Below are positions 1 to 64,000 of a stretch of 64,000 nt of DNA, piece after piece (position 1 is the first letter of the stretch; every line of letters begins with the position of its first letter). The DNA lies in assembly GCF_003841465.1 (NCBI RefSeq), contig NZ_REFZ01000007.1:124001-188000 (forward strand), read 5' to 3'. The notes below the pieces were generated by a model. It was not told where the DNA came from and made no database searches. It worked only from the letters and a program-made list of their open reading frames with translations. The DNA is from Natrarchaeobius oligotrophus. GTDB lineage: Archaea > Halobacteriota > Halobacteria > Halobacteriales > Natrialbaceae. A program made the translations under genes and the position numbers.

Positions 1-597
1 GTTCCCGAGCAGGTCGGTGACGACGTCGTGGACCATCGCGCCCCGCCAGGCGACCGGTCCGTCGTCCGCGATCAACTCGAGGCTCACGATCTGGACGCCG
101 TCGGCGTCGATCGGCTCCGGCCTGCCCGACGGCGTCTGACGAACGGGTCCCTCCGCCTCGAGCAGCTCCGGCGCGTCCGGGGAGTGAACGTTCGCGTCGA
201 AGACGCCGACGTCGAGTCCCGCCTCGTCGAGCGCGCGAGCCAGCGAGACGGTGATCGTCGTCTTCCCGACGCCGCCTTTCGAACTGGCGACGGCGATCAG
301 CGAGTCGACGCCCGTGATCGGCAGTCCCGTCTCGGGTGCGCCGGCGTTCGTCGCTTCGATTCGGACGTGGTCGACGCCGTCACAGGCCAGCGCGGCCCCT
401 CGCAACTGTTCGGAGAGTCGTTCGGCCATCGGACGATCCAGCCGATCGAAGACGACCGTGAACGTGACGACGCCGTCCTCGAGCGAGACGTCCTCGAGCA
501 GTTCCTCGCCGATCGGGTCGCCGCCGGCTATCCGGACCTCGCGAATCCGGTCGACGACGCGCCGCCTGACGTCGTCCGCTCGTTCTGTCGTGGTCAT
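1..597 (-). CDS. apbC: Mrp/ApbC family iron-sulfur carrier ATPase, 3' end cut by window edge
   Basis: P-loop ATPase of the Mrp/ApbC/NBP35 family, which in other organisms carries and delivers Fe-S clusters in the cytoplasm. The start ATG is at 597. Residues 1-90 form a MIP18/DUF59-like domain. This is followed by the deviant Walker A motif SSKGGVGKTT near residues 105-114 and the ParA-like stretch DANVHSP. About 199 residues are visible; the usual length is about 340-360, so the C-terminal part lies left of the window. It points the same way as the metallo-hydrolase gene at 702-1367, with about 100 bases between them, so co-transcription is possible. The family call is firm; the exact client proteins are unknown. 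Confidence 0.9.
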   Translation of the reverse strand, partial: MTTTERADDVRRRVVDRIREVRIAGGDPIGEELLEDVSLEDGVVTFTVVFDRLDRPMAERLSEQLRGAALACDGVDHVRIEATNAGAPETGLPITGVDSLIAVASSKGGVGKTTITVSLARALDEAGLDVGVFDANVHSPDAPELLEAEGPVRQTPSGRPEPIDADGVQIVSLELIADDGPVAWRGAMVHDVVTDLLGN

Positions 598-701
598 ACG
601 CGGCGCTACGTCTCGAGGGCGTATTTCAGCCGTTGACTCTTCTCACGCCGCGGGAACTGTTCGAACGGGACGCACCGTTCGCCGGATACCCGGAGTCGCG
701 A

Positions 702-1367
702 TCAGAACAGTTCAACGCGAATGCCGTCGCCCTCGAGGTCGCCGACGAACGCGTCCGCGTCGGTTTCGATCGCCTCGAACGTGTCGTAGTGTTCGGGGAG
801 GACGAGATCGGGATCGACGCTGCGGGCGAACGCCGCCGCCTCGTGGCGATCCATCGTGTAGTGTCCGCCGATCGGCGGGACGAACACGTCCGCCTCGATC
901 GACTCGTGGTGGTCGAGGAAGTCGGTGTCCGACGGGAAGTAGACGGTCGTCCCCTCGAGCGAGAGGACGAGGCCGATCACCTCGCCCTCGGCGTGGAACG
1001 GAGCGCCCTCGTCGTCGACGTGTTCCCCGTCCGGATCGTTGTACGCGGGGACGGTTCTGACGGCGATCCCGTCGACGGTCGCCTCGCCGTCGTGTGGCAG
1101 GTCGACGACGTCGAACGCGAGGTCGGACGTGTCGACGGCCTCGTAGACCGCCACCGTGGCGTCTCCGCCCGCGACCGCTTCGATCGCGTCGGGGTCGTAG
1201 TGGTCGAAGTCGTCGTGCGTGACGAAGACGACGTCGCCGTCGCCCGGTTCGTCCGCGAGCACTTCGCTCCACGGATCGACGTAGACGACCGTTCCGTCGC
1301 CGGTTTCGAGGCGAACGCTCGCGTGTCCCAGCCGCTCGAACGTGAGGTCATCGTATTCGACGGACAT
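702..1367 (-). CDS. Metallo-beta-lactamase fold hydrolase (UPF0173-like)
   Basis: A 221-residue cytoplasmic protein of the metallo-beta-lactamase superfamily, close to the UPF0173/UlaG-like metal-dependent hydrolases. It opens with FERLGHASVRLE and has the signature THDDFDHYDPDAI, a variant of THxHxDH with an Asp where the first His usually is. Later it has the HYTMDRHEA and LPEHYDTF segments that normally supply metal ligands. It has no signal peptide and is normal in length for the group. A TATA-like gttaagg lies about 30-37 bases before the ATG. Its substrate cannot be inferred; these proteins are often annotated only as Zn-dependent hydrolases. Confidence 0.85.
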   Translation of the reverse strand: MSVEYDDLTFERLGHASVRLETGDGTVVYVDPWSEVLADEPGDGDVVFVTHDDFDHYDPDAIEAVAGGDATVAVYEAVDTSDLAFDVVDLPHDGEATVDGIAVRTVPAYNDPDGEHVDDEGAPFHAEGEVIGLVLSLEGTTVYFPSDTDFLDHHESIEADVFVPPIGGHYTMDRHEAAAFARSVDPDLVLPEHYDTFEAIETDADAFVGDLEGDGIRVELF

Positions 1368-1508
1368 GATCGCTCGAGACGTACTACGCGGATCGCCTTA
1401 ACTTGGCGGGCACGGCTTCGGTCCGACTTCGTCAACGGTGCTCACGTCGACGGGTGATCGCTCCCGAGCGACCGGAACCTTATGGACGCGGTGGCCGAAC
1501 CCTCGAGC

Positions 1509-2165
1509 ATGGTCCGCCAAGGACGGGACGGAGACGACGTTCGGGCCGGCGTCGTCCTCGCCGGCGGCCACTCGACCCGGTTCGGCGACGAGGACAAGTC
1601 CGTCGCTCCGCTCGCCGGCACGCCGATGATCCGACGCGTCGTCGACCGGCTCGAGCCGATCGTGGACGACATCGTGGTCAACTGCCGGTCGGAACAGGTC
1701 CCGCGGATCGAGGCGGCGCTCGAGGGCGGTCCCGACGCGTCGTTCGCGATCGATCCGGTCGACGATCGCGGACCGATGGCCGGTATCTCGACCGGACTCC
1801 GAGAAACGACGGCGAGCTACGCCGCCGTCGTCGCCTGCGACATGCCTTTCGTCGACCCCGCGCTCGTCGACCACCTCTTCGAACGCGCCGACGGCCGCGA
1901 CGCCGCCGTTCCACGACTCGAGGACCGGTGGTACCAGACGACCCAGGCCGTCTACCGGGTCGACGCGATGATCGACGCCTGCGAGCGCGCCTTGGCGCGC
2001 GACGAGCGCCGGATCGTCGCGCCGCTCGACGACCTCGAGTTCGTCGTCGTCGACGAGGAGGAAGTCCGAGCGCACGCGCCGCTCGAGGCGTTCGAGAACG
2101 TCAACACCCGCGAGGAACTCGCCGAGGCGAGAGAGCGACTCGAGACGGCTCGAGACGACGAGTAA
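1509..2165 (+). CDS. mobA: Molybdenum cofactor guanylyltransferase-like (MobA/MocA family)
   Basis: A 218-residue nucleotidyltransferase of the MobA/MocA family, which attaches GMP or CMP to molybdopterin in the cytoplasm. The N-terminal signature is LAGGHSTRFGDEDKS (residues about 17-31), followed by ACDMPF, the metal-binding Asp region. An in-frame ATG exists at 1482, but a TATA-like cttatgg lies there, about 27 bases before the ATG at 1509, so a leaderless start at 1509 is preferred. It faces the YqeC-like gene tail to tail with about 70 bases between. YqeC-like and MocA-like proteins co-occur with molybdenum/selenium hydroxylase maturation, which suggests but does not prove a shared role. 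MobA and MocA cannot be separated by eye. Confidence 0.8.
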   Translation: MVRQGRDGDDVRAGVVLAGGHSTRFGDEDKSVAPLAGTPMIRRVVDRLEPIVDDIVVNCRSEQVPRIEAALEGGPDASFAIDPVDDRGPMAGISTGLRETTASYAAVVACDMPFVDPALVDHLFERADGRDAAVPRLEDRWYQTTQAVYRVDAMIDACERALARDERRIVAPLDDLEFVVVDEEEVRAHAPLEAFENVNTREELAEARERLETARDDE

Positions 2166-2235
2166 CGCCCAATCGTTCGGGAACTCGACGGGCGTCGACC
2201 GGAAACCAACCGGACGTGTCGCCGTTCGTTTCGCG

Positions 2236-2985
2236 TTAGGCCTCGACGACCTCGACCACCGGGTCGTCGTCGATCATCCGGGCGAGTACGACCCGCGGGA
2301 CGCGCGGCGCTCGCTCGAGCACTTCCGTCGCGATCTCCCGTCCAATCGTCCGATCGTCCGGCTCGTCGACTTTGTTGAGCAACGGCACGACCGTCGCCCC
2401 GTCGGGGACGTCGGCCAGCCCGCCCCGATCGCTCGCGAGCACGCGGGCGACGTCCGTCGGTCGAACCGTCTCCCCGATTTCGCGGCCGGTGATCGCCGTC
2501 ACCTGATCGGGTCGGTGAACCCGTCCCGACTCGAGGGGCGTCCCGACGACGCGCACGCTCGCGAGCGGGATCACGGTGTCGACGCGACCCGGAAGCTGGG
2601 GCTCGTGGTCGTCGGGCGCTTTGAGCTCCCGGGTCCGCGCGCCGTCGGCTTTGACGAGGATCGGATCCGCGACGCCGTTGGCCGCCGCCAGATCGTCGAC
2701 GACGTCCGGATCGTAGCCGACGTACCGATCCTCGCTTTCCCGCTCGGGAACGACGCCAGCGGGCCACGTGTTCGTCTCCTCGAGCGCGGCGGCGGGATCG
2801 TCGGTGACGGTCACCTTCCCGACGTGGGGATCGAAGATCGGAATCCGAACCGTCGCGGTGACGACCGGTCGCCGCCCCTCGCTCGCCGCTCGCTCGGCCA
2901 GCGCGTAGAGCGTCGTCTTCTTTCCACCCGCGCCGACGACGGCGACGAGCCCCGACTCGGCCGCAAGTGCCTCGAGAACGTCCAT
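2236..2985 (-). CDS. yqeC: YqeC-like selenium/molybdenum hydroxylase maturation protein
   Basis: A 249-residue protein that resembles YqeC, a nucleotide-binding protein associated with selenium-dependent molybdenum hydroxylases. Near the start it has VVGAGGKKTTLYALA, a P-loop-like motif (GxGGKKTT). Further on come TATVRIPIF, LVKADGAR and LLNKVDEPDD, the last resembling a GTPase NKxD base-recognition motif. The long open frame continues upstream, but the ATG at 2985 directly precedes the P-loop domain and matches the family length of about 230-250. It converges with the MobA-like gene at 1509-2165. No hydroxylase subunit genes lie in this window, so the target enzyme is unknown. Confidence 0.8.
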   Translation of the reverse strand: MDVLEALAAESGLVAVVGAGGKKTTLYALAERAASEGRRPVVTATVRIPIFDPHVGKVTVTDDPAAALEETNTWPAGVVPERESEDRYVGYDPDVVDDLAAANGVADPILVKADGARTRELKAPDDHEPQLPGRVDTVIPLASVRVVGTPLESGRVHRPDQVTAITGREIGETVRPTDVARVLASDRGGLADVPDGATVVPLLNKVDEPDDRTIGREIATEVLERAPRVPRVVLARMIDDDPVVEVVEA

Positions 2986-3153
2986 ACTCGAGCTACCGGC
3001 GCAACCGGCTAATCGTTTGCGTCCCGCCCTGTGTGGTCTCCCGTCCGGTCGCGCCGTTCGAGGAGTGGCTCGAGCGGCGGATGATGACCGCCGCCTTCCC
3101 GAACGGATGACCGCAATTCGCGGCTTTAACACCGATCCGCGCGTACGGCCACC

Positions 3154-4392
3154 ATGACCGAGCGGACACCGACGACCGCGAGCCGCGACCGAGACCGAGC
3201 CGTGCGCTTCGAGTACGATCCCGCGACGATCAGGCTCGGGATCGGCTGCGTCGACGACCTCGCGGACGAACTCGAACACCTCAACCTCGAACGCGCGATG
3301 GTCGTCTGCGGAAGGACCGTCGGCTCGACGCCCGAGGTGATCGATCCGGTACGAGCGGGTCTGGGCGATCGGCTGGGTGGCGTGTTCGACGAGACGACGC
3401 CGGAAAAGCGACTGCACACCGCCTTCGACGGACTCGAGCGTCTCGAGGGGAACGACTGTGACGCGCTGGTCAGCCTGGGCGGCGGGAGCAGCCTCGACGT
3501 CGCGAAGGTGATCAGCACGCTCGCCGCGAGCGATCGCTCGCGGGAGGACGTGGCCGCCGAGTTCGTCGAACGCGGAACGATCACGGTCCCGGAGGAGGGG
3601 TTGATCCCGATCGTCGCGATCCCGACGACGCTCGCGGGCGCGGACCTCACGCAGGTCGCGGGCGTCACCGCCTCGCCCGAGTCGGGGCTGGTCGACGGGA
3701 AACTCGGCGGCGGGATCTCCGGCCGCGAACTGATGCCCGAAGCGGTCTTCTACGACCCGGAACTCGTCTCGACCACCCCGGAATCGGTGCTCGCGGCGTC
3801 CGCGATGAACGGCTTCGACAAGGGGATCGAGACGATCTACGCGAACAACGCCACGCCCGTGACGGACGCGACGGCCGCGCGCGGACTCGGCCTGCTCGAG
3901 AACGGCCTCCGTTCGTACGGCCGCGGCGACCGCGAGATGGAGACGTTCGAGACGCTGCTCGAGGGAATTCTGCTGGTTCAGTACGGCATCTCGCGTCCGG
4001 GCGAGACGACGCTCTCGGTCGTCCACGCCTTCGGCCACGGACTCACGCGCACGTACGACGTCCAGCAAGGTGCCGCCCACGCCGTGGTCGTCCCCCACGT
4101 CCTCGAGTACCTGCTCGCGGACGAGAGCGCGGACGCCCGTACGGACGTACTCGCCGACGCGCTCGGCGTCGACGCGGAGGGCGATCCGACGAACGCGATC
4201 GTCGAGCGGGTCACGGCCGTCCGCGACGCGCTCGGACTACCAGCTCGGCTGCGCGACGTCGACGGCCCCGAGCGCGACGAGTTTCCGGCGGTCGCGGAGG
4301 CGATCCTCGCGGACAAGTTCATGGCGAACGCACCGCCCGGACTCGATCCCGATTCCGAGGAGATCGAAGCGATCCTCGAGCGGGCGTGGTAA
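3154..4392 (+). CDS. Iron-containing alcohol dehydrogenase
   Basis: A 412-residue group III (iron-dependent) alcohol dehydrogenase, related to maleylacetate reductase and 1,3-propanediol dehydrogenase. It shows the NAD(P)-binding motif LGGGSSLDVAK (residues about 108-118), the IPTTLAGADLTQVAG segment, and a metal region with His residues in HAFGHGLTRTYDVQQG followed by AAHAVVVPHVLEYL. Length is typical (380-420). The gene stands alone: the YqeC-like gene is divergent upstream and the queC gene converges downstream. It probably reduces or oxidises a small alcohol or aldehyde, but the substrate cannot be set from sequence. Confidence 0.88.
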   Translation: MTERTPTTASRDRDRAVRFEYDPATIRLGIGCVDDLADELEHLNLERAMVVCGRTVGSTPEVIDPVRAGLGDRLGGVFDETTPEKRLHTAFDGLERLEGNDCDALVSLGGGSSLDVAKVISTLAASDRSREDVAAEFVERGTITVPEEGLIPIVAIPTTLAGADLTQVAGVTASPESGLVDGKLGGGISGRELMPEAVFYDPELVSTTPESVLAASAMNGFDKGIETIYANNATPVTDATAARGLGLLENGLRSYGRGDREMETFETLLEGILLVQYGISRPGETTLSVVHAFGHGLTRTYDVQQGAAHAVVVPHVLEYLLADESADARTDVLADALGVDAEGDPTNAIVERVTAVRDALGLPARLRDVDGPERDEFPAVAEAILADKFMANAPPGLDPDSEEIEAILERAW

Positions 4393-4605
4393 CGGGAGCG
4401 CGGACGCCGCGGACGATTATCGCCGTCGACGCTCGCTGTTTCGCGCTCGCCAACTCGCGGGAAACGTTCACACCCTCGATTGCTCCCGGTCGCCGATCGG
4501 AATCGCGGCTCGGGCGAGCTTCGGTCGGACGACCTGTCGTCGGTCACCGACGGTGCGCCACGGATCGTTCGCGACCGCGCCGGTGTGCGGAGACGGCGGT
4601 CCGCA

Positions 4606-5466
4606 TCAGTCCTCGAGGTACGACGGCCGCTCGGCGTACGGAATCGGGTCGCGAACGCCGATACGCTGGAACGCCTGGAGCCGGTAGGCGCAGGCGTCGC
4701 AGGTGCCACAGGCCGGTTCGCTCTCGCGGTAACAGCTCCAGGTGTGCTCGTACGGGACCTCGAGTTCGACGCCGCGTTCGGCGATCTCGGTTTTGGACCG
4801 TTCGACGAACGGCGCTTCGATCGAGATATCGGTGTCGGGTTTCGTTCCGTCCGCGACGAGCCGTTCGAACGCCTCGAAGAACTCGGGGCGGCAGTCGGGG
4901 TAGCCGGAGAAATCCTCGCTGTGAGCGCCGACGAACACCGCCTCGCAGCCGGTGGCCTCGGCGTATGAGACGGCCATCGACAGCAGGTTCGCGTTCCGAA
5001 ACGGAACGTACGACGACGGGATCTCGTCGCTCCCGAGGTCCGCGTCGGCGACTCCTACGTTCTCGTCCGTCAGACTCGAGGCCCCGATCCGCGCGAGGTG
5101 GTCGGTCTCGACCCGAAGGAAGTCGCTCGCCTCGAGCAAGCCGGCGATCCGCCGGGCGCACTCGCACTCGCGGTCTTCGGTGCGCTGTCCGTAGGAGGCG
5201 TGCAGAGCGTGTATCTCGTAGCCGTGGTCGAGAGCCTCGTAGGCGGCGGTCGCGCTGTCCATGCCGCCCGAAAGGAGGACGACGGCCCCGCTGCGCTCGG
5301 ATGCGGTTCGGGTGTCGGAGCCGTCGGTCATCGCGTCGCCGGCCCCGATGGGCGTGCCGTCGCCGCGTCCAGCGGGTGCGTGGGTCGGATCGCTCGGCGT
5401 TCGGTCGCCGGTCGGTACCTCGCGGTCGGTCGTCGCAGACGGTGGGTCGGTGGGTACGTCGGTCAT
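4606..5466 (-). CDS. queC: 7-cyano-7-deazaguanine synthase QueC
   Basis: QueC converts 7-carboxy-7-deazaguanine to preQ0 using ATP and ammonia. In archaea preQ0 is inserted at position 15 of tRNA and matured to archaeosine. The protein has the PP-loop signature LLSGGMDSATAA (near residue 68) and a C-terminal zinc site of four cysteines within CYRESEPACGTCDACAYR. At 286 residues it is longer than bacterial QueC (about 230) because of a roughly 60-residue hydrophilic N-terminal extension. The in-frame ATG just before MTDGSDTR is a possible shorter start. It is the last gene of the queD-queE-queC operon, 31 bases after queE. Confidence 0.95.
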   Translation of the reverse strand: MTDVPTDPPSATTDREVPTGDRTPSDPTHAPAGRGDGTPIGAGDAMTDGSDTRTASERSGAVVLLSGGMDSATAAYEALDHGYEIHALHASYGQRTEDRECECARRIAGLLEASDFLRVETDHLARIGASSLTDENVGVADADLGSDEIPSSYVPFRNANLLSMAVSYAEATGCEAVFVGAHSEDFSGYPDCRPEFFEAFERLVADGTKPDTDISIEAPFVERSKTEIAERGVELEVPYEHTWSCYRESEPACGTCDACAYRLQAFQRIGVRDPIPYAERPSYLED

Positions 5467-5497
5467 CGGTGTTCGCTCGCGGTCGGTCTCGTTCGTC

Positions 5498-6322
5498 TCA
5501 CGTCTCGGGGGCGTCGTTCCAGAGGTCGACGTGCAGTCGCGGCGTATACCGGAAGCCGTGTTCCATCGCGAGTTCGGCGGTGCGCTCGCGCGTTTCGGCC
5601 AGACGCTGTCGGTTGGCCCCCTCGGGCATCAGGAGGATGTCGTCGCTCCGAATCCCGGCGTCGGCGGCGTCCTCGAGCGCGTCGAGCAGCGCCAGAATCT
5701 CCGCCAGATCGTCGTCGCCGGTCACGACGAACTTCAGCTGGAACTCGTAGCGCTCGATGAGCGCCGAGAGCGCCGCGAGGTCGATCCGGTCGTCCTCGTG
5801 GCGATCGGCCCACTCGTTCGTTCCGGCGTCCGGCGTTCGTTCGCCGCGGCCGTCCGTCGCACGGGCCGGCGCTCGCTCGGCCGTCGGCGTGCTGGTTCGA
5901 AGCTTCGGGCTGATCGACGCGAGATCGATCGGCGCGTCCCGGTAGATCGTGCCGTTGGTTTCGACGGTCGTGTGGTAGCCGCGTTCGTCGAGCGCCTCGA
6001 GCAGATCGACGCAGGCTTCCTGGAGCAGGGGCTCGCCGCCGGTGAGTACGACGTGGTCGGCGTCGTAGGATTCGACCTCGGCGAGAACCTCCTCGAGTCC
6101 CAGCCAGGCGTGGGTCGGTTCCCAGGAGGTGTGATAGGAGTCACAGAACCAACACCGGAGGTTGCAGCCGCTCGTGCGGACGAAGACGGACGGGACGCCG
6201 GCCAGGACTCCCTCCCCTTGCAGCGAGTAAAAGAGCTCGTTGATCGGGAGGCGATCGCTCGTCGCGTTCGACCGATCGGCGACGAGTTCGTCCGATCGAT
6301 CGACGGAATCGGAGACCGGCAT
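5498..6322 (-). CDS. queE: 7-carboxy-7-deazaguanine synthase QueE (radical SAM)
   Basis: A radical SAM enzyme that ring-contracts 6-carboxytetrahydropterin to 7-carboxy-7-deazaguanine in preQ0 synthesis. The CxxxCxxC cluster motif is seen as CNLRCWFCDS (residues about 53-62), preceded by FYSLQGEG and followed by LTGGEPLLQ. At 274 residues it is longer than common QueE (210-250). The extra length is a charged, low-complexity insert around residues 145-185 that looks species-specific. The gene starts one base after the queD stop, so translation is probably coupled. Confidence 0.95.
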   Translation of the reverse strand: MPVSDSVDRSDELVADRSNATSDRLPINELFYSLQGEGVLAGVPSVFVRTSGCNLRCWFCDSYHTSWEPTHAWLGLEEVLAEVESYDADHVVLTGGEPLLQEACVDLLEALDERGYHTTVETNGTIYRDAPIDLASISPKLRTSTPTAERAPARATDGRGERTPDAGTNEWADRHEDDRIDLAALSALIERYEFQLKFVVTGDDDLAEILALLDALEDAADAGIRSDDILLMPEGANRQRLAETRERTAELAMEHGFRYTPRLHVDLWNDAPET

Positions 6323-6323
6323 C

Positions 6324-6812
6324 TCAGCGCCCGCGCCCCCCGCAGAGTTCGCTCGTCTCGCTGACCCGGACGGCGACGTCGCTGACGTTGTCGGGGAGCG
6401 CCGACTCGAGTTTCGACTCGAGGACGAGGCTCATCACCTCCGCAGTCGGCGGCTGATCGAGGACGACGAGCGCGTCCTCGTCTCCCGTCTCACGGAAGGC
6501 CCCACACAGCGGATCGCCCTCCTCGAGGAGGAACATGTGATCCCACTGCTGGATTACGTCGGTAATATCTCCTTTGTCGACGACCCATCCCTCGTCGGTC
6601 ACGGTTCCGGCGACCGTGACGGAGATCTCGTAGTTGTGCCCGTGGGGCCGCGAGCACTTCCCGTCGTGGTGGAGAATCCGGTGTCCGGCGCTGATTCGTA
6701 TCGGTCGATCGCGACCGACGCACAGGACGCGACTGGCACCGATCACGTCGGAGTCGTCGGCCGTCTGCTCCGACGTTCGACTCGAGCCATCTTCGGGTAC
6801 CTCCAGGGACAT
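6324..6812 (-). CDS. queD: 6-carboxytetrahydropterin synthase QueD
   Basis: A PTPS-family enzyme that makes 6-carboxy-5,6,7,8-tetrahydropterin from dihydroneopterin triphosphate, the first dedicated step toward preQ0. It shows the zinc and catalytic segment ISAGHRILHHDGKCSRPHGHNY, here split for reading as ISAGHRILHH and DGKCSRPHGHNY, which contains the catalytic Cys and zinc-binding His residues. It also has WVVDKGDI and LEEGDPL. Its 162 residues include about 30 extra N-terminal residues before the core. It is the first gene of the queDEC operon. Confidence 0.95.
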   Translation of the reverse strand: MSLEVPEDGSSRTSEQTADDSDVIGASRVLCVGRDRPIRISAGHRILHHDGKCSRPHGHNYEISVTVAGTVTDEGWVVDKGDITDVIQQWDHMFLLEEGDPLCGAFRETGDEDALVVLDQPPTAEVMSLVLESKLESALPDNVSDVAVRVSETSELCGGRGR

Positions 6813-6830
6813 ACCACAGTATTATCGAGA

Positions 6831-6843
6831 GAATACTTAAATT
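6831..6843 (-). promoter_or_regulatory. Box A promoter of the queDEC operon
   Basis: On the minus strand this reads AATTTAAGTATTC, an AT-rich box A-like element about 19-31 bases before the queD ATG at 6812. That spacing fits a leaderless haloarchaeal transcript. No repressor site or preQ riboswitch-like structure is evident between it and the start. Confidence 0.6.
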
Positions 6844-6997
6844 CACAGGTCGACGGAGCCGAGGCGCGGACGGGTGAGCCGAGAGACCGTCACCGGGAAC
6901 GCGAGGTGACGCGCACCGGGAACCGTGAGCGACGGGAACACCGGCGCATCACGCGACCGCCGAGGGTGACCTTTCCGCGAAACGGAGCCGCCCGATT

Positions 6998-7348
6998 TCA
7001 GTCCTCGAGCTGGTCCTGCAGGCGATTTTTCGCCTCGGTGCGCCGTTTCTGGGAAAACTGCGGTCGTTCGTCCGAGAAGTCGACCTCGAGTTCGTCGACC
7101 GTCCGACGGTAGATGTTCGTTCGACGACCTTCCTCGGAGAGCTGTCGTCCTTCGCACGTCAGCAATCCAGCGTCGACGAGTTCCTCGATTCGGCGATAAC
7201 AGGTCGCGATCGGAATCTCGATATCCTCGCTCAGTGCCTGTGCCGACTTCGGCGTTCCTGCGGCACAGAGTATTTCTGCGCTGTACTTGCTCCCGAGTGC
7301 GGAGAGAACGCCGGTCGACTTCGATTCGATTCGTTCCGGACGAGACAT
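6998..7348 (-). CDS. Winged-helix transcriptional regulator
   Basis: A 116-residue cytoplasmic DNA-binding protein with one ArsR-like winged helix. The segment VLSALGSKYSAEILCAAG starts the domain, SAQALSEDIEIPIATCYRRIEELVDAGLL is the helix-turn-helix, and RRTNIYRRTVDEL the wing. The C-terminal half is charged and helical. An ATG at 7372 would add eight residues; the ATG at 7348 (MSRPERIES) is chosen because the AT-rich stretch 7369-7385 then falls in the box A position. It is transcribed away from the CinA-like gene and lies upstream of queD, so either could be a target. It has no obvious ligand domain. Confidence 0.8.
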   Translation of the reverse strand: MSRPERIESKSTGVLSALGSKYSAEILCAAGTPKSAQALSEDIEIPIATCYRRIEELVDAGLLTCEGRQLSEEGRRTNIYRRTVDELEVDFSDERPQFSQKRRTEAKNRLQDQLED

Positions 7349-7506
7349 CGATGCACTATTTCCAATTATCAAAAGTGAATCTTGCGGTTGGTGAGAGTCT
7401 CACGACCACTGACAACCGGCGGATAGTTTTGTCGCGGCCGGTTGGACCGCGACGAGGCGGCGGCTCCGAACGAGATGCATTTGACGCCCCGGACCGAACG
7501 AGTGGC

Positions 7507-8190
7507 ATGAACGTCGCGGTCGTAACGGTCGGCGACGAACTGCTCGCCGGCCGGACGACGGATACGAACGCAACGTGGCTCTGTGCGCGACTCGACGAAC
7601 GGGGTGTGAGCGTCGAGCGCGTAACCACGGTGCCGGACCGGGTGAGCGACATCGCCCGCGTGGTCAACGAGTACCGCGCCGAGTACGACGCCGTGATCGT
7701 GACCGGAGGGCTCGGGCCCACCCACGACGACGTCACGATGGAGGGGATCGCGGCCGCCTTCGGGCGATCCCTCGAGACGCACGAGGAGGCTCTCGTCTGG
7801 CTCGAGGAGGCGGGCTACTCGCGGTCGGACCTGACGGAGGGGACCGCGGCGCTTCCACGCGGCGCGCGCGCCCTCCACAACGAAGCCGGCGTCGCACCCG
7901 GTGCGGTGATCGACGGCGTGTACGTCCTCCCCGGCGTCCCGGACGAGATGAAGACGATGTTCGAGACGGTCGAAGCCGAGTTCTCGGGGACGCTCACCTA
8001 CCGGGAGGTCGTCTCGATCGACGAACCCGAGAGCGCGCTGCTCGATCGAATCGAGCACCTGCGCGAGGAGTTCGACGTCTCCGTCGGGAGCTACCCGGGG
8101 GAGTCGGTCCGTCTCGTCGTCGAGAGCACCGACGAGGCGACCGCGTCGCGAGCGGCCGAGTGGCTCCGGGAGAACGCGGAAATCGTCTAA
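7507..8190 (+). CDS. CinA-like molybdopterin-binding domain protein
   Basis: A 227-residue protein made of the MoCF_biosynth (MoaB/MogA) fold found at the N-terminus of CinA. Key segments are AVVTVGDELLAGRTTDTNA at the start, VTGGLGPTHDDVTMEG in the middle and LPGVPDEMKTMFE. It lacks the C-terminal nicotinamide-nucleotide amidase domain of full bacterial CinA, which is normal for archaeal single-domain versions. In bacteria the family includes NMN deamidase and pyrophosphatase activities; the archaeal function is not settled. The open frame extends upstream to 7234, but that region is non-coding in character and overlaps the divergent regulator. Confidence 0.88.
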   Translation: MNVAVVTVGDELLAGRTTDTNATWLCARLDERGVSVERVTTVPDRVSDIARVVNEYRAEYDAVIVTGGLGPTHDDVTMEGIAAAFGRSLETHEEALVWLEEAGYSRSDLTEGTAALPRGARALHNEAGVAPGAVIDGVYVLPGVPDEMKTMFETVEAEFSGTLTYREVVSIDEPESALLDRIEHLREEFDVSVGSYPGESVRLVVESTDEATASRAAEWLRENAEIV

Positions 8191-8200
8191 CGTTGGTCGA

Positions 8201-8326
8201 TCACCGATAGAGGTAGACGAGCCAGACGATGGTCACGATCAGGGCGAGCACCAGCGTTCCCCAGCCGACGACGTCCATCGGAAGCGCCGGTTCGGCCGCG
8301 AGAACGCCGTCCGTGAGTTCGTTCAT
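8201..8326 (-). CDS. Small single-pass membrane protein (41 aa)
   Basis: A short protein of 41 residues: a polar N-terminus, then one hydrophobic helix (GWGTLVLALIVTIVWLVYLY) running almost to the C-terminus. A longer in-frame start at 8398 exists, but it would run through the TATA box: on the minus strand TTTCTATAAAACTAAG lies at about 8350-8365, 25-38 bases before the ATG at 8326. The gene converges with the CinA-like gene (10 bases between stops) and diverges from the NAD-kinase-like gene. Function unknown. Confidence 0.65.
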   Translation of the reverse strand: MNELTDGVLAAEPALPMDVVGWGTLVLALIVTIVWLVYLYR

Positions 8327-8418
8327 GGTCGCCGGTGAGTACCGGTCCCTCTTAGTTTTATAGAAACGTACCGACGCGACACCAGACGCCTTTTGCACCG
8401 ACCGTTCGTACGTCGACC

Positions 8419-9534
8419 ATGGACGCAGTCGGCTTCGTCGTCAACCCCATCGCCGGAATGGGCGGTCGCGTCGGGCTGAAAGGAACCGACGACAAACTCG
8501 AGGAGGCGCGTCGACGCGGCGGGAAACCGCGATCGCCCGACCGTGCGCGCGAGGCGCTTCGGTCCCTTCGCCGTCGCGATCCCGACCTCACTCTCTATGC
8601 GGCTCCGTCGGTGATGGGCGAGTTCGCGGCCCGCGAAGCGGGGTACGAACCGGAAGTGGTCTCCGTCCCGTCGGTGCTCGAGGACGATCCGGACGCGGTC
8701 GATCCCGCGGCGCCCGGAACGTCCGCGGCCGACACGAAGGCGGCGGTTCGCGCGTTTCTCGAGCGCGGCGTCGATCTGGTGTTGTTCGTCGGCGGCGACG
8801 GGACGGCGGTCGACGTCGCATCCGTTCTCTCGGAGTCGTCCAACGGCCGCGGCGAGACGCCGATGCTCGGCGTCCCGGCGGGAGTCAAGATCTACTCGTC
8901 GGTTTTCGCCGTCACGCCAGCCGACGCCGGCCGGATCGCCGCCACGTTCGATCGCGTCGAATCCCGCGAGGTGACCGACATCGACGAGACGGCCTACCGC
9001 GAGGGGGAGGTCCGGACGCAACTCGAGGCCGTCGTATCGGTCCCCGTCGCGCCGGACGTCCAGTCGAGCAAGCAGGTCTCCGGCGGCAGCGTCGACGCGC
9101 TGGCGTCCGGGTTCGCCCGCGAGATCGACGCAGACCGCACCTACGTCTTCGGCCCGGGCGGGACCGTCGGCGCGATCGAGACGGAGCTCGGAATCGATCC
9201 CTCGCCGCTCGGCGTCGACGTCTGGCGAGACGGCGAACTGCTGGCTCGAGACGCCTCGGAGCGTGAAATCCTCGACGCCGCCGTCGAACCCATCACGATC
9301 GTCGTCTCCCCGATCGGCGGTCAGGGGTTCGTCTTCGGCCGCGGAAACCACCAGCTTTCGCCGGCGGTTATTCGGCGAGCGGACGAGATCGAGATCGTCG
9401 CCTCCGGGAAAAAGCTCGACGGCATCGACGCGCTGCGGGTCGATACGGACGACGACGAAGTCGACGAGCAACTGCGCGGCTGGGTCCGGGTCAGAACGGG
9501 CCGGTTCACGACGCGGCTGGTCAAGGTTGTTTAA
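8419..9534 (+). CDS. ATP-NAD kinase-like protein (AcoX family)
   Basis: A 371-residue member of the ATP-NAD/AcoX kinase family. It opens with the characteristic FVVNPIAGMGGRVGLKGTD and carries the GGDGT nucleotide-binding motif in FVGGDGTAVDVAS (residues about 117-129). The C-terminus has PIGGQGFVFGRGNHQLSP, also typical of the family. Classical NAD kinase makes NADP in the cytoplasm; AcoX-type paralogues have uncertain substrates. The length (350-380) fits this subgroup rather than short NAD kinases. It is followed by the PhoU-domain gene 100 bases downstream on the same strand. Confidence 0.85.
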   Translation: MDAVGFVVNPIAGMGGRVGLKGTDDKLEEARRRGGKPRSPDRAREALRSLRRRDPDLTLYAAPSVMGEFAAREAGYEPEVVSVPSVLEDDPDAVDPAAPGTSAADTKAAVRAFLERGVDLVLFVGGDGTAVDVASVLSESSNGRGETPMLGVPAGVKIYSSVFAVTPADAGRIAATFDRVESREVTDIDETAYREGEVRTQLEAVVSVPVAPDVQSSKQVSGGSVDALASGFAREIDADRTYVFGPGGTVGAIETELGIDPSPLGVDVWRDGELLARDASEREILDAAVEPITIVVSPIGGQGFVFGRGNHQLSPAVIRRADEIEIVASGKKLDGIDALRVDTDDDEVDEQLRGWVRVRTGRFTTRLVKVV

Positions 9535-9637
9535 GGTCCGAGTGGCCGGTTCGGCCGAGGTCAAGCATATTACGATTTTCGAGCGTCGTAATGTGAGTAT
9601 AGACAATATTAAGGTCGTCAGCCGTCTACGGACTTCC

Positions 9638-10669
9638 ATGGAAACGCGGAAAGTCCAGCGGCTCGGGCCGTCGACCCTGGCGATGACTCTCCCCGCGGAG
9701 TGGGCGTCCGAACACGACGTCGAGAAGGGCGACGAGGTGTCGCTTCGAACCAGCGGCAAGGGAACGCTGACGGTGATGCCGGAGTCGGCGAGTTCGGAGG
9801 AGACCGAGGCCATCATCCACACCGACGACCTCGACGCGAGCGCCGTCGAACGCGCGATCGTCGCCCAGTACGTGCTTGGCCGTCGCGTTATCAGAATCGA
9901 ACGCGAGGAAGGCGCACTCGAGTCCGCCCACATCAACGCGGTCTACCAGGCCGAAACGCAGCTGATGGGACTCGGCGTCATCGAGGAGACGCCCGAGAGC
10001 ATTGCGATCCGCTGTTCGGTCGATCCGGAAGACTTTACGCTCGACAACCTGCTCGAGCGACTCGAGCGAACCGGTCAGACGATGCGTGGCGAGGGGATCA
10101 AAGCGCTGGCCCACGGCAACCCCGACCTCGCACAGCGTGCGCTCAATCGGGAACGTCAGGCCAACAAGATCTTCGTTCTGCTGCTTCGGTTGATCTTCAC
10201 CGCCTACCAGAACCCGAACCTCGCTCGCGCGGTCGGCTTGAACAGCGGCTTTCCGCTGATCGGCTACCGATCGATCGCGAAGAACCTGGAGCTGACCGCG
10301 GACAACGGCGAGGACATCGCCGAAATTGTGATGGAAACGGAGGGTCACACGCTGGACGTGGACAACTCGGTGATGCGAGACGTCCGCGAACTCAACGACC
10401 TGGTCGACGAAATCACGTCGCTCGCGGTCGAAGCGGCCGTCGAACGAGATTACGACAAGTCGAACGAGGTTCGGAGACTCTTTCACGAGATCGCAGACAG
10501 GGAAAAGGAGATTCTCGCCGAGCTGCCGGAGATGTCGAACGAGGAACTGCTCCGGGTCCGGGAGGTACTCGTCAGCCTCCAGCAGACAGCACAGTACGCG
10601 ATGCGTAACGCCGAAATCGCGGCCAACCTCGCGCTCAACGAGGAGTCCGAACACACGACGATAATGTGA
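9638..10669 (+). CDS. AbrB-PhoU domain phosphate uptake regulator
   Basis: A 343-residue protein with an N-terminal SpoVT/AbrB DNA-binding segment (KVQRLGPSTLAMTLPAEWA, residues 4-22) and two PhoU-like helical repeats, around residues 120-215 and 230-330. This architecture is common in haloarchaea, where PhoU-domain proteins are linked to phosphate (Pst) transport control. No pst genes are adjacent. An AT-rich acaatattaaggtc (9603-9616) sits about 22-35 bases before the ATG, so the start at 9638 is leaderless; the open frame upstream of it belongs to the previous gene's strand shadow. Confidence 0.88.
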   Translation: METRKVQRLGPSTLAMTLPAEWASEHDVEKGDEVSLRTSGKGTLTVMPESASSEETEAIIHTDDLDASAVERAIVAQYVLGRRVIRIEREEGALESAHINAVYQAETQLMGLGVIEETPESIAIRCSVDPEDFTLDNLLERLERTGQTMRGEGIKALAHGNPDLAQRALNRERQANKIFVLLLRLIFTAYQNPNLARAVGLNSGFPLIGYRSIAKNLELTADNGEDIAEIVMETEGHTLDVDNSVMRDVRELNDLVDEITSLAVEAAVERDYDKSNEVRRLFHEIADREKEILAELPEMSNEELLRVREVLVSLQQTAQYAMRNAEIAANLALNEESEHTTIM

Positions 10670-10747
10670 CTCGGACTCCCATCGGCTGAACCGTCGCCGC
10701 CGGTCCAAACAAGTGCAATTAAGAGACCCCCGTTCGAATCGACGCGC

Positions 10748-10933
10748 ATGGCCACGCAATCGGAATCGACGGACAAAGGCGTCGGACTGGCACTCGCACT
10801 CGGTGCGCTCGCGACCATCGGCGCGCTCCTGATGGTGACGGGCGCGCCCGACATCACGGCGGCGTGGGGCTTTGCCGCTGCAATTCTCTTTAGCTCGCTC
10901 GCTGTCGTCGGAATTCACCTCTACTGGGACTGA
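10748..10933 (+). CDS. Small two-helix membrane protein (61 aa)
   Basis: A 61-residue protein with a polar N-terminus (about 10 residues) and two hydrophobic helices, around residues 12-32 and 37-58, with a short loop between. It is the type of small conserved haloarchaeal membrane protein usually listed as hypothetical. An AT-rich caattaagag about 25-30 bases upstream fits a box A for a leaderless start. No catalytic or binding residues can be named. Confidence 0.7.
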   Translation: MATQSESTDKGVGLALALGALATIGALLMVTGAPDITAAWGFAAAILFSSLAVVGIHLYWD

Positions 10934-11068
10934 TCGACCGCCTCGACCTCATCCTCTCGCGAACGATCCGGTCGATCCACACTCCTCGAGCCGACGGTTT
11001 CCGTGCGGTCGGCTTTCGCCGCAGTACAAGAGTTAAGACCGTCTACGTCCTATATGGGGGTACGGACG

Positions 11069-11293
11069 ATGACCGACTACTCCGACGAAGAGCAACGGAT
11101 CCTCTCGTATCTCCGCGAGAACGCCGCCCGCGGCGAACGGTACTTCCGGGCGAAGAACATCGCGGACGCGATCGGACTCTCGTCGAAACAGGTTGGCGTT
11201 CGCCTCCCACACCTCGCCGAAAAGTCGGACGAGGTCGACATCGAAAAGTGGGGGCGGGCCCGTTCGACGACGTGGAAAGTCACCCTCAGCTGA
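11069..11293 (+). CDS. Small winged-helix protein (DUF7123-like)
   Basis: A 74-residue basic and acidic mixed protein that is nearly all one winged helix. ILSYLRENAARGERYFRAKNIADAIGLSSKQVGVRLPHLAE is its helix-turn-helix (key parts FRAKNIADAIG and SSKQVGVRLP), and ARSTTWKVTLS forms the wing at the end. The ATG at 11069 is preferred over the upstream start at 11003 because a tatatggg box lies about 15-25 bases before it and the added residues are not domain-like. The family is widespread in haloarchaea; I recall it as DUF7123 but cannot confirm. Probably DNA-binding. Confidence 0.75.
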   Translation: MTDYSDEEQRILSYLRENAARGERYFRAKNIADAIGLSSKQVGVRLPHLAEKSDEVDIEKWGRARSTTWKVTLS

Positions 11294-11366
11294 ATCCACG
11301 CGGCGCTAGTGACCCGCTCGACTGCGGTCCACGGTCTTTTTACCCGACAATCGCCCAGGTAGAGGC

Positions 11367-11807
11367 ATGACTGTACGGGTCGACCGGTCGTTCGAGTTTC
11401 AGGCGCCGCCCGAACGCGTCTGGGAGTTCATCGCCGATCCCGAAAACCGCGCCCGATCGATCAGCGTGGTGGAGCGATTCGAGACCACGGAGCGGAACGG
11501 CCAAAAGACGACGTGGTACGTCGAACTTCCGATTCCGCTGGTTCGACGGACGATCGCCGTCGAGACGGAAGACGTCGCTCACAGACCCCCGGAGTACGTC
11601 GAGTTCGTCGGCACCTCGAAAGTGATGACCGTCACGGGCGAACACGAGATTATCGAAACCGATCGCGGCTCGCGTCTCGAGAACCGGTTCGTCGTCGACG
11701 GGAAACTCCCCGGCGTCGAGACGTTTTTCAAGCGAAATCTCGACGACGAACTCGAGAATCTCCGGCGCGAACTCGAACGCTATCTGCGGCGGACGGGTGA
11801 GAACTGA
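11367..11807 (+). CDS. SRPBCC (START-like) family protein
   Basis: A 146-residue protein of the SRPBCC ligand-binding superfamily (polyketide cyclase/CoxG-like). It starts with RVDRSFEFQAPPERVWEFIADPEN, the typical entry strand and helix, and ends with a long amphipathic helix ending RYLRRTGEN. It has no signal peptide. It lies one base before the start of the nitrilase-family gene, so both are likely one transcript. The bound ligand is unknown; such proteins bind lipids, polyketides or act as chaperones. Confidence 0.8.
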   Translation: MTVRVDRSFEFQAPPERVWEFIADPENRARSISVVERFETTERNGQKTTWYVELPIPLVRRTIAVETEDVAHRPPEYVEFVGTSKVMTVTGEHEIIETDRGSRLENRFVVDGKLPGVETFFKRNLDDELENLRRELERYLRRTGEN

Positions 11808-11808
11808 G

Positions 11809-12657
11809 ATGGTCGACCCGTTCGACTCGAACGGCCGTTCCGGGGACGAACCGCTCTCGGTCGGACTCGCCCAGATTCGAGTCGAACCCGGTGCAGTCGC
11901 GGAGAACGTCGATCGGGCGGTCGCCGCGGTCGAGACGGCCGCGTCGCGGGGCGTCGACCTCGTTGCGCTTCCCGAACTGTTCACCGTCGGTTACTTCGAG
12001 TTCGACCTGTACGAACGCCACGCGGAACCGCTCGAGGGGCCGACGCTGTCCCGACTCGGCGAGGCGGCCGTCGAACACGGGGTCGCCGTCCTCTCGGGAA
12101 GCGTCGTCGAGGACCTCACGGCGACGTCCACCGCTCCGAAGCCCGCCGACGAGGGGCTTTCGAACACAGCAGTGCTGTTCGATTCGAGCGGCGAGCGCGT
12201 ACTCGTCTACCGGAAACACCACCTGTTCGGCTACGAATCCGCGGAGTCGGAGCTACTCGTCGCCGGTGAACGCCTCGAAACCGCCGATATCGGCGGCGTG
12301 ACGGTCGGCGTGACGACCTGTTACGACCTCCGGTTTCCGGAACTGTACCGGCGGCTCGTCGACGCGGGCGTCGAACTCGTGCTCGTCCCGAGCGCGTGGC
12401 CGTACCCCCGAGTCGAACACTGGGAGACGCTCTCACGGGCGCGAGCGATCGAGAACCAGTGCTACGTCGCGACGATCAACGGCTCCGGAACGTTCGACGA
12501 CGCGACGTTGCTCGGCCGGTCGACCGTCTACGATCCGTGGGGCGTCGTCCGCGCCTCGAGCGGAGACGATCCCGAACTGGTCACGGCGGAGGTCGACCCC
12601 GACGCGGTCGAGACCGTCCGGACGGAGTTTCCGGCGCTACGGGATCGACGCCTCTGA
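11809..12657 (+). CDS. Carbon-nitrogen hydrolase (nitrilase superfamily)
   Basis: A 282-residue cytoplasmic amidase-like enzyme. The Glu-Lys-Cys catalytic triad of the family is visible: E56 in LPELFTVGYFE, K136 in YRKHHLFGYE and C171 in TTCYDLRFPELYR. Its length (260-290) matches the omega-amidase and carbamoylputrescine-amidase-like branches. The ATG at 11809 starts two bases after the SRPBCC stop; an alternative at 11797 would overlap that gene. The substrate is not determinable from these motifs. Confidence 0.88.
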   Translation: MVDPFDSNGRSGDEPLSVGLAQIRVEPGAVAENVDRAVAAVETAASRGVDLVALPELFTVGYFEFDLYERHAEPLEGPTLSRLGEAAVEHGVAVLSGSVVEDLTATSTAPKPADEGLSNTAVLFDSSGERVLVYRKHHLFGYESAESELLVAGERLETADIGGVTVGVTTCYDLRFPELYRRLVDAGVELVLVPSAWPYPRVEHWETLSRARAIENQCYVATINGSGTFDDATLLGRSTVYDPWGVVRASSGDDPELVTAEVDPDAVETVRTEFPALRDRRL

Positions 12658-12720
12658 TCGAGAAACGGCGTTTCGGATCGGGGGCGTGACGCGGACGACC
12701 GACCACCGATCGTCGCGGTC

Positions 12721-12809
12721 GCTGCTACGGTCGGTTGTCCGTCATCGCCGCTGCTACGGTCTGTTTGTCCGTCGTTGCCGCTCATAGATCTGCTGTCCGC
12801 GATTGTCCG
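12721..12809 (+). repeat. Imperfect 30-base tandem repeat, two to three units
   Basis: Unit one (12721-12749) reads gctgctacggtcggttgtcc then gtcatcgcc; unit two (12750-12779) reads gctgctacggtctgtttgtcc-like with gtcgttgcc. A third, diverged unit (12780-12809) keeps ctgtccgcgattgtccg. The first two agree at most positions. The copy number is too low and the units too different for CRISPR. Confidence 0.55.
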
Positions 12810-12837
12810 TGCAACCGCGAACCGTCCGCGGTTGCAC
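12809..12837 (+). other. Perfect 11-base stem hairpin
   Basis: gtgcaaccgcg (12809-12819) and cgcggttgcac (12827-12837) are exact reverse complements around a 7-base loop. It lies 150 bases after the nitrilase-family stop. It could be a transcript end, an RNA structure or a protein-binding dyad. Confidence 0.6.
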
Positions 12838-13141
12838 CGCCACGTCGGAACGGCACTCCGTACGAAACGACTTCGATCACTGACAGCCGACCGCTGACTT
12901 TTTATTTAACCAGATACTTTTAGTCGATGCCGGTACACGGCGCTTTTCACGTCTACACCGGCATGCGCGTCGCTCCGGCCGTCGCGGCTCGTTTCCCGGG
13001 AACGAGCCACCACTCCCGTCCTCTCGCCTCCGTTCATCCTTTCCGTCACGAAAGTTCGTCACGACCGACCGGTCTGGCCCGCGCGACTCGCTGGCGTCCA
13101 CTCGAATTCGCACACCGTCACCGGCGTTCGGCCGATCCCCG

Positions 13142-14677
13142 TCAGTCGTCTCGAGTGACGATGTCGGCAGACAGCCCCTGTGCCATCTCGATCTCGCTTG
13201 AGTTGTTCATCGTCCAGGCCGTTCGCTCGGTGACGGCTTCGATGGCCTCCCGGGCGGACGGATAGCCGTTGCCCGACTTTTTGACCCCGCCGAACGGAAG
13301 CTGGACCTCGGCACCGATACACGGCAGATTCGCGTAGGCCAGCCCGAGGTCGGCGTGATCGCGGAAGTAGTTGAGCTGGCGATAGTCTTCGGAGACGATC
13401 GCCCCCGCGAGACCGTACGGCGTGTCGTCGTGGATTTCGACCGCCCGTTCGACGTCGCCGTCGTACTCGAGGAGCGCGACGTGTGGCCCGAAACACTCCT
13501 CTTTCAGACAGCGCAGGTCGGGATCGTACTCGATCTCGTAGACGAACGGACCGACCCAGTACCCGTCTTCGTGGCCGTCAGGAACCTCGCGTTCCTCGAG
13601 TTCGAACCGGTCGACCAGCACGTCCGCCCCCTCTTTTCGGGCGAGTTCGTTGTGTTTGCGGATCTTCTCGACGTGACCGGCCTCGATCGCCGGCCCCATG
13701 AACGTCTCCTCCTCGAGGGGATCGCCGACGGCGACGCGTTCGGCGAGGTCGACGAATCGCGTTTTGAACTCGTCGTAGACGTCGGTGTGGACGATCAGGC
13801 GTTCGGAGGAGACACAGCGCTGGCCGGTGGTCTTGAAACTGGACATGACGGCCGAGTGGACGGCGACGTCGAGGTCTGCCTCCTCGGTGACGACGACCGC
13901 GTTCTTGCCCCCCATCTCGCAGGCGGCGAGCGTGCCGGGTTCACCGCCGACTTTGCCCGCGATCTCGTGGCCGACCTCGGCCGAGCCGGTAAAGAGGACG
14001 GTGTCGACGCGGTCGTCGTCGACGATCGCCGCGCCGGCGTCGCCGAAGCCCTGGACCATGTTGAAGACCCCGTCGGGAATCCCGGCGTCGTCCATCATCT
14101 CGGCGATGATCTGGCCGCACCAGGGCGTCTGTTCGGCGGGCTTCCAGACGACGACGTTCCCCTCGACGAGCGCGATCGCCATGTGCCAGAAGGGGATGGC
14201 GACGGGGAAGTTCCAGGGAGTGATACAGCCGACGACGCCGCGGGGTTTGCGGCGCATGTACGCGTCCTTGCCGGCGACTTCGGAGGGGACCACGTCGCCG
14301 TGTGGATGCCGGGCGTTGCCGGCGGCCCACTCGACCATGTGCCAGGCCTCGGTGACGTCGGCTTTCCCCTCGGAGATCTCCTTGCCGCACTCTCTGGTGA
14401 CGATCTCGCCGAGTTCGTCGTGGCGGTCGCGCAACTCGTGGTGGATATCCCAGAGGTACTCGGCGCGGTCGATGTAGGAGAGGCGACGCCACTCCTCGAA
14501 CGCGTCTGCGGCCGCCGAGAGGGCGGCGTCGACGTCGTCGACCGTCGCACGCCGGAACGACGCGAGCGCCTCGCCGGTCGCCGGATTCTCGCTGTCGAAG
14601 GCGTCCGAGCCGCTACCGTCGATCCACTCGCCGCCGACGTAGTGGCCGTGTACCTGCTCCGTGGCTTGCTGGGACAT
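13142..14677 (-). CDS. NAD(P)-dependent aldehyde dehydrogenase
   Basis: An aldehyde dehydrogenase of 511 residues (ALDH superfamily), which oxidises aldehydes to acids with NAD(P). It shows TPWNFPVAIPFWHMA, the cofactor segment FTGSAEVGHEIAG, the catalytic Glu in ACEMGGKNAVVV and the catalytic Cys in TGQRCVSSERLIV. The C-terminus contains PFGGVKKSGNGYPSAREAIEAVTERTAW, with the usual PFGGVKKSG motif. The start at 14677 (MSQQATEQV) is chosen over 14692 because a TATA-like tacttttcacc lies 27-35 bases before it. The substrate cannot be assigned; the nearest relatives by pattern are alpha-ketoglutarate semialdehyde or lactaldehyde-type enzymes. Confidence 0.92.
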   Translation of the reverse strand: MSQQATEQVHGHYVGGEWIDGSGSDAFDSENPATGEALASFRRATVDDVDAALSAAADAFEEWRRLSYIDRAEYLWDIHHELRDRHDELGEIVTRECGKEISEGKADVTEAWHMVEWAAGNARHPHGDVVPSEVAGKDAYMRRKPRGVVGCITPWNFPVAIPFWHMAIALVEGNVVVWKPAEQTPWCGQIIAEMMDDAGIPDGVFNMVQGFGDAGAAIVDDDRVDTVLFTGSAEVGHEIAGKVGGEPGTLAACEMGGKNAVVVTEEADLDVAVHSAVMSSFKTTGQRCVSSERLIVHTDVYDEFKTRFVDLAERVAVGDPLEEETFMGPAIEAGHVEKIRKHNELARKEGADVLVDRFELEEREVPDGHEDGYWVGPFVYEIEYDPDLRCLKEECFGPHVALLEYDGDVERAVEIHDDTPYGLAGAIVSEDYRQLNYFRDHADLGLAYANLPCIGAEVQLPFGGVKKSGNGYPSAREAIEAVTERTAWTMNNSSEIEMAQGLSADIVTRDD

Positions 14678-14781
14678 GCCCGAGGGTACCACGAAGTGGG
14701 TGAAAAGTACCGGTGGTGGTCGATGCGAATCCGTCCGCTCGAGACGATTTCGTCACCACCAGCCTCGCTCGAGCGACCGCG

Positions 14782-15591
14782 CTAGCGCCGTCCGAGATCG
14801 GCCGCCTTCTCGAGTTCGCTCCGGAGCCGCGTCGAGTCGAACTCGTGATCGGGACGGAGTCTGACGAAATCGAGAAACCGACGCGCCGACAACAGTTCCG
14901 ACGGATCGTACACCGTCGAGGCCGCCTGCACGGCCTGTCGTGGTCCGATTCGAGGTTCGAGAACGGCGAGCGCGCAGGCGAGGTCGTAGGCGGTCGTTTC
15001 CGGAACACGGTCCTCGTGGACGCTCGTAGCGTCGATGAAAAAGAGGTCGCCGTTACATAGCAGGATGTTCTCAGCGCGCAGGTCGCCGTGAGCCAGTTCG
15101 TGCTGGTGCAACGTCGCGAGCATCTCGAACAGTTCGGGTGCGACTCGCTCGACGTCGGCGTCGGAGACCGACTCGAGGGTCTCGAACTCCGGGAGGTACT
15201 CGAGGACGAGCACACCCAGCCCGTTCACCTCGAAGGCCTCGATCGGCTGGGGGGCGTTCACCCCGATCTCGCGCATCCGCAGGGTCGCTTCGTACTCGTG
15301 TTCGACCATCTCCCGCGGGGTGTCGAAACGATCGAAGAAACCGCCGGTGCCAGCCGAGACCGCGCCCACGTTTCGGCCGGTCGTCAGGAGGGCGTGGACC
15401 AGCGCGTTCTGTCTGGAGACGATCTTGACGAACCACTCGTCGTCGATGACACAGGGCGTCGACAGCCAGTTGTCGGCTTCGAGAAATTCGACGCGCACCT
15501 CCTCGCGATCGTTCCGGTCCGCCAGCGACCGGATCACGCGCTCGATGCGATCCCACTCGACCGTTCCTCGAGCGAGCTGGCGGATGTCCAT
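14782..15591 (-). CDS. RIO-like serine kinase
   Basis: A 269-residue protein with an atypical protein kinase fold. An N-terminal helical segment (residues 1-50) leads to the ATP-lysine strand DEWFVKIVSRQNA. This is followed by VLEYLPEFETLE, the catalytic loop HGDLRAENILL (Asp in HGD) and the metal-binding FIDATSV in place of DFG. That pattern resembles the RIO and Bud32 families, though it lacks the longer RIO1 landmarks. It is probably cytoplasmic. It lies between an aldehyde dehydrogenase gene (same strand, 104 bases downstream) and a divergent membrane-protein gene. Its substrate, and whether it is an active kinase or an ATPase, are open. Confidence 0.75.
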   Translation of the reverse strand: MDIRQLARGTVEWDRIERVIRSLADRNDREEVRVEFLEADNWLSTPCVIDDEWFVKIVSRQNALVHALLTTGRNVGAVSAGTGGFFDRFDTPREMVEHEYEATLRMREIGVNAPQPIEAFEVNGLGVLVLEYLPEFETLESVSDADVERVAPELFEMLATLHQHELAHGDLRAENILLCNGDLFFIDATSVHEDRVPETTAYDLACALAVLEPRIGPRQAVQAASTVYDPSELLSARRFLDFVRLRPDHEFDSTRLRSELEKAADLGRR

Positions 15592-15728
15592 ACGTCGAGA
15601 AAACGGCCCTGGGGGTTAAATGCGTCTCGAAGTGTCGGAGGGTGAACGTCTCCGTCGAACGCGAATTGAGGCCCACTTCGAACGTCAGAACAGAATTATT
15701 TTCATCTATGCGATGAAACCGGGTGGAT

Positions 15729-16877
15729 ATGGACGCCGTTGACGACCTCAGTGACGCGATCGACGTAACGCGGAATCTCCTGTTACCGATTCGAGCGAAG
15801 CTGTGGCTGAAACTCGCCGTCGTCGTCTTCTTCGTCGGCGGAATGGGGATGAGCGGTGGAACGCCCCCGACCGGGGACGTCACCATGTTCGCCGAGAACG
15901 TTCCCGGCGACGTCGCCGACGAGGGTCTCGACGCGATACCGGAGGACGTGTTGCTCATCGCCGGTGCGATCATCGTCGTCGTGTTGGTCCTCTGGCTTCT
16001 GTTTGCCTTACTCGGGGCGCTCATGGAGTTCGTCTTCATCGAATCGCTCCGATCGAACGAGGTCCACATTCGACGCTACGCCAAAGAGAACCTCGGGCGG
16101 GGGCTCCGACTGTTCGGCTTTCGCCTCGTTCTCGGACTGGCCGCGTTCTCGGTCGTCGTCGTTCCGCTCGTCTTTCTGTTCCTTTCGGCTCCGGACGTGG
16201 AAACGGTCGTCGGGAGCCTCCTCCTGCTCGCTCTGTTCTGGATCGCGGTCTTTCTCGTGTACGCCGTCGTGATGCGGTTTACCTCCGAGTTCGTCGCGCC
16301 GATCATGCTCCTCGAGTCGCGAGGCGTCCTCGACGGCTGGCGACGCTTCCTGTCGACGTTCAAGGCGAACTGGTCGGAGTACGTCGTCTACCTGCTTTTG
16401 GTGTGGATTCTTCAGCTCGTGATCAACTTCGCCGCCGGCATTCTCATCCTCTTTGCGGCGATCATCGTTGCGATCCCGTTCGTCATCATCGGGATCGGCC
16501 TGCTCGCGCTCGGCGACGTCGGGCTGTGGCTGGCGATCCCGGTCGCAATCGTGGCGTTCCTGCTGATTTTGCTCGTCGTCGCTCTCATTGAGACCCCGAT
16601 CCGCTCGTACTTCCAGTACTACGCGCTGTTGTTGCTCGGCGACACCGACGCGGAGCTCGATCTCATCCCCGAACAGCGCGCCGAAGTTCGAAGCGACGGC
16701 GGCGAATCGGTCGACCGCGACGACGAACCGCCGACCGGCGACCGGTGGGACGACGAGGCTCGCCGCGACGACGGTGAGGACCGGTGGGACGACGACACCG
16801 ACTCGAGTTACTGGGACGAGCCGGACGAGGGAAGCGACTGGGACGACGACCGAGACGACCGCGACAGGGGCTGGTAG
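15729..16877 (+). CDS. Multi-pass membrane protein with Asp/Trp-rich tail (DUF7544-like)
   Basis: A 382-residue integral membrane protein. It starts MDAVDDLSDAIDVTRNLLLPI, followed by about six hydrophobic segments (around residues 27-45, 73-100, 128-150, 155-175, 220-245 and 245-285). A cytoplasmic-type charged tail begins after residue 310. The tail repeats DRWDD/WDDD units and ends in DRDRGW, an unusual Trp-Asp composition. The ATG at 15729 is preferred over the GTG at 15723; an AT-rich attattttcat lies about 25-35 bases before it. I recall similar haloarchaeal proteins as DUF7544 but cannot verify. Function unknown. Confidence 0.75.
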   Translation: MDAVDDLSDAIDVTRNLLLPIRAKLWLKLAVVVFFVGGMGMSGGTPPTGDVTMFAENVPGDVADEGLDAIPEDVLLIAGAIIVVVLVLWLLFALLGALMEFVFIESLRSNEVHIRRYAKENLGRGLRLFGFRLVLGLAAFSVVVVPLVFLFLSAPDVETVVGSLLLLALFWIAVFLVYAVVMRFTSEFVAPIMLLESRGVLDGWRRFLSTFKANWSEYVVYLLLVWILQLVINFAAGILILFAAIIVAIPFVIIGIGLLALGDVGLWLAIPVAIVAFLLILLVVALIETPIRSYFQYYALLLLGDTDAELDLIPEQRAEVRSDGGESVDRDDEPPTGDRWDDEARRDDGEDRWDDDTDSSYWDEPDEGSDWDDDRDDRDRGW

Positions 16878-16964
16878 CGCCTGGCGCGATTCCGCGATCG
16901 AAACGGTTTCGATCGCCGACGGGTTCGTCGGTGCGTTTATTCCACGCGCCGGCAAGTATTGCGT

Positions 16965-18107
16965 ATGGACTTCGAGCTACCTGACGAACACCGAATGATC
17001 CAGGAAACCGTCAGGGACTTCTGCGAGACGGAGATCGAGCCGATCGCCCAGGAGATCGAAGACGAACACCGGTTTCCGGCGGCGGTCTTCGATCAGCTCG
17101 CCGAACTCGACGTGATGGGCGTTCCGATCGCCGAGGAGTACGGCGGCCTCGGCGGCGACACGCTCATGTACTCGCTGGTGGCCGAGGAGATCGGTCGCGT
17201 CTCCGGCTCGGTCGGCCTCTCGTACGTCGCGCACGTCTCGCTGGCCTCCAAGCCGCTCGAGCTGTTCGGAACCGACGAGCAAAAGCGCCGGTGGCTCCGG
17301 CCGCTCGCGGAGGGGGAGTACTTGGGCGGCTGGGCGCTGACCGAACCCAAAAGCGGTTCGGACGCCTCCGATATGGACACGACCGCCGAACGGGACGGCG
17401 ACGAGTGGATCCTCGACGGGACCAAACAGTTCATCACGAACGCCTCCGAGGCGGGTTCGATCCTCGTCAAGGCGGTCACCGATCCCGACGCCGGCTACGA
17501 CGGCATCTCGACGTTCATCGTCGATCCCCGCGAGGACGACGGCTTCGAAGTGACGACGGTGTGGGACAAGCTCGGACTCAACGCGTCGCCGACCTGTGAG
17601 ATCCGACTCGAGGACGTTCGCCTCCCCGAAGACCGTCTCCTCGGCGAGGAGGGCGACGGCTGGGAACAGACCAAAACGACGCTCGACGGCGGGCGGATCT
17701 CGATCGCAGCGCTCTCGACGGGGCTGGCACAGGGCGCGTACGATCACGCGAGAGCGTACAGCAACGAGCGCGAACAGTTCGGCCGGCCGATCTCGAAGTT
17801 CGACGCGATCCGGGACACGATCGTCGACATGCACCGCAAGACCGAGCGAGCGCGATTGCTCACCTACCGGGCGGCACGCACGTACGACGCCGGCGAGCCG
17901 GTGACACGGGAGTCGGCTCTGGCGAAACTCGACGCCAGCGAGGCCGCCCGCGAGGTGGCGGAGGACGCCGTTCAGGTGCTCGGTGGCTACGGCTACACCA
18001 CCGACTTCGCACCCCAACGATTCTACCGGGACGCGAAGCTGATGGAGATCGGCGAAGGAACGAGCGAAATTCAGCACCTCGTCATCGGCCGGGAGCTCGG
18101 CCTGTAA
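16965..18107 (+). CDS. Acyl-CoA dehydrogenase
   Basis: A 380-residue flavoprotein that introduces the alpha-beta double bond in acyl-CoA. It has the FAD/substrate motif GWALTEPKSGSDASDM, the KQFITNASEAGS segment and EREQFGRPISKFDAI. At the C-terminus GGYGYTTDFAPQRFYRD and IGEGTSEIQ are typical of short/medium-chain enzymes. The ATG at 16965 is supported by gcgtttattcc about 27-35 bases upstream. It starts a probable two-gene unit with the small membrane protein at 18111. A second acyl-CoA dehydrogenase sits at 34522, so fatty or branched acid breakdown is likely; the substrate is not assigned. Confidence 0.93.
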   Translation: MDFELPDEHRMIQETVRDFCETEIEPIAQEIEDEHRFPAAVFDQLAELDVMGVPIAEEYGGLGGDTLMYSLVAEEIGRVSGSVGLSYVAHVSLASKPLELFGTDEQKRRWLRPLAEGEYLGGWALTEPKSGSDASDMDTTAERDGDEWILDGTKQFITNASEAGSILVKAVTDPDAGYDGISTFIVDPREDDGFEVTTVWDKLGLNASPTCEIRLEDVRLPEDRLLGEEGDGWEQTKTTLDGGRISIAALSTGLAQGAYDHARAYSNEREQFGRPISKFDAIRDTIVDMHRKTERARLLTYRAARTYDAGEPVTRESALAKLDASEAAREVAEDAVQVLGGYGYTTDFAPQRFYRDAKLMEIGEGTSEIQHLVIGRELGL

Positions 18108-18110
18108 CCC

Positions 18111-18326
18111 GTGATCGTTCCCACCGCCGGTCTGATGCTCGTCGCACTCGGCGTCGCCGGCGTCCGGTACGCGCCCGCGATCGTCGAATCCCAGCACCGC
18201 CAGGGGATGGCCCCCCTCGAGGACGAGACGATCGACGACGCCGATCGCGTCCGCGCGACGAAGGGAACGGGACTGGTCGTCGCGCTCGTCGGCGTCGGCC
18301 TGCTCGCGTACTGGTTCGTCGGATGA
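18111..18326 (+). CDS. Small two-helix membrane protein (71 aa), GTG start
   Basis: A 71-residue protein beginning with GTG three bases after the acyl-CoA dehydrogenase stop. It has hydrophobic helices at residues 2-20 and 50-70, with a hydrophilic loop rich in Asp and Arg between them. The tight spacing says it is translated from the same message. No family is recognised. Confidence 0.7.
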   Translation: MIVPTAGLMLVALGVAGVRYAPAIVESQHRQGMAPLEDETIDDADRVRATKGTGLVVALVGVGLLAYWFVG

Positions 18327-18485
18327 TCCGCGTCTTCGTTCGACCCACGCCCCGTCCCTGAGGGGTAACGACGGTATCGTCGCTCGGAGGGAGTATCGGA
18401 GCTGTCCATAGATTTCGGGTGACGAACCGAGACGCGATGTCGAAGGATCGACTTCGAAACCGCCGGGTGGCTACGACAATCCATA

Positions 18486-19235
18486 TCAGTCGTCGAGGTG
18501 GTCGTCCGCGACCGCTTCCTCGAGGACGCTTTCGTCGTCCGCGTCGAACTCCGCGTTCGCGTCCGCATCGACGGCGGGGACGACGCCCTCCGCGAGCGTC
18601 CGGACGGTCTCGAGTTCGCCGTCCCGGAGCCGCCGCGGGTAGACGCCGACCGTCGCCACGAAGTCGTCGTCCGTTTCGACCGCCTCGCTGACGTGGAGGT
18701 CGGCGTCGACGCTTCTCCCGAAGCGGTCGATCTCGCCGACGTATCGCGAGTGCACCGTCGACTGATCCAGGACGGTTACGGTGCGTTCGGTTTCGAACTG
18801 CACGTCGTCGAGGGGATCGACGGCTCGTTCGATCTCGGCGACGAGTTCGTCCGCCGACATCCCTCCGACGGGGTTGTACTCCCTGCCGACGAACTCGACT
18901 CGCGGCGTCGACAGGACCACGAACGCGGCGGTGCGTTGTTCGCCCAGCGGCCCCGCGTCGATCGATTTGCCGTACTCCGTCAGGTAGTTGATCGCGGTGA
19001 CGTCCTCGGTGACGGGACCGACGCCGACTTCGCGCTCGGACGCGACGGACTCGACCACCACTGGTTCGTAACCGGTCTCCTCCCAGACGCTCGAGTCGAC
19101 GCCCGCCGGCGACGATTCGTACTCGGTCAGACTGGCGCGTTCGAGACAGCCGGCGACGCACCCGAGCGTCGCCGCCGCGAGCGCGCCGATGGTTTCCCTG
19201 CGTCCGATCGTCTTCCAATCCGGGTGGTCGGTCAT
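18486..19235 (-). CDS. Tat-exported lipoprotein (DUF6517-like)
   Basis: A 249-residue exported protein. The N-terminus has a twin-arginine-like motif (GRRETIG), a hydrophobic stretch and the lipobox LGCVAGC, so it should be lipid-anchored on the outer face of the cell membrane at Cys 28. The mature part is acidic, has no cysteines beyond the N-terminus, and ends in a run of Asp/Glu (FDADDESVLEEAVADDHLDD). The start at 19235 (MTDHPDW) places the signal correctly; the upstream in-frame start at 19259 would bury it. I recall this family as DUF6517 in haloarchaea but cannot confirm. Function unknown. Confidence 0.75.
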   Translation of the reverse strand: MTDHPDWKTIGRRETIGALAAATLGCVAGCLERASLTEYESSPAGVDSSVWEETGYEPVVVESVASEREVGVGPVTEDVTAINYLTEYGKSIDAGPLGEQRTAAFVVLSTPRVEFVGREYNPVGGMSADELVAEIERAVDPLDDVQFETERTVTVLDQSTVHSRYVGEIDRFGRSVDADLHVSEAVETDDDFVATVGVYPRRLRDGELETVRTLAEGVVPAVDADANAEFDADDESVLEEAVADDHLDD

Positions 19236-19385
19236 ACGTGTGCGATCGATCGGACCCAACGGACCACGCCTCGACAGGTAAAGTCGGTCCCTGCGCTCGC
19301 GCCGATATCGGAGTCGCTCGGAGGGTTGAGACCGCCCTTTCGAACCGTCGCGTCGGCCGTCTCCGGTGACGACACCGATCCGCCG

Positions 19386-19829
19386 TCACTTGCGGCGTCG
19401 GTTCGTCCGGGTCAGGTACAAGACCACGACGTAGCCGATCCCCGAGAGCGCGAGCGCGATCAGAACGTTCCCGATGAGCAACTGCTGGACGACCGTCCAG
19501 GCCGATTCGGTGACGGTCTCTCCGTCCGGGATCGGATCAGTCCCGAGCACCGTCGCGCCGACCTGGAAACTCGCCAGATACACTGCCGGCTTGACCGCCG
19601 GGTTGAGCACCGCGACGGAGGCGAAGATGGCGGGCTTGCTGATCCACGACCACACCGAGACGAGGACGAAAAACAGTCCGATTCCGAGTCCGCCCGTCGG
19701 CATCGCCGTAACGAAGATCCCGATCGCGAAACTCGAGGCGACCTGATGCGGCGTGTGTTCCGCACGAAATGCTGCCGTCAGTTCGCGTCGAATCCGATCG
19801 CGGTACACGGCGAGCCGTTCCCCCAACAT
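19386..19829 (-). CDS. DUF2062 membrane protein
   Basis: A 147-residue membrane protein of the DUF2062 family. The signature region HTPHQVASSFAIGIFVTAMPTGG (residues about 25-47), with its Gly/Pro-rich turn, begins the domain. Three hydrophobic helices follow, around residues 48-65, 66-88 and 112-138. The C-terminus is basic (TRTNRRRK). Function in archaea is unknown; in bacteria the domain is often fused to glycosyltransferases. Confidence 0.85.
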   Translation of the reverse strand: MLGERLAVYRDRIRRELTAAFRAEHTPHQVASSFAIGIFVTAMPTGGLGIGLFFVLVSVWSWISKPAIFASVAVLNPAVKPAVYLASFQVGATVLGTDPIPDGETVTESAWTVVQQLLIGNVLIALALSGIGYVVVLYLTRTNRRRK

Positions 19830-19902
19830 CCTCCTGAACAGTACAGAAACCCTGACGGCAAAAAGATGTCGAGACGAACCGAGAGATTCCCGAACGGGTC
19901 GG

Positions 19903-21159
19903 TTACGGGAAGCTTCCGGCTTCGTCGAACGCGTCGGCTACCCGCTGCATCGCGACGACGTAGGCCGCGGTGCGCGGGTTGTCGAGGTCGTTCTCCTCGA
20001 TCGTCTCGACGAGTGCGTCGAAGGCGTCGACGATGACTTCCTCGAGTTCGGCGTTGACTTTCTGTTCGGTCCAGTAGAACCGCTGGCGGTTCTGGACCCA
20101 CTCGAAGTACGAGACGGTGACGCCGCCCGCGTTGGCGAGAATGTCGGGGATGACGAAGACGTCCTCGCTCTCGAGTACGCGATCGGCCTCGGGCGTCAGC
20201 GGCCCGTTCGCGGCCTCGGAGATGACGTCGGCGGTGACGTCCTCCGCGAGGTCGCCGTCGATCGCGTTCTCGAGGGCCGCGGGGATCAACAGATCGACGT
20301 CGAGGGTCAGCACCTCATCGTTGGTGAGTTCCTCCTCGCTTTCCGGGTAGCCGACGACGCTTCCGGTTTCGTTCTTGTGATTCTTGGCCGCCACGGGGTC
20401 GAAGCCGTCGGGGTTGTAGATGCCGCCGCTCGAGTCGCTCGCGGCGACGACGGTCGCACCCATCTCGTCGATCAGCTTCGCGGCGATCCAGCCGGCGTTC
20501 CCGTAGCCCTGGACGGCGACGGTCGCGCCCTCGAGGTCCTTGCCGAGGTAGTCGAACGCCTCGCGTGCCGCGATGACCGTCGAGCGACCGGTCGCCTCGA
20601 CGCGGCCCTCGCTGCCGCCGCTGGCGAGATTCTTGCCGGTGATGACGCCGGGTTCCGTGGTGTTTTCGAGCGTCTCGTACGTGTCTTTGATCCAGTTCAT
20701 CTCGCGCTGGCCCGTGTTCACGTCGGGTGCGGGGATGTCTCGGTCCTCGCCGATCATCGGCCGCAGCTCTTTCGCGAACGCGCGGGTGAGCCGTTCGAGT
20801 TCGCTCTCGGAGTACTCGTCGGGATCGACGACGATGCCGCCCTTGCCGCCGCCGAGCGGAATGTCGACGATCGCGGTCTTGTAGGTCATCCAGCCTGACA
20901 GCGCCTTGACCTCGTCGCGCGAGACCTGCGGGTGGTAGCGAATTCCGCCCTTGTACGGGCCGCGGTCGCCGTTGAACTGCGAGCGAAACGCCTTGAATCG
21001 CTCGAGCGAGCCGTCGTCGAGTTCGACGGTCAGGTTCGTCTCGAGCACCCGCTCGGGGTGTTTGAGACGCTCGATTACGTCGTCGTCGATCTCGAGGTAC
21101 GACGCAGCCTCGTCGATCTGCGACTGCAGACTTTCGAACGGATTTGCACTCTCGGACAT
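19903..21159 (-). CDS. gdhB: Glutamate dehydrogenase (Glu/Leu/Phe/Val family)
   Basis: A 418-residue cytoplasmic enzyme that interconverts glutamate with 2-oxoglutarate and ammonia. Visible landmarks are [14 protein letters not shown] (glutamate/ketoglutarate binding), the catalytic-Lys region [14 protein letters not shown], then [16 protein letters not shown] and the dinucleotide-binding [10 protein letters not shown]. Its length is typical of hexameric archaeal GDH. On the minus strand CTTATTTTAG (21181-21190) lies 22-31 bases before the ATG. Haloarchaea usually have several paralogues, so NAD or NADP preference is not assigned, and the symbol is tentative. Confidence 0.93.
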
Positions 21160-21180
21160 TACGCGTGGATTTCGCGGAAA

Positions 21181-21190
21181 CTAAAATAAG
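21181..21190 (-). promoter_or_regulatory. Box A promoter of glutamate dehydrogenase gene
   Basis: CTTATTTTAG on the minus strand, centred about 27 bases before the ATG at 21159, fits a haloarchaeal box A for a leaderless mRNA. A second AT-rich run (aataatttaaggaatattaa, around 21221-21240) lies further upstream. Confidence 0.55.
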
Positions 21191-21383
21191 CGTGACGAAT
21201 GCCCATGATAGTCTCTATCCAATAATTTAAGGAATATTAAGACGGTCGTATTTCGCAAAAGCCGCTATTTTTCGACTCACGACGGATGTGATACCGAGGC
21301 TGCGTCGGCGGCTGGTTCGATGGCAACCGCGAGCGGGTCGAGATCGGCGAACGGCTCCGGTCGAACCGCACCTGGTTCGGGAA

Positions 21384-22250
21384 TCAGTTCGTCTCCGTCC
21401 CGTCGGCCGCTCGAGCACGGCGGCGAATTCGTTCGGCCCGCTCGATCAGGGGTCGGTCGATCATCTCGCCGTCGACCGCGAACGCGCCGGCTCCCTCGAC
21501 GTCGGCCTCGCGTTTCGCCTCGAGGACTGACTCCGCCCACTCGCGTTGGGACTCGTCCGGAGTGAACGCGTCGTTGATCGGACCCACCTGCCCCGGATGG
21601 ATCGCCAGCTTCCCGTCGTAGCCCAGTTGGACCGAGAACGCCGCGTCTTCACACAGCAGTCGGTCGTCCTCGAAGTCGGTGACGAGCGTGTCGATGGCGT
21701 CACAGCCGTGAGCGGCCGCAGCCACGACGACGCGTTCGCGCGCGTAGAGAACCTCGGTCCCCTCGTCAGTCCGCGTCGCGCCGACGTCGGCCGAGAGATC
21801 CTCGGCCCCGAAGACCAGCGCGTCGGTCGCCGGCACTGCCGCGATCTCCGGCGCCGCGAGGACGCCCCGGGCCGTCTCGATCAACGCGAGGACCGGATAC
21901 TGGGCGTCGTAGCAGTCGACGTTCGCAACGAGACGCTCGACATCCGCCGACGAGTCGACTTTCGGAAGCATCAGGCTGTCCGGACCGTTCTCGTCGTCCG
22001 CGTCGAGGAGTTCCGCGAGATCCGCTTCGATCTCCGACGGCGTCGCGTTCACCCGAACGCAGACCTCCGCCGACGGATCGAACGCCGGATCAGCGAGGAT
22101 GGACCGGACCGCCCCTCGAGCGTCGTCTTTTCGCTCCGGGGAGACGGCGTCCTCGAGGTCGAAGACGATCACGTCGGCACCGGACCGCGGCGCTTTTCGG
22201 AGCATCTCCGGGCGGTCGCCCGGTGTAAAGAGAACGCTTCGTCGAACCAT
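21384..22250 (-). CDS. CitE/HpcH-type CoA ester lyase
   Basis: A 288-residue TIM-barrel lyase of the HpcH/HpaI-CitE family, which cleaves or forms malyl-, citramalyl- or methylmalyl-CoA. Seen in order are RRSVLFTPGDRPEML at the start, the Mg-associated FDLEDAVSP, LMLPKVDS, ALIETARGVL, LVFGAEDLSADVGATR and IHPGQVGPIN. The frame stays open upstream, but the ATG at 22250 begins exactly at the family start, with TATA-like tactttca about 25-33 bases before it. It is divergent from a MaoC hydratase gene. That pairing resembles lyase-hydratase steps of haloarchaeal acetyl-CoA assimilation, but the substrate is inferred only. Confidence 0.88.
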   Translation of the reverse strand: MVRRSVLFTPGDRPEMLRKAPRSGADVIVFDLEDAVSPERKDDARGAVRSILADPAFDPSAEVCVRVNATPSEIEADLAELLDADDENGPDSLMLPKVDSSADVERLVANVDCYDAQYPVLALIETARGVLAAPEIAAVPATDALVFGAEDLSADVGATRTDEGTEVLYARERVVVAAAAHGCDAIDTLVTDFEDDRLLCEDAAFSVQLGYDGKLAIHPGQVGPINDAFTPDESQREWAESVLEAKREADVEGAGAFAVDGEMIDRPLIERAERIRRRARAADGTETN

Positions 22251-22362
22251 ACGCGACGTAAGCGGGCGACCACCGTGAAAGTACGCGGCTTCGATCGAAC
22301 CATCGGACGTTCGAGCCGCCGGGCCCCACACGTTTTTATCGACGCTGGCCCACTCGAATCTC

Positions 22363-22827
22363 ATGAGCGGACTGTACTACGAGGAGTTCGACGTCGACGA
22401 GACGATCGAGCACGATCGCCGCCGAACGATCTCCGAGAGCGACAACCAGCGATTCTGTGATATGACGATGAACCAGCAACCGCTGCACCTCGATCGGGAG
22501 TTCGCCGCCGAGACCGAGTTCGGCGAGCGGCTGGTCAACGGTCTCTACACCATGTCGCTTGCCGTTGGCCTCTCGATTCCCGAGACGACCGACGGCACGA
22601 TCGTCGCGAACCTCTCGTACGACGACGTCAGCCACCCGAACCCGGTCTTCTGTGGCGACACGATCCGCGCACGATCGACGATAGCGGACAAACGCGAGAC
22701 GAGCGACGGCGAGCGCGGCGTCGTCACCATGCGCGTCGAGGTCTTCAACCAGCGCGACGACCTCGTCTGCGAGTTCGATCGTACCGTCCTCTCGCTGAAA
22801 CGCGAGCACGCGGAGGGCGACGAATGA
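22363..22827 (+). CDS. MaoC-family dehydratase
   Basis: A 154-residue hot-dog-fold protein of the MaoC (R-hydratase) family. It shows RTISESDNQRFCDMTMNQQPLHLD, which contains the Asp/His-type active-site segment (DxxxxNxxPLHxD), and later RLVNGLYTMSLAVG. It probably hydrates or dehydrates an acyl-CoA. A gtttttatc box lies 23-32 bases before the ATG. Its stop overlaps the start of the first PH-domain gene (ATGA), and it is divergent from the CitE-like lyase, so the two may serve one pathway. Confidence 0.88.
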   Translation: MSGLYYEEFDVDETIEHDRRRTISESDNQRFCDMTMNQQPLHLDREFAAETEFGERLVNGLYTMSLAVGLSIPETTDGTIVANLSYDDVSHPNPVFCGDTIRARSTIADKRETSDGERGVVTMRVEVFNQRDDLVCEFDRTVLSLKREHAEGDE

Positions 22828-23477
22828 CCGACTCGAGTTCCGCCCCCGACGGCCGCGCCGACTCGATCGACGACGACCTCGAGTGGCTTCCCCTGGACGA
22901 CGGCGAGACGATCGTCTGGGCGGACGGCCCCGACAGGCGAACGCTCGTGCCGGCGTTCGTCGTCGGTGTTCCGCTCGCCATCGTCCTGATCGGGATTCTC
23001 ATCATCGTCGGGGAGTACCTTCGGGTCACGAACACCCACTACGTCGTCACGGATCGCGCGCTCTACCGGAAAACCGGCGTCTTCTCGCGCGACGTCAAGC
23101 GCATCGAACACGAGAAGGTCCAGGACATCTCCTACTCACAGTCCGCACTGGGCAACGTCTTCGGCTACGGGACGGTCGAGGTCAGCACGGCCGGCGGAGC
23201 CGGCGTCGAGCTCTCGTTCAAATCCGTTCCCGACCCCCGGGCCGTCCAGCGGTTGATCAGCGACCGGATCGAACGCGATCACCGCGACGAGTCCGGACAG
23301 CGAGCGAAAGGAGACGTTCTCGAGGAGATACTCGCGGAACTCAGGGCGATCCGGACGTCGCTCGAGGAGGACGGTCGAGACGACCGACGGGACGACTTCG
23401 AGTGGGCCAGCGGCGACGACGCTCGTAGCGGGAACGACGAACCGATCGACGACGGGGCGTCTCCCCGCCATGACTGA
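22824..23477 (+). CDS. PH-domain membrane protein 1
   Basis: A 217-residue protein with a bacterial pleckstrin-homology (bPH2/YdbT-like) domain. A hydrophilic N-terminus containing DDLEWLPLDDGETIVW leads to one hydrophobic helix (about residues 43-68). The PH core follows: THYVVTDRALYRKTGVFSRDVKRIEHEKVQDISYSQS and VFGYGTVEVSTAGG (key parts YVVTDRALYRKTG and GYGTVEVST). The acidic C-terminus (from about 160) looks disordered. It overlaps the MaoC gene by four bases and the next PH gene by eight, so all three are one operon. PH proteins of this type are membrane-associated and of unknown ligand. Confidence 0.85.
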   Translation: MTDSSSAPDGRADSIDDDLEWLPLDDGETIVWADGPDRRTLVPAFVVGVPLAIVLIGILIIVGEYLRVTNTHYVVTDRALYRKTGVFSRDVKRIEHEKVQDISYSQSALGNVFGYGTVEVSTAGGAGVELSFKSVPDPRAVQRLISDRIERDHRDESGQRAKGDVLEEILAELRAIRTSLEEDGRDDRRDDFEWASGDDARSGNDEPIDDGASPRHD

Positions 23478-24075
23478 GGACTGTCGCGACCGCGACGGAT
23501 GCGTCGATGACGAGCGACTCGAGTGGCTTGCCCTGGACGCGAGAAACGACGGGACTGGCGAGACGGTCCACTGGCGTGGCGGACCGCGCATCCAGACGGC
23601 GTATCCGTGGCTCGCGATCGCGGTCATCGTCGCCGCGGGCGTGCTCGGGGCGGCGGCGCTCTCGATCGTCTCCCCGCTCGCGCTGGTCTGGCTCCCGATC
23701 GTTGCCCTCCCGGCGGCGTGGGCGTTCCTCCGCGTGAGCAGAACGGAGTACGTGATCACGTCTCGACGGATCGCGATCAGACGGGGCGTCCTGGGCGTCT
23801 CGGTCGACGTCGTCGGGCTCGAGCGCGTCCAGAACACGACCGTCACGCAACACCCGATCGGACGAGCCATCGGCTACGGGACCGTCGCAATCGAGGCCGC
23901 CAGCGGCGCGACGTTCGCGTTCAGAACCGTCGAGAAGCCGACGGCCGTCCGCGAGCGACTCGAGAGCCGACGGGCTCGCACCCGCCCGGACGAAGCTCCG
24001 GGAACGGTCGCCGAGTGGGAGGCGATCCTCGACGAGGTCCGCCGGTGGCGACGAGCGGTCGAACGACCGGCGTGA
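23470..24075 (+). CDS. PH-domain membrane protein 2
   Basis: A 201-residue paralogue of its upstream neighbour. It repeats the DDERLEWLALD opening and has two close hydrophobic helices (about residues 38-88) and the PH core TEYVITSRRIAIRRGVLG, then GYGTVAIEAASGATFAF. It ends in a basic amphipathic helix. It overlaps the first PH gene by eight bases (start 23470). Two adjacent, non-identical PH proteins suggest a hetero-oligomer at the membrane; nothing in the sequence shows its ligand. Confidence 0.85.
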   Translation: MTEDCRDRDGCVDDERLEWLALDARNDGTGETVHWRGGPRIQTAYPWLAIAVIVAAGVLGAAALSIVSPLALVWLPIVALPAAWAFLRVSRTEYVITSRRIAIRRGVLGVSVDVVGLERVQNTTVTQHPIGRAIGYGTVAIEAASGATFAFRTVEKPTAVRERLESRRARTRPDEAPGTVAEWEAILDEVRRWRRAVERPA

Positions 24076-24155
24076 GCGGCGGGTTCCGACGAACGCCGCG
24101 TTCCGCCGTCGCACACCACCGGAATCGTCTTTCGCGAGCGCTTCGACGGAGACGT

Positions 24156-24779
24156 ATGGGCGACCTGTTTCCCCAGTCGATCGAAACGGATCGTCTGCGA
24201 CTCGAGTCGATCCGATCGGATAGGCTCGACGTGCTCGAACTCTACGAGATCTGTTCGTCCGATCCGGGTATCGACGAGGTGACCGCCCACCTGACGTGGA
24301 GCCCGCACGAGACGCCGAAGGAAACCCTCGAGTTCGTCACCGAGGCCCGGACGAACCACGAATCAGGCGAGACCGGAACGTACGTGATTCGTCCTCGAGA
24401 CGGGGAAGCCGGTGCTGGCGAGATCGCCGGCCTCTGTGGGTTCGAAACCGACTGGAAGCGCCGGACGATGTCTCTCGGCATCTGGCTTCGCAGGCGGTTC
24501 TGGGGCCGTGGCTACTCGAGCGAGCGGGCGGCGGCGTTCGTCGCACTCGCGTTCGAGCGGCTCGGTCTCGACCTCGTCTCGGTCTCCGCGGACGTCGAGA
24601 ACGAACGATCGAATCGCGCGATCCGAACGTACGTCGACGCCCACGGCGGCCGACGCGACGGCCTCGTTCGAAACTGGATCGTCGTAAACGGCGAGCCGAC
24701 CGACTGCTACCGGTACAGCATCTCCCGGACGGAGTGGCGAGAGAGCGGCGCAGACGTCGCGGTGACGTTCCTCGAGTGA
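24156..24779 (+). CDS. GNAT acetyltransferase (RimJ/RimL type)
   Basis: A 207-residue N-acetyltransferase of the RimJ/RimL group, which transfers acetyl from acetyl-CoA to amino groups of proteins or small molecules. The opening IETDRLRLESIRSD is typical of the group. The acetyl-CoA pocket is seen as RRFWGRGYSSERAAAF (RxxGxGY core) and the end of the fold as VSADVENERSNRAI. The start at 24156 is chosen because upstream sequence belongs to the preceding gene's shadow frame. It lies 80 bases after the second PH gene and may be on its own promoter. Confidence 0.85.
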   Translation: MGDLFPQSIETDRLRLESIRSDRLDVLELYEICSSDPGIDEVTAHLTWSPHETPKETLEFVTEARTNHESGETGTYVIRPRDGEAGAGEIAGLCGFETDWKRRTMSLGIWLRRRFWGRGYSSERAAAFVALAFERLGLDLVSVSADVENERSNRAIRTYVDAHGGRRDGLVRNWIVVNGEPTDCYRYSISRTEWRESGADVAVTFLE

Positions 24780-24946
24780 CGGACTCACACTGACGTGAGG
24801 ACGACGAAATTGGCCCGCGAACGTTCCTCGCAGTCGGTCGCTCGGGACCGGGGGACGTCCCGTGGGATTCGTCGATTCGAAACCGTCGAGCTCGGTCTGC
24901 TGCGGCCGCCTTTCGTCCCGACGTACGTTTCGCGACGGAGCGCCAC

Positions 24947-25297
24947 TCAGACGACCAGCGAGATCATGTAGAGGTTGATGCAGACGGCGAGCACCCACGG
25001 AACGGCGAGGCCGGCCGGGACGATCGGACGGTACGCCGCCGGAAGTAACGGTCGACAGAGGAGTCCGACGGCGACCGCGAACGCCTTCAGAGCGAGCATT
25101 CCGGCGAGGCCGTATCCCTCGATTGCGCTGCGGGCGATCGGGTTCGACTCGGCCAGCCCGAGGTGAAGCCCGACGAACGTCGTCACGATATCTCCGATCA
25201 ACGAGACCGCGACGAGCACCCAGAGCAGTCGCTCGAGGTCGTGGGGCTCGAGGGAGACGGGTAGTCGGTGATGGGAGTACGCACCGTCTGAACTCAT
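24947..25297 (-). CDS. DUF5658-like membrane protein
   Basis: A 116-residue integral membrane protein with a polar N-terminus (MSSDGAYSHHRLPVSLEPHD) and about four hydrophobic helices, around residues 24-42, 55-75, 78-88 and 93-114. The ESNPIARSAIE segment after the first helix is typical of a haloarchaeal family that I recall as DUF5658. The ATG at 25297 is preferred over the long upstream extension because a Shine-Dalgarno-like GGGGAG sits 4-9 bases before it. Unlike many neighbours, it therefore seems to have a leader, and that leader has strong secondary structure. Function unknown. Confidence 0.7.
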   Translation of the reverse strand: MSSDGAYSHHRLPVSLEPHDLERLLWVLVAVSLIGDIVTTFVGLHLGLAESNPIARSAIEGYGLAGMLALKAFAVAVGLLCRPLLPAAYRPIVPAGLAVPWVLAVCINLYMISLVV

Positions 25298-25400
25298 AAA
25301 CTCCCCGCCGGAGTCGAACCGGACGTGGGGCCACCGGGAGCGCCGCGAGGCTGTACGCGGCGGTTCCACCACTCCCGGTATTGTTATGCAAAGCGTAGCG
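25298..25400 (-). promoter_or_regulatory. Structured leader before the DUF5658-like gene
   Basis: On the minus strand, ccgggag and ctcccgg (about 25378-25372 and 25340-25334) pair, enclosing a second perfect pair cgccgcg/cgcggcg with an 8-base loop and a one-sided bulge. It is followed by ccggttcgactccgg, a small T-arm-like hairpin, and then GGGGAG and the ATG. An AT-rich gcataacaata lies just upstream as a possible box A. If transcribed, it is a 60-80 base folded leader that ends at the ribosome-binding site. Confidence 0.5.
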
Positions 25401-25617
25401 ACTGCAAGCCGGTCGGTAGGCAGCGACAACTTCGTCGGTAGGCACCGATGACCGGCGTCGATCGAACGGTTGTAGCGGCGACCAACGGCGGAACGTCGCT
25501 GTCGGGAACGACCGTCTCGCGAACGCTGTTATTGGTGAGGGCGGATCCACCGGTCGACGGCTCGAACGCGCCGTCGTGGAAGCCGCCCTGAGTGACCGTC
25601 CGCTCGGTTCGAGACGG
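25298..25617. other. 320-base intergenic interval
   Basis: This lies between the DUF5658-like start and the carboxyltransferase stop, both on the minus strand. It contains the structured leader described separately, a short direct repeat (gtcggtaggca at about 25412 and 25435), and no protein gene I can support. Confidence 0.5.
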
Positions 25618-27399
25618 CTACAGTATCGTTCCGTGTTTCTTGTCGGGGAGTGACTTCTCGACGTCCTCGTAGAAGGCAAAGCGGGCGGCCAGCTCCTCGC
25701 GAAGCGTACTCGGCGGGACGATCTCGTCGATGACGACCTCGCTGGCCATCCGGTGGACGTCGATGTCCTCGCGGTACTCCTCCCGGAGTTCTCGCTCGCG
25801 GCGCTCTCGTTCGTCGGGATCGTCGATCTCCGAGAGCTTTCGCGCGTAGACGGCGTTGATCGCGGCCTCCGGGCCCATGATCGCGATCTCGCCGGAGGGG
25901 AGTCCGATGACGCTTTCCGGATCGTAGGCCGGTCCCCCCATCGCGTAGATACCGGCACCGTACGCTTTGCGGACGACGACCGTCTGCTTGGGGACCGTCG
26001 CCGACGAGGTCGCGTAGATCATCTTCTTTCCCTTCTCGAGGATGCCGTTTTTCTCGACCTGCGAGCCGGCCATGAATCCCGGCGTGTCACAGAGGTACAA
26101 CAGCGGAATATTGAACGCGTCGGACTTCCAGATGAACTCGGCTGCTTTCTCGGCAGCGTCGGGGAAGATCGCCCCCGCGCGCTGGGAGGGCTGGTTGGCG
26201 ACGATTCCGATCGGCCGGCCGTCGATGCGCGCGTAGGCGGTGACGATCTCACCGCCGTAGTCGGGGCGCAACTCGAAGTACGAGCCGGCGTCGACCATCC
26301 GATCGATCACCTCGCGAACGTCGTACCCCTTGTTCGGATGCTGGGGGATCACGGCGTCGATTCCGTCCGGAGAGCGCTCGGGCGGGCTCGGCTCCCATCG
26401 CGGCGGGTTTTCGTCCGCGTTGTTCGGCAGGTAGGTGATCAGTTTGGCGACCAGTTCGCGGGCGTGTTCTTCGCTCTCGGCGACGAGGTCCGCCGATCCC
26501 GACTCGCGAGCGTGCACCTGCGGGCCGCCAAGTTCGGCCAGATCGATATCCTCGCCGGTGACCATCCGAACCATCCGGGGTGAGGCGATCGCCATCGCGG
26601 ACATCCCCTCGACCATGATCGTGAAGTCCGCGAAGACGGGCGTGTAAGCCGCGCCCGCGATACACGGGCCGTAGAGGACGCAGATCTGGGGGACGCGTCC
26701 CGAGAGCATCGAGTGATTGTAGTAGTACTTTCCGATCCCCTCGCGGTTGGCGAAGAACCCGGACTGCTGATCGATGCGACCGCCGGAGGAGTCCATCAGG
26801 TAGAGCACCGGCCGGCCGGTCTTCAGCGCACGCTGTTGCATCCGGAGGAACTTCTCGACGCCCTTGGCGGCCATGCTGCCGCGTTTGACGGTGTAGTCGT
26901 TGGCCATGACGTGAACGTCGCGCCCCTCGAACGTCGCCGCACCCGTGATGAGTCCGTCGGCCGGCAACCGGTCGTCCGTCTCCTCGCCCGTCCCGTCGGG
27001 GTGCCAGTCGTCGAACGCCGCGAACTTCCCGTCCTCGAAGAGGAACGCGTCGTCCTCGCCGCCGAACCAGAGGTCGAGTCGATCGCGAACGAACAGCTTG
27101 TCCTCCTCGGGGAGTTGCTCTCTGTACCGCTCGGGACCGCCCTCGAGAATGTCCTCGATCTCCGCCCGGAGTCGTCGTTCGCGGTCTGTCGGCTCGAGCG
27201 CTCGACCGTCCTCTTTCGCCGAAACCCCGTCGCTTCCCGCCGTCGATTTCGTCGTTTCCCGTTCGAACTCGTGGACGACGGTCGGTTCCGTTTCGTCGCC
27301 GACGTACACCTCGACGTCGTCGCGGAGATGTTCCGCCAGGGCTGCGGCGATCGCGGACGCTTCGTCTTCGGTCGCGGCCGCGGCGATACGGACGTTCAT
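25618..27399 (-). CDS. Acyl-CoA carboxylase carboxyltransferase (beta) subunit with N-terminal extra segment
   Basis: A 593-residue biotin-dependent carboxyltransferase subunit (PccB/AccB/MmdA type). It moves CO2 from carboxybiotin to propionyl- or acetyl-CoA. The two crotonase-like halves show MDSSGGRIDQQ, GPCIAGAAYTPVF, CDTPGFMAGSQVEK and GEIAIMGPEAAINAVYA. Usual length is 510-530; here about 60-70 residues precede the domain. They start NVRIAAAATEDEASAIAAAL, resembling the small epsilon-like subunits (PccX/AccE) of haloarchaeal carboxylases. The ATG at 27399 is supported by TATA-like cttttttac 22-31 bases upstream. No biotin carboxylase gene is adjacent, so its partner subunit is encoded elsewhere. 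Confidence 0.9.
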   Translation of the reverse strand: MNVRIAAAATEDEASAIAAALAEHLRDDVEVYVGDETEPTVVHEFERETTKSTAGSDGVSAKEDGRALEPTDRERRLRAEIEDILEGGPERYREQLPEEDKLFVRDRLDLWFGGEDDAFLFEDGKFAAFDDWHPDGTGEETDDRLPADGLITGAATFEGRDVHVMANDYTVKRGSMAAKGVEKFLRMQQRALKTGRPVLYLMDSSGGRIDQQSGFFANREGIGKYYYNHSMLSGRVPQICVLYGPCIAGAAYTPVFADFTIMVEGMSAMAIASPRMVRMVTGEDIDLAELGGPQVHARESGSADLVAESEEHARELVAKLITYLPNNADENPPRWEPSPPERSPDGIDAVIPQHPNKGYDVREVIDRMVDAGSYFELRPDYGGEIVTAYARIDGRPIGIVANQPSQRAGAIFPDAAEKAAEFIWKSDAFNIPLLYLCDTPGFMAGSQVEKNGILEKGKKMIYATSSATVPKQTVVVRKAYGAGIYAMGGPAYDPESVIGLPSGEIAIMGPEAAINAVYARKLSEIDDPDERERRERELREEYREDIDVHRMASEVVIDEIVPPSTLREELAARFAFYEDVEKSLPDKKHGTIL

Positions 27400-28082
27400 A
27401 CCCGTTCGTGCGTGGAGCGCTGTAAAAAAGCCAGCGCGAACGCGAGCGGTTTCGTTCGGCCGCGACGGGGTTTCGTGACGTCTGAAGACCGCGAGCGCGA
27501 GGGCGGGACGTCCACCGGTGAGTCGGTATCTCTCGAGCCGCCGCCGCGCAATCCCAAGGAGAGTTGTCCCCGCTAGCCTCGATACCGCGGTCGGGCTCAC
27601 CACGACGGGTGAGGAGAGGAGGGGGGCATCGCGGGGCCAGCGCGGACGGGATAGAGAGTGGGTCGCTGTCCCCGTGGTCACCAGCACGGAGACACCCGAA
27701 CGTGAACGACCGGGATACACGAACGCTCGCGTTCAGTCGTTCACTCCTTTTATCGGGGTGATACGTTCGAGCGGTCCGGACGGAGTGGCCGATCGACGCG
27801 ATCGTCCGGTCGCAGCTACGGACAGTTATATGAGAAGTATAATATGATTGTATCGTCCGGGTAGATCGGCGGCACGTTAAGCAACGGCACCTGCAGGCAG
27901 AACCGGTATCGATCGTATCGCGTTATCTACGGTTAGCTATCGGCGATCCCGTGTTCGTGAACAGTCGCTTCACCCGGCGGACGTGTCACAGCCAGTCGTA
28001 CTCGAGCAGTGACACGTCCGCGAGTGGTGTCGATCGGCTCGTCCACCGGCTTTCGAACATCCGCCGCCGACTCGAGCCCGAG
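27400..28082. other. 683-base intergenic region upstream of the protease gene
   Basis: This lies between divergent genes: the carboxyltransferase (minus) and the protease (plus). It has a box A for the former at about 27421-27430, a small palindrome gaacgctcgcgttc (27721-27734), an AT-rich block with several TATA-like words at about 27824-27850, and a 13-base inverted repeat at 27977-28021. Open frames in it have no domain-like content. Confidence 0.55.
27977..28021 (+). repeat. 13-base perfect inverted repeat in the protease leader
   Basis: gcggacgtgtcac (27977-27989) and gtgacacgtccgc (28009-28021) are exact reverse complements separated by 19 bases. They lie 60-105 bases before the protease ATG. 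The site is either a DNA operator or, if a promoter near 27920 is used, an RNA hairpin in the leader. Confidence 0.65.
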
Positions 28083-29186
28083 ATGGACCGCCGGGAGTTC
28101 GTCCGAACCGTCGCCGCCGGGGGGTACGCCGTCGGGATGGCGCACCTCCTCGGCGTCGACGACTTCCTCGCGGCCGACGACGGCGAAGTGCCGATCGTGA
28201 CCGCGCTGGTCAGGGAGGACCCGAACGATCCCTTCTCGCTCGAGGAACGAACGCGGTACGTTCCCGCGGGGTGGTACGCCGCAGTCGAGAAGGCCTTCGA
28301 ACTCAACGAACGGCTCGCTCGCCTCTCGTTTACGGGCTATCTGGGCAGTGCCGTCGTTCCGGGCGACTACGAGAGTGAAACCGCGACCGTCTCCATCGGC
28401 GTCTCGAGCGAGGAGGATTCGTTTCTCGAGATCGTCAGGGATTTCACCGACGGAATTTCGATAAGCGCCGAGACGATCGTCGAGATCGACGACCTCGAGG
28501 ACGGCTTCGAGTTCGCGGAGCCGAGATACCTCGATGCGGTCGAGGACGACCACGTTCCAAGCGGCGTCGCGTGCGAGACGCCCTCGAGTCTCGCGACGCT
28601 CGCTCCGGCGTTGCACCACCCCGACGGCGAACGGTCGTTCTTTGCGACCGCCGAACACGCGTTCAAAGACGTCTCGACCCCGAACGGCGAGGTGCTCGCG
28701 GTTCCCGTTTCCAGCGGAGAACGAATTCCGCTGGGTACCGTCGTTCACTCTTACCCCGTCGAGGACGTCGTCGCCGTCGAGCCGACGGGTGACGTTTCGC
28801 CGTCGAACCTGATCGACGTTCCGTCGACGGTTCGCGTCCGCGGACAGTACACCAGGTTCGGCCTCGCCGATCTCATCGCCCGCGGCGAGCCCCTGGAGAA
28901 AGTGGGTGCGCTCACCGGCCACACGACGGGACGAATCCAGGGAATCGACGCCGTCACGTGTTTCACCGACGACTTCTGTCGGCGCGGCCAGATCCGCTGG
29001 GGCGGCGAGATGGACCTCACCGACGGCGACAGCGGCTCGGTGAGCTATCATCACGATCCCGAGGGCGACGACGGCGACGTGCTCGTTGCGGGCTTCAACA
29101 ACGCCCGGACGTGGTGGCCGGGCCAGAGCTACGTCTGGGGTGTCTCGGCGTACAGAATCACCGAGGAGCACGGCTACCACTTCTGA
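28083..29186 (+). CDS. Exported trypsin-like serine protease (S1 family)
   Basis: A 367-residue protein with an N-terminal MDRREFVRTVAAGGYAVGMA, a twin-arginine-type export signal, so it probably acts outside the cell or at its surface. The chymotrypsin-fold triad is visible: His192 in FATAEHAFKD, a likely Asp228 in EDVVAVEP and Ser317 in LTDGDSGSVS. The stretch between residues 30 and 160 is a large, uncharacterised pro-region or accessory domain. Two cysteines (293 and 299) could form a disulfide. A GTG at 27951 could extend it by 44 residues, but the signal peptide would then not be terminal. A small membrane protein gene follows 52 bases downstream. Confidence 0.8.
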   Translation: MDRREFVRTVAAGGYAVGMAHLLGVDDFLAADDGEVPIVTALVREDPNDPFSLEERTRYVPAGWYAAVEKAFELNERLARLSFTGYLGSAVVPGDYESETATVSIGVSSEEDSFLEIVRDFTDGISISAETIVEIDDLEDGFEFAEPRYLDAVEDDHVPSGVACETPSSLATLAPALHHPDGERSFFATAEHAFKDVSTPNGEVLAVPVSSGERIPLGTVVHSYPVEDVVAVEPTGDVSPSNLIDVPSTVRVRGQYTRFGLADLIARGEPLEKVGALTGHTTGRIQGIDAVTCFTDDFCRRGQIRWGGEMDLTDGDSGSVSYHHDPEGDDGDVLVAGFNNARTWWPGQSYVWGVSAYRITEEHGYHF

Positions 29187-29238
29187 TCGACCGACGACCA
29201 CTACGACCGCACCGACGACGAACGCGAACCCACAATCG

Positions 29239-29484
29239 ATGTCCAACCCACCGTCCGACGCCGCGACCCGCGACCGATCCGACGACGAATCCGACGGACG
29301 TCGTTCCATCGCGAACACCGGCGTCCGCCTCGTTCTCGACCTCGCGGTCGTAACCCTGTGGGTTCTGTTTCTCGCGTTGCTTTTCCTCCAGACCGCCTGG
29401 CCGCGATGGGCGTTTTACGCGGCGCTCTTGCTCGGCGTCGCCGCCTACGTTACCGTCACCGCACCCTGGACCGACGAACGATAA
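29239..29484 (+). CDS. Small two-helix membrane protein (81 aa)
   Basis: An 81-residue protein with a hydrophilic, Asp/Ser/Arg-rich N-terminus (about 25 residues) and two hydrophobic helices (about residues 29-50 and 53-72). It follows the protease gene by 52 bases on the same strand and may share its transcript, which could hint at a membrane partner. The family is not recognised. Confidence 0.65.
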   Translation: MSNPPSDAATRDRSDDESDGRRSIANTGVRLVLDLAVVTLWVLFLALLFLQTAWPRWAFYAALLLGVAAYVTVTAPWTDER

Positions 29485-29517
29485 TCGCGACCGTCGAAAT
29501 TCGACCGTCGTGGTTCT

Positions 29518-30381
29518 TCAGTCGAGGGTTTCCTCGAGCCGATCGATCAACTCGGTGTTACCGACGTGCAGGGGGACCCTGTCGTGTAAGTCGGTCGGTT
29601 CCACCTCGAGAATCGACCGGCTCCCGTCGGAGGAGCGACCGCCGGCCGCCTCGACGAGGTACGCGATCGGGTTCCCCTCGAACTGCAGTCTGAGCTTTCC
29701 ACGGGGACTGTCCTCGAGGGCCGGGTAGGCGAAGATCCCGCCGTAGGTCAGCACCTGGTTGACGTCGCCGATCATCGCGCCGCCGTACCGGAGTTTGTGT
29801 TCCGGATTCGACTCGATCTCGCGGACGTACTCGCGGAACTCGTCGTGCCAGTGTGGAACCCGGCCACCGAAGCCGTAGACGAGCGGATCCTCGGGTAGGG
29901 TAACGTTTCGTTCGACGACGGTTCGCTCGCCGCCGGTGAGTTCGTACTTCGTGACCGTCCCGTCGCGGGCACACGTCATCGTCGTGATCGGTCCGTACAG
30001 GATCCAGCCCGAAGCGACCAGCGCCGATCCGGGAGCCGGGAGCGGTTCCTCGTAGATGCCGAACACCGTCCCCATCGTGTTGTTCGACCGCAGGTTCGAC
30101 GAGCCGTCGAGGGGATCGACGGCGACGTACACCGTCTCGTCCCCGCCGTCGATGATCTCGGATCGCTCCTCGCTCGCGTACTCGCCGACGCCGTCGATCG
30201 ACGACAGCCGGTCGGCGAGCAACTGGTCGGCCCACACGTCCGCCTCGATCTGGGTCTCGCCGCTCGGGTTTTGCTCGTCGGCTTTCCCTCTGCGACCGAC
30301 CAGTCCCTGGCGGATCTCGGTCGCCGAGCGAGCGATCGTGGCGACGACGTTCTCGACGGGATCGGGATCGGTGGCTGACAT
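29518..30381 (-). CDS. fbp: Fructose-1,6-bisphosphatase, class 1
   Basis: A 287-residue cytoplasmic phosphatase that makes fructose 6-phosphate in gluconeogenesis. It shows the metal and substrate motif VDPLDGSSNLRSN (residues about 89-101), then GTVFGIYE, RYGGAMIGDVNQVL and GKLRLQFEGNPIAYLVEAAGG, here the typical KLRLQFEGNP and AYLVEAAGG. Length is slightly below bacterial FBPase (330) but normal for haloarchaea. It starts one base after the aldolase stop, so fba and fbp form one operon for sugar synthesis. Confidence 0.95.
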   Translation of the reverse strand: MSATDPDPVENVVATIARSATEIRQGLVGRRGKADEQNPSGETQIEADVWADQLLADRLSSIDGVGEYASEERSEIIDGGDETVYVAVDPLDGSSNLRSNNTMGTVFGIYEEPLPAPGSALVASGWILYGPITTMTCARDGTVTKYELTGGERTVVERNVTLPEDPLVYGFGGRVPHWHDEFREYVREIESNPEHKLRYGGAMIGDVNQVLTYGGIFAYPALEDSPRGKLRLQFEGNPIAYLVEAAGGRSSDGSRSILEVEPTDLHDRVPLHVGNTELIDRLEETLD

Positions 30382-30382
30382 C

Positions 30383-31177
30383 CTATTCCGTGGCCTCGAG
30401 CGCAGCGTCGGCCGTCTCTTCCTCGTAGATCACTTTCTCGAGGGCGTCGAGGATCCGGGTCGGGTTCTCGCGTTGCCAGACGTTGCGACCGACGGCGAGG
30501 CCGTTCGCACCGGCGTCGATGACGGCTTCGACGGTCGAGAGGAACTCGTAGTCCGACGTCTTCGAGCCGCCGCTCATCACGACTTTCATGTCGCCGGCGC
30601 AGTCGACGGCGTGGGCCATCGCCTCCTTACTGCCGGGATATTTGACCTTCGCGATGTCCGCGCCGAGCTCGAGGGCGAGCCGAGAGGCGTAGGAGATCGT
30701 GCTCGGCTTCGTGTCGTTTTTCAGCCCCTGCCCGCGCGGGTACGACCACATGACGACGGGGAGGTCGTACTCGCGGGCGTCCTCGTGGACGTCGCGGAAC
30801 TCCTCGACCATCTCGATTTCGTGGTTGGAACCGCCGTAGACGGTGAAGCCGACGGCAGATGCGCCGAGTTCCGCGGCGTAATCGACCGAACAGTTGACCG
30901 CCGAGTCCGGCTCGCCCATCCAGAGATTCGAGGTGCCGTTGATCTTCAACAGCAACTCGACGTCGTCCTCGAAGCTGGGATAGTAGCCCTCGGCAATTCC
31001 CTTCTGGACGGCCATGGCCGTGACGGCGTCGTGTGTTGCCGTCTCGAAGACCGTTGCGGGATCGAGTTTTTCGGGGACCTCCTCGAAGTCGACCGGCCCG
31101 TGCTCGAGGCCGTGGTCCATCGCGAGGATCAGTGACTTCCCATCACGGACGATCGGGGAATCGTCGATCGGAATCAT
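30383..31177 (-). CDS. fba: Class I fructose-bisphosphate aldolase, archaeal type
   Basis: A 264-residue DhnA-type aldolase. It opens with LILAMDHGLEHGP, and has the Schiff-base Lys region ADIAKVKYPGSKEAM, MSGGSKTSDYEFL and GLAVGRNVWQRENP. The same family includes the 2-amino-3,7-dideoxyheptulosonate synthase of aromatic amino acid synthesis, but coupling to fbp one base downstream favours the gluconeogenic role. The ATG at 31177 has a TATA box 24-30 bases before it, giving a leaderless transcript. Confidence 0.93.
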   Translation of the reverse strand: MIPIDDSPIVRDGKSLILAMDHGLEHGPVDFEEVPEKLDPATVFETATHDAVTAMAVQKGIAEGYYPSFEDDVELLLKINGTSNLWMGEPDSAVNCSVDYAAELGASAVGFTVYGGSNHEIEMVEEFRDVHEDAREYDLPVVMWSYPRGQGLKNDTKPSTISYASRLALELGADIAKVKYPGSKEAMAHAVDCAGDMKVVMSGGSKTSDYEFLSTVEAVIDAGANGLAVGRNVWQRENPTRILDALEKVIYEEETADAALEATE

Positions 31178-31198
31178 CTGATAGATGGTCCAACAGTC

Positions 31199-31208
31199 GT
31201 CTATAAAT
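31199..31208 (-). promoter_or_regulatory. TATA box of the fba-fbp operon
   Basis: On the minus strand ATTTATAGA lies about 22-31 bases before the fba ATG at 31177. More AT-rich words (aattatcgaaattactaatt, about 31221-31240) lie upstream and could be regulator sites for a sugar-responsive factor, which is inference. Confidence 0.6.
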
Positions 31209-31460
31209 CTCTGGTGATCCTAATTATCGAAATTACTAATTATCGTAGTTAAGATGTCTGCACACCGGTTCCGTTCGGGAGTATCGGACCGCTTTCCCGC
31301 CCCGAGTCGCGGGCTCTCGAGGGGGGCGTGTGCGACTCGAGCGAACGACCAGTCGCAGCCAACCGGGCGCGGCCGTCGGTCCCCGGAGCGATCGATCGCC
31401 GGGGTTCGCCGCGGCGACGCGGGTTCTCGTCGACGCGATCCCCTCGAGGAGCGATCGCGC

Positions 31461-32045
31461 TCAATCGACCAGTTCCCGCGCGTTGTACCGCCACGTTCGG
31501 ACGTGGCGCACGTCGAGATCGAGCAACGCGGCGACCTGCGCGGCGTCGATCGTCGCCAGTCGCTCGGCGGAGATGATGCCGGCTTCGGCCAGCGCGTCGG
31601 CGTCGTCGGGACCGACGCCGGCGACCGCCCGAACCGGCGTGGGACGCGGCCAGGGGCGTTCGGTCCGCTCGTCGTCTTCGCTTTCCGACGCCCGCGATCG
31701 GGCGTGTTCGAACGCCTGCCATTCCTCGTCTTCGCTGGCGGCGATCCACGCCCGTTCGGCCTCGCCGAGGCCGCGAACCTCGTTCGATCGCCGATCGAGA
31801 TCGCCGTCCGTCTCGAACGACCACGGGAGCGAAAATCGCCTGCGGAGCGTGTCGGCGACGGATTCGTCGACGCCCGCGTCGAGCAACGCCCGGTAGGAGT
31901 ACTCCTTGCTCGCGACGCGGTCGGGATCGAGGTCGGCGACCTCGAGGGACTCGCGTTCGTCGAGGGCGAGTTCGTCGTTCGCCGTTGTCGAGTCGTCGAC
32001 GACGTATTCTTTGCTCACGCGACTCACCGATCGTCCGTACCTCAC
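31461..32045 (-). CDS. Helix-hairpin-helix-containing haloarchaeal protein
   Basis: A 194-residue acidic protein. The N-terminal half contains SYRALLDAGVDESVADTLRRRFSLPWSF, a small helical domain (key part ALLDAGVDESVADTLRR). The C-terminal half has PVRAVAGVGPDDADALAEAG, a helix-hairpin-helix with the GVGPxxAxxLAEAGI pattern, followed by AAQVAALLDLDVRHVRTWRYNA. HhH domains bind DNA without sequence specificity. The start is GTG at 32045, with gaaaagcttc 20-30 bases upstream; a second GTG at 32018 (SKEYVVDD) is the alternative. Function unknown, possibly DNA-binding. Confidence 0.7.
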   Translation of the reverse strand: MRYGRSVSRVSKEYVVDDSTTANDELALDERESLEVADLDPDRVASKEYSYRALLDAGVDESVADTLRRRFSLPWSFETDGDLDRRSNEVRGLGEAERAWIAASEDEEWQAFEHARSRASESEDDERTERPWPRPTPVRAVAGVGPDDADALAEAGIISAERLATIDAAQVAALLDLDVRHVRTWRYNARELVD

Positions 32046-32213
32046 ACCCGTCGGTCTTGAAGCTTTTCCTCGCGCGGTCGGCCGCTGAAACGGACCGGGA
32101 ATCGCGTTCGACGAAACGGACTGAACGTGGGCGAACGGCGTCCAGAAGACGCACGCGAGGCGGCTTCGATCCGACCCCGAGATACTTCACTTCCGGCCGT
32201 CGTACCCCGTCGC

Positions 32214-33068
32214 ATGGTTCGCGATCGCATCGACCGGATCGGCGTCGTCGGCGCGGGAACGATGGGAAGCGGCATCGCACAGGTCGCCGCCACGCACGGG
32301 TACGACGTCGTGATGCGCGACGTCGAACCCGAGTTCGTCGAGGACGGCTTCGACGCCATCGAGGGGAGCCTCGAGCGCCTGGCATCGCGGGACGACCTCG
32401 ACGGGCAGCCGGAGGCGGTACGGGAACGGATCGAGGGCACGACGGTCCTCGACGATCTCGACGACTGCGATCTCGTCGTCGAGGCCGTCCTCGAGGACCT
32501 CGACGTCAAACGGGACGTCTTCGCCGATCTCGAGGCGGTCTGTGCCGACGACGTGCTCCTCGCGACGAACACGAGCACGCTGTCGATCACGTCGATCGCC
32601 TCGGACCTCGAGCGGCCCGAACGCGTCGTCGGTCTCCACTTCATGAATCCCGTGGCGATCATGGAGGGCGTCGAGGTCGTCGTCGGCGAGAAGACGACCG
32701 ACGAGGCGACGGCGCTGGCCCACCGGATCGCCGACGATCTCGGGAAGACGACGTGGGAGGCCGACGACAAGCCGGGCTTCGTCACGAACCGCATTCTCAT
32801 GCCCTGGATCAACGAGGGAATCCGCGCCTACGACGAGGGCGTCGCCACCAGGGAGGACATCGACGCGGGGATGGAACTCGGGACGAACGTTCCGATGGGA
32901 CCGCTGAGGCTCGCGGATCACATCGGACTCGACGTCTGTCTCCACGCCTCCGAGACGCTCCACGAGGAACTCGGCGATCGGTACAAGCCCGCCTACCTGC
33001 TCAAACGCAAGGTCGCAGCCGGCGACCTCGGGAAGAAGACGGGACGGGGATTCTACGACTACGAGTGA
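32214..33068 (+). CDS. 3-hydroxyacyl-CoA dehydrogenase
   Basis: A 284-residue NAD-dependent enzyme that oxidises 3-hydroxyacyl-CoA in beta-oxidation or reduces acetoacetyl-CoA. It has the Rossmann motif VVGAGTMGSGIAQVAA at residues 9-24, the family stretch LLATNTSTLSIT, the catalytic-His region GLHFMNPVAIMEGVEVV and PGFVTNRILMPWINE. It ends GRGFYDYE, as single-domain (Hbd-type) enzymes do. The ATG at 32214 matches the family start. It stands apart from the acyl-CoA dehydrogenase genes but is consistent with fatty acid breakdown. Confidence 0.93.
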   Translation: MVRDRIDRIGVVGAGTMGSGIAQVAATHGYDVVMRDVEPEFVEDGFDAIEGSLERLASRDDLDGQPEAVRERIEGTTVLDDLDDCDLVVEAVLEDLDVKRDVFADLEAVCADDVLLATNTSTLSITSIASDLERPERVVGLHFMNPVAIMEGVEVVVGEKTTDEATALAHRIADDLGKTTWEADDKPGFVTNRILMPWINEGIRAYDEGVATREDIDAGMELGTNVPMGPLRLADHIGLDVCLHASETLHEELGDRYKPAYLLKRKVAAGDLGKKTGRGFYDYE

Positions 33069-33321
33069 CCCCACTCGCCGAGAATCACTTCGAGCGTCGT
33101 CGAAACGCCACTGGTTGAAGCTCGTCCACTCGCGGCGCCGGATCGACGACTATCCCGGGAAAACCGATCCCGTCGCCGCGATCCGGCTCGCGCGTCGCGT
33201 TGTGCCGGCCAAACGGGTCGAACGTCGTGGGTGCCGTCCCAGAGCCAGCCCTCACGATGTCGTGAGTGGCCGGCCTCTACTCACTCGACCTCGAGTCGGC
33301 GCTGCGAGAAACGAGCGACGG

Positions 33322-34368
33322 TCACTTGTGAAGCGGCTGTTCGGCCATCTGGCGGCGGAGTTCGTCGAGGTGCGACCGCGAGACGCCCTCTTCGAACGCC
33401 TGCAACAGCGCGTACACCTCCGCTCGAGGAACTTTCACGTCGCCGTCTCGAACGACGTCTTCGGGACGCTCGCGGAGTTCGCGCATCGTGCCGACGGCGA
33501 GGAGGTACGGAATCGCCCACGCCGAGAGTCGGTTGCCGTGGTGTTCGGGGATGACCTCGAGATAGCGCTGGGCGTCGTCGAGGTACGTCTCTGCCCGCCC
33601 GGTGACGCGCCGGATGACGTTCGTGACGCCGCTTCGGTTCTCCTCGTCGGTGACGGCGTCGACGCAGACGTCTTCCTCCGCGAGCCACTCCGCGGGCAGG
33701 TAGACGTTGTTCTCCTCGCGGTAGTCGGCGTCGACGTCCTTGGCGATGTTGACCAGTTGCAACAGCAGCGCGAACGACCGCGCGTTCGCCCGCATCTCCT
33801 CGGCGCGCTCCTGGGAGGCACCGCGGGCGACCAGTCCCGTGATGAGCGTGCCGACGGTGCCGGCTGCGTACCAGCAGTACTCTTCGAGTTCCTCGAGCGT
33901 CTGGAGCCGCAGGCCGCCTTCGTCGGCGTACCTGGCGGTGAACATCGCCATTCCGTCGACCAGCTCCCGAACCGGCTCGCGCATGATCTCGCGGGGCTCG
34001 TCCTCGAGTGATTCGAACGTCCGCAGGACGCGCGGCGTCTCCGCGACGACGGTCCAGTCTTCGTTCGGATCGTCGGGAATCCACGGCTCGACGTCGTCCA
34101 TGAACGCCGAGACCGGCGCGTCCACCTCGGGATCGAGGAGGCGGTCGTACGCCGTGAGCAGCTCAGCCTGCGTCTCCGGCGGAATGTGTCCTGCGTCTTC
34201 GACCGTATCAGCGATGCGACAGAGGAGATATCCGAGACAGATGTGTCTCGCCATCGGCTCCTCGAGTCGGTCGATCGTGATCGAGAAGGTCCGCGAGACG
34301 CCGTGAACCGCGTCGTAACACCACTCGATATCGGCGTCGGTTGTGAGTTCTGACCGTCCGGAAGTCAT
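33322..34368 (-). CDS. Squalene/phytoene synthase family enzyme, probably squalene synthase
   Basis: A 348-residue head-to-head prenyl synthase. It has the first Asp-rich motif DTVED (residues 54-58, in YLLCRIADTVEDAG) and the second in DVDADYREENNVYLP (about 206-220), both for diphosphate-Mg binding. The entry VSRTFSITIDRLEEPMARHICLGYLL resembles squalene synthases (VSRSFA...YLVLRALDTVED) more than phytoene synthases, so farnesyl diphosphate to squalene is the better guess. It is membrane-associated in relatives. Haloarchaea make both squalenes and carotenoids, so certainty is moderate. Confidence 0.82.
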   Translation of the reverse strand: MTSGRSELTTDADIEWCYDAVHGVSRTFSITIDRLEEPMARHICLGYLLCRIADTVEDAGHIPPETQAELLTAYDRLLDPEVDAPVSAFMDDVEPWIPDDPNEDWTVVAETPRVLRTFESLEDEPREIMREPVRELVDGMAMFTARYADEGGLRLQTLEELEEYCWYAAGTVGTLITGLVARGASQERAEEMRANARSFALLLQLVNIAKDVDADYREENNVYLPAEWLAEEDVCVDAVTDEENRSGVTNVIRRVTGRAETYLDDAQRYLEVIPEHHGNRLSAWAIPYLLAVGTMRELRERPEDVVRDGDVKVPRAEVYALLQAFEEGVSRSHLDELRRQMAEQPLHK

Positions 34369-34521
34369 CTACTGCGTTTCCGTTTGTGCGCATCCGGGAA
34401 AAACACCCCGGTCCCGGCGAGAGCGTTTCGAATTGAGACGAAACGCTTCGTCCCACCCCGTCCAGTTGAACGGGACGGCCGTGGCCCAACAGTCAAGAGC
34501 GAACCCATCGAACGATTCGGC

Positions 34522-35667
34522 ATGGACTTCGCGCTCTCGGCCGAACAGACCCAGATTCGAGAGATGGTCTCGGAGTTCGTCGACGAAGAGATCGTCCCCG
34601 TCGCCGGCGAAATCGACCACGAGGACGAGTTTCCCCGCGACCTCGTCGACGAGATGGCCGAACTCGGCTTGCTCGGGATGCCCTTCCCCGAGGAGTACGG
34701 CGGTGCCGGTCTCGATTACCACTCCTACGCGATCGGCCTCGAGGAGATCTCTCGGGGGTCGGGCGGACTCGGAACCGTCGTCGCCGCACACACCTCGCTC
34801 GCGGGCAACATGCTCTACGAGTTCGGGGACGAGCGTCAGAAGGAGGAGTACCTCACGCCGCTCGCTGCCGGCGACGACATCGGCGCGTTCGCCCTCTCGG
34901 AAGCAGGAGCGGGAAGCGACGTGCCGGCGATGGAGACGACCGCCGAGCGAAACGGAGACGAGTACGTCGTCGACGGCGGAAAACTCTGGATCTCGAACGG
35001 CTCGGTCGCGGACACCGTCACGTTGTTCGCCAAGACCGATCCCGACGCCGGCAACAGCGGGATCTCCTCGTTCGTCGTCCGCCCCGAGGAGGACGACGGC
35101 TTCTTCGTCGAGGGCACGGAGGATAAACTCGGGGACAAGGGCTGTCCGACGGCAGAACTCCGGTTCGACGACCTCCGTCTCCCGGAAAATCGTCTGATCG
35201 GCGAGGAGGGGGAGGGATTCATCCAGGCGCTGAAGACGCTCAACGGCGGCCGGATCACGATCGCCGCCCGCGGCGTCGGCATCGCTCGAGCCGCCTTCGA
35301 CGAGGCCGTCTCCTACGCGAACGAGCGCGAACAGTTCGGCCAGCCGATCGGCGAGTTCCAGGCGATCAAACACAAACTCGCGGACATGGACACGAAGATC
35401 CAGGCCGCGCGCATGCTGATGCACAGAGCCGCCGACAGGAAGATGCGCGGCGAGGACTACGTCACGGAGGCGGCCCAGGCTAAACTGTACGCCAGCGAAA
35501 TCTCTCGAGAGGTCGCCAACGAGGGGATCCAGATCCACGGCGGCTACGGCTACACGACGGACTTCCCCGTCGAACGGTTCTACCGCGACGCGAAACTCAA
35601 CGAGATCTACGAGGGGACGAGCGAGGTGTTGCGGAACACGATCGGCGATCGGCTGCTCGACGGCTGA
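34522..35667 (+). CDS. Acyl-CoA dehydrogenase
   Basis: A 381-residue flavoprotein of the acyl-CoA dehydrogenase family, and a paralogue of the gene at 16965. Key stretches are GAFALSEAGAGSDVPAM, GGKLWISNGSVAD, EREQFGQPIGEFQAI and GGYGYTTDFPVERFYRDAKLNEIYEGTSEV. The last contains the EIYEGTSE segment near the flavin. The ATG at 34522 begins at the family start (MDFALSAEQTQIRE), though the frame is open further upstream. The substrate chain length is not assigned. Confidence 0.93.
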   Translation: MDFALSAEQTQIREMVSEFVDEEIVPVAGEIDHEDEFPRDLVDEMAELGLLGMPFPEEYGGAGLDYHSYAIGLEEISRGSGGLGTVVAAHTSLAGNMLYEFGDERQKEEYLTPLAAGDDIGAFALSEAGAGSDVPAMETTAERNGDEYVVDGGKLWISNGSVADTVTLFAKTDPDAGNSGISSFVVRPEEDDGFFVEGTEDKLGDKGCPTAELRFDDLRLPENRLIGEEGEGFIQALKTLNGGRITIAARGVGIARAAFDEAVSYANEREQFGQPIGEFQAIKHKLADMDTKIQAARMLMHRAADRKMRGEDYVTEAAQAKLYASEISREVANEGIQIHGGYGYTTDFPVERFYRDAKLNEIYEGTSEVLRNTIGDRLLDG

Positions 35668-35721
35668 CGTGGCTATCGGACGAACGCGAGTCGTTGATCT
35701 GCACACCGGCGCGAGCCGATC

Positions 35722-36015
35722 TCACTCCGGGTTCTCCACCATCTCGAGGCACTCACGAACCCACTCGTAATGATCGTGCAGGCGCTTCTCGCCGGCATCG
35801 GTGAGCGCGTAGACGTCGTGCAGTCCCTCGGTTCGCTTCTCCACGAACCCCGAATCGACGAGCGCGGACAGCGAGCCGTAGAACGACTTCGGCTCGAGCC
35901 GGTCGTCGTAGTGGGACTCGAGGTGCGATTTCAGTTCCTGGCCGCGTAACTCGCCGCCGGCCGCGAGCAGGAAACAGATATCTCGGCGACGCCCGCTCTG
36001 GAGCCACTTGGACAT
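35722..36015 (-). CDS. PadR-family transcriptional regulator
   Basis: A 97-residue winged-helix repressor-like protein. It begins WLQSGRRRDICFLLAAGGELRGQELKSHLE, followed by KSFYGSLSALVDSGFVEKR, the recognition helix and wing region, and YALTDAGEKRLHDHYEW at the end. This is the PadR pattern with a short C-terminal dimer helix. It converges with the acyl-CoA dehydrogenase gene (54 bases between stops). Its effector and targets are unknown. Confidence 0.85.
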   Translation of the reverse strand: MSKWLQSGRRRDICFLLAAGGELRGQELKSHLESHYDDRLEPKSFYGSLSALVDSGFVEKRTEGLHDVYALTDAGEKRLHDHYEWVRECLEMVENPE

Positions 36016-36105
36016 ACTCGGTGTCGACGATTGTTCCGGCGTCCGCTCGAGCGTTTCGGTTCCCGTCGTCGCCGGTCGTCGCGCTCAGCCGAGAATCTCG
36101 ACCGA

Positions 36106-37002
36106 TTACGGCGAGCGTCCGAAGAGTCCGCACAGGATCGCCCAGGCCGTCCCGCCGGCGACCGCGGTCAGCGCGACGAACGATGCGCCGACCTCGAGGT
36201 GGGCGACGCCGTCGCGCAGCTCGTGGCGAACGAGAAACGGGCGGCCGGTCGGATCGCCGATCACGACGGTTCCGGAGCCGAACGCGAGCGAGACGAGAAC
36301 GGCGACGAGCGCCACCGCGACGAGCAGCGTCAGCGTCCCGATCGAGCCGGCCGCCACCCTCGAGAACGGTTTCGCCAGGGAACGCCGATCGATCGACCCG
36401 CCGTCCGGGGCGACGAGCGCGAATCCCCGCTGGCCGCCGGGCAGGTCGATTACCCGCGCGTCGGCGGGATACTGCCACAGGATCGCGGCCGTCCAGAGGT
36501 CGCCGACGGAGCCGGCCGCGTTCGCCGCGAGTGCGACTACCAGCAGCGGCGTCGGGTAGACGATCATCACGGCGAGTCCGGCGGCGGTGATCGCCACGAA
36601 CGGGGCGACGAGCACGACGATCAGCTGGGTGCGGGCGTAGTCGACGCCCTCCGACGCGGCGTAGGCGGCGGGAAAGACGAACTGCGAGACGCCGACGCCG
36701 AAGCTCGCCGCGCCGCCGTAGCGTTTCATCGCCGCGCCGTGGAGCAACTCGTGGACCACCACGACGACGCCGACGAGGACGATCGAGGTGACGGCCATAA
36801 ACAGCGCGCTCGAGGCGGTCGGCGGGGCGATCACGATCGGCTCGAGCGGTCGGCCGTGGACGAACGCGAGGGCGCGAGCGAAGCAGTAGGCGGACGCGAA
36901 GAAGCCGACGACGGAGACGATGAGCCACCGCAGAGCGACCGCGCGGGTGAGTCGCACCGCCCCGATCGGGGGCCGTTCCGCTGGCGCGTCCGTTCCGTTC
37001 AC
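36106..37002 (-). CDS. DUF3267 membrane metallopeptidase-like protein
   Basis: A 298-residue integral membrane protein with a zinc-protease motif in the membrane, VVVHELLHGAAMKRYG (H84, E85, H88), which is typical of DUF3267. About six hydrophobic segments are seen. NAAGSVGDLWTAAILWQYP carries an Asp in the place where related site-2-protease-like families have a third ligand. The GTG at 37002 is chosen because upstream frame content is a shadow of other genes. Whether it cleaves peptides is not known. Confidence 0.8.
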   Translation of the reverse strand: MNGTDAPAERPPIGAVRLTRAVALRWLIVSVVGFFASAYCFARALAFVHGRPLEPIVIAPPTASSALFMAVTSIVLVGVVVVVHELLHGAAMKRYGGAASFGVGVSQFVFPAAYAASEGVDYARTQLIVVLVAPFVAITAAGLAVMIVYPTPLLVVALAANAAGSVGDLWTAAILWQYPADARVIDLPGGQRGFALVAPDGGSIDRRSLAKPFSRVAAGSIGTLTLLVAVALVAVLVSLAFGSGTVVIGDPTGRPFLVRHELRDGVAHLEVGASFVALTAVAGGTAWAILCGLFGRSP

Positions 37003-37139
37003 GCACCGCACTGCAGACGCGGACGAAAAAGCGGTATCGATCTCGGGTCGTCGAGGCGGGCTCGCGGTCGACGCCGACCGCCGTCCATTCGCGGGCCGGA
37101 ACCGACAGTTTCCCGGTCCCCCGTCGACGAGTGAGACAC

Positions 37140-37502
37140 ATGCCGACCACCGACGGCGGATCGAACGCCGACGCGGACGACGGCGAGGGATCGGGAATCG
37201 AACGGACCGCGACGGCCAACGGAATCGTTGCGACCTACGACGAGACGGACGCCGAACGCGTCCTCGAGTTCGCCGTCGCCGACGATGCACCCGCCGAGCG
37301 CAGGTCTGGAACCCGAACCACCGCCGCGATCGCCCAGAACGTCGATGGATACGCGATGTTGAAGGTTCGCCCGACCGCGGACGGCGACGAACTCGAGCGC
37401 TACTACGGATTCGACGTGGCGCTCGACCACGCCGCCGAACTGCTCGGCGTCGCGCCCCACGAGTTGCCGGTCCCCGCTGCGGCCGAGGACATGGGGATGT
37501 GA
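37140..37502 (+). CDS. Haloarchaeal conserved protein (DUF7111-like)
   Basis: A 120-residue acidic cytoplasmic protein. After a disordered N-terminus it shows ANGIVATYDETDAERVLEFAV and VDGYAMLKVRPTADGDELERYYGFD, alternating strands with no catalytic signature. The ATG at 37140 is preferred to the GTG at 37131. I recall the family as DUF7111 but cannot confirm. It is transcribed divergently from the DUF3267 gene and 235 bases upstream of the heme synthase fusion. Confidence 0.65.
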   Translation: MPTTDGGSNADADDGEGSGIERTATANGIVATYDETDAERVLEFAVADDAPAERRSGTRTTAAIAQNVDGYAMLKVRPTADGDELERYYGFDVALDHAAELLGVAPHELPVPAAAEDMGM

Positions 37503-37737
37503 CCGGCGAGTTAGAGGACTCGAGCGGCGAAAGCGCCGTCTTTCGGGAGCTCGAGCGACGAGACGTCGCGTTCCGGCCGGACGTCGTCCGTCCACGACGT
37601 CGATGGCGAACCGGTCGTTCGGGGGGACGCCGAACCCGTTCGGCAGCAGATCCTCGCGACCGGGGCGTCGGGGACTCGAGCCCGGAAAAAGCGGGAACCC
37701 TAAATACGCGGAGTGGAAGGATCCAGACGAGAATAGC

Positions 37738-39159
37738 GTGACAGCCGAGTCGTTTCCCCGTCCGATCGACACGCAACGGCGCTTTTCGGGACTGCTCGCA
37801 GCGACCGCCCTCGGCGTCTACCTCCTGTTGATCGTCGGAGCGACGACCTCGCTCGCGGACGCGGGATCGGCGTGTTCGACGTGGCCGGCCTGTCATCCGC
37901 CGGCCGATCCGCTGAACCAGACCGAACTCGCCATCGCCTGGGGACACCGCCTCGCCGCCGCCGTCGTCGGCGGGCTGTTCGCCGCGACCGCCGTCGCCGC
38001 GACCCTCGGTGACGCCTCGAGTCGCGTTCGCGCGGCGGTGCTGGCCGGGGCGGGCCTCTACGTCGTCCAGGTCGGGATCGGCGCGGCCACGGCGACGCTC
38101 GGACCGGCGGCGATCGCACCGGGACTGCACCTCGGACTCGGCGTCGTCGTCTTCACGACGATCGTCCTCGCGCTGGCCTGGGACCTCGAGTTCGCCACCG
38201 GCGAGGACGACGACGCGATCGACGCGCCCGAGCCCGAACCGCTCGGGAGCGAGGCGACGCCAGCGCCGAGGTCGCTCCCCTCCGGCGGGCTCGAACGCGC
38301 CCGACTCACCGCCTTCGCGTACTTCAAGATGATGAAGCCGCGGCTGATGTGGCTGCTCTGTCTCGTCGCCGCGGCGGGGATGGCCCTCGCGGCCGGTCCG
38401 GACCTGACCCCCGGCGTGATCGTCGCCACGCTCGGCGGCGGCGTCCTCGCCATCGGCGCGTCCGGAACGTTCAATCACGTCCTCGAGCGCGACGTCGACC
38501 AGCGGATGTCTCGCACGGCCGATCGGCCGCTCGCGACCGAACTGATACCGGTTCGAAACGCGATGGCGTTCGGCGTGCTGTTGACCGTGGCCTCCGTTGG
38601 CGTCTTTCTCACGATCAACGCGCTGGCGGCCGCACTCGGCCTCGCTGCGATCCTCTTTTACAGCGTCGTCTACACGCTGTTGCTCAAGCCCAACACGGTC
38701 CAGAACACCGTCATCGGCGGACTCGCCGGTGCGCTCCCGGCGTTGATCGGCTGGGCCGCCGTCACGAACGAGATCGGATTGCCGGCGCTCGCGCTGGCCG
38801 GCGTGATCTTCCTCTGGACGCCCGCACACTTCTACAACCTCGCGCTGGCCTACCGCGACGACTACGCACGGGGTGGATTCCCGATGATGCCGGTCGTCCG
38901 CGGGGAGACCGAGACGCGAAAGCACATCGTCTACTACCTCGCGGCGACGCTCGTCGCGACGGTCGGGCTGGCCTGGATCACCGACCTCGGCGCGCTCTAC
39001 GCGGCGACGGTCGCGATCTTCGGCGGGATCTTCCTCTGGACGGCCGTCGTCCTTCACTTCGAACAGACCGAGTCAGCGGCGTTCCGGTCGTTCCACGCTT
39101 CGAACGCCTTCCTCGGTGCCGTCCTCGTCGTGATCGTCGTCGACGCGCTGGTCCTGTAA
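37738..39159 (+). CDS. ctaB: Cox15-like and heme O synthase (CtaB) fusion
   Basis: A 473-residue membrane protein with two parts. Residues about 1-170 form a Cox15/CtaA-like half with four helices and ACSTWPACHPPADPLN, which holds the paired cysteines typical of heme A synthase. Residues about 185-473 are UbiA-type protoheme IX farnesyltransferase, with NHVLERDVDQRMSRTADRPL (the Asp-rich prenyl-diphosphate motif) and AYRDDYARGGFPMMPVV as the second site. It makes heme O, and perhaps helps with heme A, for terminal oxidases. It starts with GTG at 37738, with ctaaatacg 30-38 bases upstream. The fused form is known in haloarchaea. Confidence 0.9.
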   Translation: MTAESFPRPIDTQRRFSGLLAATALGVYLLLIVGATTSLADAGSACSTWPACHPPADPLNQTELAIAWGHRLAAAVVGGLFAATAVAATLGDASSRVRAAVLAGAGLYVVQVGIGAATATLGPAAIAPGLHLGLGVVVFTTIVLALAWDLEFATGEDDDAIDAPEPEPLGSEATPAPRSLPSGGLERARLTAFAYFKMMKPRLMWLLCLVAAAGMALAAGPDLTPGVIVATLGGGVLAIGASGTFNHVLERDVDQRMSRTADRPLATELIPVRNAMAFGVLLTVASVGVFLTINALAAALGLAAILFYSVVYTLLLKPNTVQNTVIGGLAGALPALIGWAAVTNEIGLPALALAGVIFLWTPAHFYNLALAYRDDYARGGFPMMPVVRGETETRKHIVYYLAATLVATVGLAWITDLGALYAATVAIFGGIFLWTAVVLHFEQTESAAFRSFHASNAFLGAVLVVIVVDALVL

Positions 39160-39257
39160 CTCCGGCCTCGAGCGCGACGTTCGGTCCGAAGGCAGGACTC
39201 TCGGGAGGGGGTTCGCCGAAAATAGCGATCGGTCGTCGAGCGAGACGTACGGCTCCG

Positions 39258-40262
39258 CTACTCCGCGTCGTCGGTTCCGCGAGCGGCGTCGATGCGCTCG
39301 AACTGGTCGTCGGTGAGGTCGACGTCGACCGCGCCGACGTTCTCCTCGAGTTGCTCGGGCGTCCGAGCGCCGACGATCGGAACGCAGGTGAACTCGTCGT
39401 GGCCCATCAGCCAGCGAACCGACACCTGTGCGGGCGTCGCGTCGACCTCGTCGGCGACGGACTCGACGACCTCGAGGACGTCCCAGGCCTGCTCGGTCGC
39501 GTACCAGTCGTCGAACATCTCGTCGAGGCTTCCGCGGGAGCCGTCGGGAGCGATCACCGATCCGTCGTCCGCGCGGTCGTACTTGCCGGTCAGGAAGCCG
39601 CCCGCGAGCGGGGAGTACGGACAGACCGCGAGATCCTGATCGGCGCAGACGTCGAGGTAGTCCGACACGTCGTCGTACTGTGCGGCGTTGACCCGCGGCT
39701 GGGTGACGTCGAAGCGCTCGAGTCCCTCCGCGTCGCTGGTCCAGAGCGCCTTGGTCAGCTGCCAGGCCGCCATCGAACTCGCGCCGAGATAGCGGACTTT
39801 CCCCTCGTCGACGAGGCGAGAGAGCGTCCGAAGCGTCTCGCGGATGGGCGTGTCCTCGTCCCAGCGGTGGATGTAGTAGACGTCGAGGTAGTCCGTGCCG
39901 AGTCGCTCGAGGGTGCCCTCGATCTGCGCCCGAATGTGCTTGCGGCCGAGCCCGGAGTCGTTCGGACCGGGTTCGCCCCAGCCGTCGAACGGGAAGTAGA
40001 CTTTCGAGGCGACGACGAAATCCTCCCGATCGTAGTCCTCGAGCCACTCTCCGATCCACGTCTCGCTCGTGCCGTCGGGGTCGCCGTAGACGTTCGCGGT
40101 GTCGATGAAGTTGATCCCGCTGTCCCAGCACGCGTCGAGCAGTTCGTGGGCCTCCTCGCGGTCGGTCTCGACGACGCCGCCCGTGTTCCGTCCGAACCGC
40201 CAGGTGCCGTAACAGAGTCTCGAGACCGTCGTGCCGGTGTTACCGAGAGTGGTGTACTCCAT
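39258..40262 (-). CDS. Aldo/keto reductase
   Basis: A 334-residue NADPH-dependent TIM-barrel reductase. The catalytic tetrad segments are FIDTANVYGDPDG (Asp and Tyr), FVVASKVYFP (Lys) and DVYYIHRWDEDTP (His). The C-terminal cofactor region PIVGARTPEQLEENVGAVD is also present. Length is typical (320-340). It lies just left of the first TnpB element, its start only about 40 bases from the element's likely left end, so the promoter could be affected. Substrate unknown. Confidence 0.92.
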   Translation of the reverse strand: MEYTTLGNTGTTVSRLCYGTWRFGRNTGGVVETDREEAHELLDACWDSGINFIDTANVYGDPDGTSETWIGEWLEDYDREDFVVASKVYFPFDGWGEPGPNDSGLGRKHIRAQIEGTLERLGTDYLDVYYIHRWDEDTPIRETLRTLSRLVDEGKVRYLGASSMAAWQLTKALWTSDAEGLERFDVTQPRVNAAQYDDVSDYLDVCADQDLAVCPYSPLAGGFLTGKYDRADDGSVIAPDGSRGSLDEMFDDWYATEQAWDVLEVVESVADEVDATPAQVSVRWLMGHDEFTCVPIVGARTPEQLEENVGAVDVDLTDDQFERIDAARGTDDAE

Positions 40263-40462
40263 ACCGAGTAAACCCGCCCGCGAGGAGAAAAATGAATTGA
40301 TAGAGACCGCTAGCGCATACCTGCGTCTTTAGGCGCAGATCGAGCGATAAGCAGTGTTCGGCCAGTGTCTGAGAGTGGCGACGACTGGATTTCCCACGTT
40401 TACTTTCACTCCGCATGGCTGACGTATATCCCATCACGGAGCGTAGTGAGCACACAGAACGG

Positions 40463-41722
40463 ATGTCTGCAGTCACGAAAACGCTGGAGTTGCGTCTCGT
40501 CGACCCCAACTCACACAAAGAACGCAAGTTGTGTGAGACCCGCAAGGCGTACCAGCAGGCACTGCAGGCAGCCTTCGACGCCGAATGCACTACTCAGTCA
40601 GCTACCAACGACGTCGTCGTCGAGTACGATCTCTCCGGCTATGCGAAAAACGCGCTCAAACAGTATGTCCCGCAACTCTGTGGTGACAGTTATCACGCCG
40701 ATGAACTCCACGACGACCACCCGGTGAAGTTCACTAACGACGGTATCCAACTCGACCACCAGCCACAGAACGCTCTCGAGTGGTACGTCAAAATCCCGCA
40801 CCACGAGGATTACCACCTCTGGATCCCGACACACGTCAATCCCGACCAACGAGAGTGGCTGGAAGCGGTATACGCTGACGACGCCGAAATGGGTGAAAGT
40901 CGGCTCTTCGAGCGAGATGGAACGTGGTATCTCCACGTCACCGTCACTCGCGACGTGGAGGTCCAATCCGGGACGTCCGCCGACGAGCGGACGCCTATTG
41001 GCGTGGACATCGGAGAAGCGAGTCTCGTCACGGTGTGTCACCGCGATGAGAGCGAATCTCCGGTTCGCCCCAAACTGTGGGCCGACGAGGGCAAGACCGT
41101 TCGTCGGCTCCGTAAAACCTATTTCACCGCTACAAGACGGCTTCAGCGCCATGGTAGTGAGCGAATCGTCGAATCCTACGGTGACGCGCTGTGGAACCAG
41201 ATTGACGACGTGTTCCACCGTGTGACCCGCGAGGTCGTAGAGTACGCTGAGTCTGTCGAGAATCCAGTACTGATACTGGAAGACCTGACCTACATCCGCG
41301 AAAACATGGACTACAGCGCGTACATGAATCGGCGGTTGCACGGATGGGGCTTTGCGAAGCTCCACGCACAGATTCGCTACAAAGCCGCCGAGAGGGGGAT
41401 TCCTGTTGAGACGGTGAATCCCCAGAACACGTCGAAAGTATGCCACGCCTGCGGTGAACACGGCTCCCGGCCACGACAGGCGACGTTCCGTTGCTCGAAC
41501 GACAATTGTTGGGTCGGTGAGTACCAAGCCGACGTAAACGGGGCGATAAACATCGCAGACCGCTACCGTAGTGGAGAGAGTCACCGCCGAAGCGCCCGAA
41601 CCTCCCGGCAGAAGGCAGGTGACGATGACTCGGCTACGGATGGGGCCCCTTTGACCGGGCCACAAGACAGCCACGCAGACGCTGCAACTCAGCAGGAGAC
41701 ACGTGGAACGTATGCGTCTTGA
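40463..41722 (+). CDS. tnpB: TnpB RNA-guided endonuclease, element 1
   Basis: A 419-residue TnpB (OrfB) of the IS200/IS605 superfamily, an RNA-guided DNA nuclease related to Cas12. The RuvC-like triad appears intact: D182 in PIGVDIGEASLV, E273 in VLILEDLTYI and D357 in YQADVNGAINIA. The zinc ribbon has C327, C330, C344 and C349 (KVCHACG and FRCSNDNC). The C-terminal 50 residues are hydrophilic, as in relatives. The ATG at 40463 (MSAVTKTLE) begins at the usual start; an upstream frame adds 16 residues. It probably uses a guide RNA made from its own 3' end. Confidence 0.9.
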   Translation: MSAVTKTLELRLVDPNSHKERKLCETRKAYQQALQAAFDAECTTQSATNDVVVEYDLSGYAKNALKQYVPQLCGDSYHADELHDDHPVKFTNDGIQLDHQPQNALEWYVKIPHHEDYHLWIPTHVNPDQREWLEAVYADDAEMGESRLFERDGTWYLHVTVTRDVEVQSGTSADERTPIGVDIGEASLVTVCHRDESESPVRPKLWADEGKTVRRLRKTYFTATRRLQRHGSERIVESYGDALWNQIDDVFHRVTREVVEYAESVENPVLILEDLTYIRENMDYSAYMNRRLHGWGFAKLHAQIRYKAAERGIPVETVNPQNTSKVCHACGEHGSRPRQATFRCSNDNCWVGEYQADVNGAINIADRYRSGESHRRSARTSRQKAGDDDSATDGAPLTGPQDSHADAATQQETRGTYAS

Positions 41723-41750
41723 AACCAACAGGCCGCGTCGCTCGGCTTGA

Positions 41751-41797
41751 AATCCCGTGGTGGGATTCCTCCGCGTGAACGCGGAGGAGGAGGTCAA
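41751..41797 (+). ncRNA. Probable omega-RNA 3' scaffold hairpins, element 1
   Basis: aatccc-gtggt-gggatt (41751-41767) and cctccgcg-tgaa-cgcggagg (41768-41787) are two adjacent perfect stem-loops just after tnpB, ending near ggtcaa. Such right-end structures form the scaffold of TnpB guide RNAs in known elements, with the guide being the flanking DNA beyond the end. The upstream RNA start probably lies in the tnpB coding region and is not mapped. Confidence 0.6.
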
Positions 41798-41885
41798 ACG
41801 TGACACCTTCGCCGCGTCCGTCCCGGTCGACGCGACCAGGGAGCAGCCGAATCGATCGGATCGTCTCCAGAGACGCTCGAGGCCG

Positions 41886-42275
41886 TCAGTACGTGAGGAT
41901 CTCGAGGCCGTCGATTCGCCCGAAGTGATCGACGTTTTTCGTCACGACGGGGACGTCGTGAACGAGCGCCGTCGCGGCGATCATCACGTCAGCAGCCTCG
42001 ATTGGCGTCCCGTTACGGTGAAGTCTCGCGTTGATTTCGCCAGCGGTCGTTGCACAGTCCCGGTCGAACGGGACTTCTCGGACGTCCTCGAGGACGTTTT
42101 TGACGATCGCTCGCTGATTCTCGGCCGAGTCCGCGAGGTGAACTCCCTCCCAGAGTTCCATCACCGTCACCGAACTCACCCGTGCCGTTCCACGTTCGTC
42201 GACCGTCCGAATCGCTTTTTTAACGGTCTCTTCCCCCCGCAGGACGTCGACGAGAAACGAAGTGTCGAGGATCAT
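41886..42275 (-). CDS. vapC: PIN-domain toxin VapC
   Basis: A 129-residue PIN-domain ribonuclease, the toxin of a VapBC pair. Acidic residues expected in the active site are D4 (MILDTSFLVD), E40 (VMELWEG), D96 (EAADVMIAA) and D116 (NVDHFG). Full length for the family (120-140). It overlaps the antitoxin gene by four bases (ATGA), which fits coupled production. RNA target unknown; many VapC enzymes cut tRNA or rRNA. Confidence 0.92.
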   Translation of the reverse strand: MILDTSFLVDVLRGEETVKKAIRTVDERGTARVSSVTVMELWEGVHLADSAENQRAIVKNVLEDVREVPFDRDCATTAGEINARLHRNGTPIEAADVMIAATALVHDVPVVTKNVDHFGRIDGLEILTY

Positions 42276-42517
42276 TCGAACGCGTCCGCAATCTCTTCGA
42301 CCCGTTTGCGGTGTTGGTTCGTTCGCTCTTCGCGCCGCTGCGTGATCGCATCCTCGAGCTCGTCAGCCACCTCTTCGCTCAACGCGCCGTGATATTTTTC
42401 CAGGGAGGTGCCTTCGGTCAACCGTCGTACGACGTCGCTGAAACTCTCGTTTTCGCGCTTTTCGGCCCGAAGGCGCTCGTACGCATCGTCCGCCAGTGAG
42501 ATCGTCTTCGTCCCCAT
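42272..42517 (-). CDS. vapB: VapB-type antitoxin
   Basis: An 81-residue antitoxin. The N-terminus TKTISLADDAYERLRAEKRENESFSDVVRRL (core ISLADDAYERL and SFSDVVRRL) is a ribbon-helix-helix DNA-binding domain, and the charged C-terminal helix would wrap the toxin. It is the first gene of the pair and should repress its own promoter through the dyad just upstream. Confidence 0.88.
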   Translation of the reverse strand: MGTKTISLADDAYERLRAEKRENESFSDVVRRLTEGTSLEKYHGALSEEVADELEDAITQRREERTNQHRKRVEEIADAFE

Positions 42518-42522
42518 GTCTG

Positions 42523-42556
42523 TGTACGTGTACGTACGTGCACCATAAAAATATGC
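42523..42556 (-). promoter_or_regulatory. vapBC promoter with operator-like dyad
   Basis: A near-perfect dyad TGTACGT-N6-ACGTGCA (42523-42542, one G-T mismatch) lies 6-25 bases before the vapB ATG. On the minus strand, an AT-rich tatttttatgg box (about 42544-42554) lies just upstream of it. The dyad covers the likely transcription start, as expected for autorepression by the RHH antitoxin. Confidence 0.6.
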
Positions 42557-42626
42557 GGTGCAGAAGCGTTCCCGACGGCGGTTCGGACTCGCTACCTGCG
42601 AGAGGGACGAGACGGCCGGCGTGGAC

Positions 42627-43583
42627 TCACCGGAACGACGGCAGCACCTCCTCCTCGTAGAACTCGAGTGCGAGCTCCTGGTTCGGGCCGATCTGGTGGA
42701 AGTAGACGTGATCGTAGCCGGCGTCGACGGCCTGCGCTATGCTATCGACGTGGGCCTGGGGGTCCGGATCGGTGGTCGTTCCGGACTCGGCGACGTCTTC
42801 CCGATCGACCATCTGGGCGGCCTGCTCGAAGTGTGCGGGCGTGGGCAGCTCCTGTCCGAGCTCGCCGGGGAGCGAGCCGTTGGGCCAGTACTCGTAGACG
42901 GTGTCGACCGCCTCCGCTTCGGTTTCGGCGTAACAGCCGTGGAGCTGGGTGTATCGTGGTCCGTCGCCGCCGGCGTCCTCGTAGGCGTCGACCGGCTCCG
43001 CTTTCGGGCCCGAACACCAGAGGCCGTCGGCGCGATCGGCCGCCCACCGGGCGGTTTGCGGGCCGAACGCGCTGGCGATCGTCGTCGGCTGCTCGTCCGG
43101 AACCGTGTAGAGGCGTGCGTTTTCGACCGTGTAGTGCTCGCCGCGGTGGCTGGTCGTCTCGCCGGTCCAGAGCTTTCGCATCACGTCCATCGCCTCCTCG
43201 AGCATCTCGAGACGGACGTCGTGTTCGGGCCAGCGATCGCCCGTGACGTGTTCGTTCAGGTTCTCGCCGGTGCCGACGCCGAACGTGAAGCGATCGCCCA
43301 ACATCTCGTCGACGGTGGCGACGGCCTGGGCGACGTTGACGGGGTGGATGCGGATCGTCGGGCAGGTGACGCCGACGCCGACTTCGATCTCGTCGGTCGC
43401 GGTCGCGATCGCGCCGAGCGTCGACCAGACGAACGGCGACTCCCCCTGTTTCGAAACCCACGGGTGGAAGTGATCGGAGATCGAGACGAAGTCGAAGCCG
43501 GCCTCCTCGGCCCGACGGGCGTACTCGACGAGTTCGTTCGGGCCGTGTTCCTCGCTCGAGAGGGTGTAGCCGAGCTGTGTCAT
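42627..43583 (-). CDS. F420-dependent LLM-class oxidoreductase
   Basis: A 318-residue TIM-barrel oxidoreductase of the luciferase-like monooxygenase class that uses coenzyme F420. It shows GFDFVSISDHFHPW, the SDHFHPW entry segment of F420 enzymes, VGVGVTCPTIRIHP, GVGTGENLNEHVTG and YDHVYFHQIGPNQE near the end. The pattern fits the TIGR03557-like F420 subfamily. Start is ATG 43583, divergent from the ABC transporter operon. Substrate unknown. Confidence 0.88.
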   Translation of the reverse strand: MTQLGYTLSSEEHGPNELVEYARRAEEAGFDFVSISDHFHPWVSKQGESPFVWSTLGAIATATDEIEVGVGVTCPTIRIHPVNVAQAVATVDEMLGDRFTFGVGTGENLNEHVTGDRWPEHDVRLEMLEEAMDVMRKLWTGETTSHRGEHYTVENARLYTVPDEQPTTIASAFGPQTARWAADRADGLWCSGPKAEPVDAYEDAGGDGPRYTQLHGCYAETEAEAVDTVYEYWPNGSLPGELGQELPTPAHFEQAAQMVDREDVAESGTTTDPDPQAHVDSIAQAVDAGYDHVYFHQIGPNQELALEFYEEEVLPSFR

Positions 43584-43719
43584 GCCGGTCGGGCTACCAC
43601 GGACGTGTCGGTAACGGTTGAGCCTGCGACGGCAACACCGGGGAGCGATCGAGCCCGCGACGGCGACGCCGGACGGTCGAATCGAACTTCTTACCAGCGA
43701 CCGGTGGCTACCGGCGCGC

Positions 43720-44733
43720 ATGGAAACCGTCGTCGTGGCGGAGGGACTCGAGAAGACCTACGGCGAGACGGTCGCCCTCTCGGGGGCCTCGCTGTCGGTC
43801 GAACGCGGCGAGGTGTTCGCGCTGATCGGTCCGAACGGGGCCGGAAAGACGACGCTCGTCCGGGCGATGACGGGCACGACCGAACCCGACGCGGGCAGCG
43901 TTCGACTGCTCGGCGACTCCCCGAGGACCGTCGATCGAAACCGACTCGGCGTCCTTCCGCAAGCGTTCTCGCCGCCCGATCGGCTCACCGCGCGCGAACT
44001 CGTCTCCTACTACGCGGGACTCTACGACGGCGCTCGCGATCCGGACGACGTCCTCGCGGACGTGGGACTCCTCGACGCGGGCCGAACGTGGTACGAGGAC
44101 CTCTCGGGCGGTCAACAGCGGCGGGTCTGCGTGGGATCGACGCTGGTCAACGATCCCGACGTGCTCTTTCTCGACGAGCCGACGACGGGGATCGATCCGG
44201 CCGGCCGACGCACCGTCTGGCGGCTGATCGAAGAGCTCGCGACCGCGGGGACGACCGTCGTCCTCACCACCCACGACATGGTCGAAGCCGAACGGCTCGC
44301 AGACCGCGTCGGACTGCTCGCGGACGGCGCGCTCGTCGCCTGCGGCGATCCCGACGATCTCGTTCGGACACACGGCGGCGAGAGCCGCCTGCGAATCGAA
44401 ACGGACGCCGAGCCGAGCGCGCTCGACTTCCTCGAGCAGCCGGTGGCGCGCGCGATGGAGGCGGGGGGCGGACGCCGGACGCTGCGTGAGGACGGTGCGC
44501 TCGTCGTCTCCGGTGTCGAACCCGCGGAGATCGGGCGGCTGGTCGACACCCTCGAGGAGCGCGGAATCGAGTACACGGGCCTCTCGTGGAGCGAGCCTGA
44601 TCTGGAGGACGTCTACCTCGCGCTGGCCGACGAGACGGAGCGAGAGCGGACCGGCGACCTCGAAGCGGACGAGCGAGAGGGTGCGGACGCGACCGGGGAC
44701 GAAGCCGCCGGACGAGCGGGTGAGACGGCGTGA
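43720..44733 (+). CDS. ABC transporter ATP-binding protein
   Basis: A 337-residue ATPase of the ABC-2/DrrA type. It has Walker A GPNGAGKTTLVRAM, signature LSGGQQRRV, Walker B VLFLDEPTTGIDP and the H-loop TTHDM. About 100 residues after the ATPase core form a C-terminal domain (MEAGGGRRTLREDG region) and a charged tail rich in Glu and Asp. It is overlapped by its permease gene (GTGA). Such pairs export drugs, lipids or polysaccharides; cargo not identifiable. Confidence 0.9.
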   Translation: METVVVAEGLEKTYGETVALSGASLSVERGEVFALIGPNGAGKTTLVRAMTGTTEPDAGSVRLLGDSPRTVDRNRLGVLPQAFSPPDRLTARELVSYYAGLYDGARDPDDVLADVGLLDAGRTWYEDLSGGQQRRVCVGSTLVNDPDVLFLDEPTTGIDPAGRRTVWRLIEELATAGTTVVLTTHDMVEAERLADRVGLLADGALVACGDPDDLVRTHGGESRLRIETDAEPSALDFLEQPVARAMEAGGGRRTLREDGALVVSGVEPAEIGRLVDTLEERGIEYTGLSWSEPDLEDVYLALADETERERTGDLEADEREGADATGDEAAGRAGETA

Positions 44734-45503
44734 GTCGCGTCGGACGCGTCCGGTCCGAAACGGGTGCCGGATGGCGATCGTTCGTACGCCGCCGAACGGC
44801 GGTCTTTTTCACGTTCTTCTTTCCGGTGATCCTGATCGTCATCTTCGGCGCGCTGGTGCGGACCGATCCGACCGGGGGCGGACTGTTCGCCGAGCCGGCG
44901 GCCTACTACGTCCCCGGCTACCTCGCCGTCGTCGTCCTCTTTACGCCGCTGTCGCGGATGGGAAGCGAGGTGGCGAGACACCGGGAGGGGAACCGCTTCG
45001 AGAAGCTGGCGACGACGCCGCTGTCGCGGGGGGAGTGGTTGCTCGCCCAGACCGTCGTCAACGCGGTTATCATCGGGATCGCGAGCCTGCTCATCCTCGC
45101 TCTGGTGATCGCGCTGACCGGCGCGCGGATCGCCTTCTCGGCGCTACTCGTCCCGTACGTCCTCGTCGGCGTCGTCTGCTTTTGCGGGGTCGGGGCGATG
45201 CTCGGCAGCTACACCGACTCCCGCGACGGGGCGGTCGCCGCCAGCAACGCGATCGGGCTCCCGCTGTTGTTCCTCTCGGAGACGTTCGTTCCGCTCGAGC
45301 AACTGCCCGGCTGGTTCGAGCCGCTGGTCGGCCTCTCGCCGCTTACGTACTTCGCCCGCGGCGTGCGAGCGGCGACGTACCCGGAGTACGGAACGCGAGC
45401 GATCGCGGGCGTCGATCCCGCGCTCGCGAACCTGGGCGTGCTGGCGGTGCTCGCCGTCGTCGCGTTCGCGCTCGGCGCGCGGTCGATTCCGCGAACCGAC
45501 TGA
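44730..45503 (+). CDS. ABC-2 type permease
   Basis: A 257-residue membrane protein that pairs with the ATPase upstream. About six hydrophobic helices are visible (around residues 27-45, 61-75, 105-130, 135-160, 165-185 and 230-248). The family-typical LFLSETFVPLEQLPGWFEPLVGLSPLTYFARGVRA (core PLTYFARGVRA) precedes the last helix. It starts with GTG overlapping the ATPase stop (four bases). Confidence 0.88.
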   Translation: MSRVGRVRSETGAGWRSFVRRRTAVFFTFFFPVILIVIFGALVRTDPTGGGLFAEPAAYYVPGYLAVVVLFTPLSRMGSEVARHREGNRFEKLATTPLSRGEWLLAQTVVNAVIIGIASLLILALVIALTGARIAFSALLVPYVLVGVVCFCGVGAMLGSYTDSRDGAVAASNAIGLPLLFLSETFVPLEQLPGWFEPLVGLSPLTYFARGVRAATYPEYGTRAIAGVDPALANLGVLAVLAVVAFALGARSIPRTD

Positions 45504-45546
45504 GCCGCAAACCGACCGATCCACCGGCTGGCTGAACCGAGAGCCG

Positions 45547-45599
45547 ACCGATCCGACCGCCGAGCGGGCCGAACACCCACCGATCCGACCGCCGAGCGG
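45547..45599 (+). repeat. Two 21-base direct repeats after the permease gene
   Basis: accgatccgaccgccgagcgg occurs at 45547-45567 and at 45579-45599, perfect, with a 32-base period. Weaker partial copies (ccgaccgatccaccggc) lie just before. They sit downstream of the ABC permease gene and upstream of the convergent NikR-type gene. Confidence 0.55.
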
Positions 45600-45666
45600 T
45601 CCAAGAACCGACGGGGCGGTCGCTCGAGTCGTCGAGTATCGACCAACGAACGATCGGCGACTTCGA

Positions 45667-46095
45667 CTACCGATTCTGTGCGATCGGATCGAAGTCGTCG
45701 ACGGGAATAACGGAGTAATCGACCGTCAGCGCGTCTTTCGTCGCCCTGATCTTGCCGACGAACGTCGAGATGTCCTCGAGGTCTCCCTCGAGAACGAACA
45801 GCTCCATGCAGTGGTGATCGCCGACGTGACTGTGAAAGTTCGAAGCGACGAGTTCCTCGTGCTCGTGGCGGAGGTGCATCATCCGCTCTTCGACGCTCGT
45901 CGTCTCGTAATCGAACAGCACCGTGACGATCCCCATCAGGTCCCGATCCTCGAGACGGGTGTCTTCGAACTCCCCGAGTAGTTTTCGCGACGCCTCCCTG
46001 ACGACTTCGCTCCGGCCGGTGTAGCCGTGCTCGTCGGCGAACTCGTCGAGCCGATCGAGGAGTTCGTCCGGCATGGAGATGCTTACGACTGCCAT
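45667..46095 (-). CDS. nikR: NikR-type nickel-responsive regulator
   Basis: A 142-residue protein with an N-terminal ribbon-helix-helix ([22 protein letters not shown], residues 3-24) and a C-terminal ACT-like domain. The nickel-site spacing of E. coli NikR (H-x10-H-x-H-x5-C) is matched exactly by H77, H88, H90 and C96 ([24 protein letters not shown]). In NikR, nickel binding turns on operator binding. The ATG at 46095 has TTAATAGATTTT about 18-29 bases upstream. No nickel transporter is adjacent, so its targets lie elsewhere or include the nearby ABC pair. Confidence 0.9.
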
Positions 46096-46214
46096 GTAAT
46101 AACTCGGCGGCGAAAATCTATTAAGGCTTATCATCGGTCCGAACGCCGGCGTCGTCGCGCGCCGCGCAGTCGCGAACCGCGGCCCCAGACGCCGTCCGTG
46201 CGACGTGCGTCGCG

Positions 46215-46430
46215 TTAGCGTTCGTATTCGTCGCCGCGCTCGAGCGGTTCGTCCTCGTCGTTCTCGAGGATCGCGTCGTCGCTCAGCCTGACGAAATCCG
46301 TGCCGCCGCACTCACATCCCTGCGGTTTCCCGATCGGCCGCGGATCGCCGTCCTCTCGTTCTCGCGCGGCGTACACCGATCCGCACGCCGCACACTCGAC
46401 CATCAATCGATCCGTCCCCCCGTCGACCAT
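46215..46430 (-). CDS. Small zinc-ribbon protein (71 aa)
   Basis: A 71-residue acidic protein with two Cys pairs, [10 protein letters not shown] and [10 protein letters not shown], about 25 residues apart, which probably bind zinc. The C-terminal third is rich in Asp/Glu/Arg. On the minus strand a TTATATAC box lies 22-30 bases before the ATG. It is the first gene on that strand next to nikR, separated by about 120 bases. Function unknown. Confidence 0.75.
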
Positions 46431-46529
46431 TTAAAATACATGATTAGTCGTGTATATAACTGTTGTCCTCCGGAGCGTCCCGGACCGGGAACGGACGCGA
46501 ACTGCGGCCGAGAAGAATCGGAACGCCCG

Positions 46530-46739
46530 TCAGGCGGTTTCTCGATCGATTCCGGTGAACACGCTCCACGCGCCGAGCAAGACGAGGAAGAACGTGGCCC
46601 CGATGCCGGCCCGGAGTGCGAGTTCTTCCCAGCCGGTCGCTTCGGCGTGGACGAGCGCTGCGGCCCACCCGCCGACGAGGATCGCGAACCCGGTCGCGAC
46701 GACGAGCATGAGCAGGAGTCGGTCGGTCGGAACGTTCAT
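46530..46739 (-). CDS. Small two-helix membrane protein (69 aa)
   Basis: A 69-residue protein with hydrophobic helices around residues 8-27 and 41-60, joined by a loop with EATGWEELALR. The start at 46739 (MNVPTDR) avoids a longer basic extension that has no domain-like content. It lies on the minus strand, divergent from gltX. Family not recognised. Confidence 0.65.
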   Translation of the reverse strand: MNVPTDRLLLMLVVATGFAILVGGWAAALVHAEATGWEELALRAGIGATFFLVLLGAWSVFTGIDRETA

Positions 46740-46867
46740 CGGCGGACGTCGGCGTCGCGGCGCGTTAAGGGACGTGCCTGAGTGCGCCACGGCCGCGAGG
46801 ATTCGAGCGGCCGATTCGCGGGACGACACCGCGGGGGTTTTGGTCGGGGCGCGAATATCCCTCCCCA

Positions 46868-48586
46868 ATGAACGACGAGTTGCGCGAGCGCGTCGAGCGC
46901 GAGGCCGAAAAGCACGCGCTGTTGAACGCCGTCAAACACGAAAGCGACGCCGACGTCGGCGCCATCATGGGGCCGCTGATGGGCGACAACCCTGACTTCC
47001 GCCAGCACGGCGACCGGATTCCGGGCGTCGCCGGCGGCGTCGTCGGCCGCGTCAACGACCTCTCCTACGAGGAGAAACGCGAGCGACTCGAGGAGCTCGC
47101 CCCCGAGGAACTCGCCGAGATCGAGGCCGGGGACGAGGAAGACGAACACGACCTGCCCTCGCTACCCAACGCAGCGGAGCACGAAGAGATTCGAATGCGG
47201 TGTGCGCCGAACCCCAACGGCCCGTGGCACGTGGGCCACGCTCGGATGCCGGCAGTCATCGGCACCTACCGCGACCGCTACGACGGCTGGTTCTGCGTCC
47301 GGTTCGACGACACCGATCCCGAGACGAAACGGCCCGACCTCGACGCCTACGACGCGATCCTCGAGGACCTCGAGTACCTCGGCTTCGAACCCGACGAGAT
47401 CTACCGGGCGAGCGACCGCCTCGAGACGTACTACGATCACGCCCGGGAGCTGATCGAACTCGGCGGGGCGTACACCTGCTCGTGTCCCGGCGAGGAGTTC
47501 TCGGAGCTGAAAAACGCCGGCGAGCCGTGTCCCCACCGCGACAAGGATTCCGAAACGGTGCTCGCGGAGTTCGAGGAGATGATCGACGGCGAGTACGAAA
47601 GCGGCGAGCTGGTCCTTCGCGTGAAAACGGACATCGAGCACAAGAATCCGGCGCTACGCGACTGGGTCGCCTTCCGCATGATCGATACGCCTCACCCGCG
47701 CGAGGAGGCAAGCGAGTACCGCTGCTGGCCGATGCTCGACTTCCAGTCGGGCGTCGACGATCACCTCCTCGGCATCACCCACATCGTCCGCGGAATCGAC
47801 CTGCAGGACTCCGCGAAACGACAGCGGTTCGTCTACGACTACTTCGACTGGGAGTATCCCGAGGTCGTCCACTGGGGACACGTCCAGATCGACGCCTACG
47901 ACGTGAAAGTGAGCACGTCGACGATCGCCGCGCTGATCGAGGAGGGGGAACTCGACGGCTGGGACGATCCGAGCGCACCGACGCTCTCGAGCCTCCGACG
48001 GCGGGGAATCCGCGGAGAAGCGATCGTCGACGCGATGGTCGAACTCGGCACCTCGACCAGCGACGTCGACCTCGCGATGAGCGCCGTCTACGCCAACAAC
48101 CGCGAGCTGATCGACGACGACACCGACCGGCGGTTCCTCGTTCGCGAGGGCAACCAGCTCCCGCTCGGCGGGAGCCCGCCCGACGAAGCGAACCCACCGT
48201 TGCACCCCGACCACGAGAGCCGCGGCGTCCGCGAGATCCCGGTCGGCGACGCCGTGCTCCTCGAGCCCGACGACGTTCCGGCCCGCGAGGAGCGCGTCTG
48301 GCTCAAGGGGCTGGGCTGTTTCCAGTACACCCGCGATACGCTCCAGTACACGGGCGAGGACATCGACGTGGTCCGCGATGGCGACGTCGACGTCGTCCAC
48401 TGGGTGCCCGCTCGCGAGAGCGTCCCCGTCAGAATGCGGACGATGGACGGCGACGTCTCCGGTCGCGCGGAACCGGCCGTCGCCGAGCTCGAGGCCGACG
48501 AGGTCGTCCAGTTCGAGCGCGTCGGCTTCGCCCGCGTGGATCGTCACGAGGACGACGAGACGGTAGCCTACTACGCCCACCCCTGA
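46868..48586 (+). CDS. gltX: Glutamyl-tRNA synthetase
   Basis: A 572-residue archaeal non-discriminating-type glutamyl-tRNA synthetase that charges tRNA-Glu (and likely tRNA-Gln before amidation). The class I HIGH-like motif is APNPNGPWHVGHAR (residues about 114-127), the KMSKS-like motif is VKVSTSTIAAL, and a beta-barrel anticodon domain fills the C-terminal 200 residues. Length is typical for archaea (550-580). No operon partner on the same strand. Confidence 0.95.
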   Translation: MNDELRERVEREAEKHALLNAVKHESDADVGAIMGPLMGDNPDFRQHGDRIPGVAGGVVGRVNDLSYEEKRERLEELAPEELAEIEAGDEEDEHDLPSLPNAAEHEEIRMRCAPNPNGPWHVGHARMPAVIGTYRDRYDGWFCVRFDDTDPETKRPDLDAYDAILEDLEYLGFEPDEIYRASDRLETYYDHARELIELGGAYTCSCPGEEFSELKNAGEPCPHRDKDSETVLAEFEEMIDGEYESGELVLRVKTDIEHKNPALRDWVAFRMIDTPHPREEASEYRCWPMLDFQSGVDDHLLGITHIVRGIDLQDSAKRQRFVYDYFDWEYPEVVHWGHVQIDAYDVKVSTSTIAALIEEGELDGWDDPSAPTLSSLRRRGIRGEAIVDAMVELGTSTSDVDLAMSAVYANNRELIDDDTDRRFLVREGNQLPLGGSPPDEANPPLHPDHESRGVREIPVGDAVLLEPDDVPAREERVWLKGLGCFQYTRDTLQYTGEDIDVVRDGDVDVVHWVPARESVPVRMRTMDGDVSGRAEPAVAELEADEVVQFERVGFARVDRHEDDETVAYYAHP

Positions 48587-48631
48587 CGTTCGGTCCCCAC
48601 TAATTCGCGGCTTTTCGGCTTCGACGGGCCG

Positions 48632-49540
48632 TTACGTCGACTCGAGCGAGACGGCAAGCTCCGTCGTGCGGCCGAATCGAACGGTGACGGTCCCGCGACG
48701 CACGTCGTAGCCGTCCGCGACGGCCACGACGGAGTGTCGGCCGTGCTCGAGGTCGGTCTCGAACTCGCCGTTGCCGTCCGTCGTGAACGATTTGCCGCCG
48801 ACGCGAAGCCCGGCGTTCTCGATCGGATCGCCGTCCTCGTCGGTGACGATTCCGCGCAGGCGTCCCGTCTCGGGGATCTCGCGGTCGCCCTCCTCGAGTT
48901 CGACCCACGCGAGCTCCGACGTTCCGGCCGCGACGTACACCTCCGCGTAACCGTCGTCGTATCCGGGAGCGTCGCTGACGCGAACCTCCCACCAGCCCTC
49001 GCTCACCCGGAACCCTCGGCTCCACGTGCTCGAGTCGGGAATCGCACCCTCCGGCGCGTCCGCGTAGTACTCGTCGTCGCCGTAGACCCTGACGCGACAC
49101 GGGATCGTCTCGCCGCCGCCGACCTCGGTGGCGTACACCTGGAGTTCGCCCACGTCGTCGCCCCACTCGCGCTCGAGCGACACGTCCGCGGTGATCGATC
49201 CGCCGGGCGCGACCGCCACCGCTCTCCGCTCGTCGGCGTAGCCGTCGGCGCTCACCTCGAGAACGGTCGAACCGATTTTGCCGACCTCGTCTCCCTCGAG
49301 TTCGGCGGCGTCGATGACGATTTCGTAGGTGCCGTCTTCGTCCGTCGTATCGGAGTTCGGCCCGACGGACGCCACCGCGTCCTCGACCGGTTCGCCGAAG
49401 TACGAGATCGTTCCGGAAACCCGTGCATCGTCTTCCGACGCCGTCGCCGTCGTCGTCCAGCTGACCGTCGTCGGCCCGACCACCAACGCCCCGCCCGCGA
49501 GACCGACGCGATTCAGAAACGTTCGCCGATCGTTCGTCAT
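48632..49540 (-). CDS. Tat-exported protein with carboxypeptidase regulatory-like repeats
   Basis: A 302-residue exported protein. The N-terminus MTNDRRTFLNRVGLAGG is a strong twin-arginine signal, with cleavage likely near TATASEDD. Two immunoglobulin-like CarboxypepD_reg segments are visible, at residues about 42-122 (GTISYFGEPVEDAVASVG) and 226-302 (RLRGIVTDEDGDPIENAGLRVGG, core GIVTDEDGDPIENAGLRV). A beta-rich acidic middle domain lies between them. No catalytic residues are seen, so it may be a cell-surface or adhesion protein. Confidence 0.78.
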   Translation of the reverse strand: MTNDRRTFLNRVGLAGGALVVGPTTVSWTTTATASEDDARVSGTISYFGEPVEDAVASVGPNSDTTDEDGTYEIVIDAAELEGDEVGKIGSTVLEVSADGYADERRAVAVAPGGSITADVSLEREWGDDVGELQVYATEVGGGETIPCRVRVYGDDEYYADAPEGAIPDSSTWSRGFRVSEGWWEVRVSDAPGYDDGYAEVYVAAGTSELAWVELEEGDREIPETGRLRGIVTDEDGDPIENAGLRVGGKSFTTDGNGEFETDLEHGRHSVVAVADGYDVRRGTVTVRFGRTTELAVSLEST

Positions 49541-49784
49541 GGAGTGATCACCCGGACTTCTTCGAACATCCGAGCATAGGCTTTCCGAAACGAGTAACGA
49601 TCGGTAATCGTGACAATACAATCGAGGAGAGAGTCAGTCCGAGCGGGAATCGGTCGGTGCCCAGGGGCTCGACCGAACGACGATCGAAACGGCACCATCG
49701 TTCGAAACTGCGGCGCTCGAACCATCACCGGTCTCGGCCCACGATGGTCGAGCCGACGACGCTCGAGGACGGAACCTCGGCTCG

Positions 49785-49949
49785 TCACTCGAGCAGGTCG
49801 TCTGCGCTGTCCGGGAGCGGATCGGCGACGACGCCGTCCTGGCGGCCGAGCACGCGGGCGTGAGCGGCACAGACGAGCCGGTTGTCGTCCCAGGGGATGT
49901 GCAGTTCGACGACCGCGGACCGACCGCAGTCGTCCTCCGAGCAGTCCAT
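49785..49949 (-). CDS. Small Cys-rich protein (54 aa), below usual ORF cutoffs
   Basis: A 54-residue acidic protein beginning MDCSEDDCGRSAVVEL. The Cys pair near the N-terminus (C3, C8) and the later VCAAHARVLG (C27, H30) could form a zinc site. TATA-like aaatac sits about 27-35 bases before the ATG. Element 2 is inserted only 52 bases upstream; before that insertion the gene lay 48 bases downstream of the DUF456 gene on the same strand. Confidence 0.6.
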   Translation of the reverse strand: MDCSEDDCGRSAVVELHIPWDDNRLVCAAHARVLGRQDGVVADPLPDSADDLLE

Positions 49950-49996
49950 ACGGAATCGACCGCGGGCCGGAAGTTCAGTATTTCCCTCGACGCGCG

Positions 49997-50001
49997 TTTA
50001 C
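49997..50001 (+). promoter_or_regulatory. Target site TTTAC of element 2 (TAM)
   Basis: The pentamer TTTAC flanks the left edge of element 2. Removing the element joins it to aggaggaagacgg. In IS200/IS605 biology the left-flanking target also serves as the transposon-adjacent motif recognised by the element's TnpB. Confidence 0.65.
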
Positions 50002-50019
50002 AAGCAGTATAGGAGAATG

Positions 50020-50040
50020 CCCCGGGGCTTGACCCCGGGG
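50020..50040 (+). repeat. Left-end hairpin of element 2
   Basis: ccccgggg-cttga-ccccgggg forms a perfect 8-base stem with a 5-base loop, 18 bases inside the left edge. Subterminal hairpins at IS200/IS605 ends are recognised by TnpA. Confidence 0.7.
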
Positions 50041-50102
50041 TTGAATCCGATAGGCTATGATACAAACCAATAAGTAGACACGTCTCGAATCGACAGGCGG
50101 CG

Positions 50103-51329
50103 ATGGAATACAGTCACCGCTACCCTGCCTACCCGACACAACAGGTAGCGGTACGACTGGACTACCACATCGACGTTCATCGCCAAGCGTACAACTACAC
50201 TCTGTACGAGTACGAACACGTTGACGCCGCCAACATCGGCTCAGCGTACAAGCATCACGACCGCCTCACCGACTGGAAAGATGAGTACCCTGTGTTCACA
50301 GAGATTCATTCGAAAGCACTCCAGAAAACCGTCACACGGTTCTACGACAACCTCTCGAACCTCTCTGACCAGAAGGCGAACGGAAACAAGGTAGGTGAGC
50401 TGAAATGGAAGTCGCCGAAGGAGTTCCAGAGTATGACGTACTCGCAGTCTGGCTTCGAACTCAAAAACACGAGTGGCCGACGTGCGACACTCTGGCTCTC
50501 CAAAATCGGCGACATCCCCATCCGATACCACCGCAACATCCCCAACGAAGCAGACATCAAGGAAGTCACAGTCAAGAAAGAAACGACCGGCGACTGGTTC
50601 GTCTCCTTCGGACTGGAAACCGATGAGGCTGACCTGCCCGAGAAGCCCGACGTGGATTCGCTCGACGCGAGCAACAGCGTTGGGGTTGACCTCGGCATCC
50701 TCAACTACGTCCACACGTCGGACGGGAAGACCGTGGACTGGCTCGACCTCGAAGACGAGTACGAGCGACTCCGCCGCGAACAGCGCACACTCTCGCGGAA
50801 GCAGAAAGGGTCGAACAACTACGAGAAACAGCGTCAGGAAGTGGCGAAGGTCAAGCGTCACATCCGCCGGAAGGTGCTGGACTATCAGCACAAGATTACG
50901 ACGTGGCTCGTCCGTGAGTACGACGCGGTATTTGTTGAGGACTTGAACGTGAAGGGGATGTTGGAGCAGTCGCACAACGCCCGGAACAAGCAGGACGCGG
51001 CGTGGCGACAGTTCATCACCCTCCTCGAATACAAAGCACGATTGTACGGCACTCACGTCGTGCAGGTCGAAGCCTCTGGAACGACGAAAGAGTGCGCGTC
51101 GTGTGGTGTGGAGACGGCGAAGCCCATCTGGGTACGCGAACACTCCTGTCCGTCGTGTGGGTTTGCGTGTGACCGTGACGCGAACGCAGCGATGAACGTC
51201 CTTCAACGCGGCTTTTCTGAGTTAGGGCTGGGATGGCCCGAATCCACGTCTGTGGAGACTGCGCTCCCTACGGACACCACTCAGGTGTCTGCAAAGCGCG
51301 TCGTCGAAGCAGGAAGTCTCGGGGCTTGA
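50103..51329 (+). CDS. tnpB: TnpB RNA-guided endonuclease, element 2
   Basis: A 408-residue TnpB of a different subfamily from element 1. The N-terminal helix-turn-helix-like domain has EYSHRYPAYPTQQVAVRLDYHI (core YPTQQVAVRLDYHI). The RuvC-like residues seem intact: D196 in VGVDLGILNYV, E279 in AVFVEDLNVKG and D359 in CDRDANAAMNVL. The zinc ribbon has C331/C334 (ECASCG) and C349/C352 (CPSCG). Its TGA stop lies in the loop of the right-end hairpin (51318-51336). Base content is lower in G+C than the neighbours, consistent with transfer. Confidence 0.92.
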   Translation: MEYSHRYPAYPTQQVAVRLDYHIDVHRQAYNYTLYEYEHVDAANIGSAYKHHDRLTDWKDEYPVFTEIHSKALQKTVTRFYDNLSNLSDQKANGNKVGELKWKSPKEFQSMTYSQSGFELKNTSGRRATLWLSKIGDIPIRYHRNIPNEADIKEVTVKKETTGDWFVSFGLETDEADLPEKPDVDSLDASNSVGVDLGILNYVHTSDGKTVDWLDLEDEYERLRREQRTLSRKQKGSNNYEKQRQEVAKVKRHIRRKVLDYQHKITTWLVREYDAVFVEDLNVKGMLEQSHNARNKQDAAWRQFITLLEYKARLYGTHVVQVEASGTTKECASCGVETAKPIWVREHSCPSCGFACDRDANAAMNVLQRGFSELGLGWPESTSVETALPTDTTQVSAKRVVEAGSLGA

Positions 51330-51345
51330 CCCCGAGGCGATTCAC
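51318..51345 (+). ncRNA. Right-end hairpin and probable omega-RNA 3' end, element 2
   Basis: ctcgggg-cttga-ccccgag (51318-51336) is a perfect 7-base stem whose loop contains the tnpB stop codon, followed by gcgattcac to the edge. TnpB guide RNAs typically run from inside tnpB through this end into flanking DNA, so the guide would begin at 51346. The RNA's start is not mapped. Confidence 0.6.
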
Positions 51346-51827
51346 AGGAGGAAGACGGCGACGAGGAATCCGAATAGGATCGACAGCGTCAACAGCACCT
51401 GCACCGCCGTCGACGCGAGGATGCCGACCGTCGCGTAGAGAGCCGAGCGAGCGCTGTGTCCGGCGTCGCCGTCGCGGACGTACTCGAGGACGAAGACGGT
51501 CCCGAAGAGCCCGACGAGCAGTCCCACCGGTCCGGTAACGATCATCAGCGCGATCCCGACGACGGCGGCGCTCCCGGTCGTCACCCAGGACGCGCCGCCG
51601 GCGCGTGCGGCGATCGAGCCCCCGAAGAACTCCGCGAGCAGGGTGACGACGCCGAGCACCGTCAGGACGACGAGCGCGACCGTGCCGGGCTCGGCGAACC
51701 CGGAGTGCCACCAGTAGAGGTAGACGCCGGAGAGCGAAAGCAGCCCGCCGGGGACGAGGGGAACCACCGTTCCGACGACGCCGACGACTAACAGCGCGAT
51801 CGCGAGGATCGCAACCACCTCGACCAT
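51342..51827 (-). CDS. DUF456 membrane protein
   Basis: A 161-residue hydrophobic membrane protein. It begins MVEVVAILAIALLVVGVVGTVVPLVPGGLLSLSGVYLYWW (core VVPLVPGGLLSLSGVYLY), which is the DUF456 signature, and contains Gly-rich pairs typical of the glycine-zipper type: FFGGSIAARAGG and GIALMIVTGPVGLLVG. The stop codon TGA (51342-51344) is supplied by the right end of element 2. The ATG at 51827 is preferred over a longer open frame starting at 51917. Confidence 0.85.
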   Translation of the reverse strand: MVEVVAILAIALLVVGVVGTVVPLVPGGLLSLSGVYLYWWHSGFAEPGTVALVVLTVLGVVTLLAEFFGGSIAARAGGASWVTTGSAAVVGIALMIVTGPVGLLVGLFGTVFVLEYVRDGDAGHSARSALYATVGILASTAVQVLLTLSILFGFLVAVFLL

Positions 51828-51939
51828 ACGTGAGCCGACGGCGCATCGAGCCAAAGACCTGTTGTTCTCATCGATCCGGCCGCTCGCTCGAGTGCGTGCA
51901 ACGAGTAACTCGTTCACCGACCGCGATCGGTCGTCCCGG

Positions 51940-52611
51940 TCACGTCCCTCGGCGTCTGCGGAGCCAGAGGGTCCCGCCGACGGTGGCGACGCCGACGACG
52001 CCGACGACGAGAATCGCGACAGCGACGATCACCGACCACACTCCGACCGATCCGCCGGAGCCGTGTCCGAGCGTCAGCACGTAGTAGGTGCCGTCGTCCA
52101 CGACGATCGACGATTCCGGATTTCCATCCGGGGCCTCGACCGGCTCGCCGGTTTCGATCGCTTCCCGCGCGGGAGCCGACGCGTTCTCGAGGCTGACCGC
52201 GAGTTCGTCCGCGACGGATTCGGAACTGCGTTCGTCGGCTTCGACGACGATCGACTCCCCGTCGACGTTGGCTTCGAACTCGTAGAACGTCCCCTCGAAG
52301 CGGACGAACTCGTAACGGTCGTTCCAGAGGAACGAGTACGTCGTGGAGGCGTTCGGAATCGTCCCCTCGTAGTGGCCGTCGTCTGTCGCGGCCTCGAACG
52401 CTTCCCGGACGTCGTCTCTCGGCGGGCTCCCGCGATCCGCGTCGTGGATGTTCGGAGCGCTCGCGAGTTCTGCGTGGTCGGTTTCGGGATCGAACTCGGT
52501 CGCCGAAAGCGACGGCGGGCCGGCGAGGCCGACGACGCTGAACGCGAGGGCTGTTGCCAGCAGGATGGCGCTCACGGAGAACGCGAATCGATGAATGGAG
52601 GGCGGGGACAT
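51940..52611 (-). CDS. Membrane-anchored exported protein
   Basis: A 223-residue protein with an N-terminal hydrophobic signal/anchor (HRFAFSVSAILLATALAFSVVG, residues 7-28), an acidic external domain (about 40-180) and a C-terminal membrane helix (SVGVWSVIVAVAILVVGVVG) with a basic RRRRGT tail. The topology suggests most of it lies outside the cell. No domain is recognised. The ATG at 52611 is the first in frame that gives this signal. Confidence 0.72.
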   Translation of the reverse strand: MSPPSIHRFAFSVSAILLATALAFSVVGLAGPPSLSATEFDPETDHAELASAPNIHDADRGSPPRDDVREAFEAATDDGHYEGTIPNASTTYSFLWNDRYEFVRFEGTFYEFEANVDGESIVVEADERSSESVADELAVSLENASAPAREAIETGEPVEAPDGNPESSIVVDDGTYYVLTLGHGSGGSVGVWSVIVAVAILVVGVVGVATVGGTLWLRRRRGT

Positions 52612-52791
52612 GCACGGCGGTTTCTCGAGCAGTCCCGTATAGATGTCGGATCGGCAATCTGTTTTCGCCGACGAACGAGCGTCGGTTCCGGCAACGATCA
52701 GCGTCAGAATTCCGGCGACGAGCGGTTGCGTAGACGACGTCGCCCCAACCCTATCAGCACCGTTATGACGTCCGTTGGAAAACGGACCCGT

Positions 52792-53514
52792 ATGCAGCGA
52801 GCCATCATCGTCGGCGCGTCCTCCGGGATCGGCGAGGCGCTGGCCCGAGCGCTCGCCGACGACGGCTACGAGGTCGGACTGGCCGCCCGACGACGGGAGC
52901 GGATGAAACGGATCGGCGCGGAGTTGCCGACCCGCGCCGCGGTCGCGACGATGGACCTCACGGACGCCGAAGACGCCCGCGAGGGATTTTTCGAACTCGC
53001 GAGCGCGATGGAGTCGGTCGATCTGGTCGTCATCAGCGCCGGCGTCGGCCACCTGAACCGGGACCTCGAGTGGGGGCCGGAACGGGAGACGATCGACGTC
53101 AACGTTCGCGGATTCGTCGCGATCGCGACCGCGGCGATGGAGCACTTCGAGTCGACCGGCGGCGGACACCTGGTCGGCATCTCCTCGGTCGGCGCGGTCT
53201 TCGGTAATCCCGGCGCGCCGGCGTACAACGCTTCGAAGGCGTTCGTCTCGACGTACCTCGAGGGATTGCGCCACCGCCAGGCCGGCCGCGCGACCGACGT
53301 GACGGTCACGACCGTCGAGCCCGGCTTCGTCGACACCGAGATGGCGATGGGCGAGGACCTGTTCTGGGTGGCCTCGCCCGAGACCGCCGCGCGCCAGATC
53401 GCTCGAGCGATCGACCGAGAGCGCGATCACGCCTACGTGACGCGGCGCTGGCGACTCGTGGCCTGGCTGCTGAAAGCGATGCCGGAACCCCTGTTACGGC
53501 GAGTGATCGGTTGA
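52792..53514 (+). CDS. Short-chain dehydrogenase/reductase
   Basis: A 240-residue Rossmann-fold SDR enzyme. It has the cofactor motif GASSGIGEALA (residues 8-18), VVISAGVGHL in the NAG position, and catalytic Ser and YNASK (S140 region and Y154/K158 approximately). It ends in a basic C-terminal stretch RRWRLVAWLLKAMPEPLLRRVIG, which may touch the membrane. ATG 52792 is taken as the start; ATG 52765 in frame would add nine residues. Substrate unknown. Confidence 0.88.
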   Translation: MQRAIIVGASSGIGEALARALADDGYEVGLAARRRERMKRIGAELPTRAAVATMDLTDAEDAREGFFELASAMESVDLVVISAGVGHLNRDLEWGPERETIDVNVRGFVAIATAAMEHFESTGGGHLVGISSVGAVFGNPGAPAYNASKAFVSTYLEGLRHRQAGRATDVTVTTVEPGFVDTEMAMGEDLFWVASPETAARQIARAIDRERDHAYVTRRWRLVAWLLKAMPEPLLRRVIG

Positions 53515-53544
53515 GGTCGATTCGGCTACTTCGCCGGTGGGCGT

Positions 53545-55917
53545 TCAATTTGTCCCGTCGAACCGATCGCGAACCTCGAGCGCCGCTTCGGTGCCGTACC
53601 GATCGACCAGCGGGCGGACCGCCGCTCCCAGCGCTCGCATGCACTGTCTCGCCGACGGGTACTCGAGGCGGTCCGCGACCGACGACCAGTCGCGGCCCTG
53701 CAGAACCCGCAGGACCAGCAACCGCTCCTCGCGGTCGCTCAACTCGACGCGCTCGGGGTTCGTCAGGAAGTACCGCACGACGAGGGCGCGAAACGGGCCG
53801 GGATCGACGTCGTACAGTCCGGGGCCGTACGCCGCACCGGCGACGACGCGCCACTCGTGATCGGTCACCTCGAGCGGCGGGGCGGCGTCTTCGTCCACGC
53901 TCCGGAGGACTTCGCGGACGACGTCGGGCTCGAGGTCCGCGAGCGAGTCGGTACACAGCGCGGGGAACCGGCGGACGAACCACTCGGCGTGTCGGTCGTG
54001 GATCGCCTCGCCGGCCGCACTCGTCGGCTCGAGCATGAGCGCCGAGTGCTCGCCGCTGGCGTCGTTTCGCGTGGTCGAGACGTGGATCGTCCGGTAGCCG
54101 CTCTCGCGCCAGAATTCGAGTAGCTCCGGCGTCGCGCCGAAGCCGGTGCCGAGCCAGTCGACGGCCTCGGCTCCGTCGGGTGCGGCGTCGATACCGTCGG
54201 ATTCAGCGCCGGACCCGCCCCCGTTCGAACGCGCGCCGGCGAACTCCTCGCGGACGCGCTCGAGGAGGTGCGAGCCGAGCCCACGCGAGCGAACCGCGGG
54301 GTGAATCGCGATCCGGACGACGCGCAGGCCGGCCGGCTCGCCCGCCGACTCGTCCCGAAGCTGGCTCGTGAGCACGTCCGGGAGCATGTTCCCCCGGACG
54401 CGTCCCCCCTCGTACATCTCGGCGCGCGTCGCGCGCGGGAGGTTTCCTTCTCGGGCCAGCAGCGCGACGCCCACGACGTGGCCGTCGTGGATCAGCGCGC
54501 GCACCTCGAGGTTGGGCGCGTCGAGCAGCCGCGCGAGGTCGTTCGGCTCGGTCCGGTAGTGCGCCAGCACGAGCAGCCCGAACGTCTCGCGCAGGAGCGG
54601 TTCGTCCGCAAGCAGTGCGTCGGGCTCGAGGCGGCGGTAGTCGACGGTTTCGGGATCCGCGTCGTCCACGAGCGGGGCGACCGGCGGCCGCGCGTCGAGC
54701 AAGAGCGCGCGAAACGCCCACACCTCGACGGGATCGCCGGCGGCGTACCGGATCGGATCGACGAGCGTGCGCTCCTCGACCGCGTGGTCGCTCTCGGCGA
54801 GCCGGTCGCGAAACCGAACCGAGAATCCTCGACCCGCGCCCTCGTAGCCGTGGATCGTCGTCGCGAACGCGATCCGGTCGGCCGCGAGAAACGACTCGAG
54901 CCGGGCGACGGGAAGCGCCGCCGCCTCGTCGACGATCGCGACGTCCGCAGCCTCGAGTTCGGCCGCCGCGGCGGCGGGCTCGGCAAATCGCACCCGCCCC
55001 CCGGTCGCCGTCTCGATTCGCCGCTCGTCGACGGTCGTCGTCGCCTCGAGCGTCTCGCACAGCGCTCGCGCCCGCTCGAACACCTCTCGAGCGTTTCGCC
55101 ATCCCGGCGCGGTGACGAGCACGTCCGCGCCGTCGGCGGCGAGCGCTCCCGCGGCCAGCCCCGCCGCGCTCGACTTTCCGCGGCCGCGGTCGGCCTCGAG
55201 GACGACGGCCCGCTTGGAGTGCTCGCCGCCCGCTCCGCCTGCGTCCCCGCCGCCGTCGCTCGCCGGCAGCAACGACTCGAGCGCCGAGACGGCGTCCGCC
55301 TGATCGGCCGTGCGACACGCCTCGTACGCGTCGGGGGGGAACCGCGCGTCGGGCGGAATCCCGATTTCCTCGCGGACGTCGCTCCGCGTCGGGGCCGGTC
55401 GCGTCAACCCGTCGGCCTCGATCCGCCCGCCATCGAGGTCGACGATCGCGACGCCGCGGTGGGCTCGGAGCGTCTCCACGAGTCGCCGCCGAAAGCGACC
55501 GGTGACGTCGGCGAGTTCGAACGGCGGAACGGCCAGCGACTCGTCGAACGCGCCCCGCCGGGCGGGCCAGTCCGCGAGCGACGGGACGAGCAGAACGAGG
55601 AGACCGCCCCCGTCGACCGCTCCGACGGCTTTCCCCAGCGCGTTGGGGCGAAGCCCGGCGTGGGCGTCGAGCGCGACGACCTCCCGGGTCGTCCCGAGGA
55701 GTGTCCCCGCGCGGGCCTGCTCGAGGTGCTCACAGCGCAGCCGATCGTCGGGTCCGACGAGCGTCGTGTCGGTTATAGCGACGGGGAGGTGGTCGAGAAT
55801 CCTCTCGAGTGCGTCGTATCCGAGTTCGCGATCGCCGGCGAGCACCAGGAGTCGACGCTCGTTGTTACGGCTCGCCTCCTCGGTGAGCGCGGTAGCGACG
55901 GTAGTACCTACGTGCAA
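53545..55917 (-). CDS. tmcA: tRNA(Met) cytidine acetyltransferase TmcA
   Basis: A 790-residue enzyme that forms N4-acetylcytidine in RNA using acetyl-CoA and ATP. Domains in order: DUF1726-like N-terminal region (1-190), RecD-like ATPase with Walker A EADRGRGKSS (about 241-250) and Walker B VAIVDEAAALP (about 326-336), a GNAT domain (about 450-600, VRIAIHPAVRSRGLGSHLL), and a C-terminal tRNA-binding tail. Length is near the archaeal norm (750-830). In archaea ac4C is found widely in rRNA and tRNA and is linked to heat tolerance. It has a strong TATA box just upstream. Confidence 0.95.
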   Translation of the reverse strand: MHVGTTVATALTEEASRNNERRLLVLAGDRELGYDALERILDHLPVAITDTTLVGPDDRLRCEHLEQARAGTLLGTTREVVALDAHAGLRPNALGKAVGAVDGGGLLVLLVPSLADWPARRGAFDESLAVPPFELADVTGRFRRRLVETLRAHRGVAIVDLDGGRIEADGLTRPAPTRSDVREEIGIPPDARFPPDAYEACRTADQADAVSALESLLPASDGGGDAGGAGGEHSKRAVVLEADRGRGKSSAAGLAAGALAADGADVLVTAPGWRNAREVFERARALCETLEATTTVDERRIETATGGRVRFAEPAAAAAELEAADVAIVDEAAALPVARLESFLAADRIAFATTIHGYEGAGRGFSVRFRDRLAESDHAVEERTLVDPIRYAAGDPVEVWAFRALLLDARPPVAPLVDDADPETVDYRRLEPDALLADEPLLRETFGLLVLAHYRTEPNDLARLLDAPNLEVRALIHDGHVVGVALLAREGNLPRATRAEMYEGGRVRGNMLPDVLTSQLRDESAGEPAGLRVVRIAIHPAVRSRGLGSHLLERVREEFAGARSNGGGSGAESDGIDAAPDGAEAVDWLGTGFGATPELLEFWRESGYRTIHVSTTRNDASGEHSALMLEPTSAAGEAIHDRHAEWFVRRFPALCTDSLADLEPDVVREVLRSVDEDAAPPLEVTDHEWRVVAGAAYGPGLYDVDPGPFRALVVRYFLTNPERVELSDREERLLVLRVLQGRDWSSVADRLEYPSARQCMRALGAAVRPLVDRYGTEAALEVRDRFDGTN

Positions 55918-56271
55918 TTTCGTTGAGTTACAGTACGGAAAGGCGGGTTATATATCGTACTCGTCGAAGATCACTGCACTTCCGCCCTCCACTCGACAGC
56001 CAGCACCGAGCGTCCTGGTTGCTCGAACAGGAGCGGTGAGTGAGTATTGCAATAGTCGCTCGCTTCAACTATTGGTTGTGAGAGGCCAACGTACGGTCGC
56101 CTACGCGATTGAGTAAGGGGCTGTCGTTGACGAGCGCGAGAATAGAAACCAATGCAAATAACTACGTTATGCTGAGTTGGAATAAGAACTGAGAATGAGA
56201 ACATATCGGTGGCTGGAACGCTTTCGTGAGGTGTGGTTGCGAAGTCGTCCTCATAGCGAAATCGATCATCA
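55918..56271. other. 354-base intergenic, lower in G+C
   Basis: It holds the tmcA promoter (ttatatat at about 55948-55955, 31-38 bases before the tmcA ATG on the minus strand). Beyond that it lacks protein-coding signs. Its base content is clearly less G+C-rich than the surroundings, as is the next gene. Confidence 0.6.
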
Positions 56272-56631
56272 ATGTATCGCTTCTTGAGGACGAAAAGCCG
56301 GAATATCGGACTTGCGCTGTGGCTATTCGGCATCGGTGCCGTAACGACCTGGACGGCTGTCGGTCACTACGAGAAGTATCTTACCGATGGCGTGGTCGCA
56401 GTCGTCGCAGATCCTGGGTTCGCGGTGTATCTCTTCACAATCATATTGGCACTGATACTTATGAGCGATGTGCTAACTTATCCACGCTACGCGGTTGTGG
56501 TATATACAGGCAGCGCTGGCATCATTAGTGCGGGCTACGTCCTGAAACCCCACTCAAGTCAGCTCCTCCTGAGTACGTTCTTCGCTACCGTGGCGTTGTA
56601 CTATTTCGCCGTGACAATACTCGACCGGTGA
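56272..56631 (+). CDS. Orphan membrane protein, lower G+C
   Basis: A 119-residue integral membrane protein with about four hydrophobic helices (around residues 10-29, 42-66, 70-88 and 95-117). It has unusually few acidic residues for this organism and a more A/T-rich codon use. Both suggest it came by transfer. It lies alone between tmcA and the ribosomal operon. Function unknown; no family recognised. Confidence 0.6.
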   Translation: MYRFLRTKSRNIGLALWLFGIGAVTTWTAVGHYEKYLTDGVVAVVADPGFAVYLFTIILALILMSDVLTYPRYAVVVYTGSAGIISAGYVLKPHSSQLLLSTFFATVALYYFAVTILDR

Positions 56632-56770
56632 ATGTCGATACGGTGAGGTTTGCTCGCACTCCTTGCGGTACTGTTGGTGCGATCTCATCGTTTTCGTTCA
56701 CCTCATTTGGACGTCAGTCCGGTATTGACTCACTATGCCTCTCATTGACACCCACCCGACCGTTTGAACA

Positions 56771-56928
56771 CGCTTTTAAGGGGGGCAACGCTACTCGGAA
56801 CTACACCCTACGCGGGGTTGATGATGCTCCTAGCCTCACAGGACTTCCGCCGAACTCCGTTCGGCCCGGAACCCAGTTTCCGGACGGCAGGGGAGCGCGA
56901 GCCCACGCGTAGGAGAGGTGAACAACCA
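56771..56928 (+). promoter_or_regulatory. Promoter and structured leader of rpl7ae
   Basis: gcttttaagg (56772-56781) is a likely box A. A start near 56800 would leave a leader of about 130 bases, unusual for this window. It has two adjacent perfect stems: gccgaa-ctccg-ttcggc (56849-56865) and ccggaa-cccagt-ttccgg (56866-56883). These are followed by a purine-rich aggagaggtg that ends about 9 bases before the ATG at 56929. Archaeal L7Ae can bind its own leader via a kink-turn; no complete kink-turn is clear here. Confidence 0.55.
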
Positions 56929-57291
56929 ATGTCAGTCTACGTAACCACCGACATCCCAGCCGACCTCGCCGACGACGCCCTCGAGGCGCTCGAGGTCGCC
57001 CGAGACACGGGCCGAGTAAAGAAAGGAACAAACGAAACGACGAAAGCGATCGAGCGCGGCAACGCCGACCTCGTCTACGTCGCCGAGGACGTCTCGCCCG
57101 AGGAGATCGTGATGCACCTCCCCGAGCTCGCGGACGAAAAAGGCATTCCCGTGGTCTTCATCGAGACCCAGGACGACGTCGGTCACGCGGCCGGCCTCGA
57201 GGTCGGCTCGGCCGCCGCGGCGATCGTCGACTCCGGAGAGGCCTCCGGCGACGTCGAAGACATCGCCGACAAGGTCGAGGATCTCGACTGA
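56929..57291 (+). CDS. rpl7ae: Ribosomal protein L7Ae / RNA-binding K-turn protein
   Basis: A 120-residue protein that binds kink-turns in 23S rRNA, box C/D and H/ACA guide RNAs and RNase P. Landmarks are [27 protein letters not shown] (core [13 protein letters not shown]) and [19 protein letters not shown]. It is first in the rpl7ae-rps28e-rpl24e-ndk operon. It has a leader with secondary structure and a Shine-Dalgarno-like aggagagg. Confidence 0.96.
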
Positions 57292-57302
57292 GGTGATCAG
57301 AG

Positions 57303-57527
57303 ATGAGCGCTGAAGAGGAAGAAAGCGGCTCTACGCCCGCCGAGGTCATCGAGATCGTCGGCAAGACCGGCATGCACGGCGAAGCCATGCAGGTCAAATG
57401 CCGAATCAAGGAGGGCGAGAACCAGGGACGCATCATCACCCGCAACTGCCTCGGGCCGGTTCGCGAGGGCGACGTACTCCAGCTCCGCGAGACCGCACGC
57501 GAGGCCGACTCCATCGGAGGACAATAG
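57303..57527 (+). CDS. rps28e: 30S ribosomal protein S28e
   Basis: A 74-residue ribosomal protein of the small subunit. The OB-like segment is [26 protein letters not shown], and the C-terminus [27 protein letters not shown] (core [14 protein letters not shown]) is highly conserved in archaea and eukaryotes. It follows rpl7ae by 11 bases and precedes rpl24e by four. The first 10 residues are acidic, as in other haloarchaea. Confidence 0.96.
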
Positions 57528-57531
57528 CACA

Positions 57532-58080
57532 ATGGTCGAGAAACGAACCTGCGACTACACCGGGGAAGAGATCGAACCCGGCACGGGCATCATGTACGTC
57601 CGCAACGACGGCACCGTGCTCCACTTCGTCGACTCGAAGGCGGAGAAAAACTACAAGCTCGGTCGCGAACCGCGCGACCTCGAGTGGACGGCGGAGGGAC
57701 GGGCCGGCAAGGGTCCCGTCGAGGTCGACGCGACCGCCGACGAGGAAGCCGACCAGGACGAGGTCGTCGAAGCTGACGCGGACGAGGACCTCGAACCCGA
57801 AACGGCGATCGACGACGACGCCGACGACGAAACCGAACCCGCAGGCGACGAAGACGTCGCCGAGAGCGAACCCCTCGAGGGCGAAGCCGAGGAAGCCGAC
57901 GACGGTGACCTCGAGGACGTCGAGGACGAATCCGTCGAGGACGAAGCTGAGGAAGCCGACGACGGCGACCTTGAGGACACCGAAGGTGGCGAAGAAGATG
58001 CCGAGGACGGATCCGACGCCGACGAAGTCGCTGAATCCGAGGCTTCCGACGAGGAAGACGAGGAGGACGAGGACCGATGA
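57532..58080 (+). CDS. rpl24e: 50S ribosomal protein L24e with long acidic tail
   Basis: Residues 1-60 match L24e of the large subunit ([23 protein letters not shown] and [22 protein letters not shown]). The normal four zinc cysteines are reduced to one (C7): the others are replaced in CDYTG and FVDSKAEKN. From about residue 62 to 182 a purely acidic, low-complexity tail follows, with repeated units such as [14 protein letters not shown]. Usual length is about 60-70. It is in frame and unbroken, and it overlaps ndk by four bases. The tail length is unusual; its role is unknown. Confidence 0.9.
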
Positions 58081-58541
58081 GCGATCACGAGCGAACCTTC
58101 GTGATGGTCAAGCCGGACGCGTTCGCGCGCGGACTCGTCGGCGAGGTCATCTCCCGGCTCGAGGATCGCGGTCTCAAACTCGTCGGCATCAAAGTCGAGA
58201 CGATGCCCCGCGAGCGAGCCGAAGAGCACTACAGCGAACACGAGGACAAACCGTTCTACGACGATCTCGTCGAGTTCATCACCTCCGGGCCCGTCGTGCC
58301 GATGGTCTGGGAGGGACAGGACGCGACGCGCCAGGTCCGCCAGATGATCGGCGAGACCGATCCGCTCGAGGCCGCTCCAGGAACGATCCGCGGCGACTAC
58401 GCACTCGATCTGGGACGCAACGTCGTTCACGCTGCCGACCACGAAGACGAGGGTGCGAACGAACGCGAGATCGCGATCCACTTCGACGAGGACGAACTCG
58501 CCGACTACGATCAGCACGACGCTGGCTGGCTCTACGAGTAA
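58077..58541 (+). CDS. ndk: Nucleoside diphosphate kinase
   Basis: A 154-residue enzyme that transfers the gamma-phosphate between nucleoside di- and triphosphates. It starts [19 protein letters not shown], has the catalytic His in [12 protein letters not shown] and [24 protein letters not shown]. It is in its usual haloarchaeal place after L24e, joined by an ATGA overlap. No anomalies. Confidence 0.97.
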
Positions 58542-58694
58542 CCCGTCTCGGCTCGCGACCGGCCATTTTGACCACTCCCGTTCGTGAAGTATATAATACA
58601 GGTATCGTTCTAGGTAGACGTAACATCTAATGTGTCGGCTGCAGTAGTGGGCGCTGGTGGTTTCGAATGGTAACTTACGGTAGGTGGTCCGTGG

Positions 58695-59075
58695 ATGCGT
58701 GAAACGGAGCGGGAATCGGCTACGCTCTCCGCCGAGACGACTCCGTCGTTGGACCTCGTTTTCAATCTCCTCGCGAACGAACGCCGCCGGTACGCTCTCT
58801 ACTTCCTGTACGAACAGCAGGACGGCGTCGCCACGGTCGAGGAGGTTACGGACAACGTCGCCGCCTTCGAGAATCGAAGTACTGGTCCCGAACCGCAGTC
58901 GGACCTGGAGGAACAAAAGCGTCAGATCCAGACGGAGCTTCGCCACGTTCACCTCCCGAAACTCGAGGACGCCGGCATCCTCGAGCACGATCAGCGAAGC
59001 GAAACCGTCCGGTACTGGACGCAGCCGACCCTCGAGGAGTGGCTCGAACACGCCTACCACAAGGAACTGACCTGA
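58695..59075 (+). CDS. DUF7344-like winged-helix protein
   Basis: A 126-residue predicted DNA-binding protein. It shows LDLVFNLLANERRRYALYFLYEQQDG, the entry helices of a haloarchaeal winged-helix family (core LLANERRRYALYFLYE), and ELRHVHLPKLEDAGILEHDQRS in the wing part. This is the pattern of the DUF7344 group. A gap of about 150 bases separates it from ndk, so it probably has its own promoter; tataatacag lies around 58591. Confidence 0.8.
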   Translation: MRETERESATLSAETTPSLDLVFNLLANERRRYALYFLYEQQDGVATVEEVTDNVAAFENRSTGPEPQSDLEEQKRQIQTELRHVHLPKLEDAGILEHDQRSETVRYWTQPTLEEWLEHAYHKELT

Positions 59076-59339
59076 CAGCCGACGACGGACGCGAACGCAG
59101 TCACGGTACCGATCGAAGCCGTTGAAAGATTTAACACGACGTTCGTGGTGGATCCACGTGGCATTCACGGGCCACTTCCGTGGCTGCAACGTCATACCGT
59201 TCGCTGACACGAGTGCACGAATTCACCGTCCGTCCGGGGATTCGGGCATTCGTCCGGCGATCGGTTATGGGGTGTGATATCATTTCACTCCTCAACACTT
59301 AACAGTCGAGACAGCAATACAAACTGTAGGTGCATTCCC

Positions 59340-59942
59340 ATGACTGACCACGAACTTCCACCACTTCCGTACGATTACGACGCATTGGAACCGGCGATCT
59401 CGGAGCAGGTCGTCACCTGGCATCACGACACTCACCATCAGGGGTACGTAAACGGCCTCAACTCCGCCGAAGAGGAACTCGCGGAAAACCGCGAGTCGGG
59501 CGACTTCGGCTCGACGCCCGCCGCCCTCGAGAACGTAACTCACAACGGCTGTGGACACTACCTCCACACACTGTTCTGGGAGAACATGTCGCCGGACGGC
59601 GGTGGCGAACCCGAGGGCGACCTCGCCGACCGAATCGAGGAGGACTTCGGTTCCTACGAGGCCTGGAAGGGCGAGTTCGAGGCCGCCGCGGGCGCCGCGG
59701 GTGGCTGGGCGCTTCTGGTGTACGATCCCGTCGCCAAGCAGCTTCGGAACCTGAAAGTCGATCGCCACGACCTCCACGCGCTGTGGGGTGCGCATCCGAT
59801 CCTCGCATGCGACGTCTGGGAACACTCGTACTACTACGACTACGGCCCGGACCGCGGCAGCTTCATCGAGGGCTTCTTCGACGTCGTCGACTGGGATACC
59901 GTCGACGAAGAGTACCAGAAGTGCCTCGACCACTTCGAGTAA
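59340..59942 (+). CDS. sod: Superoxide dismutase (Mn/Fe type)
   Basis: A 200-residue enzyme that disproportionates superoxide in the cytoplasm. The metal ligands are seen as His in WHHDTHHQGYVNG and HYLHTLFW, and Asp and His in CDVWEHSYYYDYGPDR. NGCGHYLHTLFWENM and GWALLVYDP are typical of haloarchaeal Mn-SOD. The ATG at 59340 is the family start (MTDHELPPLPYDY). Haloarchaea use manganese in this enzyme; metal choice is not read from the sequence. Confidence 0.96.
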   Translation: MTDHELPPLPYDYDALEPAISEQVVTWHHDTHHQGYVNGLNSAEEELAENRESGDFGSTPAALENVTHNGCGHYLHTLFWENMSPDGGGEPEGDLADRIEEDFGSYEAWKGEFEAAAGAAGGWALLVYDPVAKQLRNLKVDRHDLHALWGAHPILACDVWEHSYYYDYGPDRGSFIEGFFDVVDWDTVDEEYQKCLDHFE

Positions 59943-60121
59943 GCGACGAGTTAGTCCATTCCACTTTTCTTCGCGGACGGCAGCCGAGCAGCGTCCCGTG
60001 TCCACCCCGAGTCGAGTTCGTCGTCCGCGTCGTCGCGAGCGGCGGTTTCGGTACTCATCGTTCACGTCGATTGTGAACACACACCACTCTTTATCCGTGG
60101 GCACGTCGATAGGTCGTCATC

Positions 60122-63100
60122 ATGGCCGTCGAGGACGATCCAGCCACGGGGACCACACTCGACCACGCTTGGCGGACGAGCGACGCGGAAACCGCCCCGA
60201 CGGATCGCGCGTCGCTGAAAGACGCACTCGAGGAGGCGTGTCGCGGCGAGGTCCGGTTCGACGAGTACGCGCGAGTCCTCTATGCGACCGACGGGAGCAT
60301 CTACGGTGCACAGCCGGCGGGCGTCGTCGTTCCGCGCGACGAAGACGACGTGCGGGCGGCGGTCGCCGTCGCGGCCGACCACGACGCGCCGGTGCTTCCC
60401 CGCGGAGCCGGCTCGTCGCTCGCCGGACAGGCGGTCGGCCCGGGTTGCGTCGTCCTCGACCTCTCGAGACACGTGGACGAGATTCTCGAGGTCGACCCCG
60501 ACGCGAAGACCGCGGTCGTCCAGCCGGGAGTCGTCCAGGACGACCTCGACGCCGCCCTCGAACCTCACGGGCTGAAGTTCGCACCCGATCCGGCCTCGTC
60601 CAACCGGGCGACGATCGGCGGCGGAATCGGTAACAACTCGACGGGGGCCCACTCGGTCCGGTACGGCATCACGGACGCCTACGTCGACGAGTGTCGGGTC
60701 GTGCTCGCCGACGGCTCGGTGATCCGCACCCGCGACGTCGTGATCGACGGCGACGAGTGGAATCGGATCGTCGCCAAGGACGACCTCGAGGCCGAGATCT
60801 ACCGGACCGTCCGGGCGGTCGTCGAGGAGAACCGAGTCGAGATCGAGACGCGGTATCCCGATCTCGAGCGCTGCGTCAGCGGCTACAACCTCCAGAAGGT
60901 GATCCGAACCGCCGACGGCGAGACGACCGACGATCTCACCGACGACCAAACCGACCTCGCCGACGGGTCGGACGCCGAGGGCGAGCGCATCATCAACCTC
61001 TCGAAGCTCCTCGTCGGGGCCGAGGGAACTCTCGGCGTCGTCACCGAGGCGACGCTCTCGCTCGTCACCCGGCCCGAGGAGACCGCGTTATTGCTCTGTT
61101 GGTACGACGACCTCGTCGAAGCGCTCGCGGCCGTCCCCGAGGCGCTCGCGCTCGAGCCGAGCGCCGTCGAGTTGATGGACGACGAGGTGTTCAGGTTGGC
61201 CGCCGATTCCCCCGAGTACGCCGAGTACGTCGCGCCGATTCCCGACGATGCCGCGGCGACCCTGATGCTCGAGTTCGACTCCGAGGTGTTCGACGACCTC
61301 CCCGCTGCGGTGTCGGAGGCCAGCGGGAAACTCGTGGAGAGGGGATCGGCGTTCGGCGCGCTCGAGGCGTTCTCCGTCGAGGATCAGGCGCGACTGTGGA
61401 AGCTGCGCAAGGCCGCGATACCGCTGTTGATGAGTATGGAGGGCGATCCGAAGCCGTATCCGTTCGTCGAGGACGCCTCCGTGCCGCCGGACGAGCTGGC
61501 CGAGTACGTCGTCGGTTTCGAGGAGATTCTCCGGGACCACGAGACGACGGCCGCCTACTTCGCTCACGCGGGCGCCGGCACCCTCCACATCCGGCCGGTG
61601 TTGAACCTCAAAGAGGACGACGGCGTCGAAACGATGCGTTCGATCGCCGAGGACGTCACCTCGCTGGCACTCGAACACGGCGGCGCGTTCTCCGGAGAGC
61701 ACGGCGACGGCCTCGCGCGCACGGAGTTCAACCCCAGGCTGTACGGCCCGGACCTCTGGGCGGCGTTCAAGGAGGTGAAGTCGGCGTTCGATCCGGACTG
61801 GCTGTTGAACCCGGGGAAGGTCGTCTACCGAGACGACGATCCCACTGAGATGACCGATCACCTCCGGTACGGAGCGGACTACGCCTCGCTCGAGCCGCGA
61901 ACGGCGCTCGACTTCGACGACGACGGCGGTTTCTCCCACCTCGTCGAACTCTGTAACGGCTGTGGGACCTGCCGGCGGACGGACGGTGACGTGATGTGTC
62001 CGACCTACCGGGCGACCGGCGAGGAGATCGCCACGACTCGCGGTCGGGCGAACCTCCTTCGGGCGGCGATCAGCGGCGAGATCGACTCCGAGGAGCTGTA
62101 CAGCGATCGGTTCCACGAGGAGGTGCTCGATCTCTGTATCGGCTGCAAGGGGTGCCAGAGCGACTGTCCGACCGGGGTCGACCTCGCGAAGCTGAAAGCC
62201 GAACTGAAACGCCAACGTCTCGAGCGGGAGGGGGCGTCGCTGCGCGAGCGACTGTTCGCGAACGTCGACCGGCTCGCGTCGCTCGCCAGCGCGGCCGCGC
62301 CGCTTTCGAACCTCGCTCCGGCGCTGCCCGGCTCGAGGACCGTTCTCGATCGAATCGTCGGAATCGCGCCGGAGCGGACGCTGCCGGCGTTCCAGCGCGA
62401 GAGCCTCGTCTCGTGGTTCGACGACCGCGGGCCCGCGGTGGCCCGCGAACGGGCGACGGATCGCGTCGTCCTCTATCCCGACACGTACGCGAACTACTCC
62501 GATTCGAGCCCCGGGCGGGCCGCCGTCGCCGTCCTCGAGGCCGCGGGCGTTCACGTCGCGGTGGCGGATCTCGGACCGACCGGGCGTGCGGCGTACTCCC
62601 AGGGGATGCTCGGGACGGCCACCGAGCGCGGACTGGCGCTGCTCGAAGACCTCGAGCGGTACGTCGATCGCGGCTGGTCGGTCGTCTTCGTCGAACCCTC
62701 GGACTCGTCGATGGTCGTCGACGAGTACCGCTCGCTGCTCTCGGGCGAGGTGGCCGACGCGCGACTCGAGGCGCTCGCGGCGAACACGTACGACGTCTGT
62801 GAGTTCCTCGACCGGCGTCGGCTCGACGAGCGGATCGAATTCGACGTCGGCGACGCCGGTCCGCTCGTCTACCACGGTCACTGCCACCAGAAAGCCCGCG
62901 GAACCGACCACCACCCGGTCGCAGTTCTCAGGCGCGCGGGCTACGCGGTCGAGCCGGTCGACTCCGGCTGCTGTGGCATGGCCGGCAGCTTCGGTTACGA
63001 GCGCGAACACTACGACCTCTCGCGGTCGATCGGCGAGCTGCTTCGGGGCCAACTCGAGGACGCGTTCGGCCACGCTTCGTCTTCGCCGAGGGACGCCGCG

Positions 63101-63337
63101 CCGTCCGGTTTCGAGACGAGCGACCGCAACCGATCGGCGGTCGTCGCCCCGGGCGTCTCCTGTCGGACGCAGGTCGGTGACTTCGACGGCTACGACCGAC
63201 CCGACCACCCGATCGAGGCGCTCGCTCGCGCCCTCGAGACCGACTCCGGAGGCGACGAGAACGTCGGTGACGGACGGGCGACGGGCCGCCGGACCCGGGG
63301 TGGCGACGCCGGAACGCCGCAGAAACGAACGATTTAG
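60122..63337 (+). CDS. Large FAD and Fe-S dehydrogenase (GlcD-GlcF / D-lactate dehydrogenase type)
   Basis: A 1071-residue fusion. The N-terminal half is FAD-binding oxidoreductase (FAD_binding_4 and FAD-oxidase C domains: RGAGSSLAGQAVGPGCVVLD, IGGGIGNNSTGAHS, SGEHGDGLARTEFNP). Two 4Fe-4S motifs follow (CNGCGTCRRTDGDVMCP near 610, CIGCKGCQSDCPTGVD near 680). Then comes a CCG-type domain (YHGHCHQKA, DSGCCGMAGSFGYE). Such enzymes oxidise D-lactate, glycolate or other 2-hydroxyacids and pass electrons to the membrane. The C-terminal 60 residues are low complexity. The ATG at 60122 is the chosen start. The substrate is not determined. Confidence 0.92.
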   Translation: MAVEDDPATGTTLDHAWRTSDAETAPTDRASLKDALEEACRGEVRFDEYARVLYATDGSIYGAQPAGVVVPRDEDDVRAAVAVAADHDAPVLPRGAGSSLAGQAVGPGCVVLDLSRHVDEILEVDPDAKTAVVQPGVVQDDLDAALEPHGLKFAPDPASSNRATIGGGIGNNSTGAHSVRYGITDAYVDECRVVLADGSVIRTRDVVIDGDEWNRIVAKDDLEAEIYRTVRAVVEENRVEIETRYPDLERCVSGYNLQKVIRTADGETTDDLTDDQTDLADGSDAEGERIINLSKLLVGAEGTLGVVTEATLSLVTRPEETALLLCWYDDLVEALAAVPEALALEPSAVELMDDEVFRLAADSPEYAEYVAPIPDDAAATLMLEFDSEVFDDLPAAVSEASGKLVERGSAFGALEAFSVEDQARLWKLRKAAIPLLMSMEGDPKPYPFVEDASVPPDELAEYVVGFEEILRDHETTAAYFAHAGAGTLHIRPVLNLKEDDGVETMRSIAEDVTSLALEHGGAFSGEHGDGLARTEFNPRLYGPDLWAAFKEVKSAFDPDWLLNPGKVVYRDDDPTEMTDHLRYGADYASLEPRTALDFDDDGGFSHLVELCNGCGTCRRTDGDVMCPTYRATGEEIATTRGRANLLRAAISGEIDSEELYSDRFHEEVLDLCIGCKGCQSDCPTGVDLAKLKAELKRQRLEREGASLRERLFANVDRLASLASAAAPLSNLAPALPGSRTVLDRIVGIAPERTLPAFQRESLVSWFDDRGPAVARERATDRVVLYPDTYANYSDSSPGRAAVAVLEAAGVHVAVADLGPTGRAAYSQGMLGTATERGLALLEDLERYVDRGWSVVFVEPSDSSMVVDEYRSLLSGEVADARLEALAANTYDVCEFLDRRRLDERIEFDVGDAGPLVYHGHCHQKARGTDHHPVAVLRRAGYAVEPVDSGCCGMAGSFGYEREHYDLSRSIGELLRGQLEDAFGHASSSPRDAAPSGFETSDRNRSAVVAPGVSCRTQVGDFDGYDRPDHPIEALARALETDSGGDENVGDGRATGRRTRGGDAGTPQKRTI

Positions 63338-63363
63338 GCGCTCGAAGGCGATAGCCACGGCGT

Positions 63364-63630
63364 ATGCCCGTTCCGAAATCCGAGTTCGACAGCTTGCCAC
63401 CGTGTGACTTCTACACGCCGGCGGAACTCCTCGAGGCCGACCAGATGTACACGGTCTACGAGATCGCGCGGCTCCTGCAGGGACTCGAGCCCGACGCCGA
63501 GATCGATCGCGAGACCGAAGACGTCCTGCTGGACTGGGCGATCCCGTGGATCATGACCAACGCCGACGAACTCGTGGTCGCCGAGCCGCGAAACGACGAC
63601 GAACCCGGCTACTACGGTCTGGCGGAATGA
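63364..63630 (+). CDS. DUF5827-like conserved protein (88 aa)
   Basis: An 88-residue acidic cytoplasmic protein. It begins MPVPKSEFDSLPPCDFYTPAELLEADQMYTVYEIARLLQGL, which is nearly all helical, and continues to DWAIPWIMTNADELVVAEP. It matches a haloarchaeal family that I recall as DUF5827. Its stop overlaps the start of the next ATPase gene by four bases, so the two are co-translated. Function unknown. Confidence 0.75.
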   Translation: MPVPKSEFDSLPPCDFYTPAELLEADQMYTVYEIARLLQGLEPDAEIDRETEDVLLDWAIPWIMTNADELVVAEPRNDDEPGYYGLAE

Positions 63631-64000
63631 TCTTGCTGGTCGTCGGTGCCGACCGCGTCGACGCCGGCAAGACGACGTTCTCGGTCGGCCTGCTCGAGCG
63701 GACCGGCGCGGTCGGCTCCAAACCCCGCGCGGGGAACGACTACTGGTTCGACCACGACGACTGCCGGCGCGCGCTCTCGGACGGACGCCTGTACGGCAAG
63801 GACGCCCGCCGACTCGCTCGAGCCGAGGGCCGGTCGCGAGATCCCGAGGCGCTCAACCCTGTCCACCGCCTGTGGCGGCCCGCTCCCGGCGGCGGCAACG
63901 GACTGCTCGGCAGGGCCGACCGCGAGTTTCTCGTCGACAGGGTCGGCCGCCCCGAATCCGCCGGCGGCGACGGAACGACGCTCGTCCGGAACGCCACGGC
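63627..64000 (+). CDS. P-loop ATPase, 3' end outside window
   Basis: The visible 124 residues start MILLVVGADRVDAGKTTFSVGLLERTG. Residues 7-16 (GADRVDAGKT) fit a P-loop with the GxxxxxGKT spacing. This is followed by a segment with KPRAGNDYWFDHDDCRRALSDGRLYGKDARRLARAEG. It is overlapped by the DUF5827-like gene (ATGA). It resembles haloarchaeal ATPases of unassigned function; the rest is cut off by the window edge. Confidence 0.75.
   Translation, partial: MILLVVGADRVDAGKTTFSVGLLERTGAVGSKPRAGNDYWFDHDDCRRALSDGRLYGKDARRLARAEGRSRDPEALNPVHRLWRPAPGGGNGLLGRADREFLVDRVGRPESAGGDGTTLVRNAT

What the first reader, a model, noticed from the sequence alone, without database searches (positions are those of the whole stretch)
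49997..51347. TnpB element 2 replaces a stop codon without changing the host protein
Seen directly: the element is bordered by TTTAC (49997-50001) and ends at 51345 in gattcac. The adjacent DUF456 gene (minus) now stops with TGA from the element's own end (51342-51344). Taking out 50002-51345 joins TTTAC to aggagg; the DUF456 frame then reads CTC CTG TAA, with the same last residue. So the insertion is neutral for that protein. This both fixes the element's limits and shows one way such elements can land without harm.
Basis: seen in the sequence. Interest (0 to 1): 0.72.

Follow-up and report, generated by a model that had tools for sequence, protein, structure and literature searches.

The report
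Jumping gene lodged in stop codons
A small RNA-guided jumping gene in a salt-loving archaeon sits exactly on a neighbouring gene's stop codon and supplies a new stop codon itself, so the protein is unchanged; relatives of this element do this about ten times more often than the supply of suitable landing sites predicts.

Summary
50002-51345 (1344 bp) is a tnpB-only IS200/IS605 (IS1341-type) element in a haloarchaeon, inserted 3' of TTTAC. Its right end (GATTCAC) gives the opposite-strand DUF456 gene a TGA; removing the element gives TTTACAGGAGG, CTC CTG TAA and the same protein. No exact empty site for this locus is held, but the joined flanks align through the junction with more than ten relatives. 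The same design has a direct empty site elsewhere: hemB, TAG to TGA, 43-bp element, same last residue. Of 217 right ends of this family in haloarchaea, 42 (19%; 41 of 210 independent flanks) end on the stop codon of an opposite-strand gene, against 4 of 209 (2%) free TTTAC sites (p about 1e-9); reading frames 41:1:1. Positions 1-199 bp past genes are not significantly enriched. Target and right end differ by one T/C (TTTAC/TTCAC, or reciprocally TTCAC/TTTAC), which on the other strand swaps TAA and TGA. Why stop codons are over-represented is open. I favour TnpB-driven retention or homing where the guide lies in conserved coding DNA, combined with harmlessness; survivorship alone is the main rival. 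Kind known; stop-codon lodging appears new.

The parts
49997..50001 (+). target pentamer TTTAC left of the element; predicted TAM of this TnpB; on the minus strand it restores G-TAA-A (old DUF456 stop)
   Evidence: TTTAC is the commonest left-hand pentamer among 65 related elements
50002..51345 (+). IS200/IS605-family, tnpB-only (IS1341-type) element, 1344 bp
50002..50060 (+). left end with subterminal hairpin GCCCCGGGGCTTGACCCCGGGGT
   Evidence: DNA fold z = -4.2; shared with short copy on contig C12 and with C17 copy
50103..51329 (+). tnpB, 408 aa, intact RuvC motifs (GVDLG 194, VEDLN 278, DRDANAA 357) and zinc finger CxxC x2
   Evidence: Pfam PF01385, PF07282; NCBIfam guided_TnpB NF040570 283 bits; motifs
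51316..51338 (+). right-end hairpin CTCGGGGCTTGACCCCGAG, expected 3' part of the omega-RNA scaffold (inferred)
   Evidence: z = -1.9; pattern found in 96 of 125 family genomes
51339..51345 (+). right-end terminus GATTCAC; TTCAC mirrors target TTTAC
51342..51344 (-). TGA stop codon of DUF456 supplied by the element
51346..51365 (+). predicted omega-RNA guide region, antisense to the last DUF456 codons (inferred from ISDra2 TnpB)
   Evidence: position; guide rule from PMC8612924; not tested here
51342..51827 (-). host gene DUF456 membrane protein, 161 aa, C-terminus VAVFLL
   Evidence: PF04306; C-termini in relatives
49787..49949 (-). next gene on the minus strand, 54-aa conserved protein MDCSEDDCGRS..., formerly 49 bp from DUF456

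Best explanation
A tnpB-only IS200/IS605 element, mobilised in trans by a TnpA no longer detectable in this genome, inserted 3' of a TTTAC that was the complement of the DUF456 stop (G-TAA-A). Because target (TTTAC) and right cleavage site (TTCAC) differ by one T-to-C, insertion turns TAA into TGA and leaves the last codon intact. Shown: anatomy, stop swap, unchanged protein, a direct filled/empty pair at hemB, and the roughly tenfold over-representation of such sites across haloarchaea. Inferred: the one-base difference serves self/non-self discrimination (TnpB cuts next to TTTAC in the empty site, not next to TTCAC in the filled one), and stop codons are over-represented because there alone an insertion is harmless while the TnpB guide lies wholly in conserved coding DNA, so TnpB-driven retention and homing into empty alleles works best.
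For: Sequence and translation. TnpB identity and intact motifs. Same-ended short copy in the genome. Joined flanks match relatives through the junction. hemB: 43-bp element after TCTAC in one genome, uninterrupted site in a 98%-identical genome with the left flank also homologous (90.8% over 358 nt), TAG to TGA, KQL* kept. Survey: discovery 30/144, other families 15/72 with the looser caller, combined 42/217 against 4/209 free TTTAC sites, OR 12, p 1e-9; 41/210 after merging similar flanks, frames 41:1:1. TnpB-anchored set 8/65, p 0.0015. Hosts are full-length known proteins such as TruD, ALAD, acyl-CoA dehydrogenase. Target/right-end pairs TTTAC/TTCAC 37, TTCAC/TTTAC 16, TTTAT/TTCAC 6. No Y1 TnpA in the genome.
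Against: No strain of this species without the element is held, so TAA as the old DUF456 stop is inferred. The cause of the enrichment is not proven: tnpB-less 43-55 bp copies are at stop codons as often (7/34) as longer ones (7/31), which homing explains only if they derive from full copies. hemB stops vary among species (CTAC, TTAC, CTAT), so cross-species homing would be limited. Gene calls rest on a codon-usage score. No omega-RNA or cleavage data.
Confidence: 0.72

Rival explanations
1. Survivorship only: elements land on any TTTAC; most insertions are harmful or are later lost, and those on stop codons survive because they cost nothing and because deletions running out of the right end into the gene are lethal.
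For: The protein is unchanged; insertions into the two other frames are nearly absent (1 and 1); at one gene five related species keep the element-derived TTCAC or GTCAC stop while the interior decays.
Against: Sites 1-199 bp past genes should be about as harmless but are not significantly enriched (38/217 vs 24/209, p 0.1), and the stop-codon excess relative to them is significant (p 0.0004); long, presumably recent copies are at stop codons as often as short old ones.
Confidence: 0.4
2. Target-site bias of TnpA: insertion itself prefers TTTAC at gene 3' ends, for example through single-stranded template strand during transcription or replication conflicts.
For: Long and short copies show equal excess; IS200/IS605 elements need single-stranded targets (PMC8612924).
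Against: No excess just outside the stop codon, on either side, which a 3'-end accessibility effect would give.
Confidence: 0.15
3. Coincidence at this locus and an artefact of gene calling in GC-rich DNA for the survey.
For: Spurious long ORFs are common in such genomes; the caller is a simple codon score trained on the window.
Against: The same caller on TTTAC sites gives 2%; frames 41:1:1 cannot come from spurious ORFs; ten hosts checked by Pfam, nine hit, several to the profile end; replicated in other families and with a TnpB-anchored set.
Confidence: 0.04

Closest known systems
IS200/IS605 superfamily, tnpB-only (IS1341-type) elements; ISDra2 and IS608 as models
   Same: TnpB with RuvC motifs and zinc finger, subterminal hairpins, no target duplication, insertion 3' of a fixed short target that doubles as TAM (PMC8612924)
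   Different: Target TTTAC and right end TTCAC form a stop-codon swap pair on the complementary strand; TnpA absent from the genome
Haloquadratum PATEs and ISHwa/ISNph IS605-type elements (PMC3119063)
   Same: Haloarchaeal elements with near-terminal palindromes; 52-bp terminal-only versions formed by repeat-mediated core deletion match our 43-55 bp copies
   Different: In the passages and term searches I read, stop-codon occupancy is not mentioned
TnpB as gene drive for insertion sequences in plasmids (PMC11870625)
   Same: TnpB records its insertion site in its guide and cuts element-free alleles
   Different: Shown for plasmids in bacteria; here the proposed drive acts on chromosomal gene ends and is untested
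Elements that restore the 3' end of their target gene (integrases in tRNA genes; my own knowledge)
   Same: Harmless residence at a conserved gene end
   Different: Those carry a copy of the gene end; here only a one-base-changed stop codon is supplied

Membership tests
IS200/IS605 (tnpB-only, IS1341-type) | TnpB/OrfB with RuvC-like catalytic motifs and C-terminal zinc finger | tested here: met
   PF01385, PF07282, NF040570; motifs present
IS200/IS605 (tnpB-only, IS1341-type) | subterminal imperfect hairpins at both ends, no terminal inverted repeats | tested here: met
   (left z -4.2, right z -1.9); conserved between copies
IS200/IS605 (tnpB-only, IS1341-type) | insertion 3' of a conserved short target without duplication | tested here: met
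   TTTAC/TTCAC pairs among 65 elements; direct empty site at hemB for a related short element
IS200/IS605 (tnpB-only, IS1341-type) | mobilised by a Y1 (HUH) TnpA | tested here: inconclusive
   none encoded in the element; no Y1_Tnp (PF01797) in the 99.4%-complete genome although control genomes ring
OMEGA TnpB RNA-guided nuclease | omega-RNA from the right end guiding cleavage next to a TAM equal to the target | not testable with these tools
   no RNA or cleavage data; no Rfam match
PATE, terminal-only | about 50 bp left-right end fusion lacking a core | tested here: met
   for the related short copies, not for the window element

The most novel reading that the evidence does not exclude
Haloarchaeal TnpB elements are stop-codon homing elements: target and right-end motifs are tuned to be two different stop codons on the complementary strand, so the element can occupy the conserved ends of essential genes unharmed, and TnpB with a guide in coding sequence drives it into element-free alleles and protects it from loss.
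Probability: 0.3. Interest if true: 0.85.

Novelty: new variant of a known kind. Interest (0 to 1): 0.62.

Why it matters
It gives a concrete, countable answer to how TnpB elements persist in dense archaeal genomes: an approximately tenfold excess at stop codons, with a one-base rule that exchanges TAA and TGA. It links the proposed self/non-self motif pair of TnpB to host tolerance, offers a natural test of whether TnpB acts as a chromosomal drive, and helps annotation, since gene stops and element ends overlap and element-derived stops outlive the elements.

Tried and rejected
Rfam search of 49-52.5 kb: no match. Direct empty site in the genus: relatives carry TGA or TAG there and no TTTAC. 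One stop-codon host (L460) looked like another DUF456 by its C-terminus; BLAST shows it is not. Left-side enrichment was weak and unclear: 17/57 versus 37/209 within 200 bp. Three loci of the replication set counted at first (L257, L276, L286) had a stop inside the scored stretch; they were removed by the open-frame rule. Literature searches for TnpB with stop codons found nothing relevant, in an open-access library only.

Full report
What is there. Positions 50002-51345 are a 1344-bp tnpB-only IS200/IS605 element. tnpB (50103-51329) scores with OrfB_IS605, the Cas12f1-like TNB domain and guided_TnpB and keeps the three RuvC motifs and the zinc finger. Both ends carry the hairpin with loop core CTTGA. 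The left neighbour is TTTAC, the right end is GATTCAC. The genome holds 13 TnpB matches but no Y1 TnpA, so this copy probably cannot move at present.

The stop codon. DUF456 on the minus strand ends CTC CTG TGA with TGA at 51344-51342 inside the element. Joining 50001 to 51346 gives TTTACAGGAGG and CTC CTG TAA, with the same residues VAVFLL. The joined flanks align without break to relatives, e.g. 81% over 701 nt, and the VAVFLL-like C-terminus is common in the family. The exact empty site was not found, because no strain of the species is held.

Direct proof of the rule elsewhere. In one genome of genus g9 a 43-bp element AAAAAAGCC...GGTTCAC follows TCTAC at the end of hemB; a sister genome 98% identical on the gene side and 91% on the other side has GATCTACAGTTGC uninterrupted. 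HemB ends KQL* in both, TAG in the empty and TGA in the filled site. At a second gene, five species share an insertion that decays inwards while the terminal TTCAC (once GTCAC), the gene's stop, persists.

Survey. The right-end pattern GGCTTGACCYCGDGGYGATTYAC (up to one mismatch) occurs in 96 of 125 family genomes, with no control match. I fetched 144 distinct right flanks and scored 180 nt of each in six frames with a codon score trained on the window. Thirty have an opposite-strand gene whose stop is the element's own TGA or TAA; three have a gene in one of the other two frames. In 72 flanks from other families (up to two mismatches) 15 do by the same score. With an open frame required, the total is 42 of 217; free TTTAC sites in 864 kb of random sequence give 4 of 209 (OR 12.3, p 1e-9). 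Distances 1-199 bp past genes give 38/217 versus 24/209, p 0.1. Merging similar flanks leaves 41 of 210, with frames 41:1:1. Starting from TnpB proteins in named genomes instead gives 8 of 65 (p 0.0015); this set partly overlaps the first. Ten hosts scanned with Pfam include TruD, ALAD, acyl-CoA dehydrogenase, polyprenyl synthase and phosphoribosyltransferase, several matched to the profile end, so they are complete genes.

The one-base rule. Among elements with both ends found, target/right-end pairs are TTTAC/TTCAC (37), TTCAC/TTTAC (16), TTTAT/TTCAC (6). Read on the other strand these exchange TAA and TGA. In ISDra2 the target motif is also the TAM that TnpB needs (PMC8612924); if that holds here, the filled site (TTCAC) differs from the TAM by one base, which would spare the element's own locus. 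That this same change converts one stop into another is the striking point; whether it is selected or fortunate is not known.

Why stop codons. Harmlessness explains why the other frames are missing, but not why the stop codon itself exceeds positions just past genes. At a stop codon the predicted guide (51346 onward here) is entirely coding and hence likely conserved, while a site past the stop has a guide in less conserved DNA (inference). TnpB drive in multicopy DNA has been shown for plasmids (PMC11870625); haloarchaea are polyploid (my own knowledge). I therefore favour guide conservation plus harmlessness, but survivorship remains close.

What is known. PATEs and their 52-bp terminal-only forms, made by repeat-mediated core deletion, are described in Haloquadratum (PMC3119063); our short copies match them. 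I found no report of stop-codon over-representation, within an open-access library.

Noticed in passing
L006 (contig C12:1167-1220) and loci L060, L064, L066-L068, L070, L193, L204: 43-55 bp single-hairpin elements (left end fused to right end) are common in these genomes; they match terminal-only PATEs and mark old insertions.
   Followed up: partly
L191, L142, L143, L094, L007, L118: A sister subfamily with reversed motifs: target TTCAC, right end GATTTAC, giving TGA to TAA swaps.
   Followed up: partly
L389-L392 (orthologues of the L204 host gene): Element interiors shrink to a few bases while the terminal TTCAC (GTCAC in L391) that serves as the gene's stop is kept: element-derived stop codons outlive the element.
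   Followed up: partly
L025 (1379-1464) and L018 (1188-1264): Left-end-like sequences of related elements near the same DUF456/small-gene pair in two other genera, not at the stop codon.
   Followed up: no
window 40415-41722: A second, more distant TnpB-like ORF (435 aa, 126 bits to guided_TnpB), next to a VapC-like PIN ORF (41886-42275, minus; PIN assignment by eye).
   Followed up: no
window 49787-49949 (minus): A conserved 54-aa protein (MDCSEDDCGRSAVVELHIPWDDNRLVCAAHARVLG...) follows DUF456 in many relatives; it looks like a small metal-binding protein of unknown function.
   Followed up: no
L452-L454, L458, L459, L461, L466, L497: TnpB relatives whose right end is GTAACATTCAA rather than TTCAC; a useful control subfamily for the stop-codon rule.
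   Followed up: no
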